Positions 1 to 64,000 of a stretch of DNA of 64,000 bases are shown in pieces (the first letter of the stretch is position 1; every line of letters begins with the position of its first letter). This DNA is from Mucilaginibacter sp. (GTDB taxonomy: Bacteria > Bacteroidota > Bacteroidia > Sphingobacteriales > Sphingobacteriaceae), in contig NZ_JAQBOF010000002.1 in NCBI RefSeq assembly GCF_028288185.1, positions 1 to 64,000 on the forward strand, written 5' to 3'. A program made the position numbers and the translations under genes. Under the pieces are notes generated by a model, which saw only the letters and a program-made list of their open reading frames with translations, was not told where the DNA came from and made no database searches.

Positions 1-1
1 T

Positions 2-202
2 ATGACTGATGTAACAAATTCGCAGAATGAAAAAAAAGGTATTTATCAATGTAATAGCTGCTTAACAAGATATGATAAACTTTATGGCGACCAGACAAAT
101 AACATTGAGAAAGATATTGATTTTGAAACCCTGACCGATTACAAATGCCCGGTATGCGAAGCTCCTAAAAGTGAATATAGTTTGATTGAAGTAAAGAAAT
201 AA
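2..202 (+). CDS. rubredoxin-like protein (possibly 5'-truncated by window edge)
   Basis: A 66-residue ORF with two CxxC pairs, C17/C20 and C49/C52. The second sits in CPVCEAPKSEY, which matches the second iron knuckle of rubredoxins (CPVCGAPKSxF), and the 28-residue spacing between pairs is right for a rubredoxin fold. The four cysteines would hold one iron for electron transfer. The ATG is at base 2 of the window, so I cannot tell whether this is a free-standing rubredoxin or the C-terminal domain of a longer protein. The N-terminal 12 residues are polar and could be a linker. The middle lacks the usual Pro/Gly-rich loop, so it is a divergent member. Downstream is non-coding. Confidence 0.6.
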   Translation: MTDVTNSQNEKKGIYQCNSCLTRYDKLYGDQTNNIEKDIDFETLTDYKCPVCEAPKSEYSLIEVKK

Positions 203-518
203 ATGAACGCACCATCCTTATTCAACTGTTAGGCAACCAACAGCGCGAGCAAGGTAAAAAGGCAAGGCCGGGCAGCTGAAAGCGAACAACTCCCGTTCGC
301 TTGTGTATCCTTTACTTTTTATCCCGGCGGATGATCTAACATCAGGGTTAACTCTAATCAAATCTCGAACCTTTTTTATGAAAATCACATGAGTTATTGA
401 TAATCAGTTAAAAATGATTTATGCAATCAAAAACCCCAATAATTTCTTAGTAAATTTATTTTTTCAGAGGGAAATCAATTATATATATTAATTGATTGAC
501 TAATAGCAAGTTGTGATA
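203..518. other. intergenic region with a nested GC-rich stem-loop
   Basis: No ORF is convincing here. The region contains a nested fold. The outer stem is GCCGGG at 267-272 with CCCGGC at 323-328. The inner perfect 8-bp stem is AAGCGAAC at 280-287 with GTTCGCTT at 295-302. The rest, 340-518, is AT-rich and featureless. It could be a 3' structure of the upstream transcript or part of an unrecognised RNA. No poly-T follows, so it is not a standard terminator. Confidence 0.4.
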
Positions 519-557
519 AAAACAAAAGAGAGCTAGATACTTTATATCTAGCTCTCT
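519..557 (-). terminator. intrinsic terminator of tRNA-Glu
   Basis: Perfect 13-bp stem (527-539 with 545-557) around a 5-nt loop. Read on the minus strand it is followed by TTTTGTTTTTATC. It begins 5 nt beyond the tRNA 3' end, so it is a textbook Rho-independent terminator for the tRNA transcript. Confidence 0.85.
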
Positions 558-562
558 AAAAG

Positions 563-634
563 TAGCCCGTAGGGGAATCGAACCCCTGTTTCTAGAATGA
601 AAATCTAACGTCCTAACCCCTAGACGAACGGGCC
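563..634 (-). tRNA. tRNA-Glu (anticodon UUC)
   Basis: Read on the minus strand the 72 nt fold as a cloverleaf. The acceptor arm is GGCCCGT with ACGGGCT (first pair G-U). The anticodon stem is TTAGA with TCTAG around loop TTTTCAT, giving anticodon TTC. The T-arm carries GGTTCGATTCC. The discriminator base is A. The 3' CCA is not encoded, since the next bases are CT, so CCA would be added enzymatically. An intrinsic terminator follows directly. Confidence 0.95.
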
Positions 635-849
635 ATTTAAGTTCTGGTTGTTAAGTCTTTAGTTAGGAGTCAAATGTCTGTTTTTGACTCTTGACTTTTT
701 GGCTTTTGACTTAAACCATTCCCTTATTTTGGGATTGCAAAGATATACGTTTAATGATAAATTAAAAATATTCTTTTAAAAAAATATTTTTGTGCCTTTT
801 AAATGGCAAAGTCAATGCCATCCGTTCAAACAAAAACCTCCTTTTTACA

Positions 850-882
850 TTGTAAATCTATCAAAGTATAAACATATCTTTA
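850..882 (+). promoter_or_regulatory. candidate promoter of the ergothioneine operon
   Basis: TATCTTTA at 875-882 is one mismatch from the Bacteroidota -7 box TAnnTTTG. A TTG at 850-852 lies 22 nt upstream as a possible -33 element. The box ends 19 nt before the ATG at 902. This is inferred from consensus only. Confidence 0.35.
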
Positions 883-901
883 TTAAATAAATCTGCTATT
901 C

Positions 902-2293
902 ATGAAGCCCAAACAATATGATGTAATAGTAATAGGCGCCGGACAAGCAGGTTTACCTTTGTCAAAAAAATTAGCCAAAGCGGGCAAAAAAGTAGCTCTT
1001 ATAGAGAAGCGATGGGTTGGCGGCACCTGCGTAAATGATGGCTGCACACCAACTAAAACCTGGATAGCATCGGCTAAAACCGCTTACATCGCAGCCAATA
1101 GCGGCCCACTGGGTGTTAAAATCAAAAGTTATAAAGTAGACATGGCGCTTATAAAAAAGCGCAAAGATGATATTGTGCTGCACGCCCGCAACGGCGGCAC
1201 AAAAAACGCCCAAGAAACCCCAAACCTCGATCTGGTATTTGGTGAAGCTGCTTTTACTGATACCAAAATCATATCCGTAAAGCTAAAAGATGGCGGCACC
1301 AAACTTTTTAAAGCCGATTTGATATTTTTAAATGTCGGTACCAAAACTTTTATCCCTGATATTGAGGGATTAGCTGATATTGACTACTTAACCTCTACTT
1401 CTATTTTAGAACTGGATAAAGTGCCCGATAACTTATTGATACTGGGCGGCAACTATATAGGCCTGGAGTTTGGGCAGATGTTCCGCAGGTTTGGTAGCAA
1501 GGTTACTATACTAGAGAAATCGGCAATGCTGGTATCGCGCGAAGATGAGGATATATCAACCGAGGTGCGTAAGATATTAGAGTTAGAAAATATCGATGTG
1601 CAAACCGGTTCACAGGCTGTCAAATTCAAACAAAGCAAAAAAGATAAGATCATAGCTACCATAAAAAACGCGGGACACGAAAAGAAGGCGAAATTTAGCC
1701 ACGTGTTGGTAGCCGTTGGTCGCATACCCAATACCGATACATTAGGCCTTGATAAAACCGGTGTTAAGTTGGATGAGAAAGGCTACATTAAAGTAAATAA
1801 CAAGCTCGAAACTAATGTAAAAGGCATTTATGCTTTAGGCGATGTAAAAGGCGGACCGGCGTTTACCCATATAGCTTATAATGATTATACCATTGTGTAT
1901 CGCAATATTATAGAAAAGGCGAACCTCAATACAAAAGATCGCCCCATACCCTACTGCATGTTTACCGACCCGCAGCTGGGCCGCGTTGGTATAAGCGAGA
2001 AGGAAGCAAAAGATCAGAACCTTGACGTTATAATTGCTAAACTACCCATGGCCCGCGTGGCCCGCGCGGTGGAAACCGGCGACACCCGTGGATTTATGAA
2101 AGCTGTTGTGGACAGAAAAACTAAAAAGATATTAGGCGCGGCAATTTTGGGTCAGGAAGGCGGCGAGATTATGTCGGTACTGCAAATGGCGATGGAGGGT
2201 GGTATTACTTACGACAGGATACGTTATTGCGTATTTGCGCATCCGCTGTACTCCGAATCATTAAATAACCTGTTCATGAATATTGACGAGTAA
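902..2293 (+). CDS. FAD-dependent pyridine nucleotide-disulfide oxidoreductase (Lpd/MerA-like)
   Basis: 463 residues with the full class I flavoprotein disulfide reductase layout. The FAD-binding GAGQAG is near residue 12 and the redox-active disulfide C43/C48 lies in GGTCVNDGCTPTK. The NAD(P)H Rossmann motif LGGNYIGLEFG is near residue 180. A C-terminal dimerisation domain ends with HPLYSE, the His-x4-Glu active-site base pair of the partner subunit. It lacks the N-terminal HMA domain and C-terminal Cys pair of true MerA, and no lipoyl-dehydrogenase partner genes are nearby. It is the first gene of the egt operon, with the next ATG 6 nt after its stop. This context suggests a small-molecule disulfide substrate, possibly oxidised ergothioneine, but the substrate is inference. 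The family assignment is firm. Confidence 0.9.
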   Translation: MKPKQYDVIVIGAGQAGLPLSKKLAKAGKKVALIEKRWVGGTCVNDGCTPTKTWIASAKTAYIAANSGPLGVKIKSYKVDMALIKKRKDDIVLHARNGGTKNAQETPNLDLVFGEAAFTDTKIISVKLKDGGTKLFKADLIFLNVGTKTFIPDIEGLADIDYLTSTSILELDKVPDNLLILGGNYIGLEFGQMFRRFGSKVTILEKSAMLVSREDEDISTEVRKILELENIDVQTGSQAVKFKQSKKDKIIATIKNAGHEKKAKFSHVLVAVGRIPNTDTLGLDKTGVKLDEKGYIKVNNKLETNVKGIYALGDVKGGPAFTHIAYNDYTIVYRNIIEKANLNTKDRPIPYCMFTDPQLGRVGISEKEAKDQNLDVIIAKLPMARVARAVETGDTRGFMKAVVDRKTKKILGAAILGQEGGEIMSVLQMAMEGGITYDRIRYCVFAHPLYSESLNNLFMNIDE

Positions 2294-2299
2294 TTGCCT

Positions 2300-3295
2300 A
2301 TGATAAAGGTTGACCATTTAAGCAAATCATTTGGGCCGAAGGACTCCTTTGGAGGAAAAGTAAAAGCTGTTGACCATATCTCGTTCGAGGTAGCGGAGGG
2401 GGAGAACCTTATACTTTTAGGTACCAGCGGCTGCGGCAAAACCACTACGCTTAAAATGATTAACCGGCTCATTGAGCCTACCAGCGGCAAGGTTTTTATT
2501 AATGGGAATAACATCATGGCCCAACCGCCAGAAATCCTTCGTCGTGGCATTGGTTATGTTTTACAAAACAATGGATTGTTCCCACATTATACCGTTGCCG
2601 AGAATATTGCCATCGTCCCGCAATTGTTGAAGTGGGATGTAAAGAAAACCGAACGTCGCGTTAGCGAATTATTAGAGAAACTACACCTGGATAAAAGCTA
2701 TCTAAAAGTTTATCCTAACGAGTTAAGCGGCGGCCAGCAGCAGCGCGTAGGGCTGGCAAGAGCATTAGTTGCCGACCCACCGGTTTTATTAATGGACGAA
2801 CCTTTTGGCGCGCTGGATAACGTTACCCGCTCAAAAATCCACGCCGAGTTTAAGGCCCTTAATGAGCTAAAACGCAAAACTATCATCATGGTAACCCATG
2901 ATGTGCAGGAAGCTTTTGACCTGGGTGACCGCATCTGCCTGATGGATAAAGGCAAGATCATTCAAAACGGAACACCAACCGAGCTATTATTTAAACCGGT
3001 TAATGCGTTTGTAATAGACTTTTTAAAAGAGCAGCGTTTGCAATTAGAGTTTAAGGCATTGCGTTTAAATGATATCTGGAAATATTTGCCGCCGCCCTCT
3101 AAAGGGGGAACTTTTGAAGCACATGATGGATTAATAAGTGATGCAAGTTTTTGGTCGGCTATTGAGCGCTTTAAGTTTATTAAAACCGAGCATTTACACA
3201 TCAAACATCAGCAAAAAGACGAATACCGCTCGGCGGGGTTTGAAGAATTGATGTCGGCATTTTATCAATACAAAAAACAGCAGCCGCATGAATGA
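2300..3295 (+). CDS. ABC transporter ATPase, OpuCA/EgtV-like
   Basis: 331 residues. Walker A GTSGCGKTT, the Q-loop in YVLQNNGLFPH, signature LSGGQQQR, Walker B VLLMDEP and the switch His in MVTHDVQEA are all present, so the ATPase should be active. The closest family is the quaternary-amine group (OpuCA/ProV). In place of the CBS pair found in many OpuCA proteins there is a divergent C-terminal tail of about 100 residues. I place the start at the ATG at 2300; a TTG at 2294 directly after the previous stop is the alternative. It overlaps the permease gene by 8 nt. Its position beside egtB/egtD, plus the permease-binding-protein fusion downstream, argues for EgtV. The stretch PPPSKGG in the tail is encoded by DNA resembling a palindromic repeat. 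Confidence 0.85.
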   Translation: MIKVDHLSKSFGPKDSFGGKVKAVDHISFEVAEGENLILLGTSGCGKTTTLKMINRLIEPTSGKVFINGNNIMAQPPEILRRGIGYVLQNNGLFPHYTVAENIAIVPQLLKWDVKKTERRVSELLEKLHLDKSYLKVYPNELSGGQQQRVGLARALVADPPVLLMDEPFGALDNVTRSKIHAEFKALNELKRKTIIMVTHDVQEAFDLGDRICLMDKGKIIQNGTPTELLFKPVNAFVIDFLKEQRLQLEFKALRLNDIWKYLPPPSKGGTFEAHDGLISDASFWSAIERFKFIKTEHLHIKHQQKDEYRSAGFEELMSAFYQYKKQQPHE

Positions 3296-4859
3296 GCAAC
3301 AACAAACTTTGTGGCAATTCATGGCCCAGCAAAGCGATAAGCTGCTCACCCAAACGCTGCAACATATCGGGCTGACGTTTATTTCGCTGATCATTGCTGT
3401 GATAATCGGCTTGCCATTGGGTATCCTTATCGCCAGGAAAAGAAAATTATCGGGCTCGGTTTTGGGCGTAGCGGGGATATTGCAAACTATACCCAGCATT
3501 GCCTTGCTGGGTTTTATGATCCCGCTTTTAGGCATTGGCGCTAAGCCTGCTATTGTGGCTTTGTTGTTATATGCGTTACTTCCTATCATCCGCAATACTT
3601 ATACAGGCATTACCGGCGTTGATGGCGCGGTTAAAGAAGCCGCTGTTGCCATGGGAATGAGCAAGTGGCAAATATTATTTAAGGTTGAGTTGCCTTTGGC
3701 TATGCCGGTGATATTGGCTGGTATCCGTACCGCTACGGTCATTAATGTGGGTGTGGCAACACTGGCGTCATATATTGCCGCGGGTGGCTTAGGTGAGTTT
3801 ATATTCGGCGGTATCTCCCTCAACAATACCAATATGATATTGGCTGGCGCTATCCCGGCGGCTTTGCTGGCTATTTTATTTGATTTTCTTTTATCAACGC
3901 TCCAGCACTTAAACCTAAAGAAATTAAAAACTGCCGCTGCCATACTACCAATGCTACTTATCATATTCGCTTGTTTTTACTTCATCCCATCAGCCTATGG
4001 TGGTAAACTTACAGCCGGATTCACACCCGAATTTATGGGACGGCAGGATGGTAACCTGGGCCTGCAAAGCAAGTATGGCTTAAAAATTCACACAATAGTG
4101 ATCAGCGATGCGGTGATGTATAAGGCTTGTTTTGAAAAAGAACTGGACGTGATAAGCGGCTACTCTACTGATGGCCGATTAAAAGCTTATGGGTTGGTGG
4201 TTTTGGATGATGATAAAAAGATTTTTCCACCCTATTATGCCGCGCCAATTGTGAGGGATGACGCGTTGAAAAAATTCCCTGACCTGGAGCCAACATTAAA
4301 TATGCTATCGGGCAAAATAAATGATAGCGTGATGACAGATTTAAATTACCGCACTGACTATCTTCACCAAAGCCCGGAGCGTGTGGCTAAAGACTTTTTG
4401 ATGGCTCATAATTTATACCGGCCCGAGCGTGGCGGCAGTGCAGGTATAGTACGTATAGGCTCAAAAATATTTGGCGAGCAATACATTTTAGCCAGCATGT
4501 ACACCATGCTGATTAAAGGTTATACCGATTATGATGTAGCCACAAAAACGGGGTTAGGTGGCACCAAAATTTGTTTTGATGCACTAATTAATAACCAGAT
4601 AGACCTTTACCCCGAGTACACGGGTACGGGTTTATTAGCCATATTACAACCGTTGCAAAAAGAAATTGACGCGGTGGCAGGTGATAAAGAAAAAACTTAC
4701 ACCTATGTTAAAAACGAATTTGAAAAACGATATAAAATAAAGTGGCTGCAACCCATAGGGTTTAATAATGCCTATGCTTTAATGATGCGTAAAAAACAAG
4801 CCGGCGATTTAGGTGTTAAAACTATATCAAACCTTAAACAATATTTAGAGCGTAAATAA
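3288..4859 (+). CDS. ABC permease fused to substrate-binding domain (EgtU-like)
   Basis: 523 residues in two parts. Residues 1-215 form an OpuCB/ProW-type permease with about five to six membrane segments and the EAA loop EAAVAMGMSKWQILFKVELP that contacts the ATPase. After a further membrane segment near 216-232, residues 240-523 form an OpuC/ProX-like periplasmic binding domain (for example YPEYTGTGLLAIL and GFNNAYALMMRKK). This permease-binding-domain fusion is the architecture described for the ergothioneine transporter EgtU of Streptococcus pneumoniae and Helicobacter pylori. The H. pylori gene had earlier been annotated proWX. The gene overlaps the ATPase gene by 8 nt and ends 6 nt before egtB. 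The alternative is a betaine/choline uptake system; the operon context favours ergothioneine or its precursor hercynine. Confidence 0.85.
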   Translation: MNEQQQTLWQFMAQQSDKLLTQTLQHIGLTFISLIIAVIIGLPLGILIARKRKLSGSVLGVAGILQTIPSIALLGFMIPLLGIGAKPAIVALLLYALLPIIRNTYTGITGVDGAVKEAAVAMGMSKWQILFKVELPLAMPVILAGIRTATVINVGVATLASYIAAGGLGEFIFGGISLNNTNMILAGAIPAALLAILFDFLLSTLQHLNLKKLKTAAAILPMLLIIFACFYFIPSAYGGKLTAGFTPEFMGRQDGNLGLQSKYGLKIHTIVISDAVMYKACFEKELDVISGYSTDGRLKAYGLVVLDDDKKIFPPYYAAPIVRDDALKKFPDLEPTLNMLSGKINDSVMTDLNYRTDYLHQSPERVAKDFLMAHNLYRPERGGSAGIVRIGSKIFGEQYILASMYTMLIKGYTDYDVATKTGLGGTKICFDALINNQIDLYPEYTGTGLLAILQPLQKEIDAVAGDKEKTYTYVKNEFEKRYKIKWLQPIGFNNAYALMMRKKQAGDLGVKTISNLKQYLERK

Positions 4860-4865
4860 CTCCAA

Positions 4866-6014
4866 ATGGACTTACTAGACTGTTACTTAAAAACCCGGAA
4901 ACATACCGAAGATATCTGCAGCCATTTGCAGACCGAGGACTATGTGGTGCAGCCCGTTGCGGATGTTAGTCCGCCTAAGTGGCATATTGGCCATACCACC
5001 TGGTTTTTCGAGACCTTTATTTTAAAGCCCTACTTTATAGGCTACCAGGAATATAACCCTGATTACAATTACGTATTTAACAGCTATTACGAAACCGTAG
5101 GCAACCGTGTTATCCGCACTGACCGGGGTAATTTAAGCCGACCTACCGTCATAGAAATTTATAGCTACCGCAAATATGTAGATGATGCCATGGCTAATTT
5201 TTTATGTGCCGAGCCATCTGCTGATGTAAAAGGGCTGTTAATCCTCGGCTTAAATCATGAAGAACAGCACCAGGAACTTTTACTGACGGATATTAAATAC
5301 ATTTTAGGGCATAATCCATTATTTCCGGCTTATAATAAAAGTTATGTATCACCAAAGACCGAGGTGAGCGATGCCGGGTTTATTAAGATGAACGAAGGCG
5401 TTTATGAGATTGGTTTTAAGGGCGATGGGTTCAGCTTTGACAATGAGTTAAACCGTCATAAGGTTTATTTAAATAGCTTCCGGATCAGTCCCAATTTGGT
5501 AACCAATGCAGAGTATTTAGAGTTTATTAATGCCGATGGTTACCATGATTTCCGTCACTGGCATGCCGAGGGTTGGGATTGGGTAAAAACCAATAAAGTT
5601 GAAGCACCGCTTTACTGGCATTTAATTGATGGCGAATGGCATATTTATACTTTCCATGGGTTAGAGCCACTTAAATTACATGAGCCGGTTTGCCATATTA
5701 GCTATTTCGAGGCTTATGCTTATGCCTCATGGCAAGGGTTAAGATTGCCTACAGAATTCGAATGGGAAGCCGCCGCGCCGCAATTTGCCTGGGGCAAAAG
5801 CTGGGAGTGGACAGAAAGTTCCTACCTGCCCTATCCGGGTTTTACTAAAGCGGCAGGCGCGATAGGCGAATATAACGGCAAGTTTATGGTTAATCAGAAA
5901 GTGTTAAGGGGGGCTTCGGAAGCAACATCGCCGGGGCATAGCCGTATTACTTACCGTAATTTTTTTCAAACACATTTACGTTGGCAATTTACTGGCATAA
6001 GGCTTGCTAAATAA
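4866..6014 (+). CDS. egtB: ergothioneine biosynthesis protein EgtB (iron-dependent sulfoxide synthase)
   Basis: 382 residues. The N-terminal DinB-like helical domain carries the 3-His iron site: H40 in WHIGH, then H131 and H135 in HEEQHQE (the HX3HXE motif). The C-terminal FGE-sulfatase-like domain ends with the family signature YRNFF...RWQFTGIRLA. EgtB couples hercynine to a cysteine-type thiol with O2. No egtA (gamma-glutamylcysteine ligase) or egtC (amidohydrolase) is nearby, so this may be the type that uses cysteine directly. The C-S lyase egtE is also absent from the window. The gene starts 6 nt after the permease gene and is followed after 21 nt by egtD. A selenoneine synthase (SenA) is less likely, since no senB or senC is adjacent. 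Confidence 0.92.
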   Translation: MDLLDCYLKTRKHTEDICSHLQTEDYVVQPVADVSPPKWHIGHTTWFFETFILKPYFIGYQEYNPDYNYVFNSYYETVGNRVIRTDRGNLSRPTVIEIYSYRKYVDDAMANFLCAEPSADVKGLLILGLNHEEQHQELLLTDIKYILGHNPLFPAYNKSYVSPKTEVSDAGFIKMNEGVYEIGFKGDGFSFDNELNRHKVYLNSFRISPNLVTNAEYLEFINADGYHDFRHWHAEGWDWVKTNKVEAPLYWHLIDGEWHIYTFHGLEPLKLHEPVCHISYFEAYAYASWQGLRLPTEFEWEAAAPQFAWGKSWEWTESSYLPYPGFTKAAGAIGEYNGKFMVNQKVLRGASEATSPGHSRITYRNFFQTHLRWQFTGIRLAK

Positions 6015-6035
6015 TTGCGCAAAACCATTTACACC

Positions 6036-7025
6036 ATGAACCAAACCGCTGCACACACCGAAATGATGGATGCGTCAAACAATAAAGCGAGTACGTTTTA
6101 TGCTGATGTTATAGCAGGATTACAGTCAACCCCTAAGCACCTCAATTCTAAATATTTTTATGATGCTGTGGGTGATAAAATATTCCAGGAGTTGATGGAT
6201 TGTCCTGAATATTATCCAACCAATTGCGAACTGGAGATATTTTCGACCAAAACAGCGGCACTTGGGCAATCAATAATTGGCGATGGCGATGCTTTTGACC
6301 TGATAGAATTGGGCGCAGGTGATGCCACCAAATCAACCCACCTGTTAAAGTATTTGCAGGACCAGCAGGTTGATTTTACTTACGTGCCTATTGATATATC
6401 GAACAACGTTATTAATTACCTAACTGTAAAATTGCCGCTAACTATCCCGGGGCTAAAAATGAACGGGCTAAACGGCGAGTATTTTGATATGTTGAAGAAA
6501 GCGTCTTCGCTATCAAACAGGCGCAAAGTGGTGTTGTTTATGGGGTCGAACATTGGTAATATGCCGGTAAATGAAGCAACTGAGTTTTGCAAGGCTTTAA
6601 GGGAGCATTTAACTGCCGGCGATATGGCTCTGATAGGCTTCGATTTAAAAAAATCACCTAAAGTTATATTGGCTGCTTATAATGATTCGGAGGGGATAAC
6701 CAAAAGATTTAACTTGAATTTGCTATTACGCATAAACCGCGAGCTGAATGCCAATTTCGATGTAACCCAGTTTGACCATTATGCCACATACGACCCTGAA
6801 ACCGGCGCCTGCAAAAGCTATTTAATAAGCGTAAAGGACCAATTGATAAACATTGGTAAAGAAACCATCCGCTTTGTTAAGGACGAGTATATTTATATGG
6901 AGATATCGCAAAAATTCACCATCATGCAAACCGACCAGATGGCCACAAACACCGGCTTTAGGCCCCTTGACCGTTTCTTTGATATTAAAAAATGGTTTGT
7001 TGATACGGTTTGGATGGCGGAGTAA
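6036..7025 (+). CDS. egtD: L-histidine N(alpha)-methyltransferase EgtD
   Basis: 329 residues from the ATG at 6036; a TTG at 6015 would add 7 residues. It belongs to the EgtD family, which trimethylates histidine to hercynine using SAM. The SAM motif I is LIELGAGDATKS, followed by the family motif MGSNIGNMP (N175, aligning with the histidine-contacting Asn of mycobacterial EgtD). MEISQKF near the C-terminus holds E289 and S291, which match the Glu/Ser pair that binds the histidine imidazole. The N-terminus STPKHLNSKYFYD also matches the family. It is the last gene of the operon and is followed by a convergent small lipoprotein gene 4 nt away. Together with EgtB it covers the core ergothioneine pathway. 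Confidence 0.93.
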   Translation: MNQTAAHTEMMDASNNKASTFYADVIAGLQSTPKHLNSKYFYDAVGDKIFQELMDCPEYYPTNCELEIFSTKTAALGQSIIGDGDAFDLIELGAGDATKSTHLLKYLQDQQVDFTYVPIDISNNVINYLTVKLPLTIPGLKMNGLNGEYFDMLKKASSLSNRRKVVLFMGSNIGNMPVNEATEFCKALREHLTAGDMALIGFDLKKSPKVILAAYNDSEGITKRFNLNLLLRINRELNANFDVTQFDHYATYDPETGACKSYLISVKDQLINIGKETIRFVKDEYIYMEISQKFTIMQTDQMATNTGFRPLDRFFDIKKWFVDTVWMAE

Positions 7026-7029
7026 TTAA

Positions 7030-7179
7030 TTATCGCGCCGCGTAAACCACGGGTGCTTGCTTCGTTGTTGTTTTTACCTTACCAAAATGCGGGCATCCGC
7101 AATCTTTTTTAAATATGCTGCAAGCCGAGAAGCTTAGCAAGCCTATCAATCCAATTAAAAAGAGTTTATTTTTTTTCAT
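7030..7179 (-). CDS. small lipoprotein, 49 residues, Cys-rich
   Basis: A short ORF starting at the ATG at 7177-7179. It encodes a classic lipoprotein signal (MKKNK, a hydrophobic stretch, then the lipobox LSFSAC with Cys20). The mature peptide has only about 30 residues and contains DCGCPHFGK, two more cysteines and a histidine. It is convergent with egtD, 4 nt apart. The clean signal peptide and in-frame stop make it a likely real gene despite its size. I do not recognise a family. The CGCPH cluster could bind metal or form a disulfide; this is inference only. Confidence 0.65.
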   Translation of the reverse strand: MKKNKLFLIGLIGLLSFSACSIFKKDCGCPHFGKVKTTTKQAPVVYAAR

Positions 7180-7260
7180 ACTTAATTGCTCCAATAGCTA
7201 CTAATATACTAAATATTCCCATACCTAATGCCGCCAAAAATCAGCATTGCACATTATAAA

Positions 7261-7641
7261 TTATGCGCCAACAAGGCCCTTGTAATCATCCGCAGATAAT
7301 AGGGTAGCTACATCAGCAGGGTTTGATACGGTTATTTTTACCATCCAGCCTTCGCCGTATGGGTCAGAGTTTACTAGTTCAGGCTGGCTATCTAAAGCTT
7401 TGTTAACTTCTGTTACGGTACCTGTAACAGGCATAAACAGGTCTGATACGGTTTTAACAGCCTCGACAGTGCCAAAAACGCCTTCCTTACTAACTTCTTT
7501 CCCTACCGAATTTATATCTACATATACAATATCGCCTAGTTCGCCTTGAGCAAATTCAGTAATACCAATGGTAGCTACGTTACCATCTAATTTAACCCAT
7601 TCGTGGTCTTTTGTGTATTTTAGTTCAGCAGGAAAGTTCAT
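7261..7641 (-). CDS. gcvH: glycine cleavage system H protein
   Basis: 126 residues, the usual length. The fold is evident from [13 protein letters not shown] at the N-terminus, [16 protein letters not shown], and the lipoylation site [12 protein letters not shown] with the modified Lys63. The C-terminal EGWMVKI is also typical. H protein carries the aminomethyl group on its lipoyl arm between the P, T and L proteins. The other gcv genes are not in this window, as is normal for Bacteroidota, where gcvH is often unlinked. It is monocistronic and transcribed away from the divergent DUF4142 gene. Confidence 0.97.
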
Positions 7642-7775
7642 ATGATCATTTAATTTTATCCAAAAATAACAAAAGTTTATTCAACCTGATAAATTAACCT
7701 TATTAAACCGTAATTTTATAATCACCAAAAAACCTGTTTGAACAAAATTATTGATTGCTAACCCAATAACCCCTT

Positions 7776-8348
7776 ATGAAAAAGGTAACGCTATTGTTTA
7801 TTACCCTGGTTTCTGCTTGTTTATTGCAGGCTTGTCATGGTAATAAAAATGTCGATGCGGATGATGATACCACGAGAGAAGTTATTGATACCACTAAACA
7901 CATCTCTATTATTGTAGGTAAAGACGATGCTAGATTTTTAACCACTATTGCACAAGGTTGCCTGGCCGAAATTAAAATAGGCACACTTGCTAAACAAAAA
8001 GGGCTTGATAAGCGCGTTAAAAATTTAGGGGCTATGATGATCAAGGACCTTACCAAAGGCAAGGGGCGGTTAATAGCACTTGCCAAAGCAAAAAAAATAA
8101 CCTTGCCCGATACCCTGGATACCGATGACCAAAAATCAATAGCCGAGCTAGCCAAAAAAGCAGGCAAAGAGTTTGACATTGCTTACCTGGATAAAATAAA
8201 AGTAGATTATAAAAAAGCATTGGACCTGTTTCAAAATACAGCCAAACATGGCTTTGACCCCGAGATAAAAGGTTTTGCCGCAAAAAACATAATGACCATA
8301 CAAAGGCATTTAGATTTGATTGATGCGGTACATGGGAGTATAAAGTAG
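7776..8348 (+). CDS. DUF4142 lipoprotein
   Basis: 190 residues. It has a lipoprotein signal with lipobox LLQAC (Cys20), then an acidic linker and a four-helix-type domain resembling DUF4142. Typical features are the helical periodicity, DARFLTTIAQGCLAEIKIGTLA and the C-terminal AAKNIMTIQRHLDLI. DUF4142 proteins are ferritin-like in fold and of unknown function, and are found on the cell envelope of many Bacteroidota and Proteobacteria. A terminator follows the gene. Metal ligands typical of a working ferritin centre are not obvious. Confidence 0.8.
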   Translation: MKKVTLLFITLVSACLLQACHGNKNVDADDDTTREVIDTTKHISIIVGKDDARFLTTIAQGCLAEIKIGTLAKQKGLDKRVKNLGAMMIKDLTKGKGRLIALAKAKKITLPDTLDTDDQKSIAELAKKAGKEFDIAYLDKIKVDYKKALDLFQNTAKHGFDPEIKGFAAKNIMTIQRHLDLIDAVHGSIK

Positions 8349-8350
8349 AC

Positions 8351-8386
8351 CCTCACCCCGGCCGTCTCTAAAGGTGAGGTTTTATT
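8351..8386 (+). terminator. terminator after the DUF4142 gene
   Basis: CCTCACC (8351-8357) pairs with GGTGAGG (8373-8379) and is followed by TTTTATTT. The stem lies 3-30 nt after the stop codon. The 15-nt loop makes it a moderate rather than strong terminator. Confidence 0.6.
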
Positions 8387-8438
8387 TGCATAAGCCTGAT
8401 TAAAACAATAATTTGGCTGTGTAATACAACTATCTAAC

Positions 8439-9455
8439 ATGTCAGCACCTATAGTAACCGGTTTATTGGCTTACGGAATGTCCGGAAGGGTTTTCCATGC
8501 GCCTTTTTTAAGCACCAATCCGCAGTTTAAGTTAAAAGCGGTAGTTGAGCGTAGTCAGAAGAAGATGGCCACGCATTACCCGGATATTGTGAGCTATAAC
8601 TCGGTTGAGGAGATATTGGCCGATAGCGAGATAGAGCTCATTATAGTTAACACACCCAACTTTACTCATTTTGATTTTGCCAAACAGGCTCTAAATGCCG
8701 GTAAACATGTACTGATAGAAAAACCGGCAGCGGGCAATGTCGCCGAGATCAAAGAATTGTTTGACGTAGCCCGTGCAAATGGTCGCCAGGTTTTTGGCTA
8801 TCAGAATCGCCGTTGGGATAGTGATTTCTTATCGGTAAAAGAAGTTATTGAAAGCGGCCGATTGGGCCGGTTAACCGAGGTAAATTTCCGTTATGATCGC
8901 TACAAACCTGCACTTAACCCCAAACCTTTTAAAGAAACTAAGGACACACCTATAAACGGAATAGTTTATGAGCTAGGTCCGCATTTAATAGACCAGGCCA
9001 TCCATTTATTTGGTAAGCCTTTAGCTTTTGATAAGTTCATAACTATTCAGCGCGACTTATCGGAAGTGCCTGATTACTTAAATTACCGTTTAATATATCC
9101 TGCCGGATTAGTGGTATATTTAACATCGGGCTTATTAATTGCCGACCCGCTACCTGCTTTTGTAGTGCATGGTACCATAGGCAGTTACAGTAAATATCGC
9201 TGCGATATGCAGGAAGCCCAATTAGATAAAGGCATTTTGCCAACTGATGATATTTACGGCGTTGAGCCGGCAGGCATGGAAGGCAAATTGGTTACTGTTG
9301 GACCCGATGGCGAGAAGAGTATTGAGTTTATGCCATCTATTAAAGGCGATTATGCTAATTTATTTTACGCGGTTTATCATGTCGTACGCAATAACGCGTT
9401 ATATCCAATAACAGAAGAACACATGGCCTGGCAGATGGAACTGCTGGAAGCTTAA
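8439..9455 (+). CDS. Gfo/Idh/MocA family oxidoreductase
   Basis: 338 residues. The N-terminal Rossmann fold starts with GLLAYGMSGRVFHAPFL (GxxxxG variant), followed by the family motif HVLIEKPAA near residue 94, where Lys is the conserved catalytic and NAD-contacting residue. The C-terminal alpha/beta domain has YELGPHLIDQAIHLFG, where the His is the usual catalytic partner. The family uses NAD(P) to oxidise or reduce sugars, inositols and related compounds, so the exact substrate cannot be read from sequence. The thioredoxin-like gene starts 13 nt downstream and is probably co-transcribed. Confidence 0.93.
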   Translation: MSAPIVTGLLAYGMSGRVFHAPFLSTNPQFKLKAVVERSQKKMATHYPDIVSYNSVEEILADSEIELIIVNTPNFTHFDFAKQALNAGKHVLIEKPAAGNVAEIKELFDVARANGRQVFGYQNRRWDSDFLSVKEVIESGRLGRLTEVNFRYDRYKPALNPKPFKETKDTPINGIVYELGPHLIDQAIHLFGKPLAFDKFITIQRDLSEVPDYLNYRLIYPAGLVVYLTSGLLIADPLPAFVVHGTIGSYSKYRCDMQEAQLDKGILPTDDIYGVEPAGMEGKLVTVGPDGEKSIEFMPSIKGDYANLFYAVYHVVRNNALYPITEEHMAWQMELLEA

Positions 9456-9468
9456 TATATACTTACAA

Positions 9469-9966
9469 ATGAAAAAACTTATTCTACTTTTTAGCCTGAT
9501 AATAGCTGCCGGATATTGCCGTGCCCAAAACAATGATTCGGTTGGTGCCGCTATGCCACCCTACCGCATTTTAACAACCGACAGCACCTGGATAACCCCT
9601 GCAAATTTAAAGCACCGCAAAACGTTGCTTATCTATTTTTCGCCCGATTGCCCGCATTGCCAGCATTTAACTATGGAGATGCGCGAACGCATGAAAAAAC
9701 TGGGTGATACCCAGATCATGATGATAACCTGGTCTAACAATTATGATATCCGTGCCATCAAAAACTTTGTGCGCGATTACGATTTGAAGAAATATCCTAA
9801 TATCACCATAGGTACAGAAGGTTATAGCTACCTGGTGCAGAAATACTTTAAAATACAAACAACACCTTATGTTGCTGTTTATAATAGCGATAAAAAACTG
9901 GTAAAGGGTTATTCAAAAGCACCGGAGATCAATGATTTGATTGCAGCGGTTAAGAAGACGAAGTAA
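9469..9966 (+). CDS. exported thioredoxin-like (TlpA/AhpC-type) protein
   Basis: 165 residues. A signal peptide of about 19 residues ends at CRAQ. A thioredoxin fold follows, with FSPDCPHCQHL giving an active pair C61/C64 (CPHC, as in DsbA-like or ResA-like proteins). The cis-Pro is in IQTTPYVAVYN. It should be periplasmic and act as a thiol-disulfide oxidoreductase. It lies 13 nt behind the Gfo/Idh/MocA gene. Specific partners are unknown. Confidence 0.85.
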   Translation: MKKLILLFSLIIAAGYCRAQNNDSVGAAMPPYRILTTDSTWITPANLKHRKTLLIYFSPDCPHCQHLTMEMRERMKKLGDTQIMMITWSNNYDIRAIKNFVRDYDLKKYPNITIGTEGYSYLVQKYFKIQTTPYVAVYNSDKKLVKGYSKAPEINDLIAAVKKTK

Positions 9967-9978
9967 AAGTAGCGTTGT

Positions 9979-10385
9979 AGCGCTCTTGGCCGCTAAGGCC
10001 CATTACTTTTTCCTTAGATGAAAAAGTAACAAAAAATCAAGTCAACAGATAGGCTTCTTTGCGCTCGCGGCCTTTGCCCGGCAAAGTAAGTAAAACCACG
10101 GGCTGCAATATTTTTACCCTGCTTCGCTCGCGCAAAGGCCTCGCTTCAGTAAAAAGTTGCTATGCCCTTTCCAACGCACATGCCAACTTGTTTTACTTAA
10201 TTTCATCCGAAGCTTTTCTGCTGACACTTTATTCAATAGAACTACATTCCTCATATTAATGAAAAATTAAAAGAGCGAAGGCCTGTCAGCACACGCGGCA
10301 GCGATTGGGCTGACTTGATTTTTTGGTTACTTTTGTATCAAGACAAAAGTAACTGGCCTTAGCGGCCAAGAGCGTCACCAAGCGA
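9979..10385. mobile_element. MITE-like element, copy 1
   Basis: About 400 bp, non-coding, bounded by long terminal inverted repeats. The left arm (about 9979-10044) and right arm (about 10311-10376) are reverse complements over roughly 57-65 bp with few mismatches, starting GGCCGCTAAGGCC and ending ATCAAGTCA. Each arm contains its own hairpin: ATTACTTTTT with AAAAAGTAAC on the left and GTTACTTTTG with CAAAAGTAAC on the right. The middle is GC-richer and has no credible ORF; a 66-codon frame at 10059 is not protein-like. A related copy lies at 20375-20842 in the same orientation. No transposase is present, so it would be non-autonomous. Exact ends and target duplications are uncertain. Confidence 0.65.
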
Positions 10386-10462
10386 CAGGTTGCGTGTTGA
10401 AAGGTGTTACGAAGCAAAATATGCAATTATACCATGAACAGTATAGTGATACAGTTGGTGCA

Positions 10463-11434
10463 TTATTGTTGCTGCTGTTGTTGTTGCTGAATCATCTCCA
10501 TGTGGCGCTGGTAGCTGTTTTTAATGGTATAGTTTGCTACCGGTATAGCTGCCTGCGTTTTTTCATCGGCCAGCTCATAATTTACTAAACCATCATCGTC
10601 AACTGTTACTGCAACCTCCAAACTATGGCCCGATGATCCTTTGTAAACACCCTTTACCGGCGAGCAGTCCATAAAATTACGGCCTACTGCCAGGCGCACA
10701 TGGTTCTCATTAGCTATAATGTTGTTGGTAGGATCAAGGCCTAGCCAGCCATAATCTGGTATATAGGCTTCAGCCCAGGCGTGGGTCGCGCCTTCGCCGC
10801 GCATACCGTTTTTATCAGTGCAGATATAGCCGCTTACATACCTCGCCGGTATTTTTACCATACGCAGCATTTCGGTTAAAATATGGGCAAAATCCTGGCA
10901 AACGCCGGCCTTTAGTTTCCATATCTCATCCAAGGTGGTTTCAACGGTGGTTACGCCTTTTATATAGTTAAAATTCTTGTACACATACTCGCAAAAGCGC
11001 AGTGCTACCTGGTAAGGAATATCATTATTCCCTTTTAATTCTTCAACCAGTTTTTTTAGTTCTTCAAAGCCTTCAAAATACTCCTGCCTTAAAAAATCAA
11101 TAAAGGGAACGATGTATTGTAACGGCTTTAGGTCCTCCCATTGCTGTGCCGGGAAAATATCATTTACCGGGTAAGGGCGATGCTTGGTACTCACCAATAT
11201 TTTTGAGTTAATGATCAATACCGAGTGTGGCTCGCTGTAAGTAAAGCTGCCAACCTCGTTACCATAATAATCTACATGCCTGTCAACAATAGGGTTGCCG
11301 CTTACGGTGACCTCCTGCTTCAAAACATCCTGAAACTCATCTTTTATGGGGAACAGAATGATCTGGTTGGCACTATCACGGGCCGGGCTGTCATAAATAT
11401 ATCTGGTTATATGTTGTATTTCAAATTCAGGCAT
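10463..11434 (-). CDS. transglutaminase-like cysteine peptidase family protein
   Basis: 323 residues. An N-terminal beta-sandwich (Transglut_N type) is followed by the transglutaminase core with triad C179 in KAGVCQDFAH, H218 in ATHAWAEAYIP and D234 in GWLGLDPTNN. Such proteins are encoded beside alpha-E and circularly permuted ATP-grasp proteins, as here. The cluster is thought to make or trim peptide conjugates, but its product is unknown. The protein ends in MIQ followed by a run of eight glutamines in all, encoded by mixed CAA/CAG triplets directly before the stop. This tail is absent from the catalytic domain and looks like a microsatellite expansion. It is the last of three genes read leftward. 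Confidence 0.9.
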   Translation of the reverse strand: MPEFEIQHITRYIYDSPARDSANQIILFPIKDEFQDVLKQEVTVSGNPIVDRHVDYYGNEVGSFTYSEPHSVLIINSKILVSTKHRPYPVNDIFPAQQWEDLKPLQYIVPFIDFLRQEYFEGFEELKKLVEELKGNNDIPYQVALRFCEYVYKNFNYIKGVTTVETTLDEIWKLKAGVCQDFAHILTEMLRMVKIPARYVSGYICTDKNGMRGEGATHAWAEAYIPDYGWLGLDPTNNIIANENHVRLAVGRNFMDCSPVKGVYKGSSGHSLEVAVTVDDDGLVNYELADEKTQAAIPVANYTIKNSYQRHMEMIQQQQQQQQ

Positions 11435-11581
11435 ATGGGTAATAATTATTTAATGTGATGATGGCGATTACTCACCCCGACATCGCTTCGCTTGTCGACC
11501 CTCTCTTCGCTACGCGGAAAGAGGATTGTTTATTTGAATCAGGCAATCCTAATCTTTAATCTTCAATTAACCAATCTTTTT
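11435..11581. repeat. repeat-like spacer between alpha-E and transglutaminase genes
   Basis: The 147-nt spacer contains CTCACCCCGACATCGCTTCG...CCCTCTCTTCG...GGAAAGAGG (about 11471-11525), with a partial inverted repeat (CCTCTCTTC with GGAAAGAGG). It resembles the GC-rich intergenic repeats scattered in Sphingobacteriaceae. No ORF is visible. Confidence 0.35.
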
Positions 11582-12517
11582 TCACGAATTCGCAAAATAA
11601 TGTTCATTCAAGGCATCGGCAATACCGTAAAGTTCGCCACGTATTTGGGTAAGGAAAGCATGTAACCCTTCCTGTCTTATTGTTTTTACCGAGCTGTATT
11701 TTATACGGCTTTGCAAACGGCCAATTTTAAAGATCATATCCCTAAAATCTTCCAAGTTACTATCGTTTTGCAGGCGCTCAAAATAACGTTGTATATTATT
11801 TACCGAGTAGATAACCGAGCGTGGGAAATCATTATTCAGCACCACCTGCTCTAATACGTTCTCGGCTTCAAAACCCTCGCGATAGGTTTTTAAATACAGT
11901 TCATATCCGCCCAGCGAAAGCAATAAGTGTTTCCAGTAGGTAGTATCGGTAAGTAAGTCGGGATTATCACTGATAGAACCAAATTTGGTGTCCAAAATAT
12001 CAACAGATTGTATAGCACGTTCAAGGTATTTACCAATATTCATAAAGCTACGGCCCTCGCCACGCTCCATGGTGATTTCCACAGTACCATAGTAAAGCAT
12101 TACTTGTTTTATCAAAACATCCAGTACGCTTATCGGGTCCTCGCGCTGTAAGGCGCGCTCCAGCTTACTATCTTTTACGGTATGGTAATATTCGTTTAAA
12201 CATTGCCAAAGATCCTTGGTGATATGCTCCTGCACACTACGCGCATTTTCGCGGGCAAGGGTAATTATATTCAACACAGAGTTTGAATTACTTTTACCCA
12301 TCACCATGTATTTTAATACGGCGCGGCTATCATTGCCCAGGGTGGCTCCTTCATCATCATCAAGCCCCGCAAATATGCGTATCACCGGCTCCCAGGTAAA
12401 CTCCTGTATGGCATCCTGCGATGAAGCATAGTTTATTTTAAGCATACGCAGCATACCATCGCTACGCTCAATGTACCGACTTTGCCAATATAAACTTGCT
12501 GCTACTCTACTTAACAT
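11582..12517 (-). CDS. alpha-E domain protein (DUF403)
   Basis: 311 residues, all-helical. The start MLSRVAASLYWQSRYIERSDGMLRML is the hallmark of the alpha-E (COG2307) family. The family is almost always encoded between a circularly permuted ATP-grasp gene and a transglutaminase gene, as seen here. The biochemical role is unknown; it has been proposed to work with the ATP-grasp ligase. It lies 117 nt downstream of the ATP-grasp gene on the same strand. Confidence 0.92.
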   Translation of the reverse strand: MLSRVAASLYWQSRYIERSDGMLRMLKINYASSQDAIQEFTWEPVIRIFAGLDDDEGATLGNDSRAVLKYMVMGKSNSNSVLNIITLARENARSVQEHITKDLWQCLNEYYHTVKDSKLERALQREDPISVLDVLIKQVMLYYGTVEITMERGEGRSFMNIGKYLERAIQSVDILDTKFGSISDNPDLLTDTTYWKHLLLSLGGYELYLKTYREGFEAENVLEQVVLNNDFPRSVIYSVNNIQRYFERLQNDSNLEDFRDMIFKIGRLQSRIKYSSVKTIRQEGLHAFLTQIRGELYGIADALNEHYFANS

Positions 12518-12634
12518 TCTTTGTTGATTTCGGATATCGGATGTTCGATATCGGATTTATTTATGTTATTAATTATTCGGATATTTTCAACCCTTTATTT
12601 ACTGCTAACTGCTGCTGCCAACTGCTTACTGGAT
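12518..12634. repeat. spacer with GATATCGGAT direct repeats
   Basis: The spacer carries two near-identical segments, TCGGATATCGGATGT and TCGATATCGGATTT (about 12535-12562), each built on the palindrome GATATC. No terminator is evident, so the operon probably reads through. The rest is AT-rich. Confidence 0.4.
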
Positions 12635-14083
12635 TTACGCCAGGACCCACGTATCTTTACTACCACCACCCTGCGAACTATTAACCACCAGCGAACCTTC
12701 TTTTAGCGCTACACGGGTTAAGCCGCCGGGTACTATCTCAATACCATCAGGTCCAAACAGCGCGTAGGGGCGCAAATCTATCCGCCTCGGTTTTAACTCG
12801 CCCTGCATATAGCAGGGCGCTGCCGAAAGACTTATGGTTGGCTGCGCGATAAAATTGCGTGGCTCTTTAATGATCTCTTTTTTATAGTCGTCTATCTCTT
12901 CTTCGGATGCCGCGTGACCCATCAACATGCCGTAGCCACCGCTGCCGTTGGTGCGTTTAACCACCATATTATTCAGGTTTTTAAATACATGCTCGCGTTC
13001 GTCATCATTTCCTAGCTGATAGGTAGGTACGTTCTTTAATATCGGCTCCTCATTTAAATAATAGCGTATCATATCAGGCACATAAGTGTAAACCGCTTTA
13101 TCATCGGCTACGCCATTGCCTATTGCGTTAACAATCGCTACGTTGCCTTTACGATAAGCGCCCATAATACCTGCCACACCCAGCATACTGCTTGGATTAA
13201 ACACCAACGGGTCCAGGTACTCATCATCAACCCGGCGATAGATAACATCAACCTGTTGCAGGCCGATGGTAGTTTTCATGTACACCTTATGGTTATTCAC
13301 CACAAGGTCGCGCCCCTCAACCAGCTCAACACCCATTAAACGGGCCAGTGTGGTATGCTCAAAATAAGCCGAGTTATAAATACCCGGGCTTAACAACACG
13401 ATATTAGGATTAGCTATTTGTCGTGGCGATAGGGCCAGTAAGTTCTTGTATAATATAGATGGATACTCGGTCACACTGCGCACGCCGCATTGCGGCAACA
13501 GATCCGGAAATAAACGTTTGGTGATCTCTCGGTTCTCCAGCATATAGCTTACGCCCGATGGGGTGCGCAGGTTATCTTCCAGCACGTAAAAAGTACCGTC
13601 AAAATCACGGATCAGATCAATACCGGATATATGCACATAGATATCATAAGGCACATTCAACATGTGCATTTCGCGCAGGAAGTGGGGGCAGGAGTATATA
13701 ATATCAATAGGCACTATACCATCCTTAATAATAAATTGGTTGTGGTAAATGTCCTTTAAAAAATGATTAAGCGCAGTTAGCCGTTGTTTAATCCCTTTCT
13801 CTACAAAGGCCCATTCGGCAGCGGTAATAATGCGGGGGATAATATCAAACGGGAATATTTTTTCAATCCCTTCGCCGCTATTATATACTGTAAAAGTTAT
13901 ACCCTGGCTCATGAAAAGCCTTTTGGCAAGCTCTTCTTTTTTATTCAGATCGTCTGCTGATTCTCTTGAAATGTACTCAATTACCTTACGGTAATGCTCA
14001 CGCACGTTGGCATCTGCTCCATACATTTCATCCCAAACGCCATCAATCGGGTTGTATTTATCAAAATAAGCTGATTCCTGCAT
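12635..14083 (-). CDS. circularly permuted type 2 ATP-grasp protein
   Basis: 482 residues. It matches the COG2308 family (DUF404/DUF407 in older naming). Landmarks are FPFDIIPRIITAAEW near residue 76, YVLEDNLRTPSGVSYMLENR near 165 (metal and ATP region) and the glycine-rich loop GSGGYGMLMG near 375. ATP-grasp enzymes form amide bonds through acyl-phosphate intermediates. The circularly permuted group is predicted to act in peptide synthesis or protein tagging, but its substrates are unknown. It is the first gene of the three-gene operon with the alpha-E and transglutaminase genes. Confidence 0.92.
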   Translation of the reverse strand: MQESAYFDKYNPIDGVWDEMYGADANVREHYRKVIEYISRESADDLNKKEELAKRLFMSQGITFTVYNSGEGIEKIFPFDIIPRIITAAEWAFVEKGIKQRLTALNHFLKDIYHNQFIIKDGIVPIDIIYSCPHFLREMHMLNVPYDIYVHISGIDLIRDFDGTFYVLEDNLRTPSGVSYMLENREITKRLFPDLLPQCGVRSVTEYPSILYKNLLALSPRQIANPNIVLLSPGIYNSAYFEHTTLARLMGVELVEGRDLVVNNHKVYMKTTIGLQQVDVIYRRVDDEYLDPLVFNPSSMLGVAGIMGAYRKGNVAIVNAIGNGVADDKAVYTYVPDMIRYYLNEEPILKNVPTYQLGNDDEREHVFKNLNNMVVKRTNGSGGYGMLMGHAASEEEIDDYKKEIIKEPRNFIAQPTISLSAAPCYMQGELKPRRIDLRPYALFGPDGIEIVPGGLTRVALKEGSLVVNSSQGGGSKDTWVLA

Positions 14084-14408
14084 GAAAATATTAGGTAAAA
14101 TAAAAATTTGTTAACCGGGTATGTTTATAAAGATGTAATATATAAACTGTTTTTAAATAATTGCAATGTTTTTTGAAAATATTATAATTTTTATTAGTCA
14201 ATATTGTAAATATTACCACAAATCGCTTAAAAACCAGTCAAGTTTTTATAATACTTTCTCCACATGCTTGCTTTTTGGCTTGCATAAGCTTTTTTAAACA
14301 AAATATGATAAATAACAGAAAAATATTTATACATCAAGCACCGCACCACCAGCACCGTGGTGCAGTTCACGGCATTAATATAACAAGTAAGTATATTATT
14401 TGATTTAC
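14084..14408. other. AT-rich intergenic region
   Basis: 325 nt separating two leftward genes. It should contain the promoter of the ATP-grasp operon near its left end; CATCTTTA on the minus strand is only a weak -7 match. A short GC-rich patch at 14340-14375 includes GCACCGTGGTGCAG (14352-14365), whose reverse complement occurs again at 27484. AAGTAA...TTACTT at 14384-14408 is a weak hairpin after the kinase gene. No ORF is visible. Confidence 0.4.
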
Positions 14409-15281
14409 TTAAAAGCGATCAGCCATAAACTTCAATACCTCGTCCTCGGTACCCACAAATGGACCCGGCGACATGGTTTTAAGCCCGGCCATGGCAGCGG
14501 CAAATTCGCCGGCTTGATGTATGCCGGCATTTTTAATGCGTTTGTATAAATAACCGGCCATATAAGTATCGCCGCAACCGGTAGCATCTACTACCATTTC
14601 GGGATGATAAGCAGGGATCTCATATAAAACTCCATCCGCATAAATTGCAGATCCCTGGCTACCGTTGGTTATTACGGCTTCTTTTACACCTAAATCGCTT
14701 AAAAACTTTACGCCTTCGACCACTGTTTTATGGCCTGACAATGCTGCCAGTTCGGCAACATCCGCTTTTAAAACATCAATGTATTGCAGGGCCGCTTTTT
14801 TATCGGGCCAGTCGGTTAAGTATACTTTTTGCTTTACTACTCTGCGTAAATAGCCTTGAACGTCTAATGCGATACTGCCTTTGGCTGACAGCGTTTTTAT
14901 AAAATCCGTGTCAAAATCATCGGCTAATAGCGGGCCTAAGTGAAACACCTTTGCCTCAACATCCAACAACTGCTCCATCGTAAACGAGTCGGCAATTTGC
15001 AGTACGTTCTGGGTGCGTTCGTCCTGGTTTTCGGCGTAAATATTTTCAAAAATTACGGTATGTGTGCTGGGTTGCACTTTAACTTTAATGCCTTTGTCGC
15101 GCAGATAGGTTACATATTCCATCTCGGCAGCGGCAAGGGCAGTTACTAAAAGATAGTTTACATCCAACTTATTTACAGCGCACGAAAAGTACAGCGCCGT
15201 ACCGCCCGGCATGTGCAAAGTGGTTTTGGTATTAACTATTTTATCAGAGGTGATGTGCCCTACGCAGCAGATATCATACAT
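14409..15281 (-). CDS. PfkB-family carbohydrate kinase
   Basis: About 290 residues from the preferred ATG at 15281 (MYDICCVGHITSDK); an ATG at 15305 and a TTG at 15314 are alternatives. PfkB signature 2, DATGCGDTYMAGYLY, is near the C-terminus, with the catalytic Asp in GCGD and the anion-hole glycines. The N-terminal GGTALYFSCAVNKL is the substrate-binding signature region. The family phosphorylates sugars and nucleosides (ribokinase and adenosine kinase relatives). It is shorter than most fructokinases, and the substrate is not readable. It is divergent from the GH2 gene. Confidence 0.88.
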   Translation of the reverse strand: MYDICCVGHITSDKIVNTKTTLHMPGGTALYFSCAVNKLDVNYLLVTALAAAEMEYVTYLRDKGIKVKVQPSTHTVIFENIYAENQDERTQNVLQIADSFTMEQLLDVEAKVFHLGPLLADDFDTDFIKTLSAKGSIALDVQGYLRRVVKQKVYLTDWPDKKAALQYIDVLKADVAELAALSGHKTVVEGVKFLSDLGVKEAVITNGSQGSAIYADGVLYEIPAYHPEMVVDATGCGDTYMAGYLYKRIKNAGIHQAGEFAAAMAGLKTMSPGPFVGTEDEVLKFMADRF

Positions 15282-15371
15282 GGCGGCAAGATAACGATTT
15301 TGCATTATTACCAATAGTTTAGAACGGAATTTGCCCGATCGGAAAGTGTAACATATATATTGTATGTTATG

Positions 15372-15399
15372 TTGTAATTATTTTTTTAATCTAAATTTA
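15372..15399 (+). promoter_or_regulatory. candidate promoter of the GH2 gene
   Basis: TTG at 15372-15374, a 17-nt spacer, then TAAATTTA at 15392-15399, one mismatch from TAnnTTTG. It ends 36 nt before the ATG. Consensus-based inference. Confidence 0.35.
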
Positions 15400-15435
15400 G
15401 CCTAACCAATTTAACCTCAATAACTTCAAATTAAT

Positions 15436-17670
15436 ATGAGAAGAATTTTATCATTAGCGATATGTATCCTAATACCCTCGCTTATGTTTGCGCAGCAATG
15501 GCAACCTAAAAAGGCGGCCTTGATGAGCAAATTTGCCAAGGATGTAAACCCTAACAGTGTATTGCCTGAATATCCGCGCCCGCAGCTAACGCGTGTTAAA
15601 TGGATGAACCTAAACGGACTATGGCAATACCAACCCGGAGCTGCTGCCGATGCTTTGCCGACAGGTAATTTGGCTTCAAACATATTGGTGCCGTTCCCGG
15701 TGGAATCTGCCTTATCGGGTGTTATGGAGCATCATGACCGTTTATGGTATCGCCGCACGTTTACCGTACCCGCAACTTGGAAAGGCGAGAATATCCTACT
15801 GCACTTTGGCGCGGTTGATTATGAAAGCGAAGTGTTTGTAAACGGCAAAAACATGGGTGTACACTCAGGCGGGTATGATCCTTTTACGTATGATATAACA
15901 TCGGCCATTAAAGCATCAGGTCCGCAAGAAATTACAGTACGGGTATTTGATCCAACCGACAATGGCGGCCAACCCCGCGGTAAACAAACGTTAAGGCCGG
16001 GCGGTATCATGTACCAATCTGTAACCGGGATCTGGCAAACAGTATGGTTAGAGCCGGTACCTGTAACCAACATCAGCGATATTAAAATAGTGCCTGATAT
16101 TGATAAGGGTGTAGTAAGGCTAACTGTTAGCAGCCAAAGCGAAGGCTCAACTGTAAGCATTACCGTAAAAGACGGTGCTAAGGTGGTTAGAACCATGACC
16201 GGGAAAACTAATACCGAGCTAAGTGTACCCGTAGCAAACGCCAAACTATGGTCGCCGGATAGCCCATTCTTATATGACCTGAATATAGCCTTAGTAAAAG
16301 GTTCAACTAAGGTTGATGCTGTTTCCAGTTATTTTGGGATGCGTAAAATATCTGTCGAAAATGATGGCGGGTATAAAAAACTATACCTGAACAATAAATT
16401 TCAATTTATGGTTGGCCCGTTAGACCAGGGTTTTTGGCCGGATGGTGGCTATACGGCACCGACAGACGCAGCTTTAAAATACGATCTGCAAAAAACCAAA
16501 GATTTTGGCTTTAACATGGTGCGTAAGCACATTAAAGTTGAGCCCTACCGCTGGTATTATTGGGCCGATAAATTAGGGTTGATGATTTGGCAGGATATGC
16601 CATCGCCAAACTCATATACCGGTCGTGCTTTCCCGCCGCCACCGGTTGATACCATGGAGTTCCGCAAGGAACTGACCAGGTTGGTACAAACGCATTGGAA
16701 CTCACCTTGTATCATCACCTGGGTTACTTTTAACGAAGGCCAGGCGCAGGGTGCGCAAAACACACCATCGCTGGTTAGGATGGTGAAAGAACTCGACCCA
16801 TCGCGTTTAGTTAATCAGGCCAGTGGTGGCAGTTGGTTCAATGCAGGCGATTATTTAGACGTACATAGTTATCCCGATCCGGACGCTTTGCCAACCACTA
16901 CACAAGTTGTAGCCAATGGTGAGTATGGTGGCATCGGTTACATTATACCGGGCCATACATGGTCACAACGTCCAACCTATATTATGATAGATAAGTTGAA
17001 AGATTATACCGATCTGTACAATTCTTACTCGCGCGACCTGGCTTACCTAAAAACCAACAGGGGTTTAAGCGCCGCAGTTTACACCGAAACGACAGATGTA
17101 GAATCTGAACTGAACGGCTTGCTTACCTATGACCGCGAGGTTGTTAAAGCGCCCGAGGCTACCATCAAAGCATCAAACGACCTGGCTATTAAAGGCAGCG
17201 TGACTTTAACAACTGTATTGCCAACATCGCAAAACTGGAAATATACTTTTGAAAAGCCCGACACGGCATGGCTTACCCCGGCGTTTAACGATGCCGCGTG
17301 GCAATCGGCTCCCGGTGGTTTTGCATCGCGTGTGCCAACTAATGTGCGCCCTAACAATACGCCAACAGGCGTTAAATCTGTTTGGGCCACCAATGATATA
17401 TGGCTGCGCCAGGAGTTTACCGCAAGCAATGTTACGGATGTTAAAAACATGGTGCTTAACATCCGTCACCAGGACGACTGCGATGTGTATATCAATGGTG
17501 TAAAAGCCGCTCATATTGCCGGCCACTCACGTAATTATACAATTGAAGATATTAACGATGCCGGTAAAAAAGCTTTTATACCAAATGGCAAAAACGTAAT
17601 TGCCATGCATTGTCATGCTAACCGTATGGGATATATTGATGCAGGTATATCGGTGATCAGTATTAAATAG
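15436..17670 (+). CDS. glycoside hydrolase family 2 protein
   Basis: 744 residues. The signal peptide ends near residue 19 (MFAQ). It has an N-terminal jelly-roll (MNLNGLWQY; HDRLWYRRTF), an immunoglobulin-like domain, and a TIM barrel with acid/base E434 in TFNEGQ and a nucleophile candidate E551 in YTETTDVE. A further C-terminal jelly-roll carbohydrate-binding region (about 610-740) includes QEFTASNV and HQDDCDVYINGV. Members are beta-galactosidases, beta-glucuronidases, beta-mannosidases and similar retaining enzymes; the linkage cannot be named here. It is probably exported. It converges on the GH8 gene across a shared terminator. Confidence 0.92.
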   Translation: MRRILSLAICILIPSLMFAQQWQPKKAALMSKFAKDVNPNSVLPEYPRPQLTRVKWMNLNGLWQYQPGAAADALPTGNLASNILVPFPVESALSGVMEHHDRLWYRRTFTVPATWKGENILLHFGAVDYESEVFVNGKNMGVHSGGYDPFTYDITSAIKASGPQEITVRVFDPTDNGGQPRGKQTLRPGGIMYQSVTGIWQTVWLEPVPVTNISDIKIVPDIDKGVVRLTVSSQSEGSTVSITVKDGAKVVRTMTGKTNTELSVPVANAKLWSPDSPFLYDLNIALVKGSTKVDAVSSYFGMRKISVENDGGYKKLYLNNKFQFMVGPLDQGFWPDGGYTAPTDAALKYDLQKTKDFGFNMVRKHIKVEPYRWYYWADKLGLMIWQDMPSPNSYTGRAFPPPPVDTMEFRKELTRLVQTHWNSPCIITWVTFNEGQAQGAQNTPSLVRMVKELDPSRLVNQASGGSWFNAGDYLDVHSYPDPDALPTTTQVVANGEYGGIGYIIPGHTWSQRPTYIMIDKLKDYTDLYNSYSRDLAYLKTNRGLSAAVYTETTDVESELNGLLTYDREVVKAPEATIKASNDLAIKGSVTLTTVLPTSQNWKYTFEKPDTAWLTPAFNDAAWQSAPGGFASRVPTNVRPNNTPTGVKSVWATNDIWLRQEFTASNVTDVKNMVLNIRHQDDCDVYINGVKAAHIAGHSRNYTIEDINDAGKKAFIPNGKNVIAMHCHANRMGYIDAGISVISIK

Positions 17671-17686
17671 ATCAACACCTATCATT

Positions 17687-17727
17687 AAAGCGGTTATTGT
17701 TCCTGACGGGATAATAGCCGCTTTTTA
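17687..17727. terminator. bidirectional terminator between GH2 and GH8 genes
   Basis: AAAGCGGTTATT (17687-17698) pairs with AATAGCCGCTTT (17713-17724), with one G-U pair and a 14-nt loop. T-runs follow on the plus strand, and A-runs precede it so that it also works leftward. It overlaps the first bases of the GH8 stop region. Confidence 0.75.
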
Positions 17728-18951
17728 TTGCCAGTAATTGCCGGATAGTATGATCATGTTCAGCAGTTTGATACTGTTATCATAATAGTCATAATCCTTT
17801 AGCTTAAAGCCAATCAAATAATCCCAAACGCGATTTAGCCATACCTGGTTCTTACCATCAACCATTGCCGAAACGGCAAACGGCGCTACAAAACTCAAGG
17901 CCTCGAAATATCGCCCTTTAATATCGTTGCCCGCTAAGGTATAACCGGCAGAAATGTTGTAGGTGTTATTATTAGTAGTCTCTCGTATCCATGAGTTTAT
18001 TTTGACAACGATATTTTTTGAACGTTTATCGCCGGTCATTAAATAGTCTATAGCTATGCGCCAGGGCACACGGCAGGCGTTGTAATTATATTGACCGTCA
18101 TACTTATCTTCCAAAAAATATGGGTTGGCGGGTTTGGGGTTTTTATTTAGGTTGATGATAAAATCGGGCAGCAGCCCTGCATCCGGACTGTAATTGGTTT
18201 GCATACTATCAAATAACCGATAGCATGCATTAACAACCTTCCCCCATCTCCCATCTTTAACAACTTGTTGAAATGCTTTAAAATGAGCCGGCATAAAATC
18301 AGATGATCGCATGGCAAAATAATCTTTGCTTTCTTCTTCCACGCCATCACTTAACAAAACCGACCACGTTTTATGATTGATCTCGTATTGCATAATGGCA
18401 TTGATCATGGCTTTAGCTTCCTGTACATAATTAATTGCGCCATTATTACCCCATTGTTTGGCTGCCAGTAGCAGGGAATAAGCAATATCCATATCACCAT
18501 CCGTAGCGGATGTTTTATCCAGATCAGCCCCGTTGGTTTTTTGCGCCCAAGCCATTAGGTATTTACTGCGATGGCTGGGGTGGGCCCGGTAATAGCGGAA
18601 TAAATTATCGTAGGTAGTTTTAGCATTTGCATCATGCCCGGCCATTAACGCGGTTATTATCATCCCATAACCTTGCCCCTCTGATACGCATTGCTTGCCG
18701 CCCTTGCCCTCAAACCAAACATAGCATTGGGGTTTTCCGGGTACGTTTTTTATAAAGCGGGTTTTCCATTGTGCGTAAAAGCCTCGTACGGTATTATCCA
18801 GTTGTGCCTGGGTGATGTGATTTGGCTTGATAATCCCCGCAAAATAACGGGCATACTGCGGAAACGGCTTGACTGTTTGTTGGGCTGATACCGCTAACGG
18901 GCAGCAAATTAGCAATATAAATAATAGAATAAATTGATACCTGCGCCGCAT
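17725..18951 (-). CDS. glycoside hydrolase family 8 protein
   Basis: 408 residues. The signal peptide ends at VSAQ (residue 24). The (alpha/alpha)6 barrel of GH8 is clear: CVSEGQGYGM with the general acid E91, TSATDGDMDIAYSLLLA with D151/D153, then YNACRVPWRIAIDYL near residue 290. GH8 enzymes are inverting endoglucanases, chitosanases, licheninases or reducing-end xylanases. No bcs cellulose synthesis genes are adjacent, so a degradative role is more likely than a BcsZ role. A perfect TAnnTTTG box lies 11 nt upstream on the same strand. Confidence 0.93.
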   Translation of the reverse strand: MRRRYQFILLFILLICCPLAVSAQQTVKPFPQYARYFAGIIKPNHITQAQLDNTVRGFYAQWKTRFIKNVPGKPQCYVWFEGKGGKQCVSEGQGYGMIITALMAGHDANAKTTYDNLFRYYRAHPSHRSKYLMAWAQKTNGADLDKTSATDGDMDIAYSLLLAAKQWGNNGAINYVQEAKAMINAIMQYEINHKTWSVLLSDGVEEESKDYFAMRSSDFMPAHFKAFQQVVKDGRWGKVVNACYRLFDSMQTNYSPDAGLLPDFIINLNKNPKPANPYFLEDKYDGQYNYNACRVPWRIAIDYLMTGDKRSKNIVVKINSWIRETTNNNTYNISAGYTLAGNDIKGRYFEALSFVAPFAVSAMVDGKNQVWLNRVWDYLIGFKLKDYDYYDNSIKLLNMIILSGNYWQ

Positions 18952-18962
18952 TTTTAAAAGTA

Positions 18963-18970
18963 CAAACTTA
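18963..18970 (-). promoter_or_regulatory. -7 box for the GH8 gene
   Basis: Minus-strand TAAGTTTG matches TAnnTTTG exactly, 11 nt before the ATG, which implies a very short leader. Just upstream is a small inverted repeat, GTGGG...CCCAC (about 18978-18997). No -33 TTG is seen at the expected distance. Confidence 0.4.
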
Positions 18971-19102
18971 ATTTATAGTGGGGCATAATTTCCCACTTAT
19001 TACAGCTTAAATCAACAGTGCTATCCATACAGCCCTCGGTTTTTGAACTTAATTTACCATTGGTGCTGTATTTGTTTAAGCTATTACATTAACTGATGAA
19101 GC

Positions 19103-19291
19103 ATGAAAAGGAAACTATCTTTCTCTATAGCATGGGCCATATTTATAATAGTTGCCATAACACTAGTTGTATTAAATTTTATGGGTGATGACCAGGCCAG
19201 GAACCTGTTTGCAGGTATTGTATTGGCCGTATGCGCGGTTTTATTTGTAGGTGCCGTATTGTTGCATGGCCTTACAGATAGAATTGGTTAA
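19103..19291 (+). CDS. small two-helix membrane protein A
   Basis: 62 residues. Positively charged start MKRK, membrane helix about residues 8-28, a short polar link GDDQARNLF, second helix about 36-55, then a tail GLTDRIG. It aligns with the next gene, most clearly in A/SRNL(F/Y)xGI/LxL...LF and the ending TDR/VDR, so the two are tandem paralogues. It ends before a 12-bp hairpin at 19294-19323. I recognise no known family. The high content of Ile/Val/Leu in regular segments and the presence of a paralogue support a real gene. Confidence 0.6.
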   Translation: MKRKLSFSIAWAIFIIVAITLVVLNFMGDDQARNLFAGIVLAVCAVLFVGAVLLHGLTDRIG

Positions 19292-19293
19292 AA

Positions 19294-19323
19294 CCAAATT
19301 GTAACATATCCGTTACAATTGGG
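19294..19323 (+). terminator. hairpin after small membrane protein A
   Basis: CCAAATTGTAAC (19294-19305) pairs with GTTACAATTGGG (19312-19323) with one mismatch and a 6-nt loop. There is no T-run after it, so it may be an RNA processing or stability structure rather than a terminator. Confidence 0.45.
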
Positions 19324-19444
19324 CCCTTAATTGGGAACACAATTCCACATATTACCCCCCATTAGCTGACTATCCACTATAAATTGCATTGGCGTAGCGT
19401 TTGTATTAGTTAGAACACTTAATATAATACAGAATAGTACAGAC

Positions 19445-19630
19445 ATGGAAATAAAATATTCAACCATCACCACCATAATTACAGTTTGCTTAGTAATATT
19501 AACATTGGGTGTAATAACCACAATGAATAATAACACAAGCCGAAATCTTTACGAAGGCTTAATACTGTTGGCATGTTTAGCCCTATTTACAGTTACGGTT
19601 ATTAGGTTCGGATCTGTAGACAGAGCATAA
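19445..19630 (+). CDS. small two-helix membrane protein B
   Basis: 61 residues. The first helix is about residues 7-27 (threonine/isoleucine-rich), the polar link NNNTSRNLYEG follows, then the second helix at about 35-53, ending GSVDRA. It is a paralogue of the protein encoded at 19103, sharing the central RNL motif, helix spacing and C-terminal DR. There are 153 nt between the two genes, and B has its own terminator at 19655. Function unknown. A duplication that kept both length and topology suggests selection. Confidence 0.6.
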   Translation: MEIKYSTITTIITVCLVILTLGVITTMNNNTSRNLYEGLILLACLALFTVTVIRFGSVDRA

Positions 19631-19654
19631 GTATTTTAATACCCCTATATGTGA

Positions 19655-19688
19655 GGGCTTGAGGGTGTTTATTCTCAGGCCTTTTTTG
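19655..19688 (+). terminator. terminator after small membrane protein B
   Basis: GGGCTTGAG (about 19655-19663) pairs with CTCAGGCC (19674-19681) with a G-U pair and a small bulge, followed by TTTTTT. It lies about 25 nt after the stop codon. Confidence 0.6.
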
Positions 19689-19746
19689 TTGTTATAGTTT
19701 TGATTGCTTGGGTTATATTCCCCATCTTTATACAAACCCAATCATA

Positions 19747-20199
19747 ATGAAAAGTGTATTTAACCCCGCTGATGTTACCGAACTAACCACCCGAATAAAC
19801 AAACTAACAGCAGATACCAAACCCCAATGGGGAAAAATGAACGTGGCACAAATGCTGGCCCATTGCAACGTAAGCTATGAAATGGCCTATACCGATAAGC
19901 ACCCTAAACCTAACCCTTTTATGAAATTTATTTTAAAGGCATTGGTGAAGAAAAAAGTAGTTGGCCCTGATCCCTATAAACACAATAATCCTACTGCTCC
20001 AGCTTTTTTAATTAAGGATGACCGCGATTTCGAAGCGGAAAAAGAGCGGCTAATAGCTCACATTAATCAAACACTTGATCTTGGCGAGGCACATTTTGAT
20101 AAAAAAGAATCGCATTCGTTTGGTGTATTAACTAAAGGCGAGTGGGACACCATGTTTTATAAACACCTGGATCATCACTTGGGACAGTTTGGGGTATAA
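19747..20199 (+). CDS. DUF1569 family protein
   Basis: 150 residues from the ATG at 19747 (MKSVFNPADVTELTTRI); an upstream TTG at 19708 is less likely. It matches the DUF1569 family, DinB-like four-helix proteins, with WGKMNVAQMLAHCNVSYEMAY near the N-terminus and FYKHLDHHLGQFG at the C-terminus. The His in LAHCN and in HLDHH fit the metal-ligand pattern of DinB folds. Function unknown. Possibly a thiol-dependent or metal-dependent transferase by analogy, but this is not shown. Confidence 0.8.
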   Translation: MKSVFNPADVTELTTRINKLTADTKPQWGKMNVAQMLAHCNVSYEMAYTDKHPKPNPFMKFILKALVKKKVVGPDPYKHNNPTAPAFLIKDDRDFEAEKERLIAHINQTLDLGEAHFDKKESHSFGVLTKGEWDTMFYKHLDHHLGQFGV

Positions 20200-20209
20200 A
20201 AGGGTTTTC

Positions 20210-20374
20210 TTAAAATCCTGTATCCGCGTTTACCAGGTCCTCATCTGTCAGGCCATCAATGGTAACATGCTGGGTGCGGCCGGCGATAGACTTTATACGG
20301 CCCACTTTATCAAAGCTTTCATAATGATCATAATATTTAATAACAATATTACCTATAGATTTTAGCTTTCCGTT
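20210..20374 (-). pseudogene. C-terminal stump of a gene cut off at a MITE-like element
   Basis: On the minus strand, 55 sense codons run open into a TAA at 20210. They contain protein-like sequence such as NGKLKSIGNIVIKYYDHY and, later, GRIKSIAGRTQHVTIDGLTDEDL. The GKLKSIG...GRIKSIAG pattern looks like two units of a short repeat. Upstream (rightward) the frame meets the left end of element copy 2 at about 20375 and stops at 20384. There is no start codon. The missing 5' part is not visible on the far side of the element. I do not recognise the parent gene. Confidence 0.55.
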
Positions 20375-20842
20375 AAAGGCCTGTTACTTTTTCCTTAGAT
20401 GAAAAAGCAACAAAAAACTAAGCGTAGCGACCTCATGAACACCTATAAAACAAACAATAGGTGAATAAATCAAGTCAGACGAGAGGCTTCTTTTCGCTCG
20501 AGGCCTTTGCACGGCAAAGCAGGTAAAACCACGGGCGGCATAATTTTGCTCCAACTCGCACAGGCCATTGTCCGGGCAAAAAGACGCTACGCCCTTCCAA
20601 CCGCACAGCCCAACAAGTTTAACCTGCTTTCACCCGAAGCTTTTTGTCTGACACTTCGTATATAACCTGCATTTAGTTATTTAATGAGAGTAAAAAAGAG
20701 CGTTGGCCCGTCAGCCCACGCGGCCGGAAGTATGGCCTGCGCGATGGCAGCGATTGGGCTGACTTGATTTTTTGGTTCCTTTTGTATCAAGACAAAAGGA
20801 ACAGCCCTAGCGGCAATTGAGCGCTACCAAGCGATAGGTAGC
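20375..20842. mobile_element. MITE-like element, copy 2
   Basis: A second copy of the element at 9979, same orientation. The left end starts GGCCTGTTACTTTTTCCTTAG. The right end contains TGACTTGATTTTTTGG (from 20760), then a hairpin GTTCCTTTTG with CAAAAGGAAC, compensating the GTTAC/GTAAC pair of copy 1 with matched changes on both arms. A segment of about 50 nt at roughly 20417-20469, between the left hairpin and ATCAAGTCAG, is absent from copy 1. The internal region shares CACGGGC(T/G)GC, GAAGCTTTT and CTGACACTT landmarks with copy 1. Non-coding. Confidence 0.65.
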
Positions 20843-20922
20843 GAATTACAAATAACAGCCATGAGCGTCACCAAGCTGCTAATAACGCACATCTTATAAA
20901 GAGAGCTTAACACTCTTTTTTG

Positions 20923-20930
20923 TACATTTG
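20923..20930 (+). promoter_or_regulatory. perfect -7 box directly before hisS
   Basis: TACATTTG matches TAnnTTTG exactly and ends only 4 nt before the ATG at 20935. If used, the transcript would begin at about the start codon (leaderless or nearly so). No clear -33 TTG is present. Confidence 0.4.
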
Positions 20931-20934
20931 CCAC

Positions 20935-22488
20935 ATGGCCGCTATAAAACCATCCGTACCTAAAGGAACCCGCGACTTTTCGCCTGCCGAAATGGTAAAA
21001 CGCAATTTTATTTTTGATACCATTAAAGGCGTTTTCCGCAAGTTTGGTTATCAGCAAATAGAAACTCCGTCAATGGAGAACCTGTCTACCTTAACCGGTA
21101 AGTATGGTGATGAGGGAGATAAATTGATGTTTAAGATACTTAACAATGGCGACCTTATAAATTCAAAATTATATAATGGTCTTGGCGAATTATTTAATGT
21201 ATTAGTTCCGAAGGGGTTGAAGCCATCTATAGACGAAGTAAAAGAGAATGAACCTTGGCACAAGGGCAAAGACACAAAAGTAGTTTGGGAGGTTCCTGAT
21301 GCTCATTCTCTTAATGAAGCATTTCAAAGAGTATCTGAATCAGAGAGTGAACGAGAATTGTATAAAAAATCGAATCAAGATTTAATCAGTGCTGTTTCAG
21401 AAAAAGCCCTACGCTACGACCTCACCGTTCCTTTTGCCCGTTACGTAGTGCAACACCAAAACGAAATTACTTTTCCTTTTAAACGTTTCCAGGTGCAGCC
21501 GGTTTGGCGTGCAGATAGACCACAAAGGGGCCGCTATCGCGAATTTTTTCAGTGCGATGCTGATGTGGTGGGCTCTGATTCTTTATTAAATGAGGCCGAA
21601 TTTATATTGATCTATGACGAAGCTTTAAGCGCCCTGGGCTTAAAAGATTTTACAGTAAAAATAAATAATAGAAAAATTCTATCAGGCATAGCCGAAGTTA
21701 TAGGAAAAATCGATAACATAATTGACCTTACTGTAGCCATTGATAAACTGGATAAAATTGGCCTGGATGGTGTTATAAAAGAGTTACTGGAAAGGGGTTT
21801 TACTATTGAAGATATTGAGCGGCTTAAACCAGTAATTTTACTGGAAGGCACCAATTCTGTAAAGCTGCAAAGTTTGCGTGCGGCACTTGCCGGATCTGTA
21901 ATTGGACAAACGGGTTGCGATGAAATAGAAGAAGTACTGAACTACGTAGATAATTTTAAACTGCAAAACGCGGCTATAGAACTTGACATTACCTTGGCCC
22001 GCGGACTAAACTATTATACCGGTGCTATCTTCGAAGTTAAAACCAACGAGGTTGCCATAGGCAGCATTGGTGGTGGTGGAAGATATGATGACCTGACGGG
22101 CATGTTCGGTTTAAAAGGATTAACCGGCGCTGGCATATCTTTTGGTGCCGACCGTATTTATGATGTAATGGAAGAGCTAAACCTTTTCCCGGCTGATGCT
22201 AACCAAAGCACACAAGTTTTAATATGTTGTTTTGATAAAGATGGCGAGCTATACGGGCTGCCGTTACTACAACAACTACGCGATAACAACATTAACACCG
22301 AGTTATACCCCGCAGGCGCCAAGATCAAAAAACAGCTGGATTATGCCAACAATAAAAACATCCCTTACACGGTAGTTATCGGCAGTGACGAAATGCAAAG
22401 CGGCTTACTTACTTTTAAAGACATGGCATCAGGCTTGCAGGAGAAGTTAACGGTGAAAGAGATTGTGGTGAAATTGACAAGTTTGTAA
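20935..22488 (+). CDS. hisS: histidyl-tRNA synthetase with an extra internal insertion
   Basis: 517 residues from the ATG at 20935; the TTG at 20920 lies inside the promoter box. Class II motifs are present: PKGTRDFSP at the N-terminus, motif 2 in FQVQPVWRADRPQRGRYREFFQCD, HisA motif LARGLNYYTG, and motif 3 in GAGISFGADRI. A C-terminal anticodon-binding domain follows (about 420-517). It charges tRNA-His. It is longer than the roughly 420-460 residues usual for bacterial HisRS. The extra residues lie at about 74-150, between DEGDKLMFKILNNGD and SEKALRYDLTVPFARY, where relatives have a short linker. The frame is intact across it, and all catalytic motifs are kept. Confidence 0.96.
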   Translation: MAAIKPSVPKGTRDFSPAEMVKRNFIFDTIKGVFRKFGYQQIETPSMENLSTLTGKYGDEGDKLMFKILNNGDLINSKLYNGLGELFNVLVPKGLKPSIDEVKENEPWHKGKDTKVVWEVPDAHSLNEAFQRVSESESERELYKKSNQDLISAVSEKALRYDLTVPFARYVVQHQNEITFPFKRFQVQPVWRADRPQRGRYREFFQCDADVVGSDSLLNEAEFILIYDEALSALGLKDFTVKINNRKILSGIAEVIGKIDNIIDLTVAIDKLDKIGLDGVIKELLERGFTIEDIERLKPVILLEGTNSVKLQSLRAALAGSVIGQTGCDEIEEVLNYVDNFKLQNAAIELDITLARGLNYYTGAIFEVKTNEVAIGSIGGGGRYDDLTGMFGLKGLTGAGISFGADRIYDVMEELNLFPADANQSTQVLICCFDKDGELYGLPLLQQLRDNNINTELYPAGAKIKKQLDYANNKNIPYTVVIGSDEMQSGLLTFKDMASGLQEKLTVKEIVVKLTSL

Positions 22489-22585
22489 TTCTCCACGCGA
22501 ACGAGGAACGAGTGTGGCAATCTCTACACTCACAAATTCGCAATCTGTCGTGTAGAGATTGCCCCGCTATCGCTCGCAGTGACGT
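22489..22585. repeat. REP-like palindromic repeat after hisS
   Basis: GGCAATCTCTACAC (22516-22529) pairs perfectly with GTGTAGAGATTGCC (22550-22563), flanked by AACGAGGAACGAG on the left and CGCTATCGCTCGCAGTGACG on the right. This matches the general look of dispersed Bacteroidota repeats of the CGTCATTGCGAGGAACGAAG type. It lies between two convergent genes and may also stop transcription. Confidence 0.6.
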
Positions 22586-22599
22586 GGTGGTAATGGGGT

Positions 22600-23799
22600 C
22601 TATATCAAATCCAGCCCCGCAAAATTCTTATTCAATACCTGTGCGTTGCTTACATCCAGCCATTTATCCAATAGGTTCGCATAAATATCTCTGAAGTCTA
22701 CCTGGTATTTTAAGTCGCCATTATCCAGTGTGGTTAAATCAGGCGAATCATTGAAAATACCAGCTTTTTTCAACTTACCGCCAAACATAAATACATTGTT
22801 TGCTGTACCATGGTCGGTACCGTTGCTGGCGTTTTGCTCAACGCGGCGGCCAAACTCAGAGAAAGTCATCACCAGGGTATCATCCAGTTTACCGGTAGCT
22901 TTCAGATCTTTAATAAACGCTGCTACGGCATCGCCATAAATTTTTAACTGACGGCCCTGTTGTCCTTGCTGACCAACGTGTGTATCAAATCCGCTTAGCG
23001 ATACATAATAAACACGGGTGTCTAAACCAGAGTTAATAAATTTAGATACATTCTTTAACTGGTAACCTAAGCCTGTGTTTGGATAGGTAGCAGTTACATT
23101 ATAGGTTTTTGATGTTTTCTGTATATAATCAGCTGATGAATAAGTTTCGATCATGGTTTTATACAGGTAACCTAAATTATCCTCGTTCAAATTAGTACTG
23201 CTATGATCATGCACCAGGTCCTTAAAGAATGGCTCGCGCGTAGTCTGGAACAGTTTGTTAGGGTCCTGTACAGCAATTCCTTTCATCTTAGCACCTTTCA
23301 TGGCTAATGATAATGTATCATCAACCTCTATAGCCGTATATGGGTTTTGACAAGTCTGGCAGTTGGAATCCAGGTAACGGCCAATCCAGCCGGTGCTTAA
23401 AAACTGGTTCGCATCACTACCTGTTTGCCAGATATCCATCGACCGGAAATGCGACCTATCCGGATTTGGATAACCTACTGAGTTAATGATATTCATCCAT
23501 CCCTGGTCGTAAATTTCTTTCAGGGCCGATAAGTTAGGATTAAGCCCCTGCATATCGTTAAGCGTTACTATATCGGGCTTGTTAATAGCTATGGTTTTAC
23601 GCTTTTGATAATAAATATCGTTACCGTAAGGGATGACGGTATTTAAACCATCATTACCGCCCGAAAGCTGTATAATAACCAGGTTTTTATGCCCGGTTAA
23701 ATCGCCTTTTGCCATTGCTTCCAACGGCTTTAAAAATGCAGGCACCATAAAGGCTCCTGATATTAATGCGGTGTTTTTTAAAAAATCTCTGCGTTCCAT
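22600..23799 (-). CDS. DUF1501 family protein (exported)
   Basis: 399 residues. The N-terminus MERRDFLKNTALISGAF is a twin-arginine-type signal. The DUF1501 core shows IQLSGGNDGLNTVIPY, then SLSGFDTHVGQQ and FSEFGRRVEQNASNGTDHGTANN, with metal-ligand-like Asp/His residues related to the alkaline-phosphatase/sulfatase fold. DUF1501 proteins are commonly paired with DUF1800 proteins and are of unknown function. It is last in the leftward order DUF1800 - DUF1800 - DUF1501. Confidence 0.9.
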   Translation of the reverse strand: MERRDFLKNTALISGAFMVPAFLKPLEAMAKGDLTGHKNLVIIQLSGGNDGLNTVIPYGNDIYYQKRKTIAINKPDIVTLNDMQGLNPNLSALKEIYDQGWMNIINSVGYPNPDRSHFRSMDIWQTGSDANQFLSTGWIGRYLDSNCQTCQNPYTAIEVDDTLSLAMKGAKMKGIAVQDPNKLFQTTREPFFKDLVHDHSSTNLNEDNLGYLYKTMIETYSSADYIQKTSKTYNVTATYPNTGLGYQLKNVSKFINSGLDTRVYYVSLSGFDTHVGQQGQQGRQLKIYGDAVAAFIKDLKATGKLDDTLVMTFSEFGRRVEQNASNGTDHGTANNVFMFGGKLKKAGIFNDSPDLTTLDNGDLKYQVDFRDIYANLLDKWLDVSNAQVLNKNFAGLDLI

Positions 23800-23819
23800 A
23801 ACTTTTTAATTATTGAATT

Positions 23820-23895
23820 AGTGATTGAGTGAATATCACTCTTTTACTATTTCTACTCAAATTTTCATTGTCCATTTAATATTCACTCAATCACT
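23820..23895. repeat. spaced inverted repeat in DUF1800-DUF1501 spacer
   Basis: AGTGATTGAGTGAATAT (23820-23836) and its exact reverse complement (23879-23895) flank a 42-nt AT-rich loop. There is no T-run. It sits within an operon spacer of about 100 nt. Confidence 0.6.
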
Positions 23896-23901
23896 CATTG
23901 A

Positions 23902-25290
23902 TCAGCAAAGCTGATACTCTGGCGTTGATGCTATTTGTATTACTATTGTTTTTAAATCGCCGGGGCGGTTAACTTCGTCAATTACTGTTTTATTCAGATC
24001 CGGTTCCAGCATAAACCGGGCTATTTCTTCGTGTGTGGTTTTGGCGGGGATATCATGTAAAAACTTATCCCAGTTGACCGTAGCCTGTACACGTTTTATT
24101 ACGTTTAATTGCTGCTTACGTTGCGATGCCAGGTAAGCCTCATCTTCGGGCGTGGCTTTACCTGTAAAATCAATTACCCCGGCATTTAATATGGTTGATG
24201 GCATTTTCATCCGGTACATTAACGATGAACTATCTATCCAGGTTTTGCCCCCGGGCCACCCAGCCACATTGGGTGGACGAAACAATACCTGCCCCAGCGT
24301 GCGCTGAAACTGCATCAGCACATCAGGATTTTGATAGGTGATATAAAACTGGCGGTTCAGTCCTACTAAAAACTCAACCGGCGATTTTACCAGGTTGCCG
24401 ATATTCTTTTCATCATAAAACCAATCAGACAGAAATACAAATTTCAGCAAGGGTGTTATCTCGTAGTTTTCTTTGTAAAAGACATCGGCCATCTGGCCAA
24501 TATGTATATCATCGGGCACCTCGTTAACCAAATACTTGTATAGCTTGGTGCAGATAAATATAGCTGTTTGCTTATTAGCTGTTATAATACTTATGATATC
24601 CTCGCCGCAAAAATTAGCGGTTTGGCCCAAAAATGTTTTGGTGCTGCTATCATGCGCATAATTATTGAATTTATAGGTGCCGTCTTTGCCGTTATAGGCC
24701 CAGCCTGTAAATGACCGTGCCGACTCTTTTACATCCTGCTCGGTATAATTTCCGCGGCCCAATGTAAAAAGCTCCATCAGCTCACGCGAAAAGTTTTCGT
24801 TGGGGTGGTTTTTTTGATTTTGCTGATTATTTAAAAACTGGAGCATCGCCGGCGTTTGCGATACCTGCATCAGCATAGTTTTAAAATTACCCAGCGCATG
24901 GGTGCGTTCTATATTATTTAATTCCTGCTGGTAATAAGAGTTGCCTACGTTACAGGCAAAATGATTATGCCAAAACAAGGTCATCTTTTCTCGTAACTGT
25001 GCATCGGTATTACTTAACTGTTTTACCCAGGCATCATTCAATGCTTTTTCTTGCTGATTTCGATCTTGATTAAGCTGTCTTTTTTCGTCCTCGGTAAGGG
25101 CATTATAAGGTCTTTGCCTTATATCAATATTTTCTTTAACAGCAGTTAAAAGCTCTATTTTTTCGGATGCCTTTAAAAGCTTTCTTACACTTTTCCGTAT
25201 CGACCAGTTTTGCTTGTCGTGCAGATCCTCAAACCTGATACCAAAGCCGGCCCTGGCGTATAAATGCTTAATCTGTTTCGAGTTACTCAT
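23902..25290 (-). CDS. DUF1800 family protein, paralogue 2
   Basis: 462 residues. Family landmarks are LYARAGFGIRFEDL at the start, MTLFWHNHFACNVG, NENFSRELMELFTLGRGNYTEQDVKESARSFTGW, and VAGWPGGKTWIDSSSL near residue 350. It is highly similar to the neighbouring gene at 25353, so this is a recent tandem duplication. There is no obvious signal peptide, although partners are exported. DUF1800 function is unknown; it is usually encoded just before DUF1501 genes, as here. Confidence 0.9.
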   Translation of the reverse strand: MSNSKQIKHLYARAGFGIRFEDLHDKQNWSIRKSVRKLLKASEKIELLTAVKENIDIRQRPYNALTEDEKRQLNQDRNQQEKALNDAWVKQLSNTDAQLREKMTLFWHNHFACNVGNSYYQQELNNIERTHALGNFKTMLMQVSQTPAMLQFLNNQQNQKNHPNENFSRELMELFTLGRGNYTEQDVKESARSFTGWAYNGKDGTYKFNNYAHDSSTKTFLGQTANFCGEDIISIITANKQTAIFICTKLYKYLVNEVPDDIHIGQMADVFYKENYEITPLLKFVFLSDWFYDEKNIGNLVKSPVEFLVGLNRQFYITYQNPDVLMQFQRTLGQVLFRPPNVAGWPGGKTWIDSSSLMYRMKMPSTILNAGVIDFTGKATPEDEAYLASQRKQQLNVIKRVQATVNWDKFLHDIPAKTTHEEIARFMLEPDLNKTVIDEVNRPGDLKTIVIQIASTPEYQLC

Positions 25291-25305
25291 TACGTTTTAA
25301 TTATT

Positions 25306-25348
25306 GAATTACAGAATTAATGATTTATTGATTTCAATTCTATAATTC
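25306..25348. repeat. spaced inverted repeat between the two DUF1800 genes
   Basis: GAATTACAGAATT (25306-25318) pairs with AATTCTATAATTC (25336-25348) with one mismatch and a 17-nt loop. The flank TTTTAATTATTGAATTA is shared with the spacer at 23804-23820, so the two spacers are related. Confidence 0.5.
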
Positions 25349-25352
25349 ATAC

Positions 25353-26732
25353 CTAACCTAACTGATACTCCGGCGATGATACCAATTCAATAACCAACGC
25401 CTTGGTATCCTTTGATTGATTAACGCTATTCATCAAAGCGCTACTCAATTTAGGTTCTAACATAAACTGCGCTATACTTGTTTTATTCATGTCCTTGGGT
25501 ATAGCGCTTAAAAACTTGTTCCAATCAGGTTGTGCCTGTACCCTTGTATTTACAAACGGTTGTTGTACACGCATAGTAGCTAAAAAGGCTTCATCTTCCG
25601 GGTCGGCTTTGCCGGTAAAATCAATAACACCACCGTTTAATATGGTTGATGGTATTTTAATGCGATACATTAATGATGAGCTATCTATCCAGTTACGCCC
25701 ACCCGGCCAGCCTGCTACATTTGGCGGATAAAATAACACCTGCCCTAACACTTTTTGAAACTGCAACATTACCTCTGGCCGTTGATAGTTAATGGTAAAC
25801 TGCCTGTTTAAGCCCACTATCAATTCAATGGGCGATTTTACCAGGTTGCCCGTATTTTTATCATCATAAAACCAATCGGCAGTAAAGACATATTCCAGGA
25901 GTGGTTTTATTTCATAGTTAGACTTGTAAAACACATCGGCCATAGCTTCTACATGTGCCTGATCGGGTGTTTCGTTAACTAAATATTTATAAAGTTTCGT
26001 ACTAAGGAAACGAGCGGTTTGTTTATTGTCAAATATGATATCAATAATATCTTCACCCTTAAAATTCCCGGTTTTGCCCAGGAAGGTTTTGCTCTCATTA
26101 TCATGCACAAACGGGCGGAATCTAAATTCGCCGGTACCATCATATCCCCAGCCGGTAAACGCGCGTGCAGATTCTTTAACATCCTGCTCGGTATAGTTAC
26201 CCCGGCCAATGGTAAAAAGCTCCATCAGTTCGCGCGCGAAATTTTCGTTAGGATGACCCTTTAAGTTTTGCTGATTATTTAAAAACTGCAACATAGCCGG
26301 CGATTTGGCTATCTCCAGCGTCATGACCTTAAAATTACCCAGAGCATTACTACGCTGTATATTGGCTACTTGTTGCGCGTATGTACCTTGTTTAGTACGA
26401 CAGGCAAAATGGTTGTTCCAAAACAGGGCCATTTTTTCGCGCAACTGGCCTTTTGTGGTGCTCATATAATTTATCCACCCCAGGTTAAGGTCTTTTTCCT
26501 GCTGGCGTTGTTGCTGCTGAAACATTTTTCGACTTGCCTGATCGCCTTTTACAACCATGGCATAATCTACATTGCCCTTAACAATATTTAGCGGCTCATA
26601 ATCTGCAGATGCTTTAAAAAGTTCCTTAACAGTTTGTTTAATGCTTTGGTTCTCGGCATCCTTAAAATCATCAAAGCCCAAGCCGAAGCCCGCGCGCGAT
26701 GTTAAATGCTTGATTTGCTTAATATTGGCCAT
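25353..26732 (-). CDS. DUF1800 family protein, paralogue 1
   Basis: 459 residues and the first gene of the leftward DUF1800-DUF1800-DUF1501 operon. It shares with its neighbour HLTSRAGFGLGFDDF, MALFWNNHFACR, FARELMELFTIGRGNYTEQDVKESARAFTGW and VAGWPGGRNWIDSSSL. The substitutions between the two copies are spread evenly rather than blocked. The family is widespread in Bacteroidota and Planctomycetota and has no assigned reaction. Confidence 0.9.
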   Translation of the reverse strand: MANIKQIKHLTSRAGFGLGFDDFKDAENQSIKQTVKELFKASADYEPLNIVKGNVDYAMVVKGDQASRKMFQQQQRQQEKDLNLGWINYMSTTKGQLREKMALFWNNHFACRTKQGTYAQQVANIQRSNALGNFKVMTLEIAKSPAMLQFLNNQQNLKGHPNENFARELMELFTIGRGNYTEQDVKESARAFTGWGYDGTGEFRFRPFVHDNESKTFLGKTGNFKGEDIIDIIFDNKQTARFLSTKLYKYLVNETPDQAHVEAMADVFYKSNYEIKPLLEYVFTADWFYDDKNTGNLVKSPIELIVGLNRQFTINYQRPEVMLQFQKVLGQVLFYPPNVAGWPGGRNWIDSSSLMYRIKIPSTILNGGVIDFTGKADPEDEAFLATMRVQQPFVNTRVQAQPDWNKFLSAIPKDMNKTSIAQFMLEPKLSSALMNSVNQSKDTKALVIELVSSPEYQLG

Positions 26733-26811
26733 GTTTTAAGGGGGTTTAAAACAGTATGAGTGCTAATTTAACAAATAGTTTAATTGTAATAACAAATTAA
26801 TGTATATGACA

Positions 26812-26819
26812 TAAATTTG
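26812..26819 (+). promoter_or_regulatory. -7 box directly before aat
   Basis: TAAATTTG matches TAnnTTTG exactly and ends 6 nt before the ATG at 26826, again implying a minimal leader. A TTG at 26784-26786 is 25 nt upstream, longer than the usual spacing. Confidence 0.4.
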
Positions 26820-26825
26820 TGACAA

Positions 26826-27452
26826 ATGATATTCAGGCTTACAGAACATTTACTATTTCCAGATCCTGAGTTGGCCGAGGATGATGGCCTTTTAGCCGTA
26901 GGCGGCGATCTTTCAACCGAACGATTAATCCTGGCCTATAAAAGCGGCATTTTCCCCTGGTATAGTGATGATACGCCTATTTTATGGTACTCGCCGCATG
27001 AGCGGTTTGTATTATATCCTGATGAATTAAATATATCATCCAGTATGAAAAGAATTTTAAACTCCAACCGCTTCCGGGTAAGTTTTAACACTTGCTTTGC
27101 AGATGTGATAGAAGCTTGCTCCGCAGTCGAACGTAAGGACCAGGACGGCACCTGGATAACTGCTGATATGAAAGATGCTTACATCCAGCTTCATCAACAG
27201 GGTAATGCACATTCTGTAGAGGTTTGGCAGGGCGATGATTTGGTGGGCGGTATGTACGGCATAGCCATTGGTGATGTGTTTTGTGGCGAAAGTATGTTTA
27301 GCAAAGTAAGCAACGCTTCAAAAACAGCATTGATTACCTTGATAAAAACCGGCGATTATAAATTACTGGATTGCCAGGTGCATACCGATCACCTGGAATC
27401 AATGGGCGCGAGGATGATCAGCAGAAAAGAATATATGACGATGCTTGGGTAA
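26826..27452 (+). CDS. aat: leucyl/phenylalanyl-tRNA-protein transferase
   Basis: 208 residues, a normal length. Family signatures are DGLLAVGGDLSTERLILAY, SGIFPWYSDD, WYSPHERFVL and GGMYGIAIGDVFCGESMF followed by SKVSNASKTAL. The enzyme adds Leu or Phe from aminoacyl-tRNA to N-terminal Arg or Lys of proteins, marking them for ClpAP through the N-end rule, in the cytoplasm. It is upstream of ruvC by 74 nt on the same strand. Confidence 0.97.
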   Translation: MIFRLTEHLLFPDPELAEDDGLLAVGGDLSTERLILAYKSGIFPWYSDDTPILWYSPHERFVLYPDELNISSSMKRILNSNRFRVSFNTCFADVIEACSAVERKDQDGTWITADMKDAYIQLHQQGNAHSVEVWQGDDLVGGMYGIAIGDVFCGESMFSKVSNASKTALITLIKTGDYKLLDCQVHTDHLESMGARMISRKEYMTMLG

Positions 27453-27526
27453 TAATGTAGAATGATACCTACCTTTAACTGCGCTGCACCACGGTGCATT
27501 GGTGCACGTCAAACTTTAATAATTAA

Positions 27527-28105
27527 ATGCAGCAAGCAATAAATATAAAAGAGCGTATAATTTTAGGTATAGACCCCGGCACAGCGGTTATGGGTTATGG
27601 ATTGGTGAAAGAGGTGGGCTCAAAAATTGAACTGATTGCTTTAGGTGTGGTTAAGATGGATAAAATTGACGACCATATGCTAAAGCTGCAACGCATATTT
27701 GAAAAAACTGTTGCGCTTATTGATAACTACAAACCCGATTGCCTGGCTATCGAGGCACCTTTCTATGGCAAAAACATACAGGTAATGCTAAAACTGGGGA
27801 GGGCTCAGGGCGTTGCAATGGCCGCAGCTTTATCGCGCAGTATTGAGGTTACAGAGTACTCGCCACGCAAAATAAAACAATCTATTACGGGTAATGGCAA
27901 TGCTACCAAAGAACAGGTTGCCGCCATGTTGCAAAATCTGTTAAGCTTTAAAGAAACACCCGATTTTTTAGATGCTACGGATGGTTTGGCCGTAGCTGTT
28001 TGCCATTCTTTCCAAAGGATGCCTACCGGAAAAAGTGGCAGCAAAAAATCATACTCAGGTTGGGATACTTTTGTTAAGGATAATGCTAAGCGGGTGGTTA
28101 AATAA
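27527..28105 (+). CDS. ruvC: Holliday junction endodeoxyribonuclease RuvC
   Basis: 192 residues, with RNase H-like fold. Catalytic acids are D16 in LGIDPGTAVMGYG, E76 in CLAIEAPFYGKN and D149/D152 in DATDGLAVAVCH. The glycine-rich VMLKLGRAQGVAMAA matches the family. It resolves Holliday junctions together with RuvAB, which are not in this window. The C-terminal tail of about 25 residues (SGSKKSYSGWDTFVKDN) is somewhat longer than in E. coli RuvC but is common in Bacteroidota. Confidence 0.96.
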   Translation: MQQAINIKERIILGIDPGTAVMGYGLVKEVGSKIELIALGVVKMDKIDDHMLKLQRIFEKTVALIDNYKPDCLAIEAPFYGKNIQVMLKLGRAQGVAMAAALSRSIEVTEYSPRKIKQSITGNGNATKEQVAAMLQNLLSFKETPDFLDATDGLAVAVCHSFQRMPTGKSGSKKSYSGWDTFVKDNAKRVVK

Positions 28106-28273
28106 TGTGCAGATGTGTGGATGTACAGATGCATAAGTGAAATATCAGAACGTCCTTTTTGTAAATCGCCTGTTACAATAGCAAAATAGGTGACTTTTAT
28201 TTAATTCAGGGGCAACCTATCTGCACACTAACCCGTCATCACTATAACAATAGAAAGATGCACAGGTAACAAC
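28106..28273. repeat. spacer with TGCAGATG-type repeats
   Basis: TGTGCAGATGTGTGGATGTACAGATGCA lies at about 28106-28133 (split here as TGTGCAGATG, TGTGGATG and TACAGATGCA). TGTGCAGAT pairs with ATCTGCACA near 28220. A related CATCTGCATATCTGCACATC occurs at about 58619. No ORF is visible. Confidence 0.35.
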
Positions 28274-29194
28274 GTGAACGCGGCAAAAGAAAACATATTA
28301 GCAACATTGGCTTATTTTGATATATTCAAGTATCCGCTAACCAGTGGAGAGATATATTTATTTCTAAAAAATAAATATAACCAGAATGACTTCGAATTTG
28401 CCCTTAAATATTTGGTTGCCGGTCAATCTGTTTACCAGTTTAGCAATTTTTATACTTTACGAAACGACCACGAGCTAATAGTTCGCAGATATAACGGCAA
28501 CCAAAAAGCCGCCGAGTTGATCAAAACAGCCTCAAAAGTGGGCGATATGCTTATCAAATTTCCTTATGTGCGTGGGATTGCCATATCGGGTTCGTTATCA
28601 AAAAACTTCGCTGACGAACATTCTGATATCGATCTGTTTATTATCACTGCCAAAAACCGCCTGTGGATAGCACGTACTTTAATGCATGCCTTTAAAAAAT
28701 TAACCTTTTTGGTAAACAAACAGGACTATTTTTGCATGAATTATTATATAGACGAGGAGCAACTGGAAATAAAGGAAAAAACCATTTATACCGCTATTGA
28801 GGTTGTTACTCTTATCCCGCTGCAAGGCGATACTGTGATTGAGCAATTTTATGCCGCCAACGGCTGGACGCGCGAGTATCTGCCCAATAAAATAATGCGC
28901 ATATCATCGGCAAAGCCGTTAAAGCCGTCTTTGTTTAAACAATTGTTTGAAAAGATATTGGATAACCGCCTTGGCAATGCTATTGATAATATATTGATGC
29001 AAATAACCGCCGGCAGATGGCTTAAAAAAACCGAGTCGAAAAAACTCAACTCAAAAGGCGCCATTATGAGCATGGATACCGGCAAGCATTATGCTAAACC
29101 AGATCCGGGAAACTTCCAGGCCAAACTGCTTAAACAATACCAGCAAAAAATATCGCAGATATTGGTTGTCCCTGAAAACTTACTGGCTAATTAA
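28274..29194 (+). CDS. nucleotidyltransferase-fold protein
   Basis: 306 residues from a GTG start; no ATG is available nearby. The signature of the polymerase-beta-like nucleotidyltransferase superfamily is G106-S107 in ISGSLSKNF and D118-x-D120 in HSDIDLFII, the metal-binding pair. The N-terminal 95 residues look like a winged-helix segment (LAYFDIFKYPLTSGEIYLFL). The rest, about 200 residues, is helical and unassigned. It may modify a small molecule or RNA; the substrate is unknown. It faces a convergent methyltransferase gene. Such fused HTH-nucleotidyltransferase proteins appear near glycan or lipid genes in some Bacteroidota, but nothing here confirms that. Confidence 0.75.
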   Translation: MNAAKENILATLAYFDIFKYPLTSGEIYLFLKNKYNQNDFEFALKYLVAGQSVYQFSNFYTLRNDHELIVRRYNGNQKAAELIKTASKVGDMLIKFPYVRGIAISGSLSKNFADEHSDIDLFIITAKNRLWIARTLMHAFKKLTFLVNKQDYFCMNYYIDEEQLEIKEKTIYTAIEVVTLIPLQGDTVIEQFYAANGWTREYLPNKIMRISSAKPLKPSLFKQLFEKILDNRLGNAIDNILMQITAGRWLKKTESKKLNSKGAIMSMDTGKHYAKPDPGNFQAKLLKQYQQKISQILVVPENLLAN

Positions 29195-29247
29195 GTACTT
29201 TAACGATTATTTCTGTTAGAACAATAACCAACTGAAGGCTATGATCC

Positions 29248-29982
29248 TTATTTACTGATAGCGACCCAATAAAACGGGTCTTTTTTGAACAAGCGATTAA
29301 ATAAGCTTGTAGGGTTAAACATTACCCGGTAATTAAATCCCCAAAATTCACTTATATCATGGTGAAAGTAATGATCGGCCATGGCGGGAATGCCCATATC
29401 TTTATAATAGGTGCGGCAGCGCTCGGCAGCTATAGCTGCGCCGTCCGGATCATAAAAAGGGGTATCAATGATGTGTGTCTCACCTCCTCGATTTAATAGA
29501 CTCTCGGCCTGGCGCAAAACAGCCACAACCGATGGAAAGTATTGTAAGGATGCTGCAAAAACAACAATATCAAATTTCTCTTTATCAAAGGTGTTTTCAT
29601 TAAAGCTATCGTATACAAACTCTAAATTAGATTTTTTAAACACCCTGCTTGCCTGGTTAATTTCGACCTGATTAACATCAAGGCCGGTTATATACGTGTT
29701 AGGCAGATCGGCCATTTTTGATGAGAGCCAGCCGTTACCACAGCCCACTTCTAATATCCTTAAAAATTTGCGCTTTTTACTTAAATAAGCCAGCAACCTA
29801 TTGGCAGAATGTTTGCGTATTTCCCATTCGGGCGAGTTGGTGCCAAAATCAGGCAATCCTTTTAGTTGCAGATCGGTATATGTCTTTTTTTCGGATTCTC
29901 TTACGGCACAATATAATTCCTCAAAATCCGGCTTGCGGGATTTTACACGGTTAATTCCTTTATTTTGAATAGCTATATCCAA
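29248..29982 (-). CDS. class I SAM-dependent methyltransferase (TTG start)
   Basis: 244 residues. SAM motif I is ILEVGCGNGWLSSKMADL near residue 78, followed by the acidic residue in TGLDVNQVEI and motif IV-like FDIVVFAASLQYFP. The start is a TTG at 29982: the frame has no ATG before a TAA further upstream, and no internal Met before motif I. The C-terminal region with DTPFYDPDGAAIAAERCRTYYKDMG is found in methyltransferases of unknown substrate. It is convergent with the nucleotidyltransferase gene, which may share its pathway. Confidence 0.83.
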   Translation of the reverse strand: MDIAIQNKGINRVKSRKPDFEELYCAVRESEKKTYTDLQLKGLPDFGTNSPEWEIRKHSANRLLAYLSKKRKFLRILEVGCGNGWLSSKMADLPNTYITGLDVNQVEINQASRVFKKSNLEFVYDSFNENTFDKEKFDIVVFAASLQYFPSVVAVLRQAESLLNRGGETHIIDTPFYDPDGAAIAAERCRTYYKDMGIPAMADHYFHHDISEFWGFNYRVMFNPTSLFNRLFKKDPFYWVAISK

Positions 29983-30270
29983 TGGTAATTTTATTTGTAT
30001 CAGGCATTAAATACATGCTTTTTTTACTTCGCATTTGAAAACTAAATAGTGATGGATCTGCACCCATCACTATCTGGAGAAACTAAAATCTATAATTACA
30101 CAATTATCGAAACAGTTACGCCCCACACTAGCCAAAGGTTGCCCATTACCCGAAATAAATTACCGGGGCAACCTTTACAAATAGCCACCCGTAATTGATA
30201 TATAATGTTTAAAACCATTGTACACATCAATTGTAATTTCTATTATAAGTCCTTTAAAACTATTTACCAT
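29983..30270. promoter_or_regulatory. divergent methyltransferase spacer with two hairpins
   Basis: Hairpin 1 pairs TAGTGATGG (30047-30055) with CCATCACTA (30064-30072). Hairpin 2 pairs AAAGGTTGCCC (30134-30144) with GGGCAACCTTT (30166-30176), a perfect 11 bp. Neither has a T-run. They lie between divergent genes and may be operators or leader structures. If translation of the right-hand gene starts at 30205, the spacer ends there. Confidence 0.45.
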
Positions 30271-31062
30271 ATGAGCACCATGATAGCAACTACCAACCCA
30301 ATAAACAGCTTGATATCAACCTTAAAAAGGGCCATGCAGAGAAATATTTTTTTTACCCCTGTAAAAGAAAAAAAGTCAGTTGAGGCTTATGATATATGGG
30401 CAGAAAGTTATGATGTGCAACCCGGTAATTTAATGTTGGATATGGATGAAGAGGTGTTTACAGAATTGCTGTCCGAGGTTAATCTAAAAGGAGCAGCAAT
30501 TGCCGATATAGGCTGCGGCACTGGCAGGCACTGGCCAAAACTTTTAAAAGCCAAACCGGCAAGCATTACCGGCTTTGATGTTTCGGCAGGGATGTTGAGA
30601 CGTTTAGAGGAAAAATTTCCGGCAGCAAAAACCAACCAGATAACAGATAACCTTTTCGCGGATACCGATACCGCCACTTACGATGTAATAGTATCAACAC
30701 TTACTGTGGCACATATTGAAAACATTGAAGAGGCGCTGCAAGCCTGGTGCCGCATATTAAAACATAACGGCGATATTATTATAACCGATTTCCATCCTAA
30801 TGCCTTGGCATTTGGCGGCAAGCGCACATTCCAGCACAACAATAACAGTATCTCTATTCAAAACTTTGTACATTATGTATATGACATTGAAGGCATCCTG
30901 CTAAAAAATGGCTTCCAGATAGTTAACAAGCTGGAAAGGAAAATTGACGAGTCGGTAAAACATTATTACGAAGATAAAAACGCATTACACGTGTACGAAA
31001 AATTTAAAGACGCCCGCATTATATACGGCATCCATTTAAAAAGGACGCATACTATTTACTAA
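30271..31062 (+). CDS. class I SAM-dependent methyltransferase
   Basis: About 263 residues from the ATG at 30271. An in-frame ATG at 30205 would add a Cys/Phe/Tyr-rich N-terminus that does not look like protein. UbiE/COQ5-like layout: AYDIWAESYDVQPGN, motif I IADIGCGTGRHWPKLL, acidic residue in ITGFDVSAGML, then DVIVSTLTVAHI. The substrate is unknown. It is divergent from the methyltransferase at 29248 but is not a close paralogue. Confidence 0.83.
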   Translation: MSTMIATTNPINSLISTLKRAMQRNIFFTPVKEKKSVEAYDIWAESYDVQPGNLMLDMDEEVFTELLSEVNLKGAAIADIGCGTGRHWPKLLKAKPASITGFDVSAGMLRRLEEKFPAAKTNQITDNLFADTDTATYDVIVSTLTVAHIENIEEALQAWCRILKHNGDIIITDFHPNALAFGGKRTFQHNNNSISIQNFVHYVYDIEGILLKNGFQIVNKLERKIDESVKHYYEDKNALHVYEKFKDARIIYGIHLKRTHTIY

Positions 31063-31116
31063 ACCGCATATTTATCTATCTTTAGCTATCTGTTACCTAA
31101 ATAGATACGTTATACT

Positions 31117-32346
31117 ATGCCGGTTAAAAATTATTTATCGCTTGCTATTATAGCAATAGCTATTACATTAAGTGCGCATGCACAAAGCAATTTGTCGTGG
31201 TTGGCAGATCCGCTAACCATGAGTGATGGCAGCAAAGTAGCCACTACAAAACAATGGCAAAAAAGACGCAAAGAACTACTGCAATTTTTCACTACCGAAA
31301 TGTATGGCCAACAACCCGCGCGGCCTGCAAACATGACTTTTAAAGTTTTCGAGACCAATAAAAATGCTTTGGGTGGTTTGGCAACCCGCAAACAGGTAAC
31401 CGTTTATTTTAACGGCAAAACCGATGGCCCGCAAATGGATATACTCATCTATCTGCCTAACAAAGTAAAAAAGCCTGGTCTTATTTTACAGTTGGGGTTT
31501 AATGGCAATCAGACTTTAAGTAATGATACCGCCGTACGACTTTCAACCAGTTGGGTTGCAAACAGCAAAACAGCTATAAACAACAAAGCTAACGAAGCCA
31601 GCCGTGGTAAAAACCCCAACAGGGATGTTGAAATGATATTGAACCGAGGCTATGGTTTCGCCACTATTTATTGTGGTGATATTGACCCCGATTTTGATGA
31701 TGGCTTTAAAAACGGCGTACATGCGCTATACCCCGAATTGCAAGGCCGTAGCGACAACTTTACTACCATAGGCGCATGGGCCTGGGGCCTTAGCCGCGCT
31801 TTAGATTATATGCAAACCGATAAAGACATCGATGCCAAAAAAGTTGCCGTATTTGGTTTTTCGCGATTGGGTAAGGCCGCGCTTTGGGCCGGCGCTACTG
31901 ACGAGCGTTTCGCGATGGTGTTAAGTAATGAATCGGGCGCTGGTGGGGTGAGGATATTTAGGCGGGGCAAGGGCGAAGACATTAAACATTTATGTACCAG
32001 TTTTCCGCATTGGTTTGATGCAAACTTCAGAAAATATATGGGCCGGGATACGGTATTACCATTCGACCAGCATTTAGTAATATCTTTAATAGCGCCGAGG
32101 CCAATTGCCATTGGCAGCGCCGAAGGCGACCTGTATTCTGATCCTGAGGGCGAGTTTTTGGGTGGCGTATATGCCAGTCCGGTCTATAAACTATTCGGAC
32201 TTGAAGGTTTACCTACCACCAAATGGCCGGGAGTTAATGAGCCGGTATCAGGGCAAATACAATATCATATCCGCCCGGGTAATCATAATATACTTACTTA
32301 TGATTGGCAACAGTATCTTAACTTTATGGATAAGCATTTTAAGTAG
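31117..32346 (+). CDS. CE15-type glucuronoyl esterase
   Basis: 409 residues. The signal peptide ends at SAHAQ (residue 23). The CE15 signature is clear: VFGFSRLGKAALWAG with nucleophile S249, then MVLSNESGAGG with E272, and H390 in RPGNHNIL. CE15 enzymes cleave the ester linking 4-O-methyl-glucuronic acid of xylan to lignin alcohols, and bacterial members are broader. Placement beside a PL8 lyase and two alpha/beta hydrolases fits uronic-acid polysaccharide breakdown. Residue 250 Arg and the following LGK are the conserved substrate-binding motif. It converges on the PL8 gene with 1 nt between stops. Confidence 0.9.
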   Translation: MPVKNYLSLAIIAIAITLSAHAQSNLSWLADPLTMSDGSKVATTKQWQKRRKELLQFFTTEMYGQQPARPANMTFKVFETNKNALGGLATRKQVTVYFNGKTDGPQMDILIYLPNKVKKPGLILQLGFNGNQTLSNDTAVRLSTSWVANSKTAINNKANEASRGKNPNRDVEMILNRGYGFATIYCGDIDPDFDDGFKNGVHALYPELQGRSDNFTTIGAWAWGLSRALDYMQTDKDIDAKKVAVFGFSRLGKAALWAGATDERFAMVLSNESGAGGVRIFRRGKGEDIKHLCTSFPHWFDANFRKYMGRDTVLPFDQHLVISLIAPRPIAIGSAEGDLYSDPEGEFLGGVYASPVYKLFGLEGLPTTKWPGVNEPVSGQIQYHIRPGNHNILTYDWQQYLNFMDKHFK

Positions 32347-32347
32347 G

Positions 32348-34420
32348 TTACAATACCACCTTTACAGACGATCCTTTATAATCACCCATCGGTAGTTTTA
32401 CCTGCCGGATAATTTTACCGATACTTAAATTGATGGTATCCTGTTGGCGCGTAGGGTCTGATACCCATACATCGCTTAGCTTATTTCTGCTCTTTTTACA
32501 AATAAGCAGGCAAGGCTTATCTGTTTTTAGTGTTATATGGTTTACTATTATGCTGCCGGGTTGGTAAAAGACAATCATTATGTTATTACCTGATGTTATG
32601 GCCTGCGTACTGGTTGTATTTGCTAATATATTAACCCCGGTATTTAACCCGGCTTGTAGTTGTTTTACATTAACTCCCGGCTTTATCAGATAGGCATATT
32701 TATTATTTTGGTTATGCTCAATATAAGTTGTGGTTACGTTGCCCGCTGATGGTTTATCGTCACCTGTATCATTATTGTTTACGCCTTCCCAACCACTGCT
32801 TCGATATTCGGTTTTGGTTTTGACGCTTTCGGTGTTATCCAGGAAATAGTAGGCTTTACCATCATGCCATAGCCATTTTTGCCCGTCTTTGTTTTTACTG
32901 TTGATGAGTGATCCTTCATGAAAGCTTTGGTCTACCGTTGTCACCAGATTTTTCTTTTCTGCTGATTCTATCCCCGCGCCTAAGGCTATCAGCATATCAT
33001 CAACAAAAAAGTAGCTTTTATGTGCTTTAACATCCATTCGGTTATAATCCATAGCGCTGATGCCTTCAGCCCCGTTTGATACCTGGCCTACAAAGGTGGA
33101 TGTATTCCCTGTTGCAAATGCTTTTTTTCCACCAGGGTCAACAGTAGTATCACAAGTTGTGCCCGGTAACATTGTCCAGTTCCAAATGGCCTCAATATCG
33201 TTGTACTCTTTACCGTTGCTTTGCACCAGTGCAAGGCCATCATTAATAAATGCGCCTTTTAAATTTTCGCTGTTTATTGATTCCAGCCTTTTTACAAACG
33301 GGCCATGCATTTTTACGCTCATCAGGTAATGGTCTTTTTTTAACTGCACCATATAATCGCTGCGCCAAAAACCTTTGTTGCCTGCAAGTTTACAATTACC
33401 TGGGTAATCAAACCCGTCTATAACATCCCTGCACTGGTAACTATGATCTAAAGAACGGATGAGATCAAAGTCTTCGTACAGGTTAGTACCGCGCTTAACC
33501 GCAGCATTTTTACGTAATTGCCTGCCAATGGCAGGGATATCCATAGCGCCTTTATAAATCGTCCACCTTAAACCATTAGCGCAATAATTAAAAACTATCT
33601 GCTGCTTAGCTTTATCAAACGCCAGCGGACTATGGTCTGTAACCGACATCCAAAACAATAATGAGTTTACAAATGACAATCCGTAATTACCCACCTGCAT
33701 CATAGCGCCATGTTGGTGAAAAGAATAATCGGGTTGTATACCCTCGCCGGTAGTTACTGTTATTACGCCCTGCATCCCGGCCATTGCTTTTGCAAACGCC
33801 GTGTAATCATTATGTATTAATGCTACACGTGCCTCGTTATCTAACTGCCATATCAGGTTTTGGCCAGTAGCGGCATTTACAGGTATGCGTTTAACAAGTA
33901 CGTTGTTCAGGAAGTCGAGTTCATCCGGTTGCGCATTGTCGCCCAATTGTAGTATGATGCTCGAATAAGCAAACGGCACATTAATATTATTGTGCCACCA
34001 GTTTTCGCATTTAAAATCGTTTTTTATCCAAAAGCGCAATGCTTTATGTATGGCTGTAAGATACGCCGGATCATTATTTTTAAAGTAAGCACGGCCCAAC
34101 AATAGTATCCTATATAAATGCCCCGCAGGTGCCCAGGTCCCACGGGTTTGATTTTTGTAGGAGATGTCGCCCCAGCTACCATCTGCGGTTAAAGTATTTA
34201 AATACCCGGCTACATTGGTGTTATATTTAATGTCATCGGTAAGCCGTAAGCCACGCTCGGTAGCGTAAACCGTGTCTGACAATAACATTTGCCTGCAATG
34301 TTTATGAATCTCTTTAATAACAGCATCAGCGTTGTTAGTTTGGCTATAGACCTTTACCATGCCCAATAATGAGCAGATAAATAATATCAATACTTTTGTA
34401 ATTTTATGAGGTAAATTCAT
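32348..34420 (-). CDS. polysaccharide lyase family 8 protein
   Basis: 690 residues. The signal peptide ends near residue 26 (VYSQ). The N-terminal (alpha/alpha) toroid carries the PL8 catalytic set: Asn in WWHNNINVPF (about N147), H237 and Y246 in YSFHQHGAMMQVGNYG, and Arg in IGRQLRKN (R300). The C-terminal half is the beta-sandwich supersandwich plus tail. PL8 lyases cleave hyaluronan, chondroitin, xanthan or related uronate polymers by beta-elimination. The closest named type seems to be the chondroitin AC/xanthan group, but the polymer cannot be fixed from sequence. It is divergent from the gene at 34498. Confidence 0.9.
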   Translation of the reverse strand: MNLPHKITKVLILFICSLLGMVKVYSQTNNADAVIKEIHKHCRQMLLSDTVYATERGLRLTDDIKYNTNVAGYLNTLTADGSWGDISYKNQTRGTWAPAGHLYRILLLGRAYFKNNDPAYLTAIHKALRFWIKNDFKCENWWHNNINVPFAYSSIILQLGDNAQPDELDFLNNVLVKRIPVNAATGQNLIWQLDNEARVALIHNDYTAFAKAMAGMQGVITVTTGEGIQPDYSFHQHGAMMQVGNYGLSFVNSLLFWMSVTDHSPLAFDKAKQQIVFNYCANGLRWTIYKGAMDIPAIGRQLRKNAAVKRGTNLYEDFDLIRSLDHSYQCRDVIDGFDYPGNCKLAGNKGFWRSDYMVQLKKDHYLMSVKMHGPFVKRLESINSENLKGAFINDGLALVQSNGKEYNDIEAIWNWTMLPGTTCDTTVDPGGKKAFATGNTSTFVGQVSNGAEGISAMDYNRMDVKAHKSYFFVDDMLIALGAGIESAEKKNLVTTVDQSFHEGSLINSKNKDGQKWLWHDGKAYYFLDNTESVKTKTEYRSSGWEGVNNNDTGDDKPSAGNVTTTYIEHNQNNKYAYLIKPGVNVKQLQAGLNTGVNILANTTSTQAITSGNNIMIVFYQPGSIIVNHITLKTDKPCLLICKKSRNKLSDVWVSDPTRQQDTINLSIGKIIRQVKLPMGDYKGSSVKVVL

Positions 34421-34497
34421 GGTCGGATGCCCAAATGTAAATAATTATAGGATATTTGATCAACCACCAATTAATCAACCACAATTAAAACCTTAAA

Positions 34498-36012
34498 ATG
34501 AGAACGTTTTTTAAACTCACTCTAGCCATCGTTGGCCTGTTACTGATAGTTATCGGTAAAATATCAGCCCAAGCGCTAACCACCTTCGAAGGCGAAAAAA
34601 CCAGCTGGCATGGCTTTGACCGTTACGATTATTTAATGGATATGGAAACCATGGCCATTAAACCCATAAAAGCAACCCCGCAGGAAGGTACAGGCATGAA
34701 CGATGCTAATACGCCAAAAGGCACCATCCGCTGTATCGTTATTGTACCCAAAGCGGCAGCGCCTGGCAACCCGTGTACCTGGCGCGGGTTTTATTGGGAT
34801 CATGAATCACAATCAGAAGTAGAGTTGCTTAAACGCGGTTTCCACGTGGTGTATTGCAATATTGACCCCGATAACCATTGGGAGGCCTGGTATGATTTTT
34901 TTACCAAACACGGCCTGTCCAAAAAGCCTGCCTTTAGCGGCATGAGCCGTGGCGGTATTAATGAATATGCCTGGGCAACTACGCACCCTGATAAAGTATC
35001 TTGCTTATATGCGGATAATCCTGCTATTCGCCCCGAGAGTTTTGCAAAGCTTGACCTGTTGGTTAAATATGATATCCCGGTATTGAGTTTGGTGGGTACC
35101 GAAGACTTTTTGTTCCCGACCAATACCATACCTATCGAGGATATTTATCATCAGTTAGGCGGCCGCATGACCATGATGATAAAAGAAGGCACACCGCACC
35201 ACCCGCATAGCATCCGCGATGCTAAATTTATTGCCGACTGGGTAGAGCAAAATATTAAACCAACCATAAGCGACCCGCTGTTTGCCGACACCGCCGCTTA
35301 TACAAAAACCTACTATTATAGCCTGGAAAATCAATATCAATTTCTTAAAGCGGAGAAAACTTATGCAACCGTACGCGGCCCATGGTTTACGCCTGTTTAT
35401 GATGTTTATATGGCTAAAACGGCAAGCAAATATGGTATAAAGGGGTTAACTATTATCGCGCCTAACAAACCTGCACCGGGTAACCCATGGGTTTTCAGGA
35501 CCGACCGTACCATAGCCCGTGATGCTGCCGTTGAGCAGGCTTTATTGGCTAAGGGTTATTATGTGGTGATACCGCCAATAACATCGCAGTCTGGACCTGT
35601 ACGTAAGGATTGGGATAAGATTTATACCACACTTACCGGCAAGGGTTTCTCTAAGAAACCGGTTATGATGGGCACCGGCGCTTATGGCGGCGAGGCTTAC
35701 GAATGGGCTATTTACAACCCCGACAAGATATCGTGCATATATGTAGATAACGTTGCCATGCGCAGCCTGATGGAAAAGAAGGCACCAATTGATACCCTTG
35801 CCCCGCTTACTAAAGCCGGCATAAAAACCCTGCACGTTAGTGGCGCTACCGATCCATGGTTAACAACCGACACCCGAGTTGCCGAGCAGCGCTACAAAGC
35901 GCTTGGCGGCAGCATGACAGTTATTACTATCCCCGGTGAGGGGCATTTTCCTAAAGTGCCGAGGGAACCGGGACAGATCGTAGCGTTTATTGTTAAGAAT
36001 ACGAAAGAGTAA
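34498..36012 (+). CDS. tandem alpha/beta hydrolase, second domain without nucleophile
   Basis: 504 residues with a signal peptide ending near ISAQ (residue 25). Two copies of one alpha/beta-hydrolase domain lie in tandem. Domain 1 (about 65-265) has nucleophile S150 in SGMSRGG and a His in TPHHPHS. Domain 2 (about 305-504) aligns with it (KKPVMMGTGAYGG against KKPAFSGMSRGG; SCIYVDN against SCLYADN; GEGHFP against the His region), but Gly replaces the Ser. So domain 2 should be inactive and may bind ligand or partner. The substrate is unknown, perhaps an acetylated or feruloylated glycan given the CE15 and PL8 neighbours. The next alpha/beta hydrolase gene starts 5 nt later. Confidence 0.8.
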   Translation: MRTFFKLTLAIVGLLLIVIGKISAQALTTFEGEKTSWHGFDRYDYLMDMETMAIKPIKATPQEGTGMNDANTPKGTIRCIVIVPKAAAPGNPCTWRGFYWDHESQSEVELLKRGFHVVYCNIDPDNHWEAWYDFFTKHGLSKKPAFSGMSRGGINEYAWATTHPDKVSCLYADNPAIRPESFAKLDLLVKYDIPVLSLVGTEDFLFPTNTIPIEDIYHQLGGRMTMMIKEGTPHHPHSIRDAKFIADWVEQNIKPTISDPLFADTAAYTKTYYYSLENQYQFLKAEKTYATVRGPWFTPVYDVYMAKTASKYGIKGLTIIAPNKPAPGNPWVFRTDRTIARDAAVEQALLAKGYYVVIPPITSQSGPVRKDWDKIYTTLTGKGFSKKPVMMGTGAYGGEAYEWAIYNPDKISCIYVDNVAMRSLMEKKAPIDTLAPLTKAGIKTLHVSGATDPWLTTDTRVAEQRYKALGGSMTVITIPGEGHFPKVPREPGQIVAFIVKNTKE

Positions 36013-36017
36013 TACTT

Positions 36018-36842
36018 ATGTTTAAAAACACCACATTAATATTATTGCTATCGATTGCCTTTATATCAGCAGCTTTCAGTCAGTCTAAAATAAACTACGG
36101 CCATAATGATAGCGTGGGCCGGTTTTATGATGTACGCGGCATTAAAATGTATACCGAAGTTTACGGCACCGGCAAGCCTTTATTAATGATACATGGTAAC
36201 GGCGGAAGTATGGGTGCGTTTAGCAATACCATACCTTATTTTGCCAAAAAATACCAGGTTATAGCTGTTGATAGCCGCGCGCATGGCCGCACCAAAGACG
36301 ACCGCGACTCGTTAAGTTTTGAAATGATGGCCGATGATTTTGATGCCTTGCTTACCGCCATGCATATAGATTCGGCTTATGTTTTGGGTTGGAGCGATGG
36401 TGGTATTAACGCACTGGTGCTGGCTATGCGGCACCCTGATAAAGTAATTAAACTGGCATCAACCGGGGCCAATTTAGTACCCGATTCTACAGGGCTGATC
36501 CCATCCTACTGGAAAGGCGAGCAAAAAGATTACAAAGAATGGCAAAAAAAGATGCCGTTAAAAGATGCCAGAACAAGAAATATTTATAAAGTTTTTATGT
36601 TGGATTGGCTTCAACCTAACATATCCTTTAGTGCACTCAAGGCTATTAAGTGTCCATCACTCATCATCGGCGGCGATCATGACCTTATACCTGTGCCTCA
36701 TACCGTTGCTATAGCGCAGTCCATCACCAGATCATATTTATGGATTGTACCCAACTCGGGCCATGGCACGCTCATTGAGCACAGGGATGAGTTTAATAAA
36801 ATAGTTGATGATTTTTTTGAGAAGCCGTTTAGGAAGCGGTAG
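36018..36842 (+). CDS. exported alpha/beta hydrolase
   Basis: 274 residues. The signal peptide ends near AFSQ (residue 22). The oxyanion region is LLMIHGNGGSMGAF, with nucleophile S126 in LGWSDGGINAL, acid Asp in GGDHDLIPV and His in SGHGTLIEH. It is a typical single-domain serine hydrolase of the alpha/beta fold, of the type seen in haloperoxidase- or esterase-like families. It is 5 nt downstream of the tandem hydrolase gene and so most likely co-translated. Confidence 0.87.
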   Translation: MFKNTTLILLLSIAFISAAFSQSKINYGHNDSVGRFYDVRGIKMYTEVYGTGKPLLMIHGNGGSMGAFSNTIPYFAKKYQVIAVDSRAHGRTKDDRDSLSFEMMADDFDALLTAMHIDSAYVLGWSDGGINALVLAMRHPDKVIKLASTGANLVPDSTGLIPSYWKGEQKDYKEWQKKMPLKDARTRNIYKVFMLDWLQPNISFSALKAIKCPSLIIGGDHDLIPVPHTVAIAQSITRSYLWIVPNSGHGTLIEHRDEFNKIVDDFFEKPFRKR

Positions 36843-36994
36843 TAAAACAGGCTTGTCATTCTTTATGCTCCTTGATAAATTGAAAACTCTCCAACACTAA
36901 ACCGGCGCAAATATGCCGGGCAGCGGGTGCGCAAAGACTACCTGTGCTTAACCTCCAATTAATTGCCAATAATATTATATATTAGAAATACTTA

Positions 36995-37002
36995 TTACAT
37001 TT
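36995..37002 (+). promoter_or_regulatory. -7 box of the outer-membrane receptor gene
   Basis: TACATTTG matches TAnnTTTG exactly, 47 nt before the ATG at 37050. No convincing -33 TTG is at the right spacing. Confidence 0.45.
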
Positions 37003-37049
37003 GGGTAACCAATTATTAACCTACCCGTTAAACCTATAACCCATCGCTT

Positions 37050-39185
37050 ATGAAAGCAACCTTACTTGCTTGTACATTAATGTTTTTGGCTGTTTTTTTT
37101 AATCCCGCAATAGCGCAAACGGATACTTCGATAATTGTACCTAAACTGTTTTCGCTGCCGAATACCGCCGTGTATGATCTTGGCAGAATGACCTTAAAAA
37201 AGAAATTCACCCAAGCCTACACCATCCACGCTGCCGACCTGGAGAAAATGCCCTTTACCGACCTGAAAGAAGCCCTGCTATTGTATATTAACGGCATTTA
37301 CGGCCAGCAGCAAAAGTTTGCTTACGTAATAGATGGTGTTTTAAATACTGATGTTAACGCTTACAGCATCTATGATATAGACGAGATAACCGTGGTGCAA
37401 AACGCCGCTGTAGCGTTAAATGGTGTGCTGCCATCGCAGGTATTGGTGCTCATTAAAACCAAACGCGGCGGGCCCCGCCGCAAGGGTATAACTATTGCCG
37501 GACAAACCAATTTGGTTAGAAAATATACCGCTTTTAGCGCTAATACCAGCGCAGGTACTGGCAATGCGGGGTACAGCACGCAGGATCTTTACCAGCAATA
37601 TTACGTATCGGCCTATACTAACACCCAAAACTTTAAAGCTGGTGTATCTGCAGATTTTCAGCAGAATGTATTTCCGCAATATTGGGACAAGACTTTCTAC
37701 ACAGCATTTAAGCCATTAGCCACTGATCGGTTTAAATTTAACGGCTATATGGATGTTAAATTAGATGCCAATAACACCATAAGCATTAACGCTGGTTATG
37801 TGCCGCAACGGGATAGGGAAAGTTTAACACCTATTATCTATGCATATAAAACATATAATAGCCAGTATATAGCGTATGGTAATGTAGTGCTTAAAACTAA
37901 CATCGCCCAGTTGTTTACCAATAATCTGAGCCTGGGTTACCAGCGCCGCAAAAGCGCTTTCAGCAGCGAGTATATTTACCAGCCAACCAGCTTTCTTAAA
38001 TCAAACGGTGTTGATAGCGTGGCTACCATAAATAGTTTGATAGTTAAAGATGATCTTTCTGCCCAAACCACTTTGGGCGACTTTACCCTTAACGCTAATA
38101 TTAACGCTACTTATCGTGAAGCAACAGACACAGCAGCCTTTACCAAAAGCCAGTATTTGGCAACCTCTTCAAGTATAAATACAACACGCTATCTGCAAAA
38201 GCAAAAGCTGTTTGCCATAACACCATCAATTGCCGCAAGTTATGCTGATATAGCCACGTTACAGGTTGGCGTGCAAAAATACACCTATACCAATATGCCG
38301 GTATTTAATGGCACCAAATCGCCTAAAATATTGCCTTTCGCATCGTTAAGTGTTGATATTTTAAAACCTTTTTTTGTGCCAGACTCTATGAAGAAGACAC
38401 CCACAACTAAACTAATGCTTTACGCGTCGTATGCAAGCACCATGTCGTACGTTGCAGACCTTGCCGGTAGTTTTGTAGATATATCGTACTACCCCCTCCG
38501 CGCTGCAGCTGGCAGGCAAACTATTTATGAACCTGTAAACCCGTATCAAACTTACAACCAAATCCAGGGCGGCTTAAGCTTGTCATTTTTAACAGAGGGG
38601 CTATCATTTAGCTACAACTACAGCAATTCAAAATTTAATACTACCTATTACATAGCGGGGGAAACCATAGCCCAAAAAGATACCATAAGGCAAACCACCG
38701 CTAATATTATTATGCACCGGTTGGGTATAACTTATACTTTACCCGGCAAGGGTGAGTTTAAATGGACCACCAGCTTAAACGGCACGCTTATTAAGAATAA
38801 GGATCTGAATACAAATTACACGCTATTACAGCTACGTGTAATTTACCCTAGCAAAAACCTGATAACCACCGGATTGGAGAGCCAAGCAAGCTATCGAAAT
38901 TTTTTTGGAGGCGTTGCCGCCCGTTACGACTTTGACAAGGGCATATACCAACAGGTAGCTTCCGGCAACGGTAATTTTACTGTATATACTTCTGATGCCC
39001 GCGCGTTCAAATTGCAAAACGTTTATTTGGGTTACCGCTTAAAGCCGTTGGATATGATCAAATACCTTGATGTATTTATTAACGCCCGCAACCTTACCCA
39101 GGGCCAGGAGACAGAAGGACATGTGCCAGTATATGATGCTGAAAGTAAGCGGTTTATTGGCGTTGGGATAAAGTTAGGATTGTAG
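37050..39185 (+). CDS. SusC-like TonB-dependent outer-membrane receptor without a SusD partner
   Basis: 711 residues. The signal peptide ends near AIAQ. The plug domain is at residues 60-140, with FAYVIDGVLNTDVNAYSIYDIDEITVVQNAAVALNG and IKTKRGG, the SusC-type plug signature. The rest is alternating beta-barrel sequence ending with VGIKLGL and an aromatic C-terminal strand. It is shorter than usual SusC proteins (about 1000 residues). It lacks the N-terminal carboxypeptidase-regulatory domain and a visible TonB box, and no SusD-like gene follows. It may be a stand-alone receptor or porin. Confidence 0.78.
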   Translation: MKATLLACTLMFLAVFFNPAIAQTDTSIIVPKLFSLPNTAVYDLGRMTLKKKFTQAYTIHAADLEKMPFTDLKEALLLYINGIYGQQQKFAYVIDGVLNTDVNAYSIYDIDEITVVQNAAVALNGVLPSQVLVLIKTKRGGPRRKGITIAGQTNLVRKYTAFSANTSAGTGNAGYSTQDLYQQYYVSAYTNTQNFKAGVSADFQQNVFPQYWDKTFYTAFKPLATDRFKFNGYMDVKLDANNTISINAGYVPQRDRESLTPIIYAYKTYNSQYIAYGNVVLKTNIAQLFTNNLSLGYQRRKSAFSSEYIYQPTSFLKSNGVDSVATINSLIVKDDLSAQTTLGDFTLNANINATYREATDTAAFTKSQYLATSSSINTTRYLQKQKLFAITPSIAASYADIATLQVGVQKYTYTNMPVFNGTKSPKILPFASLSVDILKPFFVPDSMKKTPTTKLMLYASYASTMSYVADLAGSFVDISYYPLRAAAGRQTIYEPVNPYQTYNQIQGGLSLSFLTEGLSFSYNYSNSKFNTTYYIAGETIAQKDTIRQTTANIIMHRLGITYTLPGKGEFKWTTSLNGTLIKNKDLNTNYTLLQLRVIYPSKNLITTGLESQASYRNFFGGVAARYDFDKGIYQQVASGNGNFTVYTSDARAFKLQNVYLGYRLKPLDMIKYLDVFINARNLTQGQETEGHVPVYDAESKRFIGVGIKLGL

Positions 39186-39222
39186 ACCTATCGCTCAGAA
39201 TGACAACCAGAGTAAACAAAAA

Positions 39223-39255
39223 CGGCCCGTGGTGATCCTGTAGTTGGATGCGGTC
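39223..39255 (-). pseudogene. vestigial copy of the DUF1080 gene tail
   Basis: 33 nt matching 39809-39841 inside the DUF1080 gene with about 29/33 identities. On the minus strand it encodes RIQLQDHHGPV again. It stands alone in a spacer with no other homologous sequence, so it is a relic of a duplication or recombination. Confidence 0.6.
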
Positions 39256-39347
39256 CGATGTTAGAAGTCTCCGACTTCGAGCCGCTATGTCTGTAGTTTG
39301 CAACTACTGTAAATACAAAAGGCCCGAGATCGCTCCCAAGCCTTTCA

Positions 39348-39379
39348 TTTGCCCCTCTGCCCAAATTTTCGTATCTTTG
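39348..39379 (+). promoter_or_regulatory. strong candidate promoter upstream of the 42-bp repeat array
   Basis: TTTG at 39348-39351, a 20-nt spacer and TATCTTTG at 39372-39379, a perfect Bacteroidota promoter layout. There is no annotated gene behind it; the next elements are the tandem repeats at 39502 and a terminator at 39725. Confidence 0.55.
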
Positions 39380-39501
39380 AATAACATCCACGCTTGCAGT
39401 TTGCCTGTTAATCAGCACAAATATTTCAAATACATTTTTTGTTTAGTTCTTTAAAGATTTCTATTTATATAGCTGATAATCAATTATTTGAGTTAAATAT
39501 T

Positions 39502-39669
39502 ACTACCGGTATAATACCCAATACCCGAAAAATACCACTTTTTACTACCGGCCTAACGCCTTATACCCGAAAAGAGGTCTGTTTTACTACCGATAAAAAC
39601 GGTGATACCCGGAGAACGGCATTTTTTACTACCGGCAATTGGCTTTATACTCGTGTTAAATTAATTAGC
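39502..39669 (+). repeat. four tandem 42-bp repeats
   Basis: Units start ACTACCG at 39502, 39544, 39586 and 39628, exactly 42 bp apart. Each also has ATACCCG (third ATACCCGG, fourth ATACTCG) at the same offset, and a T-run at the unit end. 42 bp is 14 codons and also four DNA turns. In the +1 frame the units read TTGxxxxxTRKxxxF-like peptides (TTGLTPYTRKEVCF), but there is no ATG, only a TTG at 39439, and no known protein match. The array lies between a promoter-like site and a bidirectional terminator, so it may be transcribed as RNA. Confidence 0.7.
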
Positions 39670-39724
39670 GTTTACCCCCGAAACCAGCCTGCCGGGGTTT
39701 ATAATATGGTAGCCAGGGAAAACA

Positions 39725-39756
39725 AAAAAGGCTTGAACATTTGTTCAAGCCTTTTT
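39725..39756. terminator. bidirectional terminator between repeat array and DUF1080 gene
   Basis: AAAAAGGCTTGAACA (39725-39739) pairs perfectly with TGTTCAAGCCTTTTT (39742-39756). The A-run and T-run allow action in both directions: for the DUF1080 gene (leftward) and for any plus-strand transcript from 39380. Confidence 0.85.
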
Positions 39757-39772
39757 CATCAGGTAAGAGCTA

Positions 39773-40480
39773 TTACAACTCTCTTACCTTAATATTTTTA
39801 AATGCCACCGGCCCGTGGTGATCTTGTAGCTGGATGCGACCTTTTTCAACCGTGCCAAATACCGGCTCTACTTTGCTGAATTTACTTTTAGCTACCGCGG
39901 CCAGGTAGTCATCGCTGCCACGAGTGTACTCTAATACTTTAACGCCGTTTACCCAGTGCTGTACATTTTTGCCTTTAGCTACAATGCGTATGGTATTCCA
40001 TTGGCCCGGAGGATTAACTTTTTTGTTGGCCTCTATCGGTGGCAATACATCGTATAATGACCCTAGCAGGTGGTTGGGTAGTTTATTATCCTCGCCCAAT
40101 ACATCATCAATGATCTGAAACTCGCAGCCCAGGTTGCCGCCTTTATCATATTTATGGCAAAAGTATTTTATGCCGGTGTTGGTGCCGGGCTCAATATTAA
40201 AATCGGCAGAAAATTCAAAATCGCCGTATTCATCGGTAGTATAAATGTCGCCGCCTTTGGCATCTTTTTTAAGGGTGATGGCACCATTAATAACTTCCCA
40301 TGCGCCGGGAGTAGCTTTTACCAAAGAGCCATCGCCGTTTACCCAGCCGTTGGCTGTTGTTCCGTCAAATAAAAGCTTCCAATGCGCGGCAGCTTCTTTC
40401 TTGGTTAGGGTGTTGTCTTTTTGGCTAAAGGCAGCAGTTACTGCAACGCCCATCAGTAAGGTTAAAAATAATTTTTTCAT
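39773..40480 (-). CDS. DUF1080 (3-keto-disaccharide hydrolase) family protein
   Basis: 235 residues. The signal peptide ends near TAAFSQ. The DUF1080 jelly-roll includes WKLLFDGTTANGWVNGDGS, GDIYTTDEYGDFEFSADF, NTGIKYFC and the C-terminal GRIQLQDHHGPVAFKNIKVREL. Family members cleave 3-keto-glycosides or bind carbohydrate outside the cytoplasm. The gene follows gntP by 35 nt on the same strand, possibly within an ilvD-gntP-DUF1080 unit, but a TATTTTTG box upstream may give it its own promoter. No oxidoreductase that makes 3-keto sugars is adjacent. Confidence 0.88.
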   Translation of the reverse strand: MKKLFLTLLMGVAVTAAFSQKDNTLTKKEAAAHWKLLFDGTTANGWVNGDGSLVKATPGAWEVINGAITLKKDAKGGDIYTTDEYGDFEFSADFNIEPGTNTGIKYFCHKYDKGGNLGCEFQIIDDVLGEDNKLPNHLLGSLYDVLPPIEANKKVNPPGQWNTIRIVAKGKNVQHWVNGVKVLEYTRGSDDYLAAVAKSKFSKVEPVFGTVEKGRIQLQDHHGPVAFKNIKVREL

Positions 40481-40499
40481 GGTTTTTTATTGGTCTGAT

Positions 40500-40507
40500 C
40501 AAAAATA
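40500..40507 (-). promoter_or_regulatory. -7 box of the DUF1080 gene
   Basis: Minus-strand TATTTTTG matches TAnnTTTG, about 20 nt before the ATG at 40480. It lies in the gntP-DUF1080 spacer. Confidence 0.4.
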
Positions 40508-40515
40508 ATTAAAAA

Positions 40516-41832
40516 TTATCGCACTATGGTATTCAATATCAACACTCCTCCCAACCCAATGACGGAAACCAGCGTCTCCATTAACGACCACGACAGGAAC
40601 GTATTTTTCATACTGAGGCCAAAGTACTCCTTAGTAACCCAAAACGAGGTATCATTAACATGTGAGCAAAACAAACTGCCTGCGCCTATAGAAAGCACCA
40701 TCAGGTTGGGATCGACTGGTACATGCTGCATTAGCGGGTAGATAATCCCTGCCGCAGTTAATCCAGCTACGGTTGCCGAGCCTAAGCATAATCTTAATAC
40801 GGCGGCTATTATCCAGCCTAATAATAATGGCGGCAGGTTAAGACCCTGTAGGGTTGTGGCTATTTGTCCGCTGGCACCGCTGTCTAAAAATATTTGTTTT
40901 AATATGCCCGCGCTGCCTATTATTAATAATATCATGGCAACCTCTTTAACGGCATCGGCATAAACATTCATTACTTCATTTAATTTCATTCCCATGCGTA
41001 TGCCTAAAGTATAAGTAGCTATTGCTATGGTTTCCATCATGGCCATGCTTGGGTCGCCCAGGAAAGCGGCGATGTTCTTTAGTTGCGCATTGTCGCCTGC
41101 AAAACGAATAACCACGGTGCTTAACCCAATAATAATAACCGGCAAAAGCGATGATAATATACTGTTGGTTAAACCCGGTAGTTTATCCTCGGGCATTTCC
41201 TGTACAGACATGGCTATTATGGATTGCGATGACATATTACGCAAGAACCTTGCAAACAGCGGCCCGGCAATTATAATAGTGGGGATAGCTACAATAAACC
41301 CATACCCAAAAACCTTACTTATATCAGCATGAAACTGCGTTGTAAGCGCCATTGGCGATGGGTGTGGCGGTAAAAAACCATGCATTACCGATAGCGATGC
41401 CAGCATAGGTATACCCACATACACCAACGGCAATTTATATCGGTTAGCTACTGAAAATATGATGGGTATCAGCAGGAAAAAACCAACATTATAATATAAA
41501 GGTATACCTACAATAAAACCGGTAGCGCACATGGCCCAGGTAATATATTTTTCGCCGAAGGCATTGCGCATAGAGGTGGCTATTTTTTGCGCCGCGCCGC
41601 TTATACCTACCAGCTTACCCAGCATGGAGCCCAATACAATAATAATAACCAGCGAGCCCAGCATATCGCCCAATCCTTTATTTACAGATTGAACAATATG
41701 CGGTAAAGGCATACCCAATAGCAAGGCAGCCATTATTGATATCACCAAAAAAGTAAGGAACACGTTTAGCCTTGCCCAGGTTACCAGCAGGATGAGCGTT
41801 ACAATACAAAGGATAAGAGTTAGTATTACCAT
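40516..41832 (-). CDS. GntP-family gluconate:H+ symporter
   Basis: 438 residues, highly hydrophobic, with about 12 membrane segments. GntP-family landmarks are GLGDMLGSLVIIIVLGSMLGKLVG, GIPLYYNVGFFLLIPI, MHGFLPPHPSPMALTTQF and HVNDTSFWVTKEYFGLS. It imports gluconate or a related aldonic acid with protons across the inner membrane. Upstream on the same strand is an IlvD-type sugar-acid dehydratase, so the pair should take up and dehydrate one sugar acid. The start codon at 41832 is 1 nt from a palindromic repeat that fills the spacer to the ilvD-type stop. Confidence 0.93.
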   Translation of the reverse strand: MVILTLILCIVTLILLVTWARLNVFLTFLVISIMAALLLGMPLPHIVQSVNKGLGDMLGSLVIIIVLGSMLGKLVGISGAAQKIATSMRNAFGEKYITWAMCATGFIVGIPLYYNVGFFLLIPIIFSVANRYKLPLVYVGIPMLASLSVMHGFLPPHPSPMALTTQFHADISKVFGYGFIVAIPTIIIAGPLFARFLRNMSSQSIIAMSVQEMPEDKLPGLTNSILSSLLPVIIIGLSTVVIRFAGDNAQLKNIAAFLGDPSMAMMETIAIATYTLGIRMGMKLNEVMNVYADAVKEVAMILLIIGSAGILKQIFLDSGASGQIATTLQGLNLPPLLLGWIIAAVLRLCLGSATVAGLTAAGIIYPLMQHVPVDPNLMVLSIGAGSLFCSHVNDTSFWVTKEYFGLSMKNTFLSWSLMETLVSVIGLGGVLILNTIVR

Positions 41833-41833
41833 A

Positions 41834-41920
41834 GCCCCCTCTAAATCTCCCCCGGTAGGGGAGACTTTTTTGTTTTTTTATTTTTAAAAAGCCCTCCCTA
41901 CCGGGGAGGGTTGGGTGGGA
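41834..41920. repeat. palindromic repeat forming the dehydratase-gntP spacer
   Basis: The left arm 41834-41868 (GCCCCCTCTAAATCTCCC, then CCGGTAGGGGAGAC) and the right arm 41889-41920 (AAGCCCTCCCTACCGGGGAGG...) are imperfect inverted copies around a T-rich loop. The same family occurs at 59647-59769. It fills the whole spacer between the upstream stop and the gntP start. Confidence 0.75.
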
Positions 41921-41921
41921 C

Positions 41922-43637
41922 TCAATGCGAATCCCGCAACACTTCCGATCCCGAACCACCTACCAGGAAATCAAGGTCTGCACCTTTATCTGCCTGCTGC
42001 ACGTGTTTAACATATAGATTGACATAGCCACGGTTTGAAGCCGGCGGCAGTGCCACCCATTTGCTTCGGCGCGTGGCTAGTTCTTCCTCTGATACTTCCA
42101 GGTGAATTGATTTGGCTGCCACATCCAGTTTTATCATATCGCCATTTTGCACCAATCCCAAGTTACCCCCAATGGCCGACTCGGGCGATACGTGTAAGAT
42201 CACTGTACCAAAAGCGGTACCACTCATGCGTCCGTCTGATATGCGTACCATATCTGTAACGCCTTTTGCTAGCAGTTTTTTAGGCAGGGTCATGTTACCT
42301 ACCTCGGGCATGCCTGGGTAGCCAACAGGGCCAACGCATTTTAAAACCATTACGCAGGTTTCGTCAATATCCAAGTTAGGGTCGTCAACACGGTCGTGGT
42401 AATCCTCAATGTTTTCAAAAACTACTGCACGGCCCCGGTGCTGCATTAATGCCGGTGTTGCTGCCGATGGTTTTATAACCGCGCCATTTACGGCCAGGTT
42501 ACCTTTTAATACAACAATGCCCGCTTCCTCAATAATTGGCTTTTCGAACTGATGTATAACCTCTTCATTATATATAGTACCGACGGTTTCAATATTTTCT
42601 TTATGCGATTTACCCGTAACGGTAATGGCATCCATATCCAAAACCGGACTCATTTGTTTAATTATAGCGGGTAGACCTCCCGCATAATAAAAATCTTCCA
42701 TCAGGAATTTACCCGATGGCATCAAGTCAAGCAACAAGGGCATTTTACTGCCGATGTTATCAAAATCCTCCAGGTTTAATTCAACGCCAATACGTCCCGC
42801 GATAGCGGTTAAATGGATAACAAAGTTGGATGAGCCGCCAATGGCCGCGTTAACTTTTATTGCGTTCTCGAAAGCTGCGCGGGTTAATATTTTTGATATT
42901 TTAAGATCTTCCTTAACCATTTCGACAATGCGCCTGCCGGAGAGTTGGGCCAATCTTTTCCTTCGCGAATCAACCGCCGGAATAGCCGCGCCGCCGCTTA
43001 ATGACATCCCTAACGACTCTACCATACAAGCCATGGTTGACGCGGTACCCATAGTCATACAGTGGCCGGGGCTGCGCGACATGCAGCTCTCGGCTTCGGC
43101 AAACTCTGCATAGGATATTTTACCGGTTTTCAGGTCGTCCGTAAACGTCCAAACGTTAGTGCCGGATCCTATATCATGTCCCTTATATTTACCATTCAGC
43201 ATAGGGCCGCCTTGTACCACGATGGTTGGCAAATCAACACTGGCGGCACCCATTAAGGTTGATGGGGTAGTTTTATCGCAGCCGGTAAGCAGTACAACAC
43301 CGTCAAGTGGGTTACCTCTTATTGACTCCTCCGCATCCATGCTGGCCAGGTTTCTAAACAGCATGGCGGTAGGTTTTAGCAATGTTTCGCCTAATGACAT
43401 AATTGGAAACTCCAGCGGGAAACCACCTGCTTCTAATACCCCGCGCTTTACGCTTTCGGCAATATCACGCAGGTGGGCATTGCAGGGGGTAAGTTCAGAC
43501 CAGGTATTGCATATACCAATTACCGGGCGGCCGTCAAACATATCCTCGGGCATACCCTGGTTCTTCATCCAACTGCGGTAGATGAAACCCATTTTATCTT
43601 TTTTACCAAACCAGTCTGTACTGCGAAACTTAGACAT
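41922..43637 (-). CDS. IlvD/Edd-family sugar-acid dehydratase
   Basis: 571 residues, the length of bacterial arabinonate/xylonate/galactonate dehydratases. Conserved cysteines for the Fe-S cluster lie in GICNTWSELTPCNAH, LLTGCDKTTPS and SPGHCMTMGTAST. SDGRMSGTAFGTVILHVSPESA near the C-terminus is the family substrate-binding signature. It dehydrates an aldonic acid to a 2-keto-3-deoxy acid in the cytoplasm. Pairing with a GntP symporter and absence of ilvBCN argue against a valine-pathway role. The exact sugar acid is not decidable by reading. Confidence 0.92.
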   Translation of the reverse strand: MSKFRSTDWFGKKDKMGFIYRSWMKNQGMPEDMFDGRPVIGICNTWSELTPCNAHLRDIAESVKRGVLEAGGFPLEFPIMSLGETLLKPTAMLFRNLASMDAEESIRGNPLDGVVLLTGCDKTTPSTLMGAASVDLPTIVVQGGPMLNGKYKGHDIGSGTNVWTFTDDLKTGKISYAEFAEAESCMSRSPGHCMTMGTASTMACMVESLGMSLSGGAAIPAVDSRRKRLAQLSGRRIVEMVKEDLKISKILTRAAFENAIKVNAAIGGSSNFVIHLTAIAGRIGVELNLEDFDNIGSKMPLLLDLMPSGKFLMEDFYYAGGLPAIIKQMSPVLDMDAITVTGKSHKENIETVGTIYNEEVIHQFEKPIIEEAGIVVLKGNLAVNGAVIKPSAATPALMQHRGRAVVFENIEDYHDRVDDPNLDIDETCVMVLKCVGPVGYPGMPEVGNMTLPKKLLAKGVTDMVRISDGRMSGTAFGTVILHVSPESAIGGNLGLVQNGDMIKLDVAAKSIHLEVSEEELATRRSKWVALPPASNRGYVNLYVKHVQQADKGADLDFLVGGSGSEVLRDSH

Positions 43638-44233
43638 AACTTATAGATATGATTTTAATATAATAATACATAGCTATCCAATTCCATAAAATGGATAATA
43701 AGGTGAGCTATAAATTATCAGTTTATTTTAATAATTGTGTTAACAGAATGCAAAGTAGTAAATCTTTAAAACAAAATCATTAATAATGATGCATTTCAAA
43801 ACCCCGTTCATAATTTAGCCTGGCGACTGCTTATTAAAACACTAAAATCAGGATTTTACCATTATACATTGCTTATTTACTCCTAAAAGCTGTTCCTGTA
43901 ATTGTGAACAAAATGAACAAGAAAGTATGATTTTTAATTTCTACCTTCAATTAATATCTAAACCATATCACCTTTGAGAAACAACCACTAAGGGGTAGTG
44001 TCAAATTAGGGGATTGGCACTATGTTATTTAGTTCGAGTTGGTTAGTTATCCTGTGCAGTTTTTACAACTGCACAGGTATAATTATTTCTAAATCCTCCG
44101 CTTCACTCACCATTTACGCTCATCAGGCTATTGAAAAACAGACATATAAGTCATATTCTTTTCTTATATAATACTTTGTCAGAATAATATATTTACATTT
44201 ATTCTAACCAATAATACCTAATCACCTTTATAT
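43638..44233. promoter_or_regulatory. long divergent regulatory spacer with two hairpins
   Basis: 596 nt, AT-rich and without ORFs. Hairpin 1 pairs AGTGTCAA (43997-44004) with TTGGCACT (44014-44021) with one G-U pair. Hairpin 2 pairs CCTGTGCAGTT (44051-44061) with AACTGCACAGG (44067-44077), a perfect 11 bp and 5-nt loop. A weaker AGAATAA/TTATTCT pair sits at about 44179-44205 near the giant gene's start. No T-run follows hairpin 2. These may control the giant gene or the dehydratase operon. Confidence 0.45.
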
Positions 44234-47200
44234 ATGAATGTCGACCGTTTTTTGCGGGTACTAACATTGTGGGCTAAACCAAATCGGCTTACAGTTAAAT
44301 TCGGACTATTGGGTTCAATGTTAATACTTTTGGCATTCATTCCCCGCGATGAAGACCCCTTGGGCAAACTTGTCGCGTCCTTACAGCGCTGGACGGACAC
44401 CATCCCGCAGGAAAAAGTGTACCTGCACATGGATAAACCTTATTATGCGCTGGGCGATACCATTTGGTTTAAAGGCTATGTGACTATCGGCAGCAGGCAC
44501 CAGCTATCCGCATTAAGCGGGGCCGTATATGTTGATCTGATAACCGAAAAGGATTCCATCGTCCGGTCACTTAAACTTCCTGTTACTTCTGGGATGGTGA
44601 TGGGCAATTTTATTTTGGGCGATGATTTCAAAGAAGGCAGCTACCGTATCAGATCATACACCCAATGGATGCGTAACGCGGGCGAGGACTATTTTTTTGA
44701 CCGGACTATTACCGTAGGATCCATCGCAGATAATGATATAATTACAAAAGCCGATTACCAGTACAAGACCATCAACAATAAACCAACATTAACCGCTTTC
44801 TTAAACTACACCAATGACGAAGGCAAAGCGCTTGCCGATAGGGATGTGCGTTATAATATTATTATTAATAATAAAGTAGTTTGGGTTAAAAATGTAAAAA
44901 CCGATGCATTGGGGAGCATCCTCATCAACATCCCTAATGATGGCCATGTTAACCTGGCCGGATCGTATATCACCACTACTATTACAGCCGCTGATAAAAC
45001 TCCAGTAGTTAAAAACTTCCCTATCAAAGCTTCTTTATCGCAAAGCGATGTGCAGTTTTTTCCGGAAAGCGGTAATTTAGTTAATGGCCTATCATCGCGC
45101 GTAGCTTTTAAAGCTGTCGGTATTGATGGCGCGGGCACTGCCATTAAAGGTGTTGTAGTTGATGACACCAACAACGAGGTGGCGACAATTGAAACTTTGC
45201 ATGCCGGCATGAGTAGTTTTACCTTAAAGCCGCAGGCCGGTAAAACTTATACCGCCCGCATAAATTTTGTCGATGGCACCATAAAAAATATAGCCTTACC
45301 AAAGGCTGTTGATGAAGGATATGTGCTTAGCATATATCAGCTTGATAAAGATAATGTGGTGGTAAGAGTAAATGCATCGGCAAAATTGGTAGAGACCGGT
45401 CAAACCATTAACCTCATCGCCCAAACCGGCGGCGAAACCATATTTGCGGCACCGGTAAAAATAGAAAAGGCCATTACATCTATCTCGTTAGATAAAAAAG
45501 TGTTCCCCAGCGGGATAGCACAATTTACCATCTTTAATAGTGCAGGCGAGCCTTTAAATGAACGTATCGCTTTTATAAGAAGTACCGACTTGATGCAGTT
45601 GGGCTTAAAAACTGCCAAAAGCAGCTACAGAAGCAAAGAGCATGTACAAGTTGAGCTCGATGCCAAAGACAGCCAAGGCAAGGGTGTACCAGGTAACTTC
45701 TCGGTAACGGTAATAGACGAAAGCAAAGTGCCGGTTGATGAAAGTTTGGAAAGTACTATCTTCTCTAACATCCTGCTAACGTCTGACCTGAAAGGATATA
45801 TAGAAAACCCCAATTACTATTTTACTGCCGAAACTGATGATGTAAACAAAGCGCTGGATAACTTAATGCTTACACAAGGCTATCGCAGGTTTGCCTGGAA
45901 GGATTTGGCTGGTACGGTAAATATCAAACCTGCTTTTCCGGCGGAAGGTTTAGGCGTTACCATAGCCGGAACGGTACAAACACTTGGGCATAAAATACTG
46001 CCGGGCGCCAATGTTACTTTAATGTCGCTTAAAGCACATGTAATGAAAAGCACCACTACAGATGCCAATGGTCGCTTTAAGTTTGACGGCATATTTATGA
46101 CCGATAGCATAAAATTTGCATTACAGGCGCGCACAGTTAAAAACAGCGATAAGGTTAAAATAATTTTAGACACCATACCGAAACTAAAGTTAAACAAGAA
46201 CCGCAACCTGGCCGATGTAAGCACCAACATAACTGCCACACTAAAAACATATATTGATAACGGCAAAAAGCTGGATGATATTTATGAACAAACCGGCCAG
46301 CTTGACCGCGTGCAACGGTTAAAAGAGGTTAGGATAAAAGCAAAAAAACTTAAACCTGATGACGGTATTACACCACAGGGAATGTATAAAATACACGAAG
46401 GATCTGCAGACAGAGTAATTACTTTTTTGGGTGATGAGGCCGAACGATGTGTTGATTTGAAAATGTGCCTGGAAGCCAAGCTACAGGGAATTATTATAGA
46501 GATGGATGGCTACGGCCGACCGCATTTTATAGATATGCAGGAGAAGAAAGCGGTAGGGCTGATAGTTGACGGGCAGAAAATGACTGCTGATGAAATAGCA
46601 GAAATATTGGAAGGCAGCATACCGCCCGAAGATGTCGCTAAGATAGAAGTGGTAAGGACCAACCTGGCTATGGTTAATTTTTTAGGCGGCGAGTATATAT
46701 TGATCCTTACTAAGTTAGGCACTACGCGCAAACAGTATAATCCAAGCACTGCCAATGTATCGCCCAAAGGCTTTAATAAAGTACGCGAGTTTTATTCGCC
46801 ACGATATGACAGGCCTGGCAATGCCGATAAACTGCCCGATCTACGCAGTACCATTTACTGGAATCCATATTTAAAAACCGACATTAACGGAAAAACTGTA
46901 TTCAATTATTTTAACGCAGATGGACCTGGTAATTATAAAGTAATTGTGGAAGGCATAAACGCCGCTGGTGAATTGGGCAGACAGGTATATCGTTATACGG
47001 TTGAGGCCGGCCAAACCATAATCGGCATAAAAACATTGCCTGCGGCAGATAAAAGCCTGGCGCTGATAACCGCCCCATTGGATAGTTTTAACAAACGCCT
47101 GCCGGTAGAGAAGGTATACCTGCACTTAGATAAACCTTATTACAACATAAGCGATACGCTTTGGTTTAAAAGTTATCTACTAGACAGGGTTAATCTTACG

Positions 47201-49756
47201 GCCTCTAAATTAAGCAAACTGCTGTATGTTGATATTATTGATGATAGCACTGTAGTTGCCCGCCGCATAAGCGTCCCCATTAAGGATGGGCTGGGGTGGG
47301 GGCAGATACCTTTGACAAGAAACATTTTCCATGAAGGGGGCTATACTTTACGCGCTTATACCAACTGGATGCAAAACTTTGGCGATGACTTTGTTTTTAG
47401 TCAGCGGTTTTACCTGGGTGTACCGGCACCCACCACCTGGATGGTCAATGCGAAAGCTGTACTTAAACCTATAGGACAAACAGAACAACTACAGGTAGAA
47501 ATAAAGCTAAACCGGCCAGACAATCTAAATACGCCCGTAGCTTTGCGAAAGGTGCAGGTAAAGATCTTAGACAGCCAGGACTCATTATATCAGTATGAGC
47601 ATTATATCTACAAAGAAACGCTGCAAACGGGGATAGATGGCTCGCTCAGGTTTAGCCAAAACCTGAAACAAAAAGCAAATGGTAAAATGATAACGGTAAT
47701 GATTACCGCGCTCGAAAAGGCAGATGGCATTAAAATACTGCGGATACCGTTGGATCTAAATCGCGATGCAAAAATAGACGTACAATTTTTACCGGAAAGC
47801 GGCAAATTGGTGGCAGGCTTAAAATCGGTAGTCGGCTTTAAAGCAATTGCCGAAGATGGGACGGGCACACCTGTTAGCGGCAGTATTTATAATAGCAAAG
47901 GCGTAGCTGCAGCAACTTTTACAACCTTATATAAAGGGATGGGATCATTTGAATTTACCCCCGAAGCAAATGAAATTTATACTGCAAAATTAAGCAGCCC
48001 TGTTGTTAAAAGCTTTACCTTCCCTAAAATAAGTGCTATAGGTACGGTTATGCATATAAACAACCCCGAGAAAGACGATGAGCTAAAAGTTTCCTTTGCC
48101 GGCTTAAAAAATTTACCTGCCGATAGCGCCTGTTATTTGATTGGTACTTCAAGAGGCGTTATATATTATTCGCACATTGTCGTACTTGATCAAACGGAAT
48201 TGGTAGTTCCTAAAAATATTTTCCCATCAGGCATAGCCCGCTTTACCCTGTTTAAGGGCATGAAACCATTAAATGAACGGGCAGTTTTTATTGATAATCA
48301 CGACCAATTAAGTATCAAGATTACGCCTAATAAATCTCAATATAACAAACGGGATAGTGTAGGATTGGAAATAGCGGTTATGGATAAAAGCGGTATCCCG
48401 GTGCAGGGTAGCTTTTCACTTGCGGTAACGGATGATTCACAGATCAGGCCGGATAGTGTGAGCAATTATGGTATCATGGCCAGCTTGCTTATTAATTCTG
48501 AGCTAAAGGGACATGTAGAGTCGCCAGGATATTATACTAACCGCAGGGACAAACAAGCCTGGCAGGCATTGGATAATCTGTTGCTTACCCAGGGCTGGAC
48601 GGGTTATAGTTGGAAGGACGTTTTCGCGCCGGCTAAACCACTTGGGTTTGAAATGGAAAAAGATTTTAGAATTACAGGGCGTGTATCAAATGTTTCTAAT
48701 AAACCCATACCCAATACCCCGGTATTGATATCATCGCAAAAACCAAATTTTTTGGCTACTACGTTTACTGATGCCAATGGCATATATGTGTTTAAAGATT
48801 TGCCGGCTATTGATTCGGGCTCATTTTTTATCCAGGCCAATAATAAAAACGGCAAAAAAATAATGTTTGGCAATATCAACGTCAACAAGTTTAAACCACC
48901 CGCTATCCCCCAAACATTACGCGACCTGATAAAACCATGGTATGTAAATACTGATACCGCGCAGATGAACTATGTAAAAAGAAAAGCCCAGGCAGCCGAT
49001 GAAAGCAGTATAAAACTAACCGGTATTGTGTTAAAACAAGTAGAGGTAAAAAGTAAAAAAATTATTATAGATTCAGACAACCCGTTAGGCCCGGGCGACT
49101 CTGACATTGCTTATGACCAAAAAGATATTAAAGAATCGGCGACTATAAACCTTTATGAGCTATTAAAACAAAAGGTGCCGGGCTTTAAAGTAATAAAAGA
49201 TTTTGTCCATTATGGTGGGTTTGCAGTACCTGAGATTAATGATATGAGGTGTAAGATCATTATAGATGGAGGGGCGCTGCCGCTGCATATTGATGACCCA
49301 TTTTCTGCAGAAGAACTGATTGAAGAAATGAGCGAGATCAAAATAGCAACTTTAAGGGGGCTTGAAGTATTGGAAAGCAGGCCGCGCCTTAACCGGTTAT
49401 ATAATATGCATTTGCCAGCTATCCCATGGATAATTATAACTACAGTTAAAGGCAATGGTTGGTATAAATCCCCTAAAACCGGTACTGTTACCTACCGGCC
49501 ATTACCTTTATTAAACCCACAGCAATTTTACAGCCCCAAATACAATATTGTATCATCAGTGACAGAGCCGGATTACCGCTCAACCCTATACTGGGAACCT
49601 AACATCACCACAAACCAAAACGGAAAAGCAAACGTTTCTTTCTATACGTCAGACATTAAGGGCGCATACACCATTAAATTTTCGGGGGTTGATGTAACCG
49701 GCGGGATTGGCGACGGCACTTTTAAACTTAACCAAATCAAACATGAAAATCCATAA
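44234..49756 (+). CDS. giant two-module A2M/carboxypeptidase-regulatory/plug-like protein
   Basis: 1840 residues. A hydrophobic N-terminal segment at about 24-37 could be a signal anchor. The chain is two homologous modules. Module a has EKVYLHMDKPYY at 60-71 and module b has EKVYLHLDKPYY from 959, the macroglobulin-like start. Both then carry a carboxypeptidase-regulatory segment (VTIAGTVQ...TDANGRF; FRITGRVS...TDANGIY). A TonB-plug-like segment follows (LIVDGQKMTADEI...LTKLG; IIIDGGALPLH...TTVKGNG). Each module ends in a segment with STIYWNP or STLYWEP. The family is common in Bacteroidota envelopes and is uncharacterised. The next gene overlaps its end by 14 nt and encodes one module. Confidence 0.82.
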   Translation: MNVDRFLRVLTLWAKPNRLTVKFGLLGSMLILLAFIPRDEDPLGKLVASLQRWTDTIPQEKVYLHMDKPYYALGDTIWFKGYVTIGSRHQLSALSGAVYVDLITEKDSIVRSLKLPVTSGMVMGNFILGDDFKEGSYRIRSYTQWMRNAGEDYFFDRTITVGSIADNDIITKADYQYKTINNKPTLTAFLNYTNDEGKALADRDVRYNIIINNKVVWVKNVKTDALGSILINIPNDGHVNLAGSYITTTITAADKTPVVKNFPIKASLSQSDVQFFPESGNLVNGLSSRVAFKAVGIDGAGTAIKGVVVDDTNNEVATIETLHAGMSSFTLKPQAGKTYTARINFVDGTIKNIALPKAVDEGYVLSIYQLDKDNVVVRVNASAKLVETGQTINLIAQTGGETIFAAPVKIEKAITSISLDKKVFPSGIAQFTIFNSAGEPLNERIAFIRSTDLMQLGLKTAKSSYRSKEHVQVELDAKDSQGKGVPGNFSVTVIDESKVPVDESLESTIFSNILLTSDLKGYIENPNYYFTAETDDVNKALDNLMLTQGYRRFAWKDLAGTVNIKPAFPAEGLGVTIAGTVQTLGHKILPGANVTLMSLKAHVMKSTTTDANGRFKFDGIFMTDSIKFALQARTVKNSDKVKIILDTIPKLKLNKNRNLADVSTNITATLKTYIDNGKKLDDIYEQTGQLDRVQRLKEVRIKAKKLKPDDGITPQGMYKIHEGSADRVITFLGDEAERCVDLKMCLEAKLQGIIIEMDGYGRPHFIDMQEKKAVGLIVDGQKMTADEIAEILEGSIPPEDVAKIEVVRTNLAMVNFLGGEYILILTKLGTTRKQYNPSTANVSPKGFNKVREFYSPRYDRPGNADKLPDLRSTIYWNPYLKTDINGKTVFNYFNADGPGNYKVIVEGINAAGELGRQVYRYTVEAGQTIIGIKTLPAADKSLALITAPLDSFNKRLPVEKVYLHLDKPYYNISDTLWFKSYLLDRVNLTASKLSKLLYVDIIDDSTVVARRISVPIKDGLGWGQIPLTRNIFHEGGYTLRAYTNWMQNFGDDFVFSQRFYLGVPAPTTWMVNAKAVLKPIGQTEQLQVEIKLNRPDNLNTPVALRKVQVKILDSQDSLYQYEHYIYKETLQTGIDGSLRFSQNLKQKANGKMITVMITALEKADGIKILRIPLDLNRDAKIDVQFLPESGKLVAGLKSVVGFKAIAEDGTGTPVSGSIYNSKGVAAATFTTLYKGMGSFEFTPEANEIYTAKLSSPVVKSFTFPKISAIGTVMHINNPEKDDELKVSFAGLKNLPADSACYLIGTSRGVIYYSHIVVLDQTELVVPKNIFPSGIARFTLFKGMKPLNERAVFIDNHDQLSIKITPNKSQYNKRDSVGLEIAVMDKSGIPVQGSFSLAVTDDSQIRPDSVSNYGIMASLLINSELKGHVESPGYYTNRRDKQAWQALDNLLLTQGWTGYSWKDVFAPAKPLGFEMEKDFRITGRVSNVSNKPIPNTPVLISSQKPNFLATTFTDANGIYVFKDLPAIDSGSFFIQANNKNGKKIMFGNINVNKFKPPAIPQTLRDLIKPWYVNTDTAQMNYVKRKAQAADESSIKLTGIVLKQVEVKSKKIIIDSDNPLGPGDSDIAYDQKDIKESATINLYELLKQKVPGFKVIKDFVHYGGFAVPEINDMRCKIIIDGGALPLHIDDPFSAEELIEEMSEIKIATLRGLEVLESRPRLNRLYNMHLPAIPWIIITTVKGNGWYKSPKTGTVTYRPLPLLNPQQFYSPKYNIVSSVTEPDYRSTLYWEPNITTNQNGKANVSFYTSDIKGAYTIKFSGVDVTGGIGDGTFKLNQIKHENP

Positions 49757-52511
49757 TAGCCTTCGTCTAAAACTAGCGACACTTTGCTCATTACTATTGT
49801 TATTGCTGGCCTTTACTCCCAAAGCTGATGACCCGATAGACAAACTGGTTACCAGCCTGCAGCAATATTTTTATAACCATCCGCAGGAAAAAGTGTACCT
49901 GCATACCGATAAACCCTACTATTTAGTTGGCGATACAGTATGGTTTAAGGCTTATGTCACCATTGGCTATAAACACCAGCTATCGGCGCTAAGCGGCGCG
50001 TTATATGTCGACCTGCTCAGTGAGGGCGACTCGGTTGCGAAAGAATTAAAACTGCCCGTAACATCGGGTATGGCGGTAGGTAGTTTTGTTTTGGATAACG
50101 AGGTTATGCGCGAAGGCAATTATCGCATAAGGGCCTATACCCAATGGATGCGCAATGCCGGCCCCGAGTATTTTTACGACAGGACGTTCACCATTGGCAA
50201 CTCCATTATCAACAACGTTTTTTCTAAAATTGATTACATATATACCAAAAACGGCAGCCAGACAAAAGTAAAAGCAGTATTAAGATATACCGATGAAAAG
50301 GGCATTGCCTATGCCGGTAAAAATGTGAGCTATCAGCTTAAAGATGGTTATAAAATAATTACAGCAAGTGGCGCAAAAACTAATGCGCAAGGCGAGATCA
50401 CCATTAACCTGCCCAATTCAAAACCGGGCGAATTGAGCGGTTCTTACATCTTAACCAAGTTAAGTGTTAACGCCAGCGAAACAGTCGCCAAAACATTCCC
50501 TATTAAAACAGCATCGCTGCAAACCGATGTTCAGTTTTTCCCGGAGGGCGGCAATTTAGTTAATGGCGTAAAAAGCAAAGTCGCCTTTAAAGCTACCGGC
50601 ACTAATGGGTTAGGTGTTGCGGTAAGCGGCACTGTTATCGACAATCAAAACAAGGAAATTGCCCAACTGGGCCTTAAACATTTAGGCATGGGCTATTTTT
50701 ATTTTACACCCGAGGCGGGCCAAACCTACAGCGCCAAAGTAACCTATCCGGATGGTTCCATAAACACCATAAAACTGCCCGATGCAGTTAATGAGGGTTA
50801 CACTTTGTCGGTGTATGCTACGCCTAAAAATGATTCTGTATTAGTGAGGATAAATGCTGCGCCGGGTAGTTTAAAGCAAGGCGGCATGTTGAGCCTTATC
50901 GGGCAATCGGGTGGTAAGGTTTATTTCTCGGCCAATGTGCCGGTTAGTAAAGGGATGACCGCTATATACTTACCTGTAGACGAGGTTCCTTCGGGCATAT
51001 TGCAGTTTACTTTGTTTACTTCAAACGGCGACCCTTTAAATGAGCGCATTGTATTTATCCAAAATAAAGACAACATCAACCTTAAAATTAACAGCCCTAA
51101 ACAGGTTTATAACCGGCGCGAAAAAGTTGACCTGGGTATTGATGCAAAAGATGGAGCAGGCAGGCCCGTTGGCGGTAATTTCTCCGTATCGGTAGTGAGC
51201 GAGACGGCAGTACCATCAGATGAGGCGAGCGAGAATACTATTTTTTCCCAACTGCTATTAAGTTCGGACATTAAAGGTTATATAGAAAAACCCAACTATT
51301 ATTTCTACAACCCCAATGCCGAAACCCGTGCGAACCTGGACATTTTAATGCTTACCCAAGGTTACAGACGCTTTGCATGGAAAAACATCTTAACGGGTAA
51401 TGTTGCGGCCCCTGTCTATAAGGCCGAGAAATTGGTAAATGCAGTAACAGGCCGGGTAACTACCATGAACCATAAACCCGTACCGGGCGCCAAAGTGATC
51501 CTGATAAACAACAAGCTACGATTTGTGCAGGATACAGTTACCGATAACGATGGACGATTTAGTTTTAGCAACCTGCTGATAACTAATGGCATTGATTTTA
51601 CCATACAAGGCACCACACCCAAAGGTGGTAAACGGGTAATTACCGAGGTTGACCGCGTAACCAAAACACCGTTAACACCAAACAACAACTTAGGCGATGT
51701 AAATGCCGATATCCCCACATTGATAAAAACATCCGTTGAAAACAATATAAAGCAAGATCAGGAGCTGGCCAAATATGGATTTGAAACCCGTGCGCATCAA
51801 CTAAGAGAAGTACAGATAAGAGCCGCCAGGGCAAAATACGGCGCGGGCAATATTAACGAAAGCCAGGCCGATGAAGTGTTTAGGCCCGATAGCCGCATGC
51901 CTTGCACCACACTAATGGAATGTTTAAACGAGATGTATAAGAGCCGCATCAGGTTTGACCAGGTAAACAGTGATGATTGCGGCCCGCTTTGGGTACCGTT
52001 TTTTAACAGAACGCCCTACGTCGTGATGATAGACCGTATGCTGATACAGCCCTGCGAATATCAATCTTTACTTTTAGGCAGTCCGCTTGATATTGATAAA
52101 GTATATACCTCGCACGAAAGTCCGGCTATATCAGCTAAGCTATTAGGTGGCTTAAACTTTCAAAGATCGGGCGGCGGCTCGCAAAACGTTGCCCCTGCTG
52201 TGATAGCCATTTTTACAAAGAGCGGTTATTTTCGCAAAACTAGTGATCCGTCTATTGTGTATTACGCGCCTAAAGGTTATGATTATACAAGAGAGTTTTA
52301 TTCGCCTAAATATGACTGGGAAACTGGCTCAAAAGTAGCCGATCTGCGAAGCACCATTTACTGGAACCCAAGGGTGTTAACCGGGCCAACCGGCCAAATC
52401 AAAGTAAGCTATTTTAATAGCGACCAAACCGGTACTTACCGGGTGACCATTGAAGGTATTAACGCCGATGGCGCATTAGCCAGGCAAGTTTACAGATATA
52501 AGGTAGAATAA
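49743..52511 (+). CDS. single-module A2M/carboxypeptidase-regulatory/plug-like protein
   Basis: 922 residues from the ATG at 49743, which overlaps the giant gene's stop by 14 nt; the TTG at 49707 is less likely. A signal-like helix is at about 7-22, and EKVYLHTDKPYY starts at residue 49. Most of the chain aligns with module a of the giant protein (HQLSALSGALYVDLL, LKLPVTSGMAVGSF, SYTQWMRNAG-like). A carboxypeptidase-regulatory segment (VTGRVTTMNHKPVPGAKV), a degenerate plug-like segment and the final STIYWNP...GINADGALARQVYRYKVE complete it. It stops exactly where module a joins module b in the giant gene. A short ghost of a module b tail lies right after its stop. Confidence 0.85.
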   Translation: MKIHNSLRLKLATLCSLLLLLLAFTPKADDPIDKLVTSLQQYFYNHPQEKVYLHTDKPYYLVGDTVWFKAYVTIGYKHQLSALSGALYVDLLSEGDSVAKELKLPVTSGMAVGSFVLDNEVMREGNYRIRAYTQWMRNAGPEYFYDRTFTIGNSIINNVFSKIDYIYTKNGSQTKVKAVLRYTDEKGIAYAGKNVSYQLKDGYKIITASGAKTNAQGEITINLPNSKPGELSGSYILTKLSVNASETVAKTFPIKTASLQTDVQFFPEGGNLVNGVKSKVAFKATGTNGLGVAVSGTVIDNQNKEIAQLGLKHLGMGYFYFTPEAGQTYSAKVTYPDGSINTIKLPDAVNEGYTLSVYATPKNDSVLVRINAAPGSLKQGGMLSLIGQSGGKVYFSANVPVSKGMTAIYLPVDEVPSGILQFTLFTSNGDPLNERIVFIQNKDNINLKINSPKQVYNRREKVDLGIDAKDGAGRPVGGNFSVSVVSETAVPSDEASENTIFSQLLLSSDIKGYIEKPNYYFYNPNAETRANLDILMLTQGYRRFAWKNILTGNVAAPVYKAEKLVNAVTGRVTTMNHKPVPGAKVILINNKLRFVQDTVTDNDGRFSFSNLLITNGIDFTIQGTTPKGGKRVITEVDRVTKTPLTPNNNLGDVNADIPTLIKTSVENNIKQDQELAKYGFETRAHQLREVQIRAARAKYGAGNINESQADEVFRPDSRMPCTTLMECLNEMYKSRIRFDQVNSDDCGPLWVPFFNRTPYVVMIDRMLIQPCEYQSLLLGSPLDIDKVYTSHESPAISAKLLGGLNFQRSGGGSQNVAPAVIAIFTKSGYFRKTSDPSIVYYAPKGYDYTREFYSPKYDWETGSKVADLRSTIYWNPRVLTGPTGQIKVSYFNSDQTGTYRVTIEGINADGALARQVYRYKVE

Positions 52512-52654
52512 TGCGCCAACAACTGAGCCGACCTGATATTTATAAGCAGGATATTAAAGAAAAGTACACCGTTAAAATAGCAGGTGTTGACGCAAACGGC
52601 GGTATTGGAGATGGTAGTTTAAAACTTAACCAGGCTAAAAAGGAGGCTAATTAA
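52511..52654 (+). pseudogene. ghost of a lost module b (47 codons)
   Basis: This frame starts at an ATG overlapping the previous stop (TAATG). Its C-terminal part AGVDANGGIGDGSLKLNQ matches SGVDVTGGIGDGTFKLNQ at the end of the giant gene. DIKEKYTVKI likewise matches DIKGAYTIKF. The first 12 codons have no match. It looks like the remnant of a second module deleted from the single-module gene. It may still be translated through the overlap. Confidence 0.65.
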
Positions 52655-52825
52655 TTATGGCTTACCAGTCTTAAAAAATATCCGACAAAAAAGTTTACTA
52701 ATGGATGGTATGGTGTAAATATAATATCATAACGGTTTATATCTGTAATATTTTATTTACAACCGTTTAGAAATGAACGGATATGACTAAAATTTTGAAT
52801 AGCTTTAGCACAGTAAACCAAAATT

Positions 52826-55300
52826 ATGAGTCCTAAAAAACCCTTGCTGACGCTTGTGCTGTTAAGTACAACCCTTAGCCTCTTTGCGCAAAAAAACGAT
52901 TTAAAACTCTGGTATAATAAACCATCCGAGAAAACCTGGGAAAAAGCCATGCCGGTTGGTAACGGCCGTTTGGCAGGTATGGTTTATGGCAACCCGGCCC
53001 GCGAAACTATCCAGCTAAACGAAGCCACGTTATGGAGCGGCGGCCCAAGCCGTAATGACAGCAAAGGCGCGTTAGCTGCCTTACCCGAGGTAAGACGGCT
53101 GATATTTGAGAATAAGCGTAAAGAAGCCGCGGCCATTGCCACCAAAGCCATGCGCTCAAATAAAGATAACGGTATGTGCTATCAGCCGGTGGGCAACCTG
53201 TACCTTAACTTCCCCGGACATGAGCAATATCAAAACTATTACCGCGATCTGGATATATCAAAAGCAATAGCCACCACCACCTACGTGGTTGATGGTGTAA
53301 CTTATAAACGCGAGGTATTTGCATCAAATGCTAACCAGGTTATTGTGGTGCATTTATCGGCAAGCAAGCCGGGTAGTTTAACGTTTTCGGCGGCTATGTC
53401 TAGTCCCCAAAAGTCAACTGTTGTTACTAAGGGTAAGGATGAGTTGGTATTATCGGGTGTATCGGGTAACCGTGACGGTGTAAAGGGAGAGGATAAGTTC
53501 CAGGCGCTTGTAAGGGTTAAGCTGGATGGCGGCGAAGTTGCCGCGTCTGACACCTCGGTCAACGTATCAAAAGCCAATGCTGCTACGTTGTTTATATCCA
53601 TCGCAACTAACTTTGTAAAATATGATGATATTAGCGCTGACGAATCGGCACGAGCTAACGCTTATCTAAATAAAGCCTGGCCTATCGCCTACGCGACATT
53701 GCTGAACAATCATGTTGCCGCTTATCAAAAATTCTTTAACCGGGTTAAGTTAGACATAGGTAAAACCGACTCCATAAAAAACACGACTGATGCCCGTATC
53801 AATGATTTCGCCAGCGGTAATGATCCGCAGTTGGTAGAGCTGTATTTTCAGTTTGGAAGATATCTGCTGATCTCATCGTCACAACCCGGCGGCCAGCCAG
53901 CCAATTTACAAGGCATCTGGAACAAAGAAATGAGCCCGCCTTGGGGCAGTAAATATACCATCAACATTAACACCGAAATGAACTACTGGCCCGCCGAGGA
54001 AACCAACCTTGCCGAAATGCACGAGCCGCTGGTACAAATGGTGAAAGACCTTGCCGTAACCGGTAAACAAACCGCTAAAGACATGTACGGCGTTGGCGGC
54101 TGGCTAGCCCACCACAACACCGACCTATGGCGCATTACAGGCCCCGTAGACGGTATTTACTCGGGCCTTTGGCCATCGGGCGGTGCATGGTTAAGCACGC
54201 AGTTATGGGACCGCTATATGTACAATGGCGATAAAGCGTATTTAAAAGCCGTTTACAGCGCGTTGCGCGGTGCGGCACAGTTTTACCTGGAGTTTTTGGT
54301 TGAGGAGCCTGAGCATAAATGGCTGGTGATAGCACCATCTGTATCGCCGGAGAATGGCCCGCAGGCCTATGGCGGCGGTATTAATATTGATGCCGGAGTT
54401 ACTATGGATAACCAACTGGTGTTTGATATATTCAGCGAGGTAATGGCCGCCGCTAAAATTTTAAATGTAGACCAGGATTTTGCCGCCAAACTAAAGGCCG
54501 CGCGTGATAGGCTACCGCCTATGCAAATTGGCCAGTACAGCCAATTGCAAGAGTGGCTGCATGATCTGGATAGCCCTAAGGACCATAACCGCCATATATC
54601 ACACTTATATGGGTTGTACCCAAGTAACCAGATATCGCCATACCGCACGCCCGAGCTGTTTGATGCCGCGCGTACCTCGTTGATCTATCGTACCGATGTA
54701 TCAACCGGGTGGAGCATGGGCTGGAAAGTTAACTTTTGGGCACGATTGCTTGACGGAAACCATGCTTTTAAACTGATACAAAACCAATTAACTCCAACGG
54801 GTAAAAACAAAGGCAGCTCTAACAATGGGGGCGGAACCTATCCTAATATGTTTGACGCGCATCCGCCGTTCCAGATTGATGGTAACTTTGGTTGTGCGGC
54901 CGGCATCAGTGAAATGCTGATGCAAAGCGCCGATGGTGCCCTTAACCTGCTACCTGCCCTGCCCGATGCCTGGCCAGCCGGAACCATCAGCGGCCTGCGT
55001 GCCCGTGGCGGTTTTGAGATTGTGAGCATGCAATGGAAGGATGGTAAAATAGCTCAGCTTAAAATTAAGTCGACCGTAGGTGGTAATTGCAGGTTGCGTG
55101 TACCAAATAGCATTAAGCTGGTTGGCGGCGCGTTAAGATCCGCCAAAGGCGCAAATACTAACTTCTTTTATCAAAACGAAGAAACCGCTAAACCCATCAT
55201 ATCAGACAAAGCACAACTAAAAGCACCCGGCGAAAAGCCAACCCTGCTATATGATATGCCAACCGTTGCCGGTAAAACTTATACCTTGGTGGGGATGTAA
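52826..55300 (+). CDS. glycoside hydrolase family 95 (alpha-L-fucosidase/galactosidase type)
   Basis: 824 residues with a signal peptide ending near LFAQ. GH95 landmarks are WEKAMPVGNGRLAGMVYG at the N-terminus, QPANLQGIWNKEMSPPWGSKYTININTEMNYWPAEETNLAE with the Asn pair near residue 385, acid E509 in PSVSPENGPQ and D685 in DAHPPFQIDGNFG. The order is an N-terminal beta domain, an (alpha/alpha)6 barrel and a C-terminal beta domain. It is an inverting enzyme releasing alpha-1,2-linked L-fucose or L-galactose. It is separate from the envelope-protein genes by 170 nt and ends at a strong terminator. Confidence 0.94.
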   Translation: MSPKKPLLTLVLLSTTLSLFAQKNDLKLWYNKPSEKTWEKAMPVGNGRLAGMVYGNPARETIQLNEATLWSGGPSRNDSKGALAALPEVRRLIFENKRKEAAAIATKAMRSNKDNGMCYQPVGNLYLNFPGHEQYQNYYRDLDISKAIATTTYVVDGVTYKREVFASNANQVIVVHLSASKPGSLTFSAAMSSPQKSTVVTKGKDELVLSGVSGNRDGVKGEDKFQALVRVKLDGGEVAASDTSVNVSKANAATLFISIATNFVKYDDISADESARANAYLNKAWPIAYATLLNNHVAAYQKFFNRVKLDIGKTDSIKNTTDARINDFASGNDPQLVELYFQFGRYLLISSSQPGGQPANLQGIWNKEMSPPWGSKYTININTEMNYWPAEETNLAEMHEPLVQMVKDLAVTGKQTAKDMYGVGGWLAHHNTDLWRITGPVDGIYSGLWPSGGAWLSTQLWDRYMYNGDKAYLKAVYSALRGAAQFYLEFLVEEPEHKWLVIAPSVSPENGPQAYGGGINIDAGVTMDNQLVFDIFSEVMAAAKILNVDQDFAAKLKAARDRLPPMQIGQYSQLQEWLHDLDSPKDHNRHISHLYGLYPSNQISPYRTPELFDAARTSLIYRTDVSTGWSMGWKVNFWARLLDGNHAFKLIQNQLTPTGKNKGSSNNGGGTYPNMFDAHPPFQIDGNFGCAAGISEMLMQSADGALNLLPALPDAWPAGTISGLRARGGFEIVSMQWKDGKIAQLKIKSTVGGNCRLRVPNSIKLVGGALRSAKGANTNFFYQNEETAKPIISDKAQLKAPGEKPTLLYDMPTVAGKTYTLVGM

Positions 55301-55332
55301 TTAGGTCAATCCGTTCACCGTCCCACTCCTCC

Positions 55333-55371
55333 TGTCATTTCGAACCATGGTTCGAAATGACATTTTTGTTT
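55333..55371 (+). terminator. perfect-palindrome terminator after GH95 gene
   Basis: A 30-bp perfect palindrome (55333-55362, centred on CCATGG) followed by TTTTTGTTTT. It lies 33 nt after the stop. Confidence 0.9.
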
Positions 55372-55671
55372 TATGTTATGTTTCAAACGTACTTTTCGCA
55401 TTGGTTAATGATGCATTAACTATCGGTGCATCTTTTAGTTAGCCACTTGCGTATAAAGAAAACCAATAAATTTTTAAACCTGTCCCGGTAGTTATCGGAA
55501 TAAAACTGTTGCGTTGTTGATATAAGCTGTTGTTAAAACGGGCTTTACTTGCTATACCCCATTTGCAAGCATGCCTGTTGATAGCTTGTGGTAATGTGTC
55601 TACAAATTACGTTAAACCAATTGAGTAATTAATCAAACAAACACTAATACAAACCACTAATGCTTACAATT
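55372..55671. other. spacer upstream of the GH76 gene
   Basis: About 300 nt without ORF, repeat or hairpin that I can support. It should contain the GH76 promoter, but no TAnnTTTG box is evident. Confidence 0.4.
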
Positions 55672-57075
55672 ATGAAGAAAACAAGTATCCTATTGTTAAC
55701 TGCCTGCTTAGCATTGTTAAGTTGCAGTAAAAAAGAAGGTGCCGCGCCGGGCGGTAAAACTACGCTGGGTTCGGTGCCGTCTGGGGTAACCTCGGGGCAA
55801 TCATTTGTGTACTGGGACCCTGCCGATGCTACCACGGCTTACAATGCCTTTAATACGGCTTGCTACAACCCTACCGCTAAACTGTATTATGGCACCACCC
55901 AAAAAACGGGCCTTGCCGCCATTTGGACGCAGGCCATATTCTGGGACATGGCAATGGATGTGTACACCCGCACCAAGGCCACTGCTGATATGACCCGCAT
56001 TACCGATATGTACACCGGCGGATCAAACCAATACGCTGCCTATAACTGGAACAATACCACCGTATGGTTTATTTATGATGATATGATGTGGTGGATAAAC
56101 GCGCTTGCACGCGCCTATAAGATAACCAACAATGCAGCCTACCTTACCAATGCCACGGCGGGTTTCGATAGGGTGTGGGCAGGCTCGTATGATTCTGTAG
56201 GCGGCGGCATGTTTTGGGATTTTAACCATACTGGTAAAAACTCGTGCATTAACTTCCCAACGGTTATTGCGGCTATGCGGTTATATAATATTACCGGCAA
56301 TAGCGCCTATTTAACCAAAGCACAATCTATTTATACCTGGGCAAAAGCCAATTTAACCAATACCACTACCGGCCAGGTGTATGATAATAAAATTGGCAGC
56401 AACCCGCCGGGCGGAACGGATTATACCTATAACTCGGGTACCGCTATTGGCGCGGCTTACGCGTTATACAAACAGAGCGGTAACAGCGCATATCTGTCAG
56501 ACGCTACCCGTTATGCCGATTACGTTAAAAACAATATGTGTAACGCGCAAGGCATCCTCCCCGCCGAAGGCGACTTTAACGAGCAAGGCACCATGAAAGC
56601 CATCTTCGCCGATTATATAATGCAGCTGATAAATGATGGCAAACAAACCCAATACCTAAGTTGGATATTAACCAATGTAGATACCGGCTGGGCCAACCGT
56701 GATCCTGCGCGTAATCTTACTTACCGTAACTATGCGGTGGCTTGCCCAACAGGCTATATCCAGACTTACGAGGCTTGCAGTTTGGTGTCCTTTATGCAGC
56801 AGTACCAGGGCGTGGTATTTTATCAGAACACGCTATATGGTGGTACCAGCAGCGGTATTATCCCTAAGGGTAATTACACTATATCGCAATTGCAAACTAT
56901 GGGTTTTGTAAATGATTGGGCATCATCGGCAACGGTACCGCCAGGATGGACGGTTACCATGTACAAGGATGATAATTACCTGGGGCAATCGTGGGTAATA
57001 AATGCAGATACACCGCATTTCCCAAATCTTACACCAACGGCTAATGATTTAGTAACATCAGTAAAAATACAGTAA
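55672..57075 (+). CDS. GH76-family lipoprotein with a C-terminal beta/gamma-crystallin-like domain
   Basis: 467 residues from the ATG at 55672; an ATG at 55660 would add 4. Lipoprotein signal with lipobox LLSC (Cys18). The (alpha/alpha)6 barrel shows the GH76 catalytic pair D136/D137 in WFIYDDMMWW, plus WDMAMDVYTRTK and GGGMFWDF. GH76 enzymes are endo-alpha-1,6-mannanases acting on fungal or mycobacterial mannan. The last 40 residues, YKDDNYLGQSW through NDLVTSVKIQ, look like a single beta/gamma-crystallin motif with the calcium signature N-D-x-x-T-S. The protein should sit on the cell envelope. No SusCD transporter is nearby. Confidence 0.9.
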   Translation: MKKTSILLLTACLALLSCSKKEGAAPGGKTTLGSVPSGVTSGQSFVYWDPADATTAYNAFNTACYNPTAKLYYGTTQKTGLAAIWTQAIFWDMAMDVYTRTKATADMTRITDMYTGGSNQYAAYNWNNTTVWFIYDDMMWWINALARAYKITNNAAYLTNATAGFDRVWAGSYDSVGGGMFWDFNHTGKNSCINFPTVIAAMRLYNITGNSAYLTKAQSIYTWAKANLTNTTTGQVYDNKIGSNPPGGTDYTYNSGTAIGAAYALYKQSGNSAYLSDATRYADYVKNNMCNAQGILPAEGDFNEQGTMKAIFADYIMQLINDGKQTQYLSWILTNVDTGWANRDPARNLTYRNYAVACPTGYIQTYEACSLVSFMQQYQGVVFYQNTLYGGTSSGIIPKGNYTISQLQTMGFVNDWASSATVPPGWTVTMYKDDNYLGQSWVINADTPHFPNLTPTANDLVTSVKIQ

Positions 57076-57096
57076 CTATTACCACTTCAACTCGCG

Positions 57097-57122
57097 CGTC
57101 ATCCTATGTTTGTGGGATGACG
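57097..57122. repeat. hairpin after GH76 gene
   Basis: CGTCATCC (57097-57104) pairs with GGATGACG (57115-57122) with a 10-nt loop; CGTGACG follows. There is no T-run. It resembles CGTCATCC-type dispersed repeats and may shield the 3' end. Confidence 0.4.
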
Positions 57123-57222
57123 TGACGTTGAGGGTGGCCATCCACTCAGGGACGAGACAGTCGGCTGTTGGCATAGCAATCGCCATAAATTTTCTATCTT
57201 GGCGTTACTAATTTATTAAGTA

Positions 57223-58554
57223 ATGAAATTTACTATCCTACCTAAAAGTTTAATGGCCTTGGCTTTGCCGTTAACTATATTTTTTTCTGCGGATAAGCCT
57301 GCTCCTGCAAAAGTAGTGGCTATAAACACAAATGATTTTTTGAATAGCATTGGGATAAACTCGGCTATTGCGGCCCGTGGCGAGAAGCTGGAAAAAACCA
57401 TCGAAGCCATAAAATATACCGGGATAAGATGGATCCGATCAGGCTACGAAGGCAATGCGACTGAAAGCGACTACCTAACCCTGCACCGCGAAACAGGCGT
57501 TAAATTCAGTTATGGATTAATGAGCGGCGGCACCAATATAGACCGCCTGCTAACCGGCGGCCGAATGTTAGCCAACGCGGGCGCGCTATTAGCTTTTGAA
57601 GGCGTTAACGAGCCCAATAACTGGCCCCTAACCTATCACGGCGAAAAAGGTGGTAAAAACCTAACCTGGCTGGCCGTAGCCAAACTGCAAAACGATATGT
57701 ACAAAGCTGTTAAAGCTGATGCGACATTAAACCCGTTCCCCGTTTGGAGCATCAGCGAAAGCGGCGCGCAAACCGATAATACAGGCCTGCAATACCTGCA
57801 AATACCAACCGGTACTGGCGCGCTTATGCCCGATGGCACCCAGTATGCCGATTACGCTACCTGCCACAACTATTTCCTGCACCCATCGCACCCCGGATTA
57901 TACGACAACCAAACCTGGAACGCTGCTGACCCCGGTCCGCTTTGCAAGGTTGACGGGCTGTTTGGCAATTACGGCAAAACCTGGGCTAAAAAGTTTAAAG
58001 GCTATACCGCAGAGCAATTAATTGATCTGCCCAAAGTCACTACCGAAACCGGCGTAACGCTCGGCGAAAAAGTATCCGAAGAAAAACAGGCTTGCTTATA
58101 CACGAACCTTTATTTATCGCAGTTTAAACGCAAATGGAGCTATACGGCTATTTATTTGTTAAGGGACAGATCAGACGAAAGCGGCAATCAAACCTTCGGC
58201 TTTTATCAGAAAGATTATACACCGCGTAAAGCAGCCGTCTACCTGCATAATCTAACTACTATTTTAACCGATAAAGGCTCATTAAAAAAACCAGCCGCAT
58301 TAGCTTATACCATAGCTAATCAACCCGAAACCGTGCATGACCTACTGCTGCAAAACAGCAATGGCAAGTTTCAACTAGTAATATGGGATGAGAAAGCTAC
58401 CGGGACTGACGAGGTAAAGGTTAGCCTGGGTAAAAAGTTTAGTTCTGTAAAGGTTTATGACCCTACCGTTGGCGCATCCGCTAATCAAAGTTTAAAAAAT
58501 GTTAACGAGATCGCTTTAAGTTTGAGTGATCACCCGGTAGTGGTAGAGTTATAA
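57223..58554 (+). CDS. clan GH-A-like glycoside hydrolase
   Basis: 443 residues with a signal-like N-terminus (hydrophobic about 9-22). The TIM barrel begins with SIGINSAIAARG and IKYTGIRWIRSGYEG. The acid/base pair is seen in FEGVNEPNNWP (E130) and the nucleophile candidate in VTTETGVTLG (E275), in the order expected for clan GH-A. A C-terminal beta domain (about 350-443) includes LVIWDEKATGTDEVKVSLG. The GH family is not clear: GH39-, GH79- or GH5-like. It follows the GH76 gene by about 150 nt on the same strand. Confidence 0.75.
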   Translation: MKFTILPKSLMALALPLTIFFSADKPAPAKVVAINTNDFLNSIGINSAIAARGEKLEKTIEAIKYTGIRWIRSGYEGNATESDYLTLHRETGVKFSYGLMSGGTNIDRLLTGGRMLANAGALLAFEGVNEPNNWPLTYHGEKGGKNLTWLAVAKLQNDMYKAVKADATLNPFPVWSISESGAQTDNTGLQYLQIPTGTGALMPDGTQYADYATCHNYFLHPSHPGLYDNQTWNAADPGPLCKVDGLFGNYGKTWAKKFKGYTAEQLIDLPKVTTETGVTLGEKVSEEKQACLYTNLYLSQFKRKWSYTAIYLLRDRSDESGNQTFGFYQKDYTPRKAAVYLHNLTTILTDKGSLKKPAALAYTIANQPETVHDLLLQNSNGKFQLVIWDEKATGTDEVKVSLGKKFSSVKVYDPTVGASANQSLKNVNEIALSLSDHPVVVEL

Positions 58555-58644
58555 TAAACTGGAGGCTGTCACCCTGAGGCCTTTTTTGGTCGGCGGCTAT
58601 TTTCATTATCGCGGCATTCATCTGCATATCTGCACATCAATCCG

Positions 58645-58692
58645 TATCTTTGCCATTGGTGAAATCACAAAATAATCAGTGAAATCACAAAA
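58645..58692 (+). promoter_or_regulatory. -7 box and 20-bp direct repeat before the radical SAM gene
   Basis: TATCTTTG at 58645-58652 matches TAnnTTTG exactly. Immediately after it, GTGAAATCACAAAA occurs at 58659 and again at 58679, a 20-bp period. The second copy contains a GTG that could be an alternative start for the next gene. The repeats lie in the likely leader, just before the ATG at 58697. Confidence 0.5.
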
Positions 58693-58696
58693 CATA

Positions 58697-59656
58697 ATGC
58701 AATTAACAGACACATCAACAAGTATTTGGGAGAAGGGGTATAATAACTATGGGCCGTGGCTTAAAGAGAAATACCCCGGCCACCGTGTGTTTAAAGTTAT
58801 TGTTGATGGCAACTTTACCTGCCCCAACCGCGATGGCAGTAAAGGTTTCGGCGGCTGCACGTATTGCAATGTAGACTCGTTTACGCCATCGGTTAGCCGC
58901 AATGCGTCTACCATCAGGCAACAGGTTATGGAGGGCATGGAGCGTGCGCGCAAGGGCAATAAGGCCGATAAGTTTATTATCTACTTTCAGCCCAATACCA
59001 ATACCTATGCGCCGGTACATTACCTAAAAGCCCTGTATGACGAAGCGCTAAGTTATTGCACCGACGACATTGTTGGCCTATCAGTAGGTACCCGCCCCGA
59101 TTGTATAGATGCCGAAAAAATAGCCCTGCTTGAAAGCTATACCGACCGCTTCGATGTAGACTTGGAAATGGGCATGGAAAGCATCTATAATGAAACGCTT
59201 GACCAGATAAACCGTGGCTGCAGCCATGACGACCTGCTAACCGCCCTTAAACTGGTAGAGAATAGCAAGCTGGATATTTGTGTACACACCATCTTCGGCT
59301 TCCCCTGGGAAACCAGGGAAATGATGCTTAAATATGCCGATGAAATAAACCGCCATCCGCAGATAAAATTTGTAAAGTTCCATCACCTGCATATTGTTGA
59401 AGGCTCTGTAATGGGTGTAAAATACAAACGCGAACCATTTAAGCTTTTCGGCCTGGATGAGTACGCCGGGTTTTTATGCGAGTTATTACCCCTGGTAAGG
59501 CCCGATGTGGTGATCCAACGCTTATTCGGCCTTAGTGACCGCGAACTGCTGATCGCTCCAAACTGGGGCCTCAAAAAATCTGAAATACAATACTACATAG
59601 ACCAAAAGATCTTGAATAGCGGTGTAGTGCAGGGGAGTGCAATCAGCCCCCTCTAA
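58697..59656 (+). CDS. TIGR01212-family radical SAM protein (YtqA-like)
   Basis: 319 residues from the ATG at 58697; the GTG at 58679 lies in the direct repeat. The family signature WEKGYNNYGPWLKEKYPGHRVFKV is followed by the radical SAM cysteines C42, C54 and C57 in CPNRDGSKGFGGCTYC, the TIGR01212 spacing. GMESIYNETLDQINRGCSHDD and HTIFGFPWETREMM are typical of elongator-like radical SAM enzymes. Function unknown; it is thought to modify tRNA or another RNA. The last residues (ISPL, then stop) are encoded by the left arm of a palindromic repeat. Confidence 0.92.
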   Translation: MQLTDTSTSIWEKGYNNYGPWLKEKYPGHRVFKVIVDGNFTCPNRDGSKGFGGCTYCNVDSFTPSVSRNASTIRQQVMEGMERARKGNKADKFIIYFQPNTNTYAPVHYLKALYDEALSYCTDDIVGLSVGTRPDCIDAEKIALLESYTDRFDVDLEMGMESIYNETLDQINRGCSHDDLLTALKLVENSKLDICVHTIFGFPWETREMMLKYADEINRHPQIKFVKFHHLHIVEGSVMGVKYKREPFKLFGLDEYAGFLCELLPLVRPDVVIQRLFGLSDRELLIAPNWGLKKSEIQYYIDQKILNSGVVQGSAISPL

Positions 59657-59769
59657 ATCTCCCCCGGTAGGGGAGCTTGCCATCGCGCTAAGCCCACTTT
59701 ATAGTTTTCATAATCTTTTTATTTAAATCTAATCAAAAGTCTCCCCTACCGGGGGAGATTTAGAGGGGG
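59647..59769. repeat. palindromic repeat with perfect 29-bp arms
   Basis: The left arm (59647-59675, CCCCCTCTAAATCTCCCC...) and the right arm (59741-59769) are perfect reverse complements over 29 bp, separated by 65 nt. It belongs to the same family as the repeat at 41834-41920. The left arm contains the TAA at 59654-59656 that ends the radical SAM gene. Confidence 0.85.
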
Positions 59770-59834
59770 CCCGGCATTGATTTTGCACTTACAGGTATAA
59801 CAAGTATTTTAGAGAAAATTAATTTAACGGTCTG

Positions 59835-61067
59835 TTGGTACAAAAACCTGTTCAAAACTATATTCCGGCCTTAACCGGGGTTCGCGCGCTGGCTGCTTAT
59901 CTTGTTTTTGTATCCCACTATTTCTACGTTTTTGATGATACTTTTCCTCACATTGTGCAACGCTTTTTGGGCGAGTTCCATATCGGGGTATCTATCTTCT
60001 TTGTACTATCAGGCTTTTTAATAACTTTTAGGTACTATAAAAACTTTCATTTAACTGTCGATTGGTTTAAGCAGTATTTAAAAAACCGGGTAGCGCGCAT
60101 ATATCCCATGTATGCCATATTGACCATTTGCGCCTTTGTTTATTACTTTATCACTAAAGACGAAAGCATAACCAAAGGCTACCAAAACCCAATATGGTTA
60201 ATGGTGATGAACATTACGTTTATACGTGGTTTCTTTTATCGTTTTTGGGATACCGGCATAGCGCAAGGCTGGAGCTTAACGGTCGAGGAATGCTTTTACT
60301 TTTCGGCGCCAATTATCTTTCTCATCGCCAAAAAATACAGCAAGTTTTATATACAGCCCATAATATTAACCGCCTTCGCCATAGTGATGGTATTGATATT
60401 TAGCCATGTAGATTGGTATGGGTTCTTCAGCAACTTCCCTTTTGTAATGCTGTTTACCTTTTTTGGGCGATGCTTTGAGTTTTTTGTAGGCGTACAACTG
60501 GCCCGCATTGTATTAAACAAGGGCTTTGAGCGCACCAATAAAATAGTGTATACCTATCTAGGTTTTCTGTTGATATTTTTATGTGTATTGGTAATGGCTT
60601 TTCAACCTATACCCAAGGGCTGGGCAGCAGGTGTTGAAAGCCCTACAGGTATTATAACCAATAACTACTTTTTATGTATTGCGGTAGCTTTATTCTTTTA
60701 TGGGCTATTAACAGAAACCAGCGCCTTAAAAAAAGTATTAGCCAATCCATTTATCGAGCTGTTGGGTAAAAGCTCGTACATATTTTACCTGATACATTTA
60801 GGCTGGCTATATAACCTGATACATACAGGCACCGAGTGGTTAAATGACTATGTATTTGCGCTATATGATAAATGGGGCATTAATTGGCACTCGCCTTTTG
60901 AGAATGATAAGATAAACCTGCTCTATGCTTTTATTTTGTTAAACGCGATATCTATTTTACTATTTAAAACTATTGAGGAACCACTTAATCATTACATTCG
61001 TAAATCGGATTTTTTGATTAAGAATAAAGCGCGTAACCCTGATAATGACTCTGCAGAGATAAAATGA
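59835..61067 (+). CDS. acyltransferase 3 family membrane protein
   Basis: 410 residues, about 10 membrane segments. The start YIPALTGVRALAAYLVFVSHYFYVF carries the catalytic His of the family (OatA/WecH type), followed by FHIGVSIFFVLSGFLITF and LKNRVARIYPMY with the conserved Arg. These proteins transfer acetyl or other acyl groups to sugars or polymers at the membrane. The only reasonable start is a TTG at 59835; the frame has a TAA 18 nt upstream and no ATG nearby. The esterase gene overlaps its stop by 4 nt (ATGA). Confidence 0.88.
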   Translation: MVQKPVQNYIPALTGVRALAAYLVFVSHYFYVFDDTFPHIVQRFLGEFHIGVSIFFVLSGFLITFRYYKNFHLTVDWFKQYLKNRVARIYPMYAILTICAFVYYFITKDESITKGYQNPIWLMVMNITFIRGFFYRFWDTGIAQGWSLTVEECFYFSAPIIFLIAKKYSKFYIQPIILTAFAIVMVLIFSHVDWYGFFSNFPFVMLFTFFGRCFEFFVGVQLARIVLNKGFERTNKIVYTYLGFLLIFLCVLVMAFQPIPKGWAAGVESPTGIITNNYFLCIAVALFFYGLLTETSALKKVLANPFIELLGKSSYIFYLIHLGWLYNLIHTGTEWLNDYVFALYDKWGINWHSPFENDKINLLYAFILLNAISILLFKTIEEPLNHYIRKSDFLIKNKARNPDNDSAEIK

Positions 61068-62410
61068 ACGTGATGAGATTTATAAAATTTGTTTGTTTTT
61101 TAATTGTACTAACGGCAACGCAACCGTTTTGGATAATTACAGCCAACGCGCAATCTCACACCGAAACAAAACCCGGCAAGGCTGACAATACCGAAATATC
61201 GACCCTAATTACCGCAGCCAATAAAAATGCCATTTTTGACGAAATAGCCAAATATACCTTTGAGGTAAAAAATCCAACAGAGAATGATCAGCAAGGTAAA
61301 ATAAGTTATGATGTTGTTGACGAAAACGGCCAAAAAATACGGACGGATTCGATAAAAATAAGCGTACTTAAAAAAGCAACGGCAAAATACAATTTCGATA
61401 TTCCGGGTAAAGGCGTTGGCTTTTATAGAGTAAATTTCATGGTCAATATAACTGATTATGATGACACGCTGCATAAAGCCTTTGGCATAAAGCCCGAACT
61501 GATCACATCAACCGTAAAAAAGCCTGCCGATTTTGATGCCTATTGGCAAAAAGCCAAGGATGATCTGGCTAAAGTAAAACCTAAATTCCAGGTTCTTTTC
61601 ATGCCCAAAATGAGCACTAAAACCTGTAACGTTTACTTGGTGCAAATGCAATCATTAGATAACATTACCATCAGGGGTTGGTTAACAGAGCCTGTTTCAA
61701 AAAATCCTGACAAAAAATTTGCGATAGTACTTGGCTTGCCGGGTTACCAGATAGATCTTTCGCCTATTATGACCATAGACGACCCCGACCTGGCATTTCT
61801 TACTTTAAACGTACGTGGCCAGGGTAACAGCCGGGATGTTATCAATACCCGGCGTGACGAGTTTGTGGTCCATAACATCGAGGACAAAAACAAATACGTA
61901 ATGCGCGGTGTAATTATGGATTGTATAAGGGCCATGGATTTTATTTATACAAGGCCGGAGCTTAAACATGATAACATTTTTGCAAAGGGAGGTAGTATGG
62001 GCGGCTTTTTAGCTATTACTACTGCCAGTTTAGACAAAAGGGTTAATCTATGCTCGGCACAAAGCCCCATATTTGCTGATATGCGCAGCTTGATAAAGCG
62101 GGTTAAGTTTCCAATTAGCGCTATCAATACCTATCTTAAAACCCAGCCTGGACTATCATTGAATAAAATAATGGATAACCTTGATTATTTTGATGTGAAA
62201 AATTTTGCGCCAAATGTTAAATGCAAATTTATAATGAGTGTTGGCTTACTGGATACTTATGTGCCGCCAACAAATGATTTTGTGGTTTTTAATAGTATAT
62301 CAACGCAAAAAAAGATAATGATATTTAAAGACCTGGGACATGATGTTAGCCCGCTGTACATACAGCTGGAGAACTCGTGGATGCATGACCAGTTTGGATT
62401 GTTTTTTTAG
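61064..62410 (+). CDS. CE7/AXE1-like acetyl esterase, exported
   Basis: 448 residues. The signal peptide is about residues 1-30 (ITANAQ). Residues 35-140 form a beta-sandwich (YTFEVKNPTENDQQGKISYDVV), then an alpha/beta hydrolase of the acetyl-xylan-esterase group: R251-G-Q in LNVRGQGNSR, nucleophile S311 in KGGSMGGFLA and H426 in LGHDVSP. The family removes O-acetyl groups from sugars, often xylo-oligosaccharides. Its 4-nt overlap with the acyltransferase gene means both are made together, so one adds and the other may remove the same acyl group. Confidence 0.85.
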   Translation: MNVMRFIKFVCFLIVLTATQPFWIITANAQSHTETKPGKADNTEISTLITAANKNAIFDEIAKYTFEVKNPTENDQQGKISYDVVDENGQKIRTDSIKISVLKKATAKYNFDIPGKGVGFYRVNFMVNITDYDDTLHKAFGIKPELITSTVKKPADFDAYWQKAKDDLAKVKPKFQVLFMPKMSTKTCNVYLVQMQSLDNITIRGWLTEPVSKNPDKKFAIVLGLPGYQIDLSPIMTIDDPDLAFLTLNVRGQGNSRDVINTRRDEFVVHNIEDKNKYVMRGVIMDCIRAMDFIYTRPELKHDNIFAKGGSMGGFLAITTASLDKRVNLCSAQSPIFADMRSLIKRVKFPISAINTYLKTQPGLSLNKIMDNLDYFDVKNFAPNVKCKFIMSVGLLDTYVPPTNDFVVFNSISTQKKIMIFKDLGHDVSPLYIQLENSWMHDQFGLFF

Positions 62411-62507
62411 TTAATAAAAGGATTAGACACGATCGAATAAAAAATAAAGAAGAAGCTTGAAGGCATCCGTTGGATGCATGAGACATTTACATTATTATTT
62501 TAATGAT

Positions 62508-63362
62508 ATGAAAATTACTAAAACTTGGCTAAGGTGCCTGCTTGTTGCAGTAATACTTTTCTTCGCTTCACAAAATAATAGCTATGCCGGCAGTTTCCCG
62601 GTTAGGCCCGGTAGTTTATTATTATCACCGTCTATAAATTATTTCTTTGCAAACAAAGGTTGGGACTCGTTGCGTACGCTTAGTCCGTTTGCAGCGGGCG
62701 GGCAGTTCCGGTCTACCAGTTATTCTTTATATACAGAATATGGTATAAGCAGGCGCTTTACCTTTGTAGCATTACTACCGTATGTTATAAACAACTATCA
62801 TGATAACAATGGCTACAGCAACCAAACAAATGGATTAACTGATCTGGAAACAGGCATTAGATATTATGTGGCCAATATTAATTACATCTATTATTTCACC
62901 GTACAGGGCACTTTTATACTTCCCATGTACATCAACAATGTTAATTTAGGTTATGGCGAAAAAGGCGCAGAATTAAAGGCATCATTTGGGGGCAGCGGCA
63001 AACTACTTGGTAAAAACTATTATTTTAACCTGGAGAATGGCATAAGGCAGTATTTCGGAACATACGGCCCTTTGCAAGATAGATATACCGCCACGTTTGG
63101 CCTAACACTCGACAGGCGATTTAAACACCAGGTTTCCGTTTCTCTGGGTGGCTTTTACTCAACAAGTACTCTTAGCAGCGGCTATGACCCTACGCATATA
63201 GCCAGTAATAAAAACTTTGCCTTTAATCAGGTATCATTAAGTTATGGCTATTCATTCGGCAAGCGGCTATCATTATTTTTATCAGCTGGTAAATTTATTA
63301 ACGGACGCAACACCGGCGATGGTTCAAGTGCATCGGCATCATTTATTATAAAGCCATTTTAG
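62508..63362 (+). CDS. outer-membrane beta-barrel protein
   Basis: 284 residues from the ATG at 62508; the longer TTG frame from 62457 crosses a GCATCC/GGATGC hairpin at about 62464-62478. The signal peptide ends near SYAGS. The rest is alternating hydrophobic/aromatic beta strands (YSLYTEYGISRRFTFVALLPYVI, SLSYGYSFGKRLSLFLSAGKF) with a C-terminal aromatic residue, so it should form a barrel of perhaps 12 strands. It resembles the channel/transporter-like barrel group (phenol MetA type) in length only. Function unknown. A TPR gene follows 11 nt later. Confidence 0.7.
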   Translation: MKITKTWLRCLLVAVILFFASQNNSYAGSFPVRPGSLLLSPSINYFFANKGWDSLRTLSPFAAGGQFRSTSYSLYTEYGISRRFTFVALLPYVINNYHDNNGYSNQTNGLTDLETGIRYYVANINYIYYFTVQGTFILPMYINNVNLGYGEKGAELKASFGGSGKLLGKNYYFNLENGIRQYFGTYGPLQDRYTATFGLTLDRRFKHQVSVSLGGFYSTSTLSSGYDPTHIASNKNFAFNQVSLSYGYSFGKRLSLFLSAGKFINGRNTGDGSSASASFIIKPF

Positions 63363-63373
63363 CGTATAAAAAC

Positions 63374-64000
63374 ATGCTCAGATCATTACTTATATTATTT
63401 CTTTTCCCTTTTTACTGCCTTGCTCAGTCGTCAGAAACTTATATCCAACAGGGTAATACAAAAGTAAGTGCAAAAGATTATAAGGGCGCTATTGCCGAGT
63501 TTTCCAAAGCTATTGAACAGGACGGTAAAAACGCGAAGATCTATTTTTACCGTGCTAACGCCTACAGTGCAATTAATAATTACCCCGCGGCTATAAAAGA
63601 TTTTACCAGCTCTATAGAGCTTGATCCACCATCGGTAAATATGTTTGCTTATTACTATCGTGGCAATGCCTACAACGCCAATAAAAATTACGCGGAAGCC
63701 GTGGCAGATTATACAAAGGCTCTCGCCATTAGCCCGAAGAATGCCATTTTATACCATTACCGCGCCGATGCCAAATCTAATTTAAAAGATTATACAGGCG
63801 CTATCGAAGACTTTAACAGGGCCATCCAAATATCACCTAATGACCCCTCTTTATTTGAGTACAGGGGTGTTGTCAAAGCCAATTTAGGCGATAATAAAGG
63901 TGCCATTGCTGATTATGACAGAGCTGCAAAACTCGACCCTGAAAATGCCGATATTATATTTTATCGTGCCAACGCCAAAGGTAATATGCCCGACTTTAAA
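63374..64000 (+). CDS. TPR repeat protein (3' end outside window)
   Basis: ATG at 63374; the frame is open to the window end at 209 codons and is cut. The signal peptide MLRSLLILFLFPFYCLAQS is followed by at least five and a half 34-residue TPR units, each starting with Y/F-x-Y/Q-R/Q-G/A-N/D-A/T, for example YYYRGNAYNANKNYAEAVADY and FEYRGVVKANLGDNKGAIADY. The helix consensus (W/L-G-Y, A8, A20, P32) is good. It probably acts as an exported or periplasmic scaffold. The complete length is unknown. Confidence 0.88.
   Translation, partial: MLRSLLILFLFPFYCLAQSSETYIQQGNTKVSAKDYKGAIAEFSKAIEQDGKNAKIYFYRANAYSAINNYPAAIKDFTSSIELDPPSVNMFAYYYRGNAYNANKNYAEAVADYTKALAISPKNAILYHYRADAKSNLKDYTGAIEDFNRAIQISPNDPSLFEYRGVVKANLGDNKGAIADYDRAAKLDPENADIIFYRANAKGNMPDFK

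Follow-up and report, generated by a model that had tools for sequence, protein, structure and literature searches.

With reference to the comparisons made in this study, a 47-codon open frame lying directly behind a single-module family gene in Mucilaginibacter sp. is most likely the leftover tail of a separate two-module gene, once the next member of a tandem array and since lost by deletion in the lineage of the window, that is, the whole stretch of 64,000 nucleotides analysed here. Four observations taken together point to the loss of a separate downstream gene, namely the counterpart of the tail before a GH95 gene in a sister genome, the single-module state of the sister orthologue, the position of the gene in the trees and a 20-base match at the junction. 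The first-pass annotation had taken the frame for what a deletion left of the end of a two-module gene, and this part of it stood; its assignment of the lost module to the single-module gene itself did not, as the orthologues of that gene are single-module and end at the same place. The process behind the frame is ordinary gene-loss debris.

The locus and its 47-codon frame

The locus holds a tandem array of genes for large, probably exported proteins of an MG2/CarboxypepD_reg type; an N-terminal signal-like sequence was noticed by eye in the family proteins. The features are collected in Table 1. The dehydratase gene is divergent relative to the two-module gene and the genes downstream of it; the two-module gene and the single-module gene overlap by 14 bases, and in the 1840-aa protein, module a covers about residues 1-923 and module b the remainder. 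The proteins resemble bacterial alpha-2-macroglobulin-like proteins in having weak MG2 and bMG3 matches beside CarboxypepD_reg, which is above the Pfam gathering score in both family proteins; they differ in that MG2 (26.2 and 29.2 bits) stays below its gathering score of 32.8 in both, and that the weak bMG3 match passes its own in the two-module protein only. Only two weak intimin matches were obtained in a search against solved structures, and no description of the family was found in the literature searched, which covered Mucilaginibacter with the MG2 domain and proteins of macroglobulin/CarboxypepD_reg type in Bacteroidetes.

Table 1. Features of the array and of its junction (positions within the window)
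Feature	Position	Strand	Basis or remark
Dehydratase-type gene (dihydroxy-acid dehydratase, ILVD/EDD)	41922..43637	-	Left anchor; Pfam PF00920/PF24877, NCBIfam PRK06131
Two-module family gene, 1840 aa	44234..49756	+	ORF, Pfam, module cut
Single-module family gene, 922 aa, intact	49743..52511	+	ATG 49743, stop 52511
47-codon open frame: spacer, filler and tail in one frame	52511..52654	+	Judged no gene
Probable remnant of the old spacer 3' of the single-module gene	52512..52521	+	Alignment with sister contig C276 (L103)
Possible scrap from the 5' part of the lost gene (within module a)	52520..52539	+	Two small internal gaps
3' end of the lost two-module gene (some 35 codons plus stop)	52539..52654	+	DNA identity to sister contig C49 (L102)
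Kept spacer between the lost gene and GH95	52655..52825	+	94% identical to sister contig C49 (161/171)
GH95 glycoside hydrolase gene	52826..55300	+	Right anchor; Pfam Glyco_hydro_95_cat

The coordinates given in the first-pass annotation for the single-module gene and for the 47-codon frame, the TAATG overlap between them and the matching residues were all borne out. A comparison of ends also agreed with its statement that the single-module gene stops where module a of the neighbour ends: the single-module protein finishes in ...EGINADGALARQVYRYKVE followed by the stop, and module a of the neighbour reads ...EGINAAGELGRQVYRYTVE at that place and continues into module b. The resemblance of the end of the frame to that of module b (GVDxxGGIGDGxxKLNQ) was confirmed by 59% identity to the end of the 1840-aa neighbour (E = 6.6e-10), and residues 11-45 of the frame gave a local score of 118 against the end of module b, a score reached by 0 of 1000 shuffles, the best of which scored 55. 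The homology to the tail sets in from about residue 10 (DNA from 52539); the first nine or so codons consist of spacer and filler, not of tail sequence.

In the 149 genomes of the genus, that of the window included, the frame found matches at E ≤ 0.01 in 19 places of eight genomes. Sixteen of these matches sit in frames of at least 431 codons and reflect partial homology to longer genes, two, of 34 and 72 codons, are truncated where a contig ends, and the frame of the window is the sole free-standing short one. Conservation of the frame as a separate gene, which the first-pass annotation had named as evidence against its reading, was thus not observed. We also searched about 500 bases downstream of single-module genes in 13 stretches (the window, four Mucilaginibacter orthologues and eight Pedobacter genes), using the frame and four module-b tails as queries; at E ≤ 1, a tail of this kind was detected in one stretch, that of the window. 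On these data the 47-codon frame is very probably no gene; it opens as one frame by chance, and the leftover is probably without function.

The sister genome and the junction

The closest sister genome found, Mucilaginibacter sp. UBA4741 (G097), is a fragmented MAG of about 300 contigs and 80% completeness. Its contig C276 carries, in this order, the dehydratase gene, a two-module gene, the single-module gene (91% identical to that of the window), a 60-base spacer and the start of a further family gene. The last 24 bases of C276 are the first 24 of contig C31 in reverse, and C31 carries on with the last part of a module a and then module b, so that in G097 the single-module gene is followed by a gene with a start and a module a of its own. 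Contig C49 begins with the last 72 or so codons of a two-module gene, followed by a GH95 gene 98% identical to that of the window. As the start of C49 cuts this two-module gene, we infer its full length, and we take it to be one with the gene that follows the single-module gene; should C31 and C49 belong to one gene, the gap in the sequence between them would be about 550 bases. Contig C121 likewise contains the first 50 bases of C49, and C2 the low end of C31, which leaves only a lower bound of one for the genes that separate the single-module gene from GH95 in G097. No contig of G097 spans from the single-module gene to GH95, and the gene order there is the one we infer.

The tail in the window is 93% identical at the DNA level to the end of the C49 gene before GH95, compared with 88% for the first tail of C121, 82% over 83 bases for the best tail of genome G041 and 72% over 92 bases for the two-module gene of the window itself. 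The similarity to C49 continues through the stop and the whole 171-base spacer, at the identity given in Table 1. The agreement of both tail and spacer identifies the stump as the positional counterpart of the last gene before GH95. The ancestor would accordingly have resembled the sister G097 as it appears, with a two-module gene, the single-module gene, at least one further two-module gene and GH95 in succession. In the lineage of the window, the last two-module gene would have been removed by deletions out of register with the gene homology, leaving about 10 spacer bases, about 20 bases that probably belong to its 5' part, and the final 35 codons together with the spacer behind them. The deletion would amount to about 5.4 kb if one gene was lost, and the loss was probably piecemeal.

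The bases at the junction were inspected from both sides. On the left side, the ungapped alignment to C276 reaches 52521, with eight of the 10 post-stop bases identical to the sister spacer, which is a short stretch. Bases 52520-52539 agree at 20 of 20 positions, with gaps of 9 and 14, with the 5' part of the gene after the single-module gene of G097. None of 3000 random targets and one of 2000 shuffles matched the score of this scrap, whose target and gap costs had been picked after a first look at six references on both strands. Its score of 13.95 was the best of 21 family segments, one of which, with 132 bases of C121, does not reach across the position concerned, and two-module gene A of G041 came close with 13.35. 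For the filler compared with six references on both strands, 2 of 500 shuffles did as well against the sister's next gene, 14 of 500 against the window's own module b, 34 of 500 against C49 and at least 166 against the others. These figures are suggestive only: bases 52520-52539 may stem from the 5' part of the lost gene, and the junction would fit a stepwise loss of one gene and misfit an in-register crossover between paralogues.

History of the single-module gene and competing explanations

Single-module orthologues with the same end were detected in G097 (91%) and in three further Mucilaginibacter genomes, G038 (71%), G019 (69%) and G110 (64%), as well as in Pedobacter sp. B4-66, P. foliorum and P. 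panaciterrae (57-58%). The search with the single-module gene, in which six candidates were scored per genome, yielded 22 places at E ≤ 1e-230 in the 149 genomes; the five at 64-100% identity are frames of 925-951 codons, and the two-module genes among the 22 are only 44-46% identical to the single-module gene. The first-pass annotation had proposed to look for a two-module orthologue in a sister species, and the outcome was negative, both in G097 and in every other relative examined, comprising the 149 genomes and the Pedobacter genes.

In an IQ-TREE phylogeny of 31 rows, the single-module gene falls within a clade of 13 single-module rows (100/99), Pedobacter included. A quick FastTree run of 35 rows, which carried a warning that long branches meet, agrees on this clade, and both trees place the gene apart from every module a included. 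The rows omitted from IQ-TREE were two two-module genes of G041 and one gene of G110, whose module boundary was not located by pattern; the FastTree rows include the G110 gene as well as C31, which is truncated on both sides, and absent from both trees are the two G041 genes, a partial second gene of G110 and the N-interrupted two-module gene of C276. The modules b of the Pedobacter and Mucilaginibacter two-module genes form sister groups in both trees, and the modules a group in the quick tree only; these groupings suggest that the two-module form, too, probably predates the split of the two genera. In the sister G097 a stop stands at the corresponding place, and since the other orthologues are single-module with the same end as well, we judge the stop of the single-module gene ancestral.

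Against this background, it is very improbable that the single-module gene once had two modules and lost most of its own second one, as the first-pass annotation proposed. The tail does directly follow the stop, at the place that module b occupies in two-module genes, and contig C38 of G097 shows a similar loss by decay, at another gene. However, the orthologues found, those of Pedobacter too, are single-module with the same end, the trees separate the gene from every module a included, and the few bases between stop and tail resemble the spacer of the sister. Moreover, the junction does not lie inside coding sequence, since the sister has its stop at the same place and the left-hand homology runs past it, by eight of 10 bases only. 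We give a shade less credence still to the possibility that unequal recombination duplicated the end of the upstream two-module gene and carried the copy across the single-module gene: two tails in direct orientation do flank the single-module gene, but the stump is far closer to the sister's gene before GH95 than to its own upstream gene (93% versus 72%), and the similarity to the sister extends across the stop and 171 spacer bases. The window's upstream gene as the source from which the tail was copied was tried and rejected, the two identities and that of the spacer ruling it out.

An assembly artefact, in which the array collapsed in assembly and the junction is a misjoin, is very improbable as well. 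Exact 120-base repeats do interrupt this assembly within other genes of the family (contigs C22, C23 and C1), but 20-base words starting at 52352-52900 are not repeated in the window and the six other family stretches of the genome that were searched, and the filler bases match the counterpart of neither flank directly. We judge the junction to be real, with a small remainder of doubt. The least credible of all is a putative functional small gene, translationally coupled to the single-module gene. The TAATG overlap and the open frame would suit it, and so would the fact that, among the 12 differing codons, the two changes that can be placed on the branch of the frame are both synonymous. Two changes are nevertheless far too small a sample to test for selection, spacer and filler supplied the first nine or so codons, and the other 148 genomes hold no free-standing short homologue at E ≤ 0.01. 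The loss of a separate downstream two-module gene remains our preferred explanation.

Variation of the array among relatives and its meaning

The array varies widely among the relatives. In G041, G019 and G110, the orthologues of the dehydratase gene and GH95 adjoin each other directly, about 480-710 bases apart and with no family gene between them, which indicates that the array is a variable insert. G038 shows the order dehydratase, single-module gene and GH95, with 97 bases to GH95 and neither a two-module gene nor a remnant, so that the ancestral gene content depends on the branching order. In G108, the start of a family gene beside the dehydratase gene (L138) and the module-b-type ends before GH95 (L109) lie on different contigs. 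The G108 gene before GH95 (L109 1183-4095) is free-standing, with 970 aa and a module-b-type end, and to the eye its first residues look like the beginning of the GH95 protein. In three Pedobacter species (L131-L133), a two-module gene, truncated in L131 by the start of the locus, is followed by two or three single-module genes, so this order is old.

Several further observations were made on the family in the two genomes. Contig C38 of G097 (L106, 1000-1515, minus strand) carries a 917-aa gene of module-a type with a decayed module b directly after its stop, consisting of VEKVYLHLDKPYYNIGDTLWFN and further pieces in another frame, with stops; this seems to be an event of the kind that the first-pass annotation proposed, at a different gene. 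Contigs C121 and C127 of G097 (L101 and L104) hold tandem two-module genes overlapping by 14 bases, and a 24-base overlap suggests that C127 comes after C121, the same 24 bases occurring also inside C121. The family search returned 49 matching stretches in G097 and 15 in the genome of the window. In the latter, the ends of contigs C22, C23 and C1 (end of L081, L082 and start of L083) have a run of exactly 120 bases in common, inside family genes, and C23 also overlaps with itself, so these contigs are probably a collapsed tandem array elsewhere in the genome. At both its ends, the two-module gene of the window finds its best match in the positional counterpart of G097, with 91% identity in the first 300 bases and 83% in 191 bases near the end; from 47234 on, over most of module b, contig C23 of G097 is the better match in seven of eight segments (71-79%, versus 65-74% for the positional counterpart). 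This pattern suggests, at the level of sequence, an exchange between members of the array. A wider reading, in which the arrays form a reservoir of exchangeable pieces, with paralogues, stumps and decayed modules swapping interior segments, surface proteins re-made at fixed loci and the stump a spent donor, is put forward as an unlikely one.

Deletion in bacterial genomes can leave gene remnants in the form of truncated pseudogenes, and tandem arrays of paralogues can contract. The present stump is like such remnants in being a short 3' piece beside intact neighbours, recognisable by synteny with a sister; it is unlike them in that the lost gene came from a tandem array and the stump mimics part of the preceding gene. 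It recalls array contraction in that the number of genes ranges from none (G041, G019 and G110) through one (G038) to at least three (G097), and differs from it in that the junction is out of register with the gene homology, which argues against a simple unequal crossover between paralogues.

These results correct the history of the pair of genes: judging by the relatives, the single-module gene lost nothing, and its clade was single-module before the split of Mucilaginibacter and Pedobacter. The MG2/CarboxypepD_reg-type family is both large and variable. From a tandem array, a gene of about 5.5 kb can vanish and yet leave a stump that resembles a part of the preceding gene, and such mimicry matters for the annotation of paralogue arrays.
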